DNA from: an uncultured bacterium
GTDB lineage: Bacteria > Patescibacteriota > Minisyncoccia > Phycocordibacterales > UBA9973
DNA: 33,750 bases
Direction of reading: 5' to 3'
Assembly: GCA_903929735.1 (NCBI GenBank)
Contig: CAIYVW010000006.1
Coordinates: forward strand, 1 to 33,750
In this document: positions 1-33,750 of the stretch, piece by piece
Numbering within the stretch: the first letter of the stretch is position 1
Layout: each line of letters starts with the position of its first letter
Position numbers and translations under genes: made by a program
Notes under the pieces: model-generated
Seen by the model: only the letters and a program-made list of their open reading frames with translations
Told to the model about the DNA's origin: nothing
Database searches by the model: none

Positions 1-51
1 AAAATAAAAAACTCTTTAAATATAAAATTTTACTAATTTCTAAAAAATAAA

Positions 52-1032
52 ATGAAAAATCATAACCCAAAAATTTCAATAATAATACCAACATACAATA
101 GATCAAATATTTTAATAGATATTTCCATTAAAAGTGTCCTTCAACAAAATTATAATAATTGGGAATTATTAATAATTGACGATGGGTCTACTGACGATAC
201 TTCAGCATTATGTAAAAAGCTTACAGAAGAAGATAAGAGAATCAGTTACTTCTATCAACAAAATTCCGGGCAGGGAGTAGCTAGAAATTTTGGGATTAAA
301 AAATCATTAGGAGAATTTATTCTGCTTTTAGATTCTGATGACTATATTCTTCCCGATATGATTAAAAATCATATCGACTTAATTGAAGCAAATAATTATG
401 ATTATATATCATGCAAAAGATGGATTTTTAATCATCAAAAAGGATTAATAAACATAAATCCGGCTAATCCATCTTGTATTATTTATAAAAAAAAATTATT
501 TGAATTATTGGGATATTTTGATGAAAGTAAAGAAATGAGAGGCATTGAAGATACAGACCTTGAATTCAATTGGGGTTCAAAAATAAAAAATTACAACATC
601 AAATACAAATCTCTAGACATTCCATTAGTCATATATTTAGAGCATGATAATCAAGAAACTAGCCATATCGATATAAAAAAACTGAAGAATAGAACTGATT
701 CAATTATAGAAAAATACATAAAGAGTAAGATAATATCTAAAAATGATTTTTCTTTAAAATATAAAGAATCTGGAAATTTTAACCTGTTAACTGGAGATAT
801 GAGAATAGGAAGAAAAAAGTTAATCAAATCCCTAGAATATAAATTTAACTTACAAGCTTTCATACTTTTATTAATGTCTTTTTTCGGAAGTAAAATTTAT
901 AATAAATTCGTTTATTTTATTAAAATCATTAGAGAGAAAACTTTATATAAATTAAATCTATTAAAAAACATAAAAAAATACCCAGATATTTATAAGCAGG
1001 TATTATATGTAACTTCAACTTATTATAAATAA
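52..1032 (+). CDS. GT2 family glycosyltransferase
   Basis: N-terminal ISIIIPTYNRS and DDGSTDDT, then LLDSDD; full-length ORF. Confidence 0.9.
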   Translation: MKNHNPKISIIIPTYNRSNILIDISIKSVLQQNYNNWELLIIDDGSTDDTSALCKKLTEEDKRISYFYQQNSGQGVARNFGIKKSLGEFILLLDSDDYILPDMIKNHIDLIEANNYDYISCKRWIFNHQKGLININPANPSCIIYKKKLFELLGYFDESKEMRGIEDTDLEFNWGSKIKNYNIKYKSLDIPLVIYLEHDNQETSHIDIKKLKNRTDSIIEKYIKSKIISKNDFSLKYKESGNFNLLTGDMRIGRKKLIKSLEYKFNLQAFILLLMSFFGSKIYNKFVYFIKIIREKTLYKLNLLKNIKKYPDIYKQVLYVTSTYYK

Positions 1033-1038
1033 TAATTT

Positions 1039-2139
1039 ATGAAAATCGCCATCAATGCAATACCTTATACAAGCTGGCAAGGCATAGAAGTATTTCTCTC
1101 AGGAATACTAAATTCTTGGCCCGATAATCAACTGGATGAAGTTGTAGTTTTCGCCAATAAAAAATCTGCCCAATTTCTTTCTCCCCTACCTGATAATATT
1201 AAATTAAAAATTATAAACTTTAATATATTAAATAGAATTATTATATTTTTATATTTACAAATAATATTTCCTTATAATTTAAAAAAAGGGAAATTTGATA
1301 TTTTATTTTGTCCTTCTCTTTTATCTCCTTGGTTTTATAATAGAAAAATAGTCACAATTCATGATGCTGCCCCTTTTGTTTTAAAAAATGAAAATAGTTT
1401 ACTGGGTAAAATTTTTTGGTCTATTAATTTATTTTTTGCTAAACTAACATCTTTAAAAATAATAACCGTTTCAAATTTCTCTAAAAAAGAATTAATAAAT
1501 AATCTACGAGTAGATCAAAATAATATTGAAGTTATTTATAATGGAACAAGAGAGCCAGTAAAATCATCACTTACACCAAATTCAAAATGGAAAGAAATAA
1601 ATTATATTGTAGTTATAGGTAATGCCAGACCAAGAAAAAATTTATTACTATTATTTAAAGCATTCAATTTACTGACAAATGAAATTCATAATATTAAATT
1701 AATTGTCATAGGTAAAAATGATGATAACATGAAAACATTAGGTAAAAATTACAAAGTATTAAATGATAATATAATTTTTACTGGCTTTATTTCTGAGTCA
1801 GAAAAAACTGATATTATAAAAAATGCTAAAATATTAGTTTTTCCTTCTCTATATGAAGGATTTGGATTACCCATACTAGAAGCAGAAATTCTAGAAATTC
1901 CTGTTGTGTGTTCAGATATACCTGCTTTTAGAGAAATTGCATCTGATTCTGCTGTATTCTTTGACCCAAGAAATGAAGAAGATATGAAAGAAAAAATTAA
2001 GCAAATTTTGCAATCTGACAGCTTAGTTAATACCTTAAAAATTAAAGGGAGGAAAAACTGTCTAAGATTTAATTGGGAAAATTCATCCTCACACCTTATA
2101 AATATAATACATACTTATGAAAATACTTCAAATAAATAA
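1039..2139 (+). CDS. GT4 family glycosyltransferase
   Basis: GNARPRKNLLLLFKAF and FPSLYEGFGLPILEAE motifs; begins 7 nt after the previous ORF. Confidence 0.9.
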   Translation: MKIAINAIPYTSWQGIEVFLSGILNSWPDNQLDEVVVFANKKSAQFLSPLPDNIKLKIINFNILNRIIIFLYLQIIFPYNLKKGKFDILFCPSLLSPWFYNRKIVTIHDAAPFVLKNENSLLGKIFWSINLFFAKLTSLKIITVSNFSKKELINNLRVDQNNIEVIYNGTREPVKSSLTPNSKWKEINYIVVIGNARPRKNLLLLFKAFNLLTNEIHNIKLIVIGKNDDNMKTLGKNYKVLNDNIIFTGFISESEKTDIIKNAKILVFPSLYEGFGLPILEAEILEIPVVCSDIPAFREIASDSAVFFDPRNEEDMKEKIKQILQSDSLVNTLKIKGRKNCLRFNWENSSSHLINIIHTYENTSNK

Positions 2140-3211
2140 ACTATACTATCCAACAATAGGCGGAATAGAAACAGTAGTCAAAGATATAGCGGAAGGTTTA
2201 AATGGAAAAGATGATATTACCATTGATATTTTAGCATGCCAGAGGAAAGGTCAAAGACAAGAAGAAATAATAAATGGAATAAAAGTCTACAGAAGTGCAT
2301 CTTTTGGTAAAGTATTAGGTATGCCATTATCTTTTGATTTTTTTAAATTATTCTTTGAAATTAAAAATAATTATGATATTTTTATTATCCATTTCCCTTT
2401 CCCTCTTTCCACATTTCTTATACCCTTCATCCCAAAAGAAAAAATTATAATATATTATCATTCTGATATTATTAAACAAAAAATCTCTAAAATACCCTTC
2501 ATACCTTTTATTAATTTTAGCCTAAGAAAAGCAAAAAAAATACTAGTAAGTGGTAATAATATAATACATTCTTCATCTTTATTAAAAAAATATAAATCTA
2601 AATGTGAAATTATACCTTTTGGAATTGATCTTGATTTTACAAAAGAAGACTATTCACAAGCAGAAAAAATAAATAAACAATACGCACCAAATAAATTAAT
2701 ACTATCAATAGGTAGACTGGTTTATTATAAGGGATTTGATTATGCTATAAAATCAATGAATGATGTTAATGCAATTCTAATTATTATAGGACAAGGACCA
2801 GAAGAAAAAAAGTTAAGAAAACTTATATATAAATTAAAATTAACAAAAAAAATATTTATAATTCCCCCTCAAGTAAGTCTTATACCTTATTTACTTGCAG
2901 CAGATGTCTTTCTCTTTCCTTCCACAGAGAGAAGTGAGGCTTTCGGAATTGTGCAGATTGAGGCTATGGCTGCTAGTTTACCTATAATTAATACTTATTT
3001 AAATACAGCAGTTGAAGAAGTTAGCTTAAATGAAATAAGTGGCATTACTATAGAACCCAAAAATTCTCAAGCTATAGCTGTGGCTATAAATAAAATTATA
3101 TCAAACGATCAAATTAGAATTAATTATGCTAATAGTGCAAGGAAAAGATACAAAGAATTATTTACTAAAGAAATATTTTTAAATAAGATAAAAAAATCTA
3201 TTTTATATTAA
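2117..3211 (+). CDS. GT4 family glycosyltransferase
   Basis: MKILQINKLYYPTIGGIETVVKDIAEGL start; SIGRLVYYKGFDYAIKSM and FPSTERSEAFGIVQIEAMA; overlaps the upstream ORF by 23 nt. Confidence 0.9.
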   Translation: MKILQINKLYYPTIGGIETVVKDIAEGLNGKDDITIDILACQRKGQRQEEIINGIKVYRSASFGKVLGMPLSFDFFKLFFEIKNNYDIFIIHFPFPLSTFLIPFIPKEKIIIYYHSDIIKQKISKIPFIPFINFSLRKAKKILVSGNNIIHSSSLLKKYKSKCEIIPFGIDLDFTKEDYSQAEKINKQYAPNKLILSIGRLVYYKGFDYAIKSMNDVNAILIIIGQGPEEKKLRKLIYKLKLTKKIFIIPPQVSLIPYLLAADVFLFPSTERSEAFGIVQIEAMAASLPIINTYLNTAVEEVSLNEISGITIEPKNSQAIAVAINKIISNDQIRINYANSARKRYKELFTKEIFLNKIKKSILY

Positions 3212-4508
3212 TAAACTTTCCAAGATTATTTCTTATAATCCACACTCCTACTGGTGTAACTGCATAAGATATAAGAGTCGCCCAAGCTGAGCCTATAATA
3301 CCGAACATGGGGATAAATATAAAATTTAAAATTATATTTAATATCATAGAGATAATATTCAGCCAGAAGATAGTCTTTACTAAATTCTCTGTCATTAGAT
3401 ACTGACCGACAGCCCAACCCAAGAATAGTCCAACACTTGACCATATGTAAATACGTAAAACATTTACAGATTCTAAGTACCCGTTTCCAAACATAAAATG
3501 AATTACTGGTTTAGCTAGAAGTGTAACAGGGATAGCCATTAAGATAGGAATTATTGTCATTAAAATATATAAATTCTTTAAACGATTTTGATAGAGTTTC
3601 ATACTCGTCTTCTTTGCATTCACTATAGCTGGGAATAAAGACCCACATATAATCCCTGGCACGAAGTACCAAACTTCTACAAGCTTCACAGCAGCAGCAT
3701 AAAGACCCACTTCCCTGTTACCGAGCATAGAGCCGATCATGACTTGGTCAATTTTTAATGCGATAAATCCTGCAGCAGAAGCAAGCATAAGAGGCCAAGA
3801 ATTCTTTAGGATTTCTTTTCCTAGAACTTTATCATAAATCCAATTATTTATTTTCAGACCATAATTACGATAAGAAATAACTAACCCTATACCCTGCCAT
3901 AGAGCATCTAACACAAAAACAACAACAAACCATATCACTCCCTTACCTAGGGAGATAACTATAATTTTTAATAAAGAAGAAATAACTGTAGACAAGATAG
4001 AAGCTCTTACATTATTCTTTGACTTTACATTGGCATTAAAATAATTACTAATTACATTTATAGACTGCAGTATAAAAGAAAAAGAAAATAAAATTACTAG
4101 AATTCTGATAAGAGGATCTGACTGGAAAATCATCACACTTACTACAGACAAAGCTAAAGCTAAAATACCTCCTATTAACTTCAGGCGGAATACTGTGCCC
4201 AACAATACTTCCCTCTTCTCTGGATTCTTTATCAGTTCTCTATTTAGAATACCATCTACACCCAAAGTAGAAATAAATCCAAAAATACCAACAAACGCTA
4301 TAGAGTAGTTCAGTACTCCATAGTTCTCTGGACCTAAATATCGAGCCACCCAAGCTCCGATAAAGAAAGAGACAAGAAGTGAGAACATCTGTCCTCCGAA
4401 CATCCAGCTCATATTCGCAAAGTATCGCTTATGACCGTCATGATCAAGAATCCAATGCCATTTTCTTGGAGTTATATTTTTTATTAGATTAAAAAGTCTG
4501 TCTGTCAT
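3198..4508 (-). CDS. polysaccharide flippase (Wzx/MATE-like)
   Basis: Multi-TM protein with N-terminal WMFGGQMFSLLVSFFIGAWVARYLGPENYGVLNYSIAFVGIF, typical of oligosaccharide flippases. Confidence 0.85.
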   Translation of the reverse strand: MTDRLFNLIKNITPRKWHWILDHDGHKRYFANMSWMFGGQMFSLLVSFFIGAWVARYLGPENYGVLNYSIAFVGIFGFISTLGVDGILNRELIKNPEKREVLLGTVFRLKLIGGILALALSVVSVMIFQSDPLIRILVILFSFSFILQSINVISNYFNANVKSKNNVRASILSTVISSLLKIIVISLGKGVIWFVVVFVLDALWQGIGLVISYRNYGLKINNWIYDKVLGKEILKNSWPLMLASAAGFIALKIDQVMIGSMLGNREVGLYAAAVKLVEVWYFVPGIICGSLFPAIVNAKKTSMKLYQNRLKNLYILMTIIPILMAIPVTLLAKPVIHFMFGNGYLESVNVLRIYIWSSVGLFLGWAVGQYLMTENLVKTIFWLNIISMILNIILNFIFIPMFGIIGSAWATLISYAVTPVGVWIIRNNLGKFINIK

Positions 4509-4521
4509 TCAATTTGATCTG

Positions 4522-5427
4522 CTATAATATTCCATTTAATATTTTTAATTCTTTTATTCCTTCTTCTAGTTTTACAGAAGGTTGCCAGTCAAGTAGCTCT
4601 TTGGCTTTTGAAATATCAGCTTCGGTATCGTGAGGTTCTAATCGAGGAGCGATATGCTCTACAGCTCCACCTATGAGCTCCGCTATATAGTTCACAGAGA
4701 ATCTAGTTCCTCCACCAATATTTACAACTTCTCCACTTCCTATTTTATCAGACTTCATGGCATTTAAGTTTGCTCGAGCCACATCTTTCACATGAACGAA
4801 GTCTCGAGTCTGAGTTCCATCTCCTGTAATAGGAAGAGGCTTACCCTCTTTTATCATTTTCAAAAAGTAGCCAATAACTAGAGGATAAGCTCCCTCTGGA
4901 TTCAAGCGAGGACCATAGACATTGAAATATCTTAAACAGACAGTTTCTAGTCCGTATATTTGCTTATAAAGTTTCAGATAAACTTCACCGATATATTTAT
5001 GAGCTGCATAAGGAGACATAGGATTCTCTTTCATATCTTCTCTTGTAGGAAGGACTTCTTGATCTCCATATATAGAACTTGAAGAAGCGAAAACTACTCT
5101 CTTCACTTTATTAAGTCTTGAAGCTTCAAGGACGTTTAGAAGTCCGACGACGTTTATCTCATTCGTCTCGATAGGATTATCTATAGAGTACTGTACACGA
5201 GGCATAGCAGCTTCGTGGAAGACGTATTGTGCACCGGCGAATATAGGAATAAGCTTTTCTTTATCTCTTATATCTACCACATGGAGAGTAGCTTTCGGAT
5301 TTATATTCTCCTGCTTTCCAGCAGACATATTATCTACTATATGAACTTCGTGCCCCTCTTCAATGAGTGCATCCACAATATGAGACCCTATGAACCCTGC
5401 TCCACCTGTGACAATTATTTTATTCAT
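4522..5427 (-). CDS. NAD-dependent epimerase/dehydratase (SDR, UDP-glucose 4-epimerase-like)
   Basis: GGAGFIGSH Rossmann motif, YAAHKYIGE (YxxxK), RYFNVYGPR. Confidence 0.92.
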   Translation of the reverse strand: MNKIIVTGGAGFIGSHIVDALIEEGHEVHIVDNMSAGKQENINPKATLHVVDIRDKEKLIPIFAGAQYVFHEAAMPRVQYSIDNPIETNEINVVGLLNVLEASRLNKVKRVVFASSSSIYGDQEVLPTREDMKENPMSPYAAHKYIGEVYLKLYKQIYGLETVCLRYFNVYGPRLNPEGAYPLVIGYFLKMIKEGKPLPITGDGTQTRDFVHVKDVARANLNAMKSDKIGSGEVVNIGGGTRFSVNYIAELIGGAVEHIAPRLEPHDTEADISKAKELLDWQPSVKLEEGIKELKILNGIL

Positions 5428-5433
5428 TTTGGT

Positions 5434-5439
5434 ATTATA
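5434..5439 (-). promoter_or_regulatory. Extended -10 (TGGTATAAT), 6 nt from the ATG at 5427
   Basis: Minus strand reads TGGTATAAT-ACCAAA-ATG. Confidence 0.65.
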
Positions 5440-5465
5440 CCACTTATTTATGTATTTATATTCCC

Positions 5466-5512
5466 CAGACGTTGGACGTCTGGAGACTTTCTCTCCAGAC
5501 GTCCAACGTCTG
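5466..5512. repeat. Pair of 17-nt hairpins CAGACGTTGGACGTCTG / CAGACGTCCAACGTCTG, forming a longer stem-loop together
   Basis: Exact copies at 5466-5482 and 5496-5512; flanks CTGGAGA / TCTCCAG are also complementary. Confidence 0.95.
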
Positions 5513-5584
5513 GAGAAACCAGAAAAAACAAGAAAAAGTTTGTTATAAAATAAGGATATATTTTACACAGACGTTGGACGTCTG
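5492..5584. repeat. 93-bp direct repeat, copy 1 (hairpin - AAGAAAAAGTTTGTTATAAAATAAGGATAT - hairpin)
   Basis: Ungapped match to 7808-7900 at a constant offset of 2316; 30 bp exact at 5530-5559. Confidence 0.9.
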
Positions 5585-5614
5585 ACAGAACAACCTGCAG
5601 ACGTCCAACGTCTG
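5568..5614. repeat. Second pair of CAGACGT hairpins
   Basis: CAGACGTTGGACGTCTG at 5568-5584 and CAGACGTCCAACGTCTG at 5598-5614; a partial AGGTCCAACCTCAG follows at 5634. Confidence 0.93.
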
Positions 5615-5653
5615 GAAAAACGTCTGGAAAAATAGGTCCAACCTCAGATATAA

Positions 5654-7702
5654 TTATTTAAACTGAAAATTAGGAATATCTTTCTCTGCTTGAGCTATAG
5701 CCTCATCATACATCCTCTTGTCTTTTATTATCCGAGCGACTTTTATAAGCATAGAATGAGAATCTGGAATACTTGGATCTATTGCTATAGCCTTCTTATA
5801 AGTATCTTCTACTCCCTTAAAGTCTCTTTTCCATATATAGACTTGAGCTATACCCCAGTAAATCCCTGGATTAGTAGGAGAAATAGACAAAGCATGATTT
5901 AAATACTTGAACATATGATTTGATATTTCTTCATTATAAGGAGTATCACTGAAAAAGTTCAAAGTATTATAAAGATAAGCGATACTCATATCTAGTCTGA
6001 CATCTGACTGATTCTTGACTTGGACCATCTCCAAGTATGCTATAAGAGCCTTTATATCTTTAATAGCATTAGGAAGCAGAACTATATCATTCTTTATCTT
6101 TATAGGATCTGTATTATAAAACTTGTAAGTATCATAACCCATACCTCCCAAATCCCAGTCCTCCCCTAAAGATGACCCTCCGATAAGATCTACATAACGA
6201 CTTGCACGAGAATTCACAGAAGTATTCATAACTTCATAATAAGCAGAAGTCTTTGCAAGTGGTCTACCTACTAGATAAAACAGAGAAATTAAGCATGCAA
6301 TAGATAGTATAAAAGGAAGAACATCTTTCTTGAAAGTATTCAGAGGAACTAGTGCAAACTTCTCTTCTTTCGTATAATCATTCGAAGCAAAAATAATTCC
6401 TGCAAGTAAGAATAGAGACATAAGGGACAAAGGTGAATCAAAAACAAACAAATTCTGGAAAATATATCCTACGACTAGACCAATCAATATAGCAACCTGC
6501 ATATGACTGAAATCTTCTTTGTTCCTTAGTTTATAAATACCAAATATAAGTAAAAGAATAAATAAAGCATAAAGAAAGATAGAAGGATATCCACCAGTAG
6601 CCCCTATATCATAGTAAAGATTATGAGCACGATCAGTCCAAACTTCAAGATTATACTTCTCAAGAGCCATCTCTGGATTAAAATTCTCTTGGAAAGATAT
6701 AGAGTAATTCTCAGGTCCATAGCCAAACCATGGATGCTTACTCATAGACTTCTTGGCACTATCTGCAAATATAAAACGTGTACCAGAAGCTGCTTCTACA
6801 AACTTATCGTGAATCTTCGTCCCTGGAGTTTCTAGCTGTATCCACAAGAAAGACAAGACAGCAAATCCTAAAACAAGACCTAGTATACCCAGAATACTAA
6901 TTATTCTCTTTTTAGAAAAAGAAAGATAAAGCATTAAAGAAACTCCTACTCCTAAAATAATACCAAGAGTCGCCCCTCGAGCACTACCTAGCAAGCTATG
7001 ACCTGAGAAAAGTCCATAGATATTTATAAATAAAGGAGAGAAGAGTATAGTAGCAACCATAGTTCCTATCCACCATTTACTTCCTTCATACTTCTTAGAA
7101 GCGATAAGAGAAATACCAAAAGCTAGAGGGAATAATAAATAAGTAGCAGTAAGAGAAGAATTACCAAGTAATCCACCTCCCTGACTTCCCTTCAACAGAT
7201 AGATAGCATTAAATCCTTCATCACCAAACCAAACAGATAAAGCAAGGATAAATCCACCAACTATAAACCAATTCATTATTTTATAAATAAAACTAATTCC
7301 ATTTCGTTTGACTAGAGAAGCGATGATAAAAGCAAAAACAAGACAATGATATAGAGTTATCAGTCCTGTACCTCTTCCTAAAGTGGACCAGAAAGACATA
7401 TGAGGGTTCACTGCTAAGATACCAGCTATCGTCATCCAAATGATAAATCCTACAATAGGGATAAAATATAAATAAGTTTTATTTTTTAATCTAAAAGAAG
7501 AATCTATAATAAGTGAATATATAGAGAAAGCGAGCATCACCTCTACGATAGTATAAAATAAAAAAACTTTAGAACTTATATATGGGAAAGAAATATTCGG
7601 AATAAAAAAAGTAGGCATTAAGAGAACAAGCAAGCAACTAAGATATATTAAAATGTTATTAATTTTTCTGCTTAAAAAATTATTCTTATTATTTGAGCTC
7701 AT
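5654..7702 (-). CDS. O-antigen ligase family membrane protein with C-terminal TPR repeats
   Basis: Multi-TM; SARGATLGIILG, HPWFGYGPENY, RAHNLYYDIGATGG; TPR-like C-terminus. Start moved from 7717 to ATG 7702 because the -10 box lies at 7709-7714. Confidence 0.85.
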   Translation of the reverse strand: MSSNNKNNFLSRKINNILIYLSCLLVLLMPTFFIPNISFPYISSKVFLFYTIVEVMLAFSIYSLIIDSSFRLKNKTYLYFIPIVGFIIWMTIAGILAVNPHMSFWSTLGRGTGLITLYHCLVFAFIIASLVKRNGISFIYKIMNWFIVGGFILALSVWFGDEGFNAIYLLKGSQGGGLLGNSSLTATYLLFPLAFGISLIASKKYEGSKWWIGTMVATILFSPLFINIYGLFSGHSLLGSARGATLGIILGVGVSLMLYLSFSKKRIISILGILGLVLGFAVLSFLWIQLETPGTKIHDKFVEAASGTRFIFADSAKKSMSKHPWFGYGPENYSISFQENFNPEMALEKYNLEVWTDRAHNLYYDIGATGGYPSIFLYALFILLLIFGIYKLRNKEDFSHMQVAILIGLVVGYIFQNLFVFDSPLSLMSLFLLAGIIFASNDYTKEEKFALVPLNTFKKDVLPFILSIACLISLFYLVGRPLAKTSAYYEVMNTSVNSRASRYVDLIGGSSLGEDWDLGGMGYDTYKFYNTDPIKIKNDIVLLPNAIKDIKALIAYLEMVQVKNQSDVRLDMSIAYLYNTLNFFSDTPYNEEISNHMFKYLNHALSISPTNPGIYWGIAQVYIWKRDFKGVEDTYKKAIAIDPSIPDSHSMLIKVARIIKDKRMYDEAIAQAEKDIPNFQFK

Positions 7703-7708
7703 ATGTGG

Positions 7709-7714
7709 ATTATA
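7709..7714 (-). promoter_or_regulatory. -10 TATAAT, 6 nt from ATG 7702
   Basis: Minus strand reads TATAAT-CCACAT-ATGAGCTC. Confidence 0.6.
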
Positions 7715-7739
7715 CACTAAATAATAAAATATAAAAAAA

Positions 7740-7756
7740 CAGACGTTGGACGTCTG
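7740..7756. repeat. CAGACGTTGGACGTCTG hairpin
   Basis: Exact family member. Confidence 0.95.
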
Positions 7757-7807
7757 GGAAAAATAAAAGCTTATTTTATAAGTATTTTATTTTTAAAAAT
7801 TAGAAAA

Positions 7808-7900
7808 TCTCCAGACGTCCAACGTCTGGAGAAATTGGGAAAAATAAGAAAAAGTTTGTTATAAAATAAGGATATTTTAGCCCCAGACGTCCAACGTCTG
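7808..7900. repeat. 93-bp direct repeat, copy 2
   Basis: Hairpins at 7812-7828 and 7884-7900; 30 bp identical at 7846-7875 to 5530-5559. Confidence 0.9.
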
Positions 7901-7914
7901 GAGATAATAAACAA

Positions 7915-7947
7915 CAAAAAAACTCTCCCGTGAAGGAGAGTTTTTTG
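7915..7947 (-). terminator. Intrinsic terminator (bidirectional)
   Basis: AAAAAACTCTCC-CGTGA-AGGAGAGTTTTTT. Confidence 0.85.
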
Positions 7948-8011
7948 TTTACTTTAAGGGAGTAGGCCCTAGTTTAAATTTTTAGATTAAACCGATCTAT
8001 TCATTAGCAGA

Positions 8012-9823
8012 CTAGAAACTAGCTGTTAGTGAAAGTGCTGACAAACCAGTAGAGATACTACCTGGTGTACCTGTTGTTGCTCCACCTATTGTAGTGTAAA
8101 CAGCTGTACTGTAGTTAATACCTGTAGCTTTGAATGTTACAGCAGAACCTGTTGAACCATAAATAGAAGCTGGGAATGAGAATGTTCTTGCTGTACCTGC
8201 TGGTATAGCATAACTGTAAGTATCATCTCCGTTAACTGTTGATGGTGAAACTGTAACACTTGTTAATGTAGCTGTACCAGATGTCTTTGTTGTTGCAACA
8301 AATGCAGCTGGTGTTGAGTTTACATATAAATCGTTGTTACTGTTGTTTGTTAGAGTAAATGCATATGTTGCATTGTATCCAACTGTACTATTTCCTTGAA
8401 CAATTGCTGAACCAAGAGTTGCTGTTGCATTACTGATGGCTACTGAATTTGAAGTCAAAGTAAGGATATTTGTAGATCTTGTACCTGAAGTTCCAAATGT
8501 AGGTGTACCATAGTTAGCATCTGTAACAACTACGTGACTAGCATCTGATACTAATCCTAAGTAAACTTGAGTACTTGTAGGAAGAGCTTTGATGTCAGCC
8601 TTGATTGTAAGATCTGTCCATGTGTCTAATGCTAGAGGAACAGTCATGTTACTGAATGTTACTGTACCAGCTGATAATACTCCACCTGCTACACTTTGAC
8701 CTGCAACATACAATCTGTAGTTACTGAAGTCAGTTGTATCTGCTGCATTAACTGCAACTGATAGTGTGTTTAATGTTGAAGAATTATTAGCAGACTTTAT
8801 ACTAAATGCTCCAAGAGTTACGTCTGAAGTTGTTTGTGTTAGAGAAACAACTTGTTGACCAGCAACTGGTGATGAAGGACTGATTCTTGTGTAAAGATCA
8901 GCAACAGAACCTGTTGAAGTTAATGTTACGTTGTTTATTCCACCATAAGTAACTGTATCAGCATAACCTATTTCACTTAATGTTCTTAGGTTTGTGATTC
9001 CTGTTGTAACAGGTTGACCTTCTGATGGAATCTTATCTGTTGCAGCTAATACTGATGCTCCTACAGCTAAGTCAGGATTTGTTCCTGGAGTAACTGTGTA
9101 GTTAAGACCATCAAAACGAACTTGGTATAATGAACCAACTGTGATTTCTGTTGTGTCAGCTATACTTGAAAGAGCCTTTGTTGCAAGAACCTTTCCTGTA
9201 TTGTCATGTAGAGTAACTTGACTGAAGAACAACCAAGGACGAACGTTGAATTGTACATCAACGCGAGTTACCTTAACTGGACCTACAACTGCTTGCAATC
9301 TTACTGCAGCAACGTCTTTTGTCTCACCTTTCTTTATAGAAATTCCTGATGAAACATATGATGATGTTGAAGCTGTGATTGAACCATCTGTAGAACCTGT
9401 AGCTACTGTTGTAGTACCTGTTGTTGTTCCTGTTGTTGTAGGAGCTACTGAACAGTTACTTGCCAATGTCATTCCATTTGGACAAAGTGCTACTGTTGTA
9501 GTTGTTCCTGTTGTACCTGTTGATACTGTTGTTCCTGCAGCAAAAGCTTCAAGAGCAGCACGTGTCATAGGACCAATTTTACCATCTGCTACTAGACCTT
9601 TTGAAGTCTGGAAAGCTTTAACTGCTGCGATTGTCTTAGGACCGAAAGAACCATCAACTTGAAGTCCAGGAGTTGGAGTCATCATGTTCAAAACTGTCTG
9701 AACATCCATCTTCTGTTGCTTTGTAACGATTTTACTTGGGAATGTGTAGGCAGCTGAAGCTGTTATTCCTACGAACATTGCTAAAGCAAATATCGCACCT
9801 GCGATTAATTTGTTTTTTAACAT
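8012..9823 (-). CDS. Secreted surface protein with peptidoglycan-binding (PG_binding_1) domain
   Basis: Signal peptide; VLNMMTPTPGLQVDGSFGPKTIAAVKAFQTSKGLVADGKIGPMTRAAL; Thr/Gly-rich linker. Confidence 0.85.
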   Translation of the reverse strand: MLKNKLIAGAIFALAMFVGITASAAYTFPSKIVTKQQKMDVQTVLNMMTPTPGLQVDGSFGPKTIAAVKAFQTSKGLVADGKIGPMTRAALEAFAAGTTVSTGTTGTTTTVALCPNGMTLASNCSVAPTTTGTTTGTTTVATGSTDGSITASTSSYVSSGISIKKGETKDVAAVRLQAVVGPVKVTRVDVQFNVRPWLFFSQVTLHDNTGKVLATKALSSIADTTEITVGSLYQVRFDGLNYTVTPGTNPDLAVGASVLAATDKIPSEGQPVTTGITNLRTLSEIGYADTVTYGGINNVTLTSTGSVADLYTRISPSSPVAGQQVVSLTQTTSDVTLGAFSIKSANNSSTLNTLSVAVNAADTTDFSNYRLYVAGQSVAGGVLSAGTVTFSNMTVPLALDTWTDLTIKADIKALPTSTQVYLGLVSDASHVVVTDANYGTPTFGTSGTRSTNILTLTSNSVAISNATATLGSAIVQGNSTVGYNATYAFTLTNNSNNDLYVNSTPAAFVATTKTSGTATLTSVTVSPSTVNGDDTYSYAIPAGTARTFSFPASIYGSTGSAVTFKATGINYSTAVYTTIGGATTGTPGSISTGLSALSLTASF

Positions 9824-9974
9824 ATTTCTAAATAATTAATGCACTTTTATATTAGTTTCGACTTATCCTTTGACCTGACTAATAAAATAATAATGATCAG
9901 AGGAAAAAAACTAATGTGTGTGCATGTTTGATTACTAATAACTTATTACTAATTACTAATTTAAAACTAGAAAT

Positions 9975-10545
9975 CAGGAAAAGTAAAAAGTAACTTTTTA
10001 CTGAACTTCTAAACTCTCTTCCTTACTTCATACACTTCTCTCTATCAAAAAAGTTGTGGTGAGGTAAAAAATAAATTTAGAATAGTAAACGAATTCCATA
10101 AAACAATCTGCTTGTTTCATCCCTGTCTGTTCTTGCGAACATCAGAAATATAGACAAGCATATCTGCCTTGTCGACAGGGCCGATACCACACTTCGTAAA
10201 TCAATAAATAATCTTGCTAGTCCTCTAAGCTACTTCTCTTCTCTATCAAAGAAAAGTAATAGTAGAAAAAACTTATTTTCCTATGTTACCTTTCTTCTCT
10301 ATCAAAGAAAAAGTTAACAAAGAAAACGGAAAGAAATTTAATGAAAGCGAAATGGATTGACCAAGGTAAACTCAATGAATAATTACAAATAGAATTAAGA
10401 AGTAGTCTCGAGTAAACTCGAAACAACAGTCGTAAAGCTCATAAGTAATTATGTGCCATATATTGCTTGGTATTAGCAATGTAAGGTATTAAGTTTTCAA
10501 TGATCTTCTCTCGTCTATAAAAGGTTTAATCCCTATATAGAGAGA
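9975..10545 (-). ncRNA. Candidate structured non-coding RNA (~570 nt), unknown family
   Basis: No ORF of 60 aa or more in the region; TTGGCA-17-TAGTAT upstream on the minus strand; several stems including a three-way junction at 10121-10180; terminator-like AGTAAAAAG/CTTTTTACT at 9982-10002. Confidence 0.4.
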
Positions 10546-10551
10546 TAATAT

Positions 10552-10580
10552 ATACTAGCACATTATGCATAAAATGCCAA
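10552..10580 (-). promoter_or_regulatory. Putative promoter TTGGCA-N17-TAGTAT
   Basis: -35 at 10575-10580 and -10 at 10552-10557 on the minus strand. Confidence 0.45.
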
Positions 10581-10670
10581 CATACTAATACACAAATATA
10601 TTATATAATGGGGTGAAATAATATGCAATAGATATATGGGTACTATGTGGATAAATAGAGGAAAAAAAAG

Positions 10671-10788
10671 GGGGGGGTTCTTTTCTGTATCATTATAGGG
10701 TCCGGATAATTTCTTGCTAGAAATTTCCTCATTGCTCGGCTCGACAGCCTTGCGCACGCCCCTATAATGATACAAAAATAATCCCCCC
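10671..10788. repeat. Conserved intergenic structured element, copy A
   Basis: Core AGGGTCCGGATAATTTCTTGCTAGAAATTTCCTC...CTCGGCTCGACAGCCTTGCGCACGCCCCT inside perfect arms GTATCATTATAGGG (10687-10700) / CCCTATAATGATAC (10760-10773); arms extend to the flanking G/C runs. Confidence 0.85.
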
Positions 10789-10798
10789 TAATAGAGAC

Positions 10799-10889
10799 AA
10801 ACAGAGGTCCAACTTCTACAATATTTCGACAGAGGTCCAACCTCTGCGGGAGAGGTTGTACCTCTGTCGAAAAGGCTGGACCTCTGTTT
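10799..10889. repeat. Nested palindrome of CAGAGGT-family hairpins
   Basis: Outer arms AAACAGAGGTCCA (10799-10811) / TGGACCTCTGTTT (10877-10889); inner arms TTCGACAGAGGT (10825-10836) / ACCTCTGTCGAA (10860-10871). Confidence 0.9.
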
Positions 10890-10906
10890 TGAATATATTC
10901 CCTTTC

Positions 10907-11716
10907 TTAAATTTTAGAAATGGCTTGATATCGAGACCAGCGTTTGGAACCAGTTTTTTTTATCTGTCCCTTAAGGACTAGAGAGTTCAATTCACGTTGG
11001 ATTGTCTTTTCTGAACAGTCTGAGAATGATGATGATATGTCCTTTATGGAAACTTCTTTGTCTTTTACAAGAGATAATATTTTATCTGTTCTATCTTTTT
11101 TTTCAGAGACAGAGAAAGTGTGACTACTAACTTTTGGAATATTATTCAAAGACGGATTAAATTTAATATTTGTAAAGGACATATTATTTGATGTTGTCCT
11201 TTTGTCCTTTATGATACCCTGATCATCTTTCATATGAGAATCTTCTTCTTTCGTAACTGGTAGAGAAAACATCTGTTCATCGAGAGTAAATGTGAAGTGC
11301 TTATCCTTCTTCAAGTGAGCTTCCAACTCTCCTGTTAGTACCATAAATTCTTTCTTCAAAATGGCTGTATTCATCTCTGAAATAAAACCAATTGTGTAAG
11401 CTATTTCAATGAAGGAAAGTAGCTCGTCGACATGTGAAATAGAAGTCGAAATATGAGTGTGTTTATCCATCGGAGAAAGGAGGGAAAGATTGTACATATC
11501 GGACAACAACTCTACACCTAAATGACGAAGCTTTCCTTTGATCGCATCATCAGTATCCATGCAGTCTGTAACCATGTATAAAGCAGTAACTAGCTTCTCT
11601 GTCTTTTTGTTTACGAATTCGTAAATGTGTCTGTTTTGCAAAGATTTAACATCTAGGACATTGTTCTGTCCGTATGAATTTAGACCTGTCTTTTGTATGT
11701 CTTTTTGATTATTCAT
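10907..11716 (-). CDS. Hypothetical protein: N-terminal helical domain plus C-terminal winged-HTH (DeoR-like)
   Basis: C-terminus DKILSLVKDKEVSIKDISSSFSDCSEKTIQRELNSLVLKGQIKKTGSKRWSRY resembles a wHTH; N-terminal half predicted helical. Confidence 0.65.
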   Translation of the reverse strand: MNNQKDIQKTGLNSYGQNNVLDVKSLQNRHIYEFVNKKTEKLVTALYMVTDCMDTDDAIKGKLRHLGVELLSDMYNLSLLSPMDKHTHISTSISHVDELLSFIEIAYTIGFISEMNTAILKKEFMVLTGELEAHLKKDKHFTFTLDEQMFSLPVTKEEDSHMKDDQGIIKDKRTTSNNMSFTNIKFNPSLNNIPKVSSHTFSVSEKKDRTDKILSLVKDKEVSIKDISSSFSDCSEKTIQRELNSLVLKGQIKKTGSKRWSRYQAISKI

Positions 11717-11817
11717 AGTGTCTTTTAAGCTTTAAATTAATAGTTTTATGTCTTTAACATGTCCATTATATACTGAAAAATTTTCAATGCAAGAGGAATA
11801 AAAAGGAAAAGGTAAAA

Positions 11818-11859
11818 CAGAGGTACAACCTCCGAAGCCAGCTAGAGGTTGGACCTCTG
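11818..11859. repeat. CAGAGGT composite hairpin with GAAGCCAG loop, copy 1
   Basis: CAGAGGTACAACCTC-CGAAGCCAGCTA-GAGGTTGGACCTCTG; another half-site GTTGGACCTCTA follows. Confidence 0.92.
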
Positions 11860-11934
11860 TGATGCTTGGTTGGACCTCTAAACTTCTGACTTTTCCACCT
11901 ATAATTCTTCTAAGATTTTGTCAGAGAATTATGC

Positions 11935-11940
11935 TATAAT
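11935..11940 (+). promoter_or_regulatory. Extended -10 (TGCTATAAT) upstream of ftsK
   Basis: TATAAT 12 nt before ATG 11953, implying a very short leader. Confidence 0.6.
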
Positions 11941-11952
11941 ATACGCATAATT

Positions 11953-14145
11953 ATGGCAAAAAAAGATATTGAATCTGAAGAAAAAGAAGACCACAAAAGA
12001 GGCAGAAAAGCAGGCAAAAATAGCAGGAAAAAAGTTGAACTAAAAGATGAAACAACAGATAGTATTTGGGGTATTTCATTCCTCGTTTTCGGGCTTATAG
12101 TATTATTATCAATTTTCAAAATGGCAGGTGTTGTGGGAGATTTTATTTATAATATTTTAAGCTCTTTCTTTGGCTTGGGGTATTTCTTACTACCTATCAT
12201 ATTAGTCTATATCGGAGTGTCTCTCATGAGGAAAGGTAAGGTAGTAGACATAGCAAGACTACATGCAGTGATGGCGATATGCTTGTTCCTCTCTGTTCTT
12301 GGAATTTTAGATATCGCTACAAACGGACCAGGAGTATCGACCGTCATGACTTACGGCGGAATGCTTGGAAGTATCATCGCATGGCCATTCATAAAATTAT
12401 TCGGACTCTACGGCGGACTTCTACTGCTCGGAACTTTGCTCATAGTCTCTCTTATAGTTCTCTTCAATGAACGACCAAACTTGCTTGCACTATGGAGAAG
12501 AATAAAAGAACTTTCAAATAAAGATATCGCTATACCCTTCACTAATAATGAAGAGGTCTTAACTCTAGATGAACAACCTGAAGAAATTAAAAAAGAAAAA
12601 ACAGGAAAAGAAGTACAAGAACTAGACTATGAAGAAGTAGATGTAAAAGAAAAAATGGAAGAGAAACTTTCTCCTAAAAAGAAGTTCAGAACTGACTACA
12701 TTGCTCCCCCACTTTCACTTCTAGAGAAAGACAAAGGAAAGCCAAATATCGGAGACATGAAAGGTAATACAAACATCATCCAGCGTACACTTCTTAACTT
12801 CGGTATTCCAGTAGAAATGGATGAAGTAACCGTCGGACCTACTGTCACTCGCTATGCTCTCAAGCCTGCTCAAGGAGTGAAACTTTCTCGTATTGTGGGA
12901 CTACAGAATGACTTGGCTCTAGCACTCGCAGCTCACCCAATACGTATCGAAGCTCCTATCCCTGGTAAGTCTCTAGTGGGAGTTGAAATTCCAAACAAAG
13001 TGAAGTCTACAGTCGGACTTGCTACACTACTTGCTGATGATAAATTCCAGAACTCACCTAAACCACTCACTGTCGCTCTTGGCCGTGGACTATCCGGTAA
13101 GGCAGTATTCGGCAACTTAGCTAAAATGCCACATGCTCTTATAGCAGGAACAACTGGCTCTGGTAAGTCTGTAACTATTCACTCAATCATAACTTCCCTT
13201 CTTTATAGAAATGGACCAGATGATATGAAGCTCATCATGGTGGACCCAAAGAGAGTGGAACTTACTTTATATAACAAAATCCCCCATCTACTTACTCCAG
13301 TCATAACTGACCCAAAGAAAACAATTCTTGCTCTTAAATGGGCAGCGAAGGAAATGGATCGCCGATATGATGTACTTCAAGCTGAATCAGTACGTGATAT
13401 AGAATCTTATCATGCAACTGTTTGGTCTAAGTCTAAAGATGGTGAAGCAGAGAGAATGCCTTATATCGTTATCATTATCGATGAACTTGCAGATATCATG
13501 CAGGCATATCCTAGAGAACTTGAAAGTGCTATCGTTCGCCTTGCCCAGATGTCTCGTGCTGTCGGTATCCACCTTATACTATCCACTCAACGTCCATCAG
13601 TGAACGTCATTACTGGTCTTATTAAAGCCAACGTCCCTACCCGAGTCGCTCTACAAGTATCTTCACAGATAGACTCTCGTACTATTCTTGATCAAGGAGG
13701 TGCTGAGAAGCTCTTGGGTGCTGGAGATATGCTCTATGCTTCCGCTGAGATGTCTCAACCTGAACGCTTACAAAGTGCCTTCATATCTGAAGATGAAGTA
13801 AAGAGAGTTGTAGAATACTTAAAGGATGCTTATATGGACGAAATACCTGACCAAATAGAACTTACAGGAAGCATTGAAAAAGGTGGAGGAGGACTATTCA
13901 GTGATAGCTTAGAAGGAGGAAGTGATGGAGATGATGACTTATTCGAAGAAGCAAGAGAAATCGTTATCAGAGACCAAAAAGCATCTACTTCGTACTTACA
14001 AAGAAAGCTAGGAGTAGGATATGCACGTGCTGCCAAACTTATAGACATGCTAGAAGAACGTCATGTAGTCGGCCCTGGAAATGGTGCGAAACCTCGTGAA
14101 GTGATAGAGAAACCTATGGACCATACTGATGATATAATTGTATAA
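11953..14145 (+). CDS. ftsK: DNA translocase FtsK/SpoIIIE
   Basis: N-terminal TM segments; Walker A AGTTGSGKSVTIHS; MVDPKRVELTLYNKIPHLLTPV; C-terminal gamma wHTH. Confidence 0.97.
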   Translation: MAKKDIESEEKEDHKRGRKAGKNSRKKVELKDETTDSIWGISFLVFGLIVLLSIFKMAGVVGDFIYNILSSFFGLGYFLLPIILVYIGVSLMRKGKVVDIARLHAVMAICLFLSVLGILDIATNGPGVSTVMTYGGMLGSIIAWPFIKLFGLYGGLLLLGTLLIVSLIVLFNERPNLLALWRRIKELSNKDIAIPFTNNEEVLTLDEQPEEIKKEKTGKEVQELDYEEVDVKEKMEEKLSPKKKFRTDYIAPPLSLLEKDKGKPNIGDMKGNTNIIQRTLLNFGIPVEMDEVTVGPTVTRYALKPAQGVKLSRIVGLQNDLALALAAHPIRIEAPIPGKSLVGVEIPNKVKSTVGLATLLADDKFQNSPKPLTVALGRGLSGKAVFGNLAKMPHALIAGTTGSGKSVTIHSIITSLLYRNGPDDMKLIMVDPKRVELTLYNKIPHLLTPVITDPKKTILALKWAAKEMDRRYDVLQAESVRDIESYHATVWSKSKDGEAERMPYIVIIIDELADIMQAYPRELESAIVRLAQMSRAVGIHLILSTQRPSVNVITGLIKANVPTRVALQVSSQIDSRTILDQGGAEKLLGAGDMLYASAEMSQPERLQSAFISEDEVKRVVEYLKDAYMDEIPDQIELTGSIEKGGGGLFSDSLEGGSDGDDDLFEEAREIVIRDQKASTSYLQRKLGVGYARAAKLIDMLEERHVVGPGNGAKPREVIEKPMDHTDDIIV

Positions 14146-14172
14146 TAAGACAAGTAAACAAACTCTAAAGAA

Positions 14173-14553
14173 ATGAAAGAACTAAAAGAAAAAAATATAA
14201 AGTGGTGGCTAGGATTAACATCTGGTGTTTTGCTCTTTTCTATCATAGCGACTTTTGCTTATATGAAAACTTCTTTCTTATTTAAAGGCGTACAACTGGA
14301 AGCAAAGATAGAGAGAAATGATAATTCTTCTGTCGCTACTATCACTGGGAAAGCAGCAAATGCCACTTTCGTAAGTTTAAATGGTAGAGAAATATACATA
14401 AATGAAAATGGAGACTTCTCTGAACCTATCGCCCTTATGCCAGGGTTCTCTGTTATAACAATCAACACTCAAGATAAATTCGGCAAAGAGAAAGAAAAGA
14501 AATTCCAAGTGATTTATAAAGAAAATGCACCGTCGGTTGCATTTAATAAATAA
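14173..14553 (+). CDS. Membrane-anchored small protein with Ig-like/carboxypeptidase-regulatory-like fold
   Basis: One N-terminal TM followed by ITGKAANATFVSLNGREIYINENGDFSEPIALMPGFSVITINTQDKFGKEKEKKFQVIY. Confidence 0.65.
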   Translation: MKELKEKNIKWWLGLTSGVLLFSIIATFAYMKTSFLFKGVQLEAKIERNDNSSVATITGKAANATFVSLNGREIYINENGDFSEPIALMPGFSVITINTQDKFGKEKEKKFQVIYKENAPSVAFNK

Positions 14554-14581
14554 GATTATTAAATTTTAAGTAACTATTACA

Positions 14582-14737
14582 AAGAAATCTGAATTAATAT
14601 CATTAAAGGGTCCGGATAAATTAGTTGGTAATAACCTAGAGGTCCAACCTCAGAAGCCAGCTAGAGGTTGGACCTCGATAATATCGGCTCGACAGCCTTG
14701 TGCACGCCCCTTTAATAATATTAATTCAAATTTCCTT
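14582..14737. repeat. Conserved intergenic structured element, copy B, containing a nested CAGAGGT composite hairpin
   Basis: Arms GAATTAATATCATTAAAGGG (14591-14610) / CCCTTTAATAATATTAATTC (14708-14727), 19/20; core ends AGGGTCCGGATAA and CGGCTCGACAGCCTTGTGCACGCCCCT; insert at 14638-14676. Confidence 0.85.
14638..14676. repeat. AGAGGT composite hairpin with GAAGCCAG loop, copy 2
   Basis: AGAGGTCCAACCTC-AGAAGCCAGCTA-GAGGTTGGACCTC. Confidence 0.9.
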
Positions 14738-14747
14738 AGATAAATCT

Positions 14748-15818
14748 ATGCAAAAGAAAGTAAAAAAAGCTCCAAAGGAAATGGGTGGAGCAATAGCAGA
14801 TACAATAAGATCCATTCAAACTAAATTCGGTGAAGGCGCCATAATGAAACTAGGAGATGCTCCTAAGGTAGACATAGACGTCATCCCTACTGGGTCTATA
14901 GGGCTTGATATGGCTCTTGGAGTCGGAGGTGTGCCTCGTGGACGTATGATAGAAATATTTGGTCCTGAATCTTCTGGTAAAACAACACTTGCCTTACATA
15001 TAGTAGCAGAAGCCCAAAAGAAAGGTGGAGTCTGTGCCTATATCGATGCTGAGCATGCTATGGATCCTGATTATGCAGCCAAGCTAGGAGTAAATATAAA
15101 TGAACTTCTTATCTCACAACCAGACAACGGCGAACAAGGACTTGAAATAACAGAAAGTCTAATACGTTCAGGGAAAATAGATGTAGTCGTTATAGACTCA
15201 GTCGCTGCCCTTACTCCTAAGGATGAAATCGAGGGAGATATGGGTCAATCACACGTAGGAAAGCAAGCTCGCCTTATGTCTCAAGCTCTTCGTAAACTTA
15301 CAGCAATAGTCGCACACTCTAAAACTGTTGTCATTTTCATAAATCAAATCCGTATGCAAATCGGAATTATGTTCGGCAATCCTGAAACTACCCCAGGAGG
15401 AAAAGCTCTTAAATTCTACACATCTGTACGTCTTGATATCAGAAGAATTGCTCAAATCAAAAAAGGAGAAGAAGTCGTAGGAAGTAGAACAAGAGTAAAG
15501 GTAGTCAAGAATAAAGTGGCTGCCCCATTCAAACAAACAGAATTCGATATACTATACGGTGAAGGAATATCTCGTGAAGGAGAAATAATGGCCCTAGGAG
15601 AGAAACTTGGTATCATAAGTAAATCAAGTGGTGCTATATTCTCATACTTAGGAACTGCAAAACAAAAAGAGAAAGGTCCAGTCGAAGAGATCAAGCTTGG
15701 ACGTGGATATGATGCAGCTCGTACTTACCTAAGAGATAATAAAAAGCTAGCTGATGAAATACTAAAAGAAGTTCGCTCTCGTTTCGGAGAGATACAGGTA
15801 TCTAGTGCAGCTGAATAG
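14748..15818 (+). CDS. recA: Recombinase RecA
   Basis: [14 protein letters not shown] Walker [34 protein letters not shown]; start placed at MQKKVKK because ORF-track start 14700 lies inside element B. Confidence 0.97.
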
Positions 15819-15833
15819 AAGAATAAACAATCA

Positions 15834-15952
15834 GAGACTCATACAATATAGCTTCCCTCGAAGGACACGGATATTTTCTTGCTAGGAAATTCCTCGTGCT
15901 CGCCTCGACAGTCTCGCAAGCTCCTTCTTGGGAACTATATTGCAATCGTCTC
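15834..15952. repeat. Conserved intergenic structured element, copy C
   Basis: Core AGGACACGGATATTTTCTTGCTAGGAAATTCCTCGTGCTCGCCTCGACAGTCTCGCAAGCTCCTT; arms CAATATAG (15844-15851) / CTATATTG (15935-15942), extended imperfectly on both sides. Confidence 0.8.
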
Positions 15953-16037
15953 TTCATTAAGATATTAGATGTCTGAAACTTGAGAAGAAAGGCCTATTCT
16001 GATATACTCATCTTGTTATTAGTTAACTATTAAATAT

Positions 16038-16619
16038 ATGCTTGAATACAGTGAAATACGTGTTGGAAAGATAATAATTTATGAAGGTGAACCATGTGAT
16101 GTCCTTGATAATCATGTAGCTCGTACTCAAATGAGAAAACCTCAAAACCAAGTTAAACTTAAAAGTTTGACTTCTGGTCGTACTTGGAATGCTACATTCC
16201 ATGCTGCGGACAAAGTAGACGAAGCTGATATAACTAAAAAGAATGTTAAATTCCTTTACTCTGCTAAAGATGAATACTGGTTCTGTGACCCTGAAGATGC
16301 TAAAAATCGATTCAAAATAGATGCCAAAATTATCGGCGATACTGCTAAATACCTAAAGACTAATGAAAATGTTGTCGCTTTAGTATGGGATGACGATGAT
16401 GAAGAGAAAATAATCCGTATAATGCTTCCTATTAAAATGGAATTCTTAATTAAAGAAGCTCCTCCATCAATCAGAGGAAATACAGCAAATGGTGGTGGTA
16501 AAGTAGCAATACTTGAAAATGGTGTTAAGATTCAAGTCCCCTTCTTTGTAGAGGAAGGAGATAGAATAATAATAAATACTGAAAGTGGAGAATATGTGGA
16601 AAGAGTTTCAAATAAATAA
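16038..16619 (+). CDS. efp: Translation elongation factor P
   Basis: KOW-like N-terminus GKIIIYEGEPCDVLDNH, C-terminal GGKVAILENGVKIQVPFFVEEGDRIIINTESGEYVERV. Confidence 0.93.
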   Translation: MLEYSEIRVGKIIIYEGEPCDVLDNHVARTQMRKPQNQVKLKSLTSGRTWNATFHAADKVDEADITKKNVKFLYSAKDEYWFCDPEDAKNRFKIDAKIIGDTAKYLKTNENVVALVWDDDDEEKIIRIMLPIKMEFLIKEAPPSIRGNTANGGGKVAILENGVKIQVPFFVEEGDRIIINTESGEYVERVSNK

Positions 16620-16620
16620 A

Positions 16621-16650
16621 AAATGCCCCGCGGTAATCCGCGGGGCATTT
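16621..16650. terminator. Intrinsic terminator
   Basis: AAATGCCCCGCGG-TAAT-CCGCGGGGCATTT. Confidence 0.85.
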
Positions 16651-16677
16651 AAATATCTTAAAAAATTAATAGAAATT

Positions 16678-16714
16678 AAAAAGCCGCAGGTTCCTTTAGG
16701 TCTGCGGTTTTTTT
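16678..16714. terminator. Intrinsic terminator
   Basis: AAAAAGCCGCAG...TCTGCGGTTTTTTT. Confidence 0.85.
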
Positions 16715-16726
16715 GTTTGGTTAAAA

Positions 16727-18091
16727 TTAACTATTTAAAAAATTTAATAAATGCAATGCATACTCTACTGGATGCTTACTTTTTAATTCATCCTTAAAAG
16801 CTTTTCTTAGGACAAAGATAATATTCTGTTGAACTTCTTTTGGAAGCTTAATAAAATTATCAGTATCCTCAAAGATAGCATTTAAATCTTGTAAAGCCTC
16901 CTCTTTGGTATCAAATAAATGACTAGCAAGAACAGACGGGAAGGCATATTTATTCTCATGTTCTTTTTCAATAATAGTCAAAACAGAAGACAGTGACTCT
17001 TTCTCTTCTGTTAAAACAACTACACGTTCAGATGATTCTTCTTTAGTATGATTAGATTCCAAAGAAGCTTCATCTATGTCTTTTTTCAAAGATTTACTAT
17101 TATTCGGAGCCTTAGTTAGAGAAGTTGTTTTACAAACAAAGCCCTCCCCATCATCAGAAGTAGAGACATTCCAGTTCATTTCAGAAACCAACTTGAGCAT
17201 TTTTGATGCTGTAGATTTCTTCTTGTATATAACATGGAAAGTATTCCCTTCTTCTAATGTTAGAAACGAAGGAAAGCATCCAATGCTAACCCTACGCAAT
17301 CTTTTACCAATTTCTTCTTCAGTAACTCCATCTTTCGGTGGAAGACAATAAGAAATTCCGCTAGGTGTTTTATCTTTAACTCTCATTTTAGAAAAGTTAA
17401 GAAGTAGATCTTTGGTTTTAAACTTGTTCACTACGTCTTCCTCTGAAGGATGACCCATGTACCAAATCAAAGCTTCATAAGCAATATCCCTTACTTCCTG
17501 ACTTAAACAATGTAAAGTAAAGATGTTATCATAGGACACTTTGTCAAAAACGCAAAATTTATTTGCCTTCTTATTCAAAGACTGATCTTCGGGAAGAAGT
17601 AAACTTGCCTCGAATCTAATAACTGAATTAAGAAACATTAGAATTGCATACTTATCGTCAGATATAGATTCTTCATCTTTTGATTTCTTTTTACTGATTT
17701 TCGAAGATGAATTATCAGCTTTTTTTGTTTCAGTGATAACAGGTAGAACGACAGGCATAAGCTCAGTTTTCGCTTTTGGAGAAATCCTAATATACTCCAT
17801 ATTAATTCTGGAAATAGAATCTTCACTCAGCTCACTTAGCTTAACCAAAAAGTTGTAATCTATGTTGCCATGATTTTTTATCTTCTCTAACTCTATAGCT
17901 AGAGTTTTGTGAATATAAAACTTCATTTGTCGGATGAGTTTGGTATCAGAGCTTTCAATGTTAAGTTCTGACACTACCCCAGCAGCCTGATGATTACTAC
18001 CAAATCTGGCAGTAAACTGAGACTTCAAAATAGAAACAATTTTACGGCTAATTTGCCTTTGTTCTTCGATGTTTAAACTAATTTTTACCAT
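16727..18091 (-). CDS. Hypothetical protein (454 aa), no family recognised
   Basis: Long uninterrupted ORF, good promoter upstream, terminator downstream. Confidence 0.75.
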   Translation of the reverse strand: MVKISLNIEEQRQISRKIVSILKSQFTARFGSNHQAAGVVSELNIESSDTKLIRQMKFYIHKTLAIELEKIKNHGNIDYNFLVKLSELSEDSISRINMEYIRISPKAKTELMPVVLPVITETKKADNSSSKISKKKSKDEESISDDKYAILMFLNSVIRFEASLLLPEDQSLNKKANKFCVFDKVSYDNIFTLHCLSQEVRDIAYEALIWYMGHPSEEDVVNKFKTKDLLLNFSKMRVKDKTPSGISYCLPPKDGVTEEEIGKRLRRVSIGCFPSFLTLEEGNTFHVIYKKKSTASKMLKLVSEMNWNVSTSDDGEGFVCKTTSLTKAPNNSKSLKKDIDEASLESNHTKEESSERVVVLTEEKESLSSVLTIIEKEHENKYAFPSVLASHLFDTKEEALQDLNAIFEDTDNFIKLPKEVQQNIIFVLRKAFKDELKSKHPVEYALHLLNFLNS

Positions 18092-18214
18092 TACAAAATT
18101 TTTAAATTTAACTTTTTTATTTTAATGAGCATTTCCTTATTTTGACTTCAGACATATAAGGATGCCTGTAAAACTACCTTTCCTTGAAAAGAAGTTTTAA
18201 ATTAATTTGAGTGT

Positions 18215-18243
18215 ATTATATCATAATATGTCAATAAAGTCAA
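18215..18243 (-). promoter_or_regulatory. Promoter TTGACT-N17-TATAAT for the 454-aa ORF
   Basis: -10 at 18215-18220, -35 at 18238-18243 on the minus strand. Confidence 0.7.
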
Positions 18244-18262
18244 TGGAGAGTAGAGGGTTAGG

Positions 18263-18297
18263 AAAAGGGCCTCGAGACGAAGTCTCGAGGCCCTTTT
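18263..18297 (-). terminator. Intrinsic terminator after rplK
   Basis: AAAAGGGCCTCGAGAC-GAA-GTCTCGAGGCCCTTTT. Confidence 0.9.
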
Positions 18298-18309
18298 ATC
18301 TTTTCTTTA

Positions 18310-18738
18310 TTATTCTACAACTGTAATACCAGCTGAACGAGCACTACCTTCTATTATTTTCATTGCTCCTTCTATGTTCTTGGCATTTAAATCAGGCATT
18401 TTCTTCTCAGCAATAGCACGAACTTGAGCCTTTGTAATCTTCCCTACTTTTGATAGGTTTGGCTTACCTGAACCACCTTCTACGCCTGCTGCTTTGAATA
18501 TAAGACCTGCTACTGGAGGAGTCTTTACTTTGATATCATATGTACGATCTTCGTAAACAGTGATAACAACTCCGACTATTTCTCCTGCATCTTTAAGAGT
18601 CATAGCATTAAACTTCTGACAGAATTCTGCAATGTTAACTCCGGCCTGACCTAATGCTGGACCTAGTGGAGGAGCTGGAGTTGCCTTTGCAGCTGGTATT
18701 TGTAACTTAACTTTTTTTGTAATTTTTTTGACTGCCAT
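18310..18738 (-). CDS. rplK: 50S ribosomal protein L11
   Basis: [35 protein letters not shown]. Confidence 0.98.
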
Positions 18739-18827
18739 AAATATGTGTGTTTGCTAATAATTGAAGCTTTTAGCGTAACAGACTTAATCTAACATAAAAT
18801 CTAAATGGAAACAAGGAGACAGAGGTA

Positions 18828-18864
18828 CAACCTCCGAAGCCAGATTGAGGTTGGACCTCTGTCG
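18828..18864. repeat. CAGAGGT composite hairpin with GAAGCCAG loop, copy 3
   Basis: GACAGAGGTACAACCTC-CGAAGCCAGATT-GAGGTTGGACCTCTGTC, just after nusG. Confidence 0.92.
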
Positions 18865-18866
18865 TT

Positions 18867-19421
18867 TTATATTTTCTTGATTTGCAAGAAGTCGAGTTCA
18901 ACTGGAGTCTCACGACCAAACATTGAAACTAAAATTTTAACTTTACCTCTTTCATTATCTACATCACTTATCTTACCTTCTAAATCTTTAAATGGACCAT
19001 CAGCAATACGAACTATCTCTCCTACTTCTATGTCCATCTGATGCTTACTTGCACTTCCGCTAGTCTTATCCATACGTCCAAATAAATCATCTACTTCTTT
19101 CTTGTTCAGTGGAACAGGATTTACTCCAGCTCCAACGAAACCTGTAACACGAGGAGTATTGCGAACTACGTACCAAGAATTATCATCAACTATCATATCT
19201 ACAAGGACATAACCAGGATAAACTTTCTCTTCGGACTCTACTCTCTTCCCTCCTTTTATTTTAATTTTCTTTTCAACAGGAACAACGACATTAAATATTT
19301 TGTCGTTAACTCCTAGTGAATCAATACGCTGTTTTAAATTACGCATAACTGCATTCTCATAACCTGCGTAAGTATGAATTGCGTACCAATTCCTCTCTCC
19401 TCTTAGTTCTTGTTTTGCCAT
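18867..19421 (-). CDS. nusG: Transcription termination/antitermination protein NusG
   Basis: [47 protein letters not shown]-terminal KOW. Confidence 0.97.
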
Positions 19422-19451
19422 ATGATTTTATAGACCTGTTTAATCAGGTAA

Positions 19452-19637
19452 TTATTTATTAAGTAATAATTCTATTCCTTTACTAAATACAGAATCGAGT
19501 AATCCTAAATAGTAAGCAACAAATATAGAAATAGCTAAAACGGCAATAGTAGCATATATTGCTTGATTGCGTGTTGGCCAAGTGACATGCTTTGCTTCGG
19601 CGATAACTTCTTTAATAAAATCGGTAAATTTTTTCAT
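19452..19637 (-). CDS. secE: Preprotein translocase subunit SecE
   Basis: 61 aa, FIKEVIAEAKHVTWPTRNQAIYAT plus one TM; upstream of nusG. Confidence 0.92.
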   Translation of the reverse strand: MKKFTDFIKEVIAEAKHVTWPTRNQAIYATIAVLAISIFVAYYLGLLDSVFSKGIELLLNK

Positions 19638-19766
19638 ATATTTATTTTAATTAGTTTTCTCTCTATTAGAAAATAGTGAGTATTTATAAAGTTCCTCTTA
19701 TTAAAAACCACCCCGGAGGGCTTAATAACATAGTACCATTATATATAGTGTAAAGTCAAATTAGAG

Positions 19767-19801
19767 AAAATGCGCCCCAAGCGAAGCTTGGGGCGCATTT
19801 T
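19767..19801 (-). terminator. Intrinsic terminator after SIMPL-domain gene
   Basis: AAAATGCGCCCCAAGC-GAA-GCTTGGGGCGCATTTT. Confidence 0.9.
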
Positions 19802-19816
19802 GCAACTAAACTTTAA

Positions 19817-20614
19817 CTATCTTATTTCGTAAGTAATAGAAACATCTGAAGTTATCTTATTCTCTCCTTTTGGTAATACTGGAGCTTGATCAGGGGAAGC
19901 TATAGCACCTCCTACAGACATAGCTTTTGCAGAATACATTACTGGATAACCACCACCTGCATTCTCATTAAAACTAACTACTTTACCTAGTTTAACTCCA
20001 AGTTCATTTGCTAGAACAAGAGCTTTATTCTTTGCATCTGTGATAGCTTCTGAACGAGCTTTGTCTTTAACACTATCTTCATTATCAATAGAGAAAGTTG
20101 GGCCACTAATATCTGTAACTCCTATAGCTGTAAGTCCTGTACGTACAACACTAGCAGCATCTACTTCACGAATCTTAATAGTAACAGTCTGAGTAGCTGT
20201 GTAAGCTATAATCTTTGGCTCTCTCATTGGACATGGATATGTATAACAAGGATTTTGATCATATGAATATTTAGGATTTACACCTCCATATTCTGACTTA
20301 ATATCTTTGTCTGCTATCTTTTGTTCTTTCAAATAAGCTAATGTTTTAGTAATAGATTCATTCAATAATGTTTGTGCTTCTTTTGAAGTTTTGCCTTCTT
20401 TATTCAAATTAACACTTAATGTTGCTATATCTGAAATTGCTAGCACTTCTCCTTTTCCTGAAACTGAAATTGTATTAGCTGGTTGATTACCACGTCCGAC
20501 ATAAGAACTACTCTTAACTTCATTTACAAATTTAGCTAATGTAAACAAAGAAATAATTATTATTAATATAAAAACTGAAATGCTGATCTTCTTATCTTTT
20601 ATTAATGTTTCCAT
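19817..20614 (-). CDS. SIMPL (DUF541) domain-containing protein
   Basis: TISVSGKGEVLAISDIATLSVNLNKEGKTSKEAQTLLNE and C-terminal half typical of SIMPL proteins; start trimmed to METLIKDKK because the upstream codons translate a hairpin and the -10 box. Confidence 0.85.
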   Translation of the reverse strand: METLIKDKKISISVFILIIIISLFTLAKFVNEVKSSSYVGRGNQPANTISVSGKGEVLAISDIATLSVNLNKEGKTSKEAQTLLNESITKTLAYLKEQKIADKDIKSEYGGVNPKYSYDQNPCYTYPCPMREPKIIAYTATQTVTIKIREVDAASVVRTGLTAIGVTDISGPTFSIDNEDSVKDKARSEAITDAKNKALVLANELGVKLGKVVSFNENAGGGYPVMYSAKAMSVGGAIASPDQAPVLPKGENKITSDVSITYEIR

Positions 20615-20620
20615 AGGACC

Positions 20621-20626
20621 ATTATA
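20621..20626 (-). promoter_or_regulatory. Extended -10 (TGGTATAAT), 6 nt from ATG 20614
   Basis: Minus strand reads TGGTATAAT-GGTCCT-ATG. Confidence 0.65.
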
Positions 20627-20629
20627 CCA

Positions 20630-20646
20630 CAGAGGTCTAACCTCTG
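20630..20646. repeat. CAGAGGTCTAACCTCTG hairpin
   Basis: Family member with one loop change. Confidence 0.93.
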
Positions 20647-20668
20647 ACAAAATGACAAAATCAAAAAT

Positions 20669-20695
20669 AAATAACCTTATATTATAAGGTTATTT
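20669..20695 (-). terminator. Terminator-like palindrome
   Basis: AAATAACCTTATA / TATAAGGTTATTT, followed on the minus strand by a T-rich tract. Confidence 0.7.
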
Positions 20696-20701
20696 TGTCG
20701 T

Positions 20702-20718
20702 CAGAGGTCCAACCTCTG
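20702..20718. repeat. CAGAGGTCCAACCTCTG hairpin directly abutting a stop codon
   Basis: Exact family member; permease stop codon is at 20719-20721. Confidence 0.95.
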
Positions 20719-21981
20719 CTACTCTCTATTCAAAGCTACAATTGGGTCAAGACGAGCCGCATTTCTAGCTGGGAAAACTCCAAAAACTATACCGATAATC
20801 ATAGAGACAGAAACTGAAATTATGACCCCCCAAATAGGCACTATGAATTTCCAAGCAAGTCCCATACTCTCCGCAAATTTCGCTATGAGAAAAGCAAAGA
20901 ATGAGCCACCGATAATACCGATAACACCACCTATAAGAGTCAGGAGAACTGCCTCTATTAAGAATTCATAAAGTATATCTCTACCACGAGCCCCTAAAGC
21001 TTTCTTCAGTCCTATCTCCCCTATACGTTCAGTAACAACTACATACATAATATTCATCACACCAACTCCTCCTACGATTAGAGAAATGGAAGCTATGGCG
21101 ATAAGAAGAAATGTAACAGCTTGTAAAATAGTATCAAAAGTACTTAAACTTTCTTTCTGAGTTTGAACTTTAAAATCATCTTTAATGGGATCATTTATAT
21201 AATGATTATGTCTAAGTAAATCTGCTATGCCTAAAGATGTAGCATCTGCTTTTGAATTATCCATAAGCTCTACTACTCCATATATTAAATAATCTATACC
21301 TTGAATTTTCCTTTGTAGAGTTGTAACAGGAACAAAAACTTGTTCATCTTCATTCATTGGACCAAAGCCACCCTTTGATGCATACACACCTATAACTTCG
21401 AAATTTGAATTACCTATTCGAATTTCTTTACCAACAGGATTAGTATCTCCAAATAAATCTGAAGCGACCTTACTTCCTAATAATGCAACCTGGGATAAAG
21501 ACTTATCTTCTTGATAGCTATATCCTCTACCATTTGCGATGACCCCTTTATCAATATCAAAACGAGCAGCAGAAGCTCCAAAAATTAATGCTGTTTTAGA
21601 TATACCTTTGTATGTAACTATCTGTTGACCAACAGAAGCTCCATAAGCATTCTTTACATTATTTAAATTCTGTATATCTTCAATATCGTGAATTTTCAGA
21701 GTAGTTATAGGGACAGCATTTGAAGCAGAATTATTGGCTTCTTTCGAGGATGAGCCTCCAGATCTAGACTTGGTTGAACTTGGAACAGAAGTCTGGACTA
21801 TAACGGTGTTCGTTCCAAAAGCTTCAACTTGAGAATTTATATAACTCTTAAATCCTTCCCCAGCAGAAAGAACTAAGATAACAGTTCCTATGCCAATCAT
21901 AATACCGAGAGTTGTCAAAAGCGTCCGAGATGGATTTGATTTAATTCCTCTTATAGCTTGTTTAAGATAAATATTATTCAT
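20719..21981 (-). CDS. MacB/FtsX-type ABC transporter permease
   Basis: RGIKSNPSRTLLTTLGIMIGIGTVILVLSAGEG; VGGVGVMNIMYVVVTERIGEIGLKKALGAR. Confidence 0.93.
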   Translation of the reverse strand: MNNIYLKQAIRGIKSNPSRTLLTTLGIMIGIGTVILVLSAGEGFKSYINSQVEAFGTNTVIVQTSVPSSTKSRSGGSSSKEANNSASNAVPITTLKIHDIEDIQNLNNVKNAYGASVGQQIVTYKGISKTALIFGASAARFDIDKGVIANGRGYSYQEDKSLSQVALLGSKVASDLFGDTNPVGKEIRIGNSNFEVIGVYASKGGFGPMNEDEQVFVPVTTLQRKIQGIDYLIYGVVELMDNSKADATSLGIADLLRHNHYINDPIKDDFKVQTQKESLSTFDTILQAVTFLLIAIASISLIVGGVGVMNIMYVVVTERIGEIGLKKALGARGRDILYEFLIEAVLLTLIGGVIGIIGGSFFAFLIAKFAESMGLAWKFIVPIWGVIISVSVSMIIGIVFGVFPARNAARLDPIVALNRE

Positions 21982-23257
21982 ATCGAAGAGCTACTATAGG
22001 ATCTAACTTAGCAGCTTTTAATGCTGGATAAAGACCGAAGACTATACCAGTAATTATAGAAACAGTAACAGCTAAAATAACAGCAAAAGGAGAAATTATA
22101 AAAGCCCAATCATACCCCGCAAATCGAGCTCCTAAAGCAATAATATATGATATTAAAACTCCTAGAATAATACCTAAGACTCCACCAGCAAATGTCAGGA
22201 CGATAGATTCAAGTAGGAATTGATTACGAATATTTTTACGAGTGGCTCCTATCGCTTTACGAAGACCAATCTCTCTTGTCCTTTCAGAAACAGTTACCAA
22301 CATTATATTCATAATACCGATACCACCAACAACTAAAGATATTCCTGCCATTAAGCCTAAAAATACACGAAGAGTATCTGTAATACTAGTTAGAAGTTTG
22401 ATAGCATCCGCTAAGTCTCTAACAGAGAAATCATCATTATCTGGATTTGTAATATGATGCTGATACCTCAATACTCTTTTGATATCTTCCATTGTGGACT
22501 TAACATTTAAATTATTATTCACTTTAATACGAGCAAATTGGACATAATCTATACCAAGTATTTGACGTTGCCCTATAGAAAATGGAATGAAAACTTGATC
22601 ATCTTGATTCTGAAAAGCAACAGTTCCCATTTTCTTCTGAACACCAATAACTCTAAATGGAATACTGTTTGATGATTCTGTAGAAGAAGGATTTGTATTC
22701 GGCACTATTATTTTTACTACTCCACCTATTTCATTACCATTAGGAAACAAACTAGAAGCAACATCATAACCCAAGACTATGACATTCGATCCAGACCTTC
22801 CTTCTTCATCAGAAAAAAATACACCCTTACTCATTTCTACATTTTGTATTCTTGGATAGTTACCATATGTCGCAGTAAAAGAGGTATCAACATTTTCATG
22901 ACCAGAGACTATCGTGACATTACCTCTGACAAAAGGCGCAACTTCAGTTGCATTTGGAACTTTACCTTTATCATTCATCATATCTATATCAGAGAGATTT
23001 AAAGTTTTAATCTGAACTCCAAAAACAGCAGTGGGTGGTCCATTCTCATTACTTTTACCAGGAAGAACAGCTACTAAATTTGAGCCTAGTTTAGTAATCT
23101 GCCCTAAAACTAAAGACTGTGCTCCTGCACCTAGAGATATGATAATTATCACTCCTGCAACTCCGATAATAATTCCTAAAATCGTTAAAAACGATCTACC
23201 TTTTCTTGAAAGTAAATCTTTAATAGTTGTTTTAATTTCCTTTAAAAGGGTGCTCAT
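21974..23257 (-). CDS. MacB/FtsX-type ABC transporter permease (paralogue)
   Basis: DLLSRKGRSFLTILGIIIGVAGVIIIISLGAGAQ; GGIGIMNIMLVTVSERTREIGLRKAIGAT. Confidence 0.93.
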   Translation of the reverse strand: MSTLLKEIKTTIKDLLSRKGRSFLTILGIIIGVAGVIIIISLGAGAQSLVLGQITKLGSNLVAVLPGKSNENGPPTAVFGVQIKTLNLSDIDMMNDKGKVPNATEVAPFVRGNVTIVSGHENVDTSFTATYGNYPRIQNVEMSKGVFFSDEEGRSGSNVIVLGYDVASSLFPNGNEIGGVVKIIVPNTNPSSTESSNSIPFRVIGVQKKMGTVAFQNQDDQVFIPFSIGQRQILGIDYVQFARIKVNNNLNVKSTMEDIKRVLRYQHHITNPDNDDFSVRDLADAIKLLTSITDTLRVFLGLMAGISLVVGGIGIMNIMLVTVSERTREIGLRKAIGATRKNIRNQFLLESIVLTFAGGVLGIILGVLISYIIALGARFAGYDWAFIISPFAVILAVTVSIITGIVFGLYPALKAAKLDPIVALRYE

Positions 23258-23979
23258 AAGTCTGTATCATCTTTTATTTCTTTTGAATGTACTCTTTCTG
23301 ATTCAGGGACAAGTACATCGGAAACTATTTCTCCATCTCGAATAGTAACAATACGATTAGCATGAAGAGCCACTTGCTTATCATGAGTGACTAGTATGAT
23401 AGTACGCCCCTCTTTATTTAGCTTCTCTAAAATATTCATAACAGTACTACCACTCTTTGAGTCTAGGTTTCCAGTCGGCTCATCAGCAAAAATAACTTTT
23501 GGATCACATACTAAAGCACGAGCTATAGCTACACGCTGTTTCTGACCTCCTGAAATTTGATTACTCATAAAATTCAATCTTTCACCTAAGCCTACAGCTT
23601 CTAAGGCAACTTTGGCACGATGTTCTTGATTAGCTTTACTGTTGTTATACATAAGTGGAAGCATAACATTATCTAAAACTGAAGTGCGAGGTAATAAATT
23701 AAATGATTGAAAAACAAATCCTATTCGATTATTTCTAATACGAGCTAATTCATCATCAGAAAATCCTTCTGTATTTTCTCCATCAAAAAGATAAGTACCA
23801 GATGTAGGACGATCAAGAAAACCTATAGTGTGCATGAGAGTTGACTTACCAGAACCAGATGGTCCCATAATAGCAACAAACTCCCCTTCTTCCACACTCA
23901 AATTAACATCACGTAACACCTTAGTAACTACGCCTCCGTTATCGTAATTCTTAACTATATTTTTAAGTTCGATTAACAT
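23254..23979 (-). CDS. ABC transporter ATP-binding protein (MacB/LolD type)
   Basis: [40 protein letters not shown]. Confidence 0.95.
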
Positions 23980-23982
23980 TAT

Positions 23983-25527
23983 TTAACTTTTTATTAGGAT
24001 AACATATTCATCACCAACAGAAACTCCACTTAGAACTTCCACAATTCCTCCGTCCCCTTCAAGGCCTGTTATAACAGGAACTGACTTCCACTTTTTTGTT
24101 CTTTTATTTGTAATAATTCTTATAGTTTTACCACCTTTATCATCGGTCAGGATAGAACGCATTTGAACTGCTATTATACCCTTTTTCTCTTTAACTTTTA
24201 TGGTCATATTAGCGGTCATTCCAGGACGAAGTTCCGGTATTTGCTCTGTACTGGCTGTAACTTTATAATTTACAACACCAGAAACTAAAGTTGAAGACGG
24301 ATCTATCTTAGTAATAGTGCCCTTGAAAACCTTATCAGGACCGAAAGAATCATAAGTGATATCTATAGGCATACCAATAGACAAACTAGCGATATTAGCT
24401 TCATTTATATTTGTTTCTAAATAAATATTTGAAACATCTTGTAAGACTATGGCTTCTTTCAAAGCTACGGACTGTTGTCCGATTTTAATATCGATACTAG
24501 TTATAGTTCCATCTACGGGAGCTTTAATTATGGTGTCATTGTATCTTGCAAGTGCTGCTTCTACTTGTCCTTGTGCTGAAAGAATATCTGCATTTGCTAA
24601 ATCAATATCTGAACTTCTGGCTACAGATTTCTTTAAAGCAAGCTCTGCTGTCCTCTGATCTATCATCGACTGAGCTTGAGACAAAGCACTCTGTTCTGAC
24701 TTCAAAGCAGTTTGATAAGCATTATAATTCACTAAATAATTTGTTGCTTTTTTATTGGGAATATTAATCACCCAATCACTAACACTAATGTTTGTACTAT
24801 TGGGGAATTTAATATATAAGCCAGAATCACCTATAGGCTGAGCGATGATAGTATTACCTACCCCACTGCCACTTGTTAGACCTGTAGCACTAAAACTTGT
24901 ACCAGCTGAACTGTAATATGAAGTAAGATTAATAACACCTTCTTTACCTAAGTTATAACTACCACTTATAATAGGAGCTATATAATCACTTGTACCATTC
25001 TTAGGTATTGCTTCAACTGTGGAATTAAGCATGTTGTCATATGCATTCTTAACAAGAGTTTCTTGAGCTGTTTTTACATTCTCATAATCACGCTTTGCAT
25101 TTGTAAGGGCAATCTCAGATAAAGTAATTTCTTCACTTGAAGCTCCTTCGAGAGTACGCTTTAAACGAGCCTGTGCTGCTGCTAATGCCCCACGAGCTGA
25201 AGTAAGAGAGGCTTGTTCTGTTTCCTGGTCTAAAGTAGCTAAGACTGTCCCTGCTTTAACTTTATCTCCAACTTTTACTTTTAAAGATTTAACTGTGCCG
25301 TTTGAATTAAAGGATAAATTTAGATCCGTATTTGAGACAACTTGACCAGTTGCTAATACTGTCTCTTTCAAGTCTGAAATATTTGCTATATCTGTTACAG
25401 TATTTGCTACACTACTAGGTGTCTTAAAAATAAAATACGAAGAAACTCCAAGAATAAGGATTATAATTATCCAAGTACGCTTTCTTTTTATATTTTTTTG
25501 AAAAAATAATTTTCCTTTTTCTTTCAT
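23983..25527 (-). CDS. HlyD/MacA-like periplasmic adaptor subunit
   Basis: N-terminal TM, lipoyl-like KVGDKVKAGTVLATLD, coiled coil, IKAPVDGTITSIDIKIGQ. Confidence 0.9.
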   Translation of the reverse strand: MKEKGKLFFQKNIKRKRTWIIIILILGVSSYFIFKTPSSVANTVTDIANISDLKETVLATGQVVSNTDLNLSFNSNGTVKSLKVKVGDKVKAGTVLATLDQETEQASLTSARGALAAAQARLKRTLEGASSEEITLSEIALTNAKRDYENVKTAQETLVKNAYDNMLNSTVEAIPKNGTSDYIAPIISGSYNLGKEGVINLTSYYSSAGTSFSATGLTSGSGVGNTIIAQPIGDSGLYIKFPNSTNISVSDWVINIPNKKATNYLVNYNAYQTALKSEQSALSQAQSMIDQRTAELALKKSVARSSDIDLANADILSAQGQVEAALARYNDTIIKAPVDGTITSIDIKIGQQSVALKEAIVLQDVSNIYLETNINEANIASLSIGMPIDITYDSFGPDKVFKGTITKIDPSSTLVSGVVNYKVTASTEQIPELRPGMTANMTIKVKEKKGIIAVQMRSILTDDKGGKTIRIITNKRTKKWKSVPVITGLEGDGGIVEVLSGVSVGDEYVILIKS

Positions 25528-25530
25528 ATA

Positions 25531-26163
25531 TTATTTAACTGCTATTAACTCCACGTCAAAGACGAGGTCTGCATTTGCAGGAATTCCTGAACCTGGTGGA
25601 GGAGTTGCTCCATAAGCCATAGCTGCTGGAATAACTAAACGACGAGTACCTCCTACTTTCATACCGGGGATACCATCTGTCCATCCTTTTATAACATTTG
25701 CTAATGGAAATGTTATAGGCTCTGTACCAAAATCTTTTGAAGACTGGAATATTACTCCAGTTGCAGCTACTGCTCCTGTATAGTGAACACTAACTGTAGC
25801 ACCTGCTTTGACTTCTACCCCTGTTCCTACTACAGTATCAATCTTTTCTAGCTTAGAAACACTTGAAACTGGAGTAAAATTACTTAACTTTCTTTCATTT
25901 TTATTTGTATCCATAACTTTTTGTTGTGATTTAGATGCTTCTTCGTTTACTTTTAATGTGGTTGTAGGAGTTATTGTAGATTCTTTTGTTTGTGCATTTT
26001 GAGAGTTATCTACTTTTTGAGTAGTATCATCAACACCCTTTATACCTTCCATAGGACTAGGTACTATAGGCTTGTGCATAAGAGTATAAACTACAAGTCC
26101 AATCAAACCAATTATAATAATAAAAGAAACAATAACACCTATATTCCCTTTTTGATCTTTCAT
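25531..26163 (-). CDS. FKBP-type peptidyl-prolyl isomerase, membrane-anchored
   Basis: VSVHYTGAVAATGVIFQSSKDFGTEPITFPLANVIKGWTDGIPGMKVGGTRRLVIPAAMAYG. Confidence 0.94.
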   Translation of the reverse strand: MKDQKGNIGVIVSFIIIIGLIGLVVYTLMHKPIVPSPMEGIKGVDDTTQKVDNSQNAQTKESTITPTTTLKVNEEASKSQQKVMDTNKNERKLSNFTPVSSVSKLEKIDTVVGTGVEVKAGATVSVHYTGAVAATGVIFQSSKDFGTEPITFPLANVIKGWTDGIPGMKVGGTRRLVIPAAMAYGATPPPGSGIPANADLVFDVELIAVK

Positions 26164-26228
26164 ATTTAGGAAAAAATTAACTAATAAATAAATAACACAA
26201 TGTTATTATAACATCCATCCGATATAAT

Positions 26229-26266
26229 AAAAAGGCAATAAAGAACTTTATCTTTATTGCCTTTTT
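26229..26266 (-). terminator. Intrinsic terminator after the sigma factor gene
   Basis: AAAAGGCAATAAAG...CTTTATTGCCTTTTT. Confidence 0.88.
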
Positions 26267-26281
26267 GCAAAATTAACTTAA

Positions 26282-27142
26282 TTAACCTAAATAAGAAAGC
26301 AAGAACTTCATCCTATTACTTTTACGTAAATGCCTAATGGCTTTCTCCTTTATCTGTCTTACTCGCTCACGAGTAAGATTAAATTTCTCACCTATCTCTT
26401 CGAGTGACATTTCTTTACATTCAATACCAAAAAACATTCGAAGAACCTCAGCTTCTCTTTCTGTTAATTTATCTAATAGTCTAAAAATTTCTATAGACAA
26501 AGATTCTGTCATAAGAGAATTGTCAGTAGCTTTAGCATTATCATCTGAAATGACATCATGCAAACTATTATCTTCACTGTTTAAAAAAATTGCATCAAGA
26601 GATTGATGCTTACCTGAAGCTGTTAACACTTCATTAACTTTAGTAGTTGATATTTCAGTTATTTCTGATAGTTCACGAGAAGAAGGGCTTCTTTCATGCT
26701 GTTGCTCAAAGACAAGAGTTGCTTTATTTATTTTATTTAAATCTGCTACCCTATTTAAAGGAAGGCGTACAATCCTTGATTGATCTGCTATGGCTTGAAT
26801 AATTGACTGGCGTATCCACCATACAGCATAACTAATAAATTTGAAACCACGAGTTTCATCGAATCTTTCAGCTGCCTTAGTAAGACCTAAATTACCTTCA
26901 TTAATTAAATCTGGTAAAGTAAGACCCCTATTCTGATACTGCTTTGCTACTGAAACTACAAACCTCAAATTCGCCTTTACTAACTGGTCTCTTGCATCTA
27001 TATCCCCTTTTCTTGCTCTTTGAGATAATTCAATCTCTTCTTCGGGACTTATCAGGTCAACATTTCCTATCTCTATTAGATATTTATCCAGCGAAGGACT
27101 TTCTCTGCTGGTAATTGATTTGGTAATCCTTAGTTGTCTCAT
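26282..27142 (-). CDS. rpoD: RNA polymerase sigma-70 family factor (RpoD-like, short, no region 1.1)
   Basis: [37 protein letters not shown]; region 4 [25 protein letters not shown]. Confidence 0.9.
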
Positions 27143-27222
27143 TTTTATTTAAGTTTTAGTTTATATTACAAAGAATTTATTTTCATTACTATAACATAAT
27201 TTTCTAAAATAACAATAGCAAG

Positions 27223-27261
27223 AAAATGCCCCCTAAAGACATAGTCTTTAGGGGGCATTTT
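27223..27261 (-). terminator. Intrinsic terminator after fusA
   Basis: AAAATGCCCCCTAAAGAC-AT-AGTCTTTAGGGGGCATTTT. Confidence 0.9.
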
Positions 27262-27271
27262 AGAAATTTAA

Positions 27272-29413
27272 TTATTTTCTTGATTCTATAATTGATGTTG
27301 CAACATTTTGTGGAACTACATCATAACGTAGGAATTCCATTGTGAATCCTGCACGTCCTTCTGTCATAGAACGAAGTGTTGTCATGTATCCAAACATTTC
27401 TGAAAGAGGAACAACAGCTTTAACAGCTTGGTTCATACCACGAGCTTCCATTCCTTCGATAAGACCACGTTTTGAAGAAAGAGAACCAGTAACATCTCCC
27501 ATGAATTTATCTGGAGTAACAACTTCTACTTTCATCATAGGTTCTAGAATCACAGGGCGAGCAATTTTACATGCATCCTGTACAGCCATAGAAGCAGCAA
27601 TTTTGAAGGCCATTTCGTTTGAGTCAACATCATGGAATGATCCATCGTAAAGTTCAACAGAAACATTCTCAAGTTTAAATCCTGCTAATACTCCCCTGTC
27701 TAAACCTTCTTTAAATCCTTTTTCACAAGCAGGTATGTATTCTTGTGGAATAGCACCTCCTTTAATTGTGTTAATGAATTCAAAACCTTTTTCTCTTTTT
27801 GTATTCTTTGGAAGGTCTTCTACGTCTACAGTCTGATCCATTGGTTTAACTTTAATCTTTACGTGACCATAGTTACCACGACCACCTGACTGCTTAATAT
27901 ATTTACCTTCTACCTCTGCATTTCCTGTAATAGTCTCACGGTAAGCAACTTGAGGTTTACCAACATTTGTTTCAACTGAAAATTCTCGCTTCATACGGTC
28001 AACAATAATTTCAAGATGAAGTTCTCCCATACCTGCAATAATTGTCTCATTTGTTTCAGCATCAGTTGTAACTCGGAATGTAGGATCTTCTTGTGCTAAA
28101 CGAGACAAAGCCATACCCATTTTCTCTTGGTCTGCTTTTGTCTTTGGTTCAACACGTAATTGAATAACTGGTTCTGGGAAAATAATACGATAAAGTTCTA
28201 TTGGGTGTTCTTCATCACAAAGTGTATCTGAAGTAACTGTATCCTTAAGGCCTACAGCTGCAGCAATTTCTCCAGCGTAGACTTTCTTTACTTCTTCACG
28301 ATCGTTGGCATGCATACGTAATATACGTCCTATGCGTTCTTTATTACGAGTACGAGGATTATAAACATAACTTCCAGCTGAAAGACTACCAGAATAAACA
28401 CGGAAGAAAATAATTTGTCCTACGAATGGATCTGTAGCCACTTTGAAAGCTAGAGCTGAAAAAGGTTCTGAGTCAGACGCTTTACGATCTATGGTCTCAT
28501 CTGTTTCAGGGTCAATACCTGCAATAGGAGGAATATCTGTAGGAGAAGGAAGATAATCTACCACAGCATCAAGAACTAGTTGGACTCCCTTATTTTTCAA
28601 AGCTGAACCAGCAAATACTGGGAAAATCTTGTTTGCTATAACTGCCTTTCTCATTGTTGCTTTCAAGACATCAAAACTTGGAATCTTACCTTCTAGATAG
28701 TCAGTCATCATAACATCATCTTGCTCTACTATCTTTTCTAGTAGTTCATGATGGTATTTTTCGGCTTCGGCTTTTAATTCTTCAGGAATATCTTTTTCTA
28801 CAACGATTGAACCCATCTCTCCTTCAAAATAGAAAGCTTTCATTTTCAAAAGGTCAACAACTCCTTCATGTTTCTCTTCAAGACCAATAGGAATTTGCAT
28901 ACGAACTGCATTTTTATTTAAGCGTTCAAGAATTGTGGCATATGAATGTTCAAATGAAGCACCTATACGATCAAGCTTGTTGATAAAACAGATTCTAGGA
29001 ACCATAGCTTCGTCAGCATAACGCCAGTTTGTTTCTGATTGAGGTTCTACACCTGCTACCCCATCAAAAACAACAACAGCACCATCAAGTACTCTTAGAG
29101 ATCTCTTAACTTCAACAGTAAAGTCGATGTGTCCTGGTGTATCAATAATATTAAAACGATGTTTCTTTGATTTATCAGTAGGAGCATAAGTAGGATTCCA
29201 GAAACAAGTAACAGCCGCAGAAGTAATAGTAATACCTCTTTCTCTTTCTTGTTCCATCCAGTCTGTGGTTGTTTCCCCATCGTGAACTTCACCTATTTTA
29301 TGTGATACTCCTGTATAAAACAAAACACGCTCACTTGTGGTAGTTTTACCCGCATCAATGTGGGCTATAATACCGAAATTTCGAACTTTCTCTAGTGGAT
29401 AATCTCTTTCCAT
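27272..29413 (-). CDS. fusA: Elongation factor G
   Basis: [44 protein letters not shown]. Confidence 0.98.
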
Positions 29414-29439
29414 ATATATATTATGTTGCTAAAAATAAA

Positions 29440-29455
29440 AAGACGTATACGTCTT
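29440..29455. repeat. 16-nt perfect palindrome AAGACGTATACGTCTT upstream of fusA
   Basis: Directly readable. Confidence 0.9.
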
Positions 29456-29495
29456 GTGTCTACAGAATATACAACAAAAAGTTAAATTTTGCAAC

Positions 29496-29539
29496 AAAAA
29501 AATTGACCTTATTATGAAACAAGGTCAATTTTAATTTTT
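29496..29539 (-). terminator. Intrinsic terminator downstream of the 47-aa ORF
   Basis: Minus strand AAAATTGACCTTGTTTCATAATAAGGTCAATTTTTTT. Confidence 0.88.
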
Positions 29540-29547
29540 ACAATAAA

Positions 29548-29691
29548 CTAAGAATACCAAAAACATATCCATGTTGTGAAGAAAAATCCTGGATTAGGAA
29601 GCACCCAAGCAGTAGCTCCTCTAGCCCTTAGTTTACAAGCTGCTTTATCAGCTCTAGATTTAAAGAAGAAAGTCTTCTCTTTTGGATCCAT
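29548..29691 (-). CDS. Small protein (47 aa), unknown function, absent from the ORF track
   Basis: Translates to MDPKEKTFFFKSRADKAACKLRARGATAWVLPNPGFFFTTWICFWYS*; own promoter-like sequence (TTGACA-16-TAATTT) and terminator. Confidence 0.7.
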   Translation of the reverse strand: MDPKEKTFFFKSRADKAACKLRARGATAWVLPNPGFFFTTWICFWYS

Positions 29692-29723
29692 AATAAATTA
29701 TTTAAAATTGTTTATTCAGTTTA

Positions 29724-29751
29724 AAATTACTCTCATCTTAACTTTTGTCAA
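29724..29751 (-). promoter_or_regulatory. Promoter TTGACA-N16-TAATTT for the 47-aa ORF
   Basis: -35 at 29746-29751, -10 at 29724-29729. Confidence 0.55.
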
Positions 29752-29760
29752 GAAAAACCT

Positions 29761-29798
29761 CTTTACCTTCCTAACGCGATAGCGTTAAGATGGTAAAG
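29761..29798. repeat. Hairpin / inverted repeat, left copy
   Basis: CTTTACCTTCCTAACGC-GATA-GCGTTAAGATGGTAAAG. Confidence 0.92.
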
Positions 29799-29799
29799 T

Positions 29800-30300
29800 T
29801 TATTTATTTGGAATAAATCCCTTTTCAAGCTTAAATGTTTTAATAGTATCTTTTAGACCAATACTTTTAAGATACTCCATAAACTCTTTCGGTAGTGGTG
29901 ATGGCCCCACCCAAACACTTCGTTGTATTATTATAAAATTAAAATTGATGAGTTCCCTTCTAAGCCAATCTCTATGTGATTTTTTATCTTCTGGTACATC
30001 GTATAATAAAAGTAAATCCTTTGGATCTTTATCTGTCTTATTGGATTCAAATTTTTTAAAAATTAATTTTTCTTTTTGTAATAAAAATTCTTCTCCTTTA
30101 TGAGTAATAAAATAAACTCCATTAACCTCTTTTATGTATCCACTACTTTTCAAAAAGGAACATTTATTTGCAAGTGTTTGATATTTATAATATTTAAAAT
30201 CAGGTAAACCTAAAAAACCCAAACGAACTCCAGCATAACTAAGAACAGAACTATTTTTCTTTTCACTTAAATATTCTAAAATTAATTTCTCTGCTGTCAT
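29800..30300 (-). CDS. wHTH plus Cas2-like domain protein (PaaX-like / stand-alone Cas2-like)
   Basis: C-terminal LLLLYDVPEDKKSHRDWLRRELINFNFIIIQRSVWVGPSPLPKEFMEYLKSIGL resembles the Cas2/PaaX ferredoxin-like domain; N-terminal wHTH-like region; no CRISPR array or cas1 in window. Confidence 0.75.
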   Translation of the reverse strand: MTAEKLILEYLSEKKNSSVLSYAGVRLGFLGLPDFKYYKYQTLANKCSFLKSSGYIKEVNGVYFITHKGEEFLLQKEKLIFKKFESNKTDKDPKDLLLLYDVPEDKKSHRDWLRRELINFNFIIIQRSVWVGPSPLPKEFMEYLKSIGLKDTIKTFKLEKGFIPNK

Positions 30301-30307
30301 AATTTAT

Positions 30308-30313
30308 ATTATA
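30308..30313 (-). promoter_or_regulatory. Extended -10 (TGATATAAT), 7 nt from ATG 30300
   Basis: Minus strand reads TGATATAAT-ATAAATT-ATG. Confidence 0.6.
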
Positions 30314-30319
30314 TCATTC

Positions 30320-30354
30320 TTACCTTTCAAACGCGATAGCGTTAGGAAGGTAAA
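30320..30354. repeat. Hairpin / inverted repeat, right copy
   Basis: TTACCTTTCAAACGC-GATA-GCGTTAGGAAGGTAAA; the 16 nt GCGTTAGGAAGGTAAA is the exact reverse complement of 29762-29777. Confidence 0.92.
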
Positions 30355-30377
30355 ATGTTAAAAGAATACAATATAAC

Positions 30378-30401
30378 AAAACTCCCCTTTCGGGGAGTTT
30401 T
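30378..30401 (-). terminator. Intrinsic terminator after rpsG
   Basis: AAAACTCCCC-TTTC-GGGGAGTTTT. Confidence 0.9.
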
Positions 30402-30419
30402 AAGTTTATTTTATATTTA

Positions 30420-30890
30420 TTACCAAGCGAAGTGAGCGAATGCTTTATTACTCTCTGCCATTTTATGAGTATCATCACGTTTCTTGATAGCTATTCCTTC
30501 GTTCTTTGATGCAAGGATTAATTCTTCAGCAAGCTTTTCGTGAATAGGTGCTCCTTTCTTTGAACGGGCAGCTCCGATTATCCACCTCATAGCTAAAGCC
30601 AAACGTCTTTCAGGACGAACTTCACGAGGTACCTGATAGTTTGCACCACCAATACGACGAGAACGAACTTCAACTGTAGGACCTGCATTCTTTAAAGCTG
30701 TATCAAAAACTTCTAGAGGGTTTGGGTTGCCAGTTTTTTCTTTAATGATTTCAAAAGCTTTATAAACTGACTTACGAGCTGTCTCCTTCTTACCATGAAG
30801 CATAATGTTGTTGATAAATTTGCCTAACTTTTGAGAGTTATACATTATATCTGGTTCAACTATATTTCTATTTTTTATTTTTCTTCGCAT
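30420..30890 (-). CDS. rpsG: 30S ribosomal protein S7
   Basis: GGANYQVPREVRPERRLALAMRWIIGAAR. Confidence 0.98.
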   Translation of the reverse strand: MRRKIKNRNIVEPDIMYNSQKLGKFINNIMLHGKKETARKSVYKAFEIIKEKTGNPNPLEVFDTALKNAGPTVEVRSRRIGGANYQVPREVRPERRLALAMRWIIGAARSKKGAPIHEKLAEELILASKNEGIAIKKRDDTHKMAESNKAFAHFAW

Positions 30891-30901
30891 ATTATTTAAA
30901 A

Positions 30902-31327
30902 TTATTTCTTAACAGCTGCTTTAGGAGTCTTTGTACCATATAGACTTCTTGACTGACGACGCTTCTCTACTCCTGTTGTATCTAGACGTCCACGAACTAT
31001 GTGATAACGAACTCCGATCAAGTCCTTAACACGTCCACCACGAATCATAACAACTGAGTGTTCTTGTAAGTTGTGTCCTTCTCCTGGAATATAAGCTGTT
31101 ACTTCCATACCATTAGTAAGTCTTACACGTGCAATCTTTCGTAGAGCTGAGTTAGGCTTCTTTGGTGTAGTTGTAGAAACTTTTGTACAAACTCCTCGCT
31201 TGAATGGAGCTGGGTAATAAACAGGCTTATTCTTAATCGAATTAAAACCACGTGCTAGAGCTACGGCTTTTGATTTTCTTTTAATTATTTTACGGCTCTT
31301 GCGAACCAATTGGTTGATTGTAGGCAT
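30902..31327 (-). CDS. rpsL: 30S ribosomal protein S12
   Basis: [75 protein letters not shown]. Confidence 0.98.
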
Positions 31328-31333
31328 GTTTTT

Positions 31334-31356
31334 AAAAAAAATAGTCTCAAAGACTA
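31334..31356 (-). terminator. Terminator-like hairpin immediately upstream of the rpsL start (possible attenuator)
   Basis: Minus strand TAGTCT-TTG-AGACTA-TTTTTTTT, ending 6 nt before ATG 31327. Confidence 0.5.
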
Positions 31357-31448
31357 GTGCAAATACTTTACTATAAAGACTTTAAAAAAGCAAGCCCTCT
31401 TACCCTCTTTATTCATATCTTTAAAAAGTTAGAGGATTATAGCTGTAA

Positions 31449-32465
31449 TTAACCTTCTTCTATAGGAGTAACTTCCCTGTGCTTCTTCTTGTATATAAAT
31501 ATTACTAGCCAAAAAATAAATATTAAAAATACAAAAATCCAGAATGGATTAATATAACCGATAAATCCTAAGATACTAAAAGATAGGCTAAAACCTAAGA
31601 AATAACTTGAAATAATATTATCTTTAATAAAGTTCCATAGCATTTTTAGAAAATTCAAAATGTTATTCCAAAAAGAATTTTTAGTAGATGTTGAAATATT
31701 TGTAGTTTTACTTAAACTTGAAATAAGTTTCTTTGCAGGCTCTTTACTAGGATTAAAAATTTGTGGTTGTTCTAGCGGTTCAGGATTTACAAAAACATCT
31801 TCTTTTCGAATTATTGTTTTTATTTTTCTAACAACATGAATACCTTTTTTAACTGGTTTAATGATTAAATTAATTTCTGGAGTTGTTATCGTGACTGGAG
31901 GTGTTGGTGGTATATAAAATGAACCACCCCCACTACTTGAACCACCTGATGAAGCTGATCCCCCACCACCAGGTGAAGTATTTCTAGCTCCTACAGGCCT
32001 CCAATCAGTAGAGACACAAGCATTTAAAACTGTGCAATCAAATCTAATCCATCCATAATTTTCAGACCAAGCATAACCAACAAATTGACCATTATTATTG
32101 ATAGTAACTCCCCCTTTAGACGGAGCGAAATTTATCCAACCTGATTCGCTACCCCAAGCATAGCCTCCCACAATACCATTTATTGTATTTGTCACCCCAC
32201 CATAAGTGGGACTAAAGTTTACCCAACCAAAAGTCTCGGACCAAGCATTACCTGTAATTTTTGTATCGGAAATATTTACAATACTACCAAGAATTGTTTT
32301 AAAATTAATAATTGTTGTAGTACTACATAAACTATCTCTACAAAGTAAAGCATTATGATATATCGGATCTATTGTGCCATTACTAACAGAAGCTTCTACT
32401 TTAAAAGAGCAGGCTATAAATACAAAAATTAATAAATATTTAAAGTTTTTTAGAAATGAAAACAT
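31449..32465 (-). CDS. Secreted/membrane protein with three AWSxxxGWINF-type repeats
   Basis: Signal peptide; AWSETFGWVNF, AWGSESGWINF, AWSENYGWIRF; Gly/Ser and Pro linker; C-terminal TM segments. Confidence 0.75.
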   Translation of the reverse strand: MFSFLKNFKYLLIFVFIACSFKVEASVSNGTIDPIYHNALLCRDSLCSTTTIINFKTILGSIVNISDTKITGNAWSETFGWVNFSPTYGGVTNTINGIVGGYAWGSESGWINFAPSKGGVTINNNGQFVGYAWSENYGWIRFDCTVLNACVSTDWRPVGARNTSPGGGGSASSGGSSSGGGSFYIPPTPPVTITTPEINLIIKPVKKGIHVVRKIKTIIRKEDVFVNPEPLEQPQIFNPSKEPAKKLISSLSKTTNISTSTKNSFWNNILNFLKMLWNFIKDNIISSYFLGFSLSFSILGFIGYINPFWIFVFLIFIFWLVIFIYKKKHREVTPIEEG

Positions 32466-32483
32466 AAGTTAGTTAGTAATTGC

Positions 32484-33750
32484 TTAAATTGTAGTATTCG
32501 GGGTAGCAACAACATCAGTAGTTGGTTTTGTTACTTCTGGAGTTATTATTGGTGTTACGGGTGATGGAGTTGGAACTACTGATTCAGTATTTGTAGAAAC
32601 TGGTGTTGAGGATGAATTTGGAATCTGATTAGTATCTGTCGTAGTTATTACAGGTGTAGTGACAACTGTTGTGGGTGGTAAAGAAGGTATAACAACTTGA
32701 GCTGCATTACTGTGGTCTAATATTTTTTGCAATTGATCTTTTGTTATACATAAATCATCAAGACATAATTTCTTGGTATGCACTTCTCCAAAGAAAACAA
32801 TTTGTAAATTATTAGTAGCATCAGACAAGAAGTTCTTTATAAGAGAACCCATAGATAAAGAATTATCCATATCAAAAGATTTCAAATTATCAACTTTTAG
32901 ATTCATCTCCTGTATACCTTTTACTAAATAAGGAGTGATATTAGCGTAACTTATAGATTTAAGATTATTTTTTGAATCTGTCAAAACTAAGTCTGGAAAT
33001 ATTTGCTCCATTTGCTGAGCTATGAAACCGGTATGTTTACTATCTGTATTTAATTCACTATTCCAATTATACTTTACAGGTGTAAGTTCTAATAATTTGT
33101 CTAGAATAGTTTTTGATGTGTCTATTGGTATTGTCTGTAGAGCAAATTCTTTGTCTTCAAGAGTTATAATATTCTTCTTTAGATTTATATCTGACGAACA
33201 AGAGAGTGATGAAGTCGTAGGATTAATATCACAAGTTCCAGTAGAATTTGCAAAACGAGCAACAACTCCTGAAATTCCATCATTCCCTACTTGTAGATTA
33301 TATTCTGGAGAAATATTACCTATACCAACACTTCCGTCTCCTAAAATCCTCATTTTTTCAGTTGGTATATTATCACCTGAACCGAAACTGCCTGGATTAG
33401 CAGTATAAAAACCAATTTCTGAAGATCCATTACCAGATGAAATTCCTGATTCTAAATTTAATTTACCTCCATTTGAACCAGGTATACCTTGTATAGAACC
33501 TCCTGCTGATATAGTCAGAGAATAACCATTTTGTGATGGGTAAGGTATTTGATTTCTAGTCATACCAATTGTTCTATCAGAATAACCATTAAGAGATATA
33601 GTAGAAGAAGGGTCACTTACCCCTACCCCCACATTACCATTCCCTAATATAGTCATCTTCTCTGTTGGATTATTATCTGTTGTACCAGAAGTACTAGCAT
33701 TAGAAGTAAATAAACGTATAGCTGAATTACCTGTTCCTGTTGATATACCA
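32484..33750 (-). CDS. Tail-fibre-like surface protein with peptidase S74 (intramolecular chaperone) domain, 5' end beyond the window
   Basis: SSDINLKKNI...LELTPVKYNWNSELNTDSKHTGFIAQQMEQIFPDLV; EKMxILGxGxVGIG repeats; frame stays open from 33656 to the window edge (GISTGTGNSAIRLFTSNASTSGTTDNNPTEKM). Confidence 0.82.
   Translation of the reverse strand, partial: GISTGTGNSAIRLFTSNASTSGTTDNNPTEKMTILGNGNVGVGVSDPSSTISLNGYSDRTIGMTRNQIPYPSQNGYSLTISAGGSIQGIPGSNGGKLNLESGISSGNGSSEIGFYTANPGSFGSGDNIPTEKMRILGDGSVGIGNISPEYNLQVGNDGISGVVARFANSTGTCDINPTTSSLSCSSDINLKKNIITLEDKEFALQTIPIDTSKTILDKLLELTPVKYNWNSELNTDSKHTGFIAQQMEQIFPDLVLTDSKNNLKSISYANITPYLVKGIQEMNLKVDNLKSFDMDNSLSMGSLIKNFLSDATNNLQIVFFGEVHTKKLCLDDLCITKDQLQKILDHSNAAQVVIPSLPPTTVVTTPVITTTDTNQIPNSSSTPVSTNTESVVPTPSPVTPIITPEVTKPTTDVVATPNTTI

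Follow-up and report, generated by a model that had tools for sequence, protein, structure and literature searches.

A dispersed hairpin element with a common fold and site-specific arms, intergenic and in coding genes, in Candidatus Nomurabacteria

Known palindromic repeats and the copies in the window

The best-known palindromic elements within coding sequence are those of Rickettsia and Wolbachia. The Rickettsia palindromic elements (RPEs) are small, form stem-loops of 105–146 bp, are found in intergenic regions as well as in frame in genes for conserved proteins, and are translated into additional peptide (PMC2229807). Over time they are reported to lose their repeat identity (PMC6649704). 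The GTAG REPs and REPINs are palindromic and multi-copy, too, have been reported also from inside genes, and have close copies in opposite orientation (PMC3733652). The element described here resembles the RPEs in being a long stem-loop of the class of about 100–150 bp with both intergenic and in-frame genic positions (PMC2229807, PMC3733652), but it belongs to a different phylum, has a three-way junction at its tip and outer arms unrelated between copies, keeps its complementarity by double changes, and lacks the CGTC end tag reported for the R. conorii RPE. It is best read as an element that works like RPEs, a likeness of behaviour drawn from their published descriptions. With REPs and REPINs it has in common that it is palindromic, multi-copy and inverted in all five pairs of close copies; however, REPs are 20–40 bp long with a fixed end tag and a link to RAYT transposases, whereas this element measures about 130–150 nt, has variable ends and showed no RAYT link. 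MITEs such as NEMIS/Correia, ERIC and RUP are likewise non-autonomous interspersed repeats, of 70–300 bp and without genes. Their terminal inverted repeats, as described, are common to all copies; since the termini of the present element are not shared between copies, it is not a classical MITE. Long complementary arms maintained in coding sequence are also a feature of the nematomorph mitochondrial palindromes (PMC6649704), but those have been described as inverted repeats spread over genes, whereas here a core is shared and dispersed. Within the open-access literature, which our search covered, we found no account of such elements in Patescibacteria. The family spans an order of this phylum and enters essential genes of ultra-small bacteria with genomes of about 0.7 Mb.

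The element is a hairpin with a conserved tip of about 75 nt on a stem of about 25–30 bp. Three copies are located in the window, by which we mean the whole analysed stretch of 33,750 nt, contig 6 of a 763-kb Candidatus Nomurabacteria genome. Copy A occupies positions 10672–10788 of the plus strand, with arms of 29 nt (10672–10700 and 10760–10788) that are 86% complementary; its conserved three-way-junction tip (10698–10765, plus strand) consists of a GGAtAATTTC..GAAATTTCC hairpin and a GC(tc)GGCT-CGAC-AGCC(tt)GC hairpin. Copy B (14581–14737, plus strand) lies upstream of recA and has arms of 30 nt, 90% complementary. Its first hairpin is interrupted at about 14638–14676 by a second palindromic repeat, family D5 (AGAGGTCCAACCTC..GAGGTTGGACCTC). 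Copy C (about 15834–15952, plus strand), between recA and efp, represents a second subtype with the stem GAGAC/GTCTC, an internal loop, and then CAATATAG-C-TTCCC / GGGAA-CTATATTG. All three have a core of about 75 nt in common, and a long stem with a three-way junction bearing two hairpins forms on either strand. Compared with dinucleotide shuffles, the folding z-scores on the plus strand were -8.1 for A, -7.7 for B and -3.7 for C, and none of 200 shuffles folded as low. An initial annotation, made from the letters of the window, had placed copy A here, had noted the recurrence of the core at B and C, and had described two mini-hairpins within it. All this holds, with the first mini-hairpin of B split by the nested repeat. 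The genome-wide spread of copies, the bulged C and the 3x3 internal loop of the stem go beyond what it had noted.

Dispersal, gene contexts and coding sequence

A covariance-model search, which the initial annotation had proposed, found copies across the genome and its relatives. The model was built from six copies and seeded on those of the window; its E-values are rough, but the top matches are near E 1e-25. It matched copy A at 10692–10768 with 93.8 bits and located 14 places at E<=1 in the source genome, of which 11 have E-values below 1e-4. Among the relatives across the order, all compared as MAG assemblies, 53 of 61 carry copies, with a maximum of 44 per genome and a range of 3–35 among congeners. 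Sampled evenly across the phylum, 288 genomes yielded 20 positives, which were most frequent within this order and sporadic outside it. At the gathering score Rfam gave no match for the element and only tRNAs in the flanks; a permissive scan of copy A returned only weak miRNA-type matches, on a neighbouring hairpin. Thus neither the strict nor the permissive scan turned up a known Rfam family, which the initial annotation had named as a possible explanation of both arms. A self-cleaving ribozyme, considered as a lead, was dropped for want of Rfam support.

We classified the genomic context of 148 copies with a simple home-made ORF caller: 78 lie between codirectional, 31 between convergent and 27 between divergent genes, and 12 were flagged inside ORFs, three of which (L081, L236, L242) may be start-codon artefacts. 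At the codirectional sites 40 copies run along the gene direction and 38 against it, and at one site upstream of recA the element has opposite orientations in G004 and G012. This orientation split, together with the spread of contexts, is what is expected of a DNA element and not of an RNA regulator or a terminator. Plain intrinsic terminators were rejected, as the numbers of divergent, convergent and codirectional sites form the wrong distribution. Five pairs of copies 46–97 nt apart, in five genomes, are all inverted, where about 0.7 pairs were expected; examples are G001:C6:67779-67975, G015:C3:13763-14000 and G004:C1:560596-560783.

Between the nearest relatives DNA identity in the recA/ftsK region is only about 80%; a more distant pair reaches 96%. 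No pair of near-identical strains captured an insertion. At this divergence loss as well as gain is compatible with most sites. A joined-flank search for empty sites recovered orthologous sites too diverged for the arms to be read, and gave no clean empty/filled pair that would establish a target-site duplication. Between recA and efp, where L057/G021 has the element, the element-free genomes G012 and G003 hold a palindrome of 13–16 nt (AGGAGAATATTCTCCT; AGGATAATATCCT). This would be consistent with the element entering a palindrome, or with a scar that its loss left behind.

Several congeners, the source genome among them, also carry the element within tsaD, in frame and free of stops. Further in-frame copies are found in recG, pheT and a cysteine desulfurase, these three named from sequence, and one relative has them in dus, rsmE and mnmA; Pfam confirms the identity of TsaD, RsmE, Dus and MnmA. 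Element-free congeners have a short native loop at the coding site. In recG and tsaD the longest perfect inverted repeat amounts to 5–8 bp without the element and to 16–18 bp with it. The right arm in recG aligns with native residues (..LSDLK.. versus ..KLDVK..), whereas the left arm is without a native counterpart; this alignment would agree with inverted copying of the right flank, and is suggestive only. Some in-frame loops in the tRNA-modification and repair enzymes of these genomes, which could be mistaken for lineage-specific protein domains, are accounted for by this family.

Several observations on these sites may be added. The TsaD loop between GGPEISKLA and LPRPM (L264–L287) is a hot spot where at least three unrelated palindromic families, all in frame, are found within one genus; in G003 it holds an apparent scar. 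In the distant genomes G017 (L214) and G062 (L254) dus carries the element at nearly the same place, with similar peptides (KSTN..FSAR.SRPAQGFS). At least three further core families are built alike, with a conserved GC-rich core enclosed by long complementary arms specific to the site, and occupy either the same intergenic positions or the tsaD loop: TTTACCCAG..CTGGGCTCCGAC (L135, L139, L059, L061), GTCCTCGG..GCCAGAC (L138, L139 and, in tsaD, L265, L267, L268, L278) and CTTATCCC..GGCGCGCCCACACC (L056, L063, L067).

Stem anatomy, covariation and the outer arms

In the largest subtype the stem begins with a site-specific arm of 13 nt, often with a central 3x3 internal loop (TTC/TAC-like). Inward follow ATAG/CTAT and a bulged C, which 61 of 71 copies have, then TCTT/AAGA, a short internal loop, AGAGGG/CCCTCT and the junction. 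The outermost 13 nt vary among copies and show no conserved end, neither a CGTC nor a GTAG tag. Counted position by position beyond ATAG/CTAT in 71 copies, pairing is 0.86–0.96 at positions 1–5, dips at positions 6–9, returns to 0.75–0.87 at positions 10–13, and then falls to 0.44 at position 14 and to background (about 0.3) by position 18. When left arms were set against right arms of other copies, pairing was about 0.3 past the A/T-rich first two positions. The drop after position 13 indicates that the stem has a defined outer end.

That differences between the arms preserve pairing had been proposed in the initial annotation from three loci, and orthologous copies bear it out, as double changes maintain the structure in recG and tsaD. 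Across seven species with the element in recG, 95.9% of cells are paired and 18 of 42 pairs show double changes; in tsaD these occur in 15 of 34 pairs. The covariation score for recG is 0.408; when partners were slid by 1–3 columns, a control that retains relatedness, only 30–50% of cells were paired and the score fell to 0.05–0.11. None of 500 shuffles reached the observed score, a kind of test that is inflated by relatedness.

How the arms relate to the remainder of the element is seen best from copies within one genome. Taking the stretch from ATAG to CTAT, about 93 nt, as the inner unit, we found 24 same-genome pairs of copies, drawn from four genomes, in which the inner units have an identity of 93% or more, and of 100% in two pairs. 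Within such pairs the outer 13 nt are no closer to each other than in random pairs of copies (0.41 compared with 0.39). Most copies nevertheless pair their own arms: in the listed near-identical pairs mostly 9–13 of the 13 arm positions are complementary, and 7 in one copy. Hence the arms do not descend together with the unit, yet are self-complementary at each site. The expectation that complementary flanks accompany the core was borne out, and the contrary case, genome-wide copies lacking them, did not appear. Locus-specific matching arms are a hint at a novel mode of DNA copying or insertion. With identical centres on unrelated, self-complementary arms of fixed length, the insertion and upkeep of palindromes by selfish elements become testable.

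Possible origins of the arms

The element is dispersed and has a common fold, its arms are site-specific, and it is present in coding genes and absent there in relatives. It is best read as neither an RNA gene nor simply a core dropped into ready-made palindromes. We think it likely that these copies form a single family of DNA elements, small, non-autonomous and hairpin-forming, which spread within Nomurabacteria genomes, the inner unit moving and the outer arms being remade at each site. The moving part would be the inner unit, that is the tip and inner stem from ATAG to CTAT, probably in the form of a folded single strand on which a putative enzyme acts. The outer arms of about 13 bp would arise afresh at each site, and the most likely route is inverted copying of one flank through hairpin-primed or template-switching synthesis. 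Later upkeep of the structure may be due to selection on foldable copies, to hairpin-templated correction, or to both. Two findings fit this reading less well: plain inverted copying would not predict the 3x3 internal loop and the bulged C, and the element-free palindromes between recA and efp fit a prior palindrome or a scar.

The latter point leads to the alternative that a conserved core enters the centre of existing palindromes, for example bidirectional terminators, with arms that are purely target sequence. Many copies are indeed flanked by A..T runs in the manner of such terminators (L240, L163, L026), several unrelated core families share the same sites, and at the recA-efp site the idea, already raised in the initial annotation, fits. 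It does not fit recG and tsaD, where element-free genes lack repeats of comparable length, nor the fixed distance at which arm pairing ends, and intergenic copies are found between divergent genes as often as between convergent ones. As a general account we judge it unlikely, while for intergenic sites it is a live rival. The arms could also be a mutational by-product, one arm being repeatedly copied onto the other by template switching without selection, as has also been proposed for the nematomorph coding palindromes (PMC6649704). Perfect arms, a fast turnover of their sequence and an inverted core at an orthologous site (G004 versus G012) are to be expected then. However, the bulged C and the internal loop persist although correction should erase them, and the dispersal is left unexplained; this possibility seems doubtful to us, if worth keeping in mind.

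Selection on a transcript, either a cis-regulator or a small RNA, would account for the strong covariation, the three-way junction, the bulged C and the internal loop. Of the proposal that a folded RNA or single-stranded DNA is under selection, the structural part stands; an RNA gene is very improbable, given the even split of orientations, copies on either strand of coding genes, the variable copy number, and the lack of a constant partner gene and of an Rfam match. Mobilisation as a REP/REPIN-type element by the RAYT (Y1 tyrosine) transposases of these genomes is suggested by RAYT-like genes (PF01797) in 38 of the 61 relatives, with three such genes in the source genome, and by the excess of close inverted pairs, which resemble REP dimers. 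But G049 and G054 have 29 and 26 copies without a Y1 match, G055 and G053 have 4 and 3 Y1 matches and zero copies, and a GTAG end tag is missing. None of the three Y1 genes of the source genome has the element within 350 bp, and two are flanked by other palindromes. With neither co-occurrence among the 61 relatives nor linkage within 350 bp in the source genome, we rejected this explanation as improbable.

Returning to a DNA element whose arms are remade at each site, we tentatively consider a more specific form of it, in which insertion would build an inverted copy of the target flank, of a defined length of about 13 nt, in place of a direct target-site duplication, and in which this mode would be common to several unrelated core families. 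If true, inverted flank copying would be a transposition chemistry without a described precedent among known elements.

Other repeats were noted in passing. At 5449–5620, 7734–7906 and 20618–20718 of the window inverted palindromes occur in pairs (CAGACGTCCAACGTCTG / CAGAGGTCCAACCTCTG) and resemble REPIN-type doublets. Palindromes of the CAGACGTCCAACGTCTG type flank a Y1 transposase gene elsewhere in the source genome (G000:C12, L191). Finally, a 35-nt repeat (TTACCTTCCTAACGCGATAGCGTTA..) is located at 29762–29797 and 30320–30354, on both sides of a small ORF at 29800–30300.
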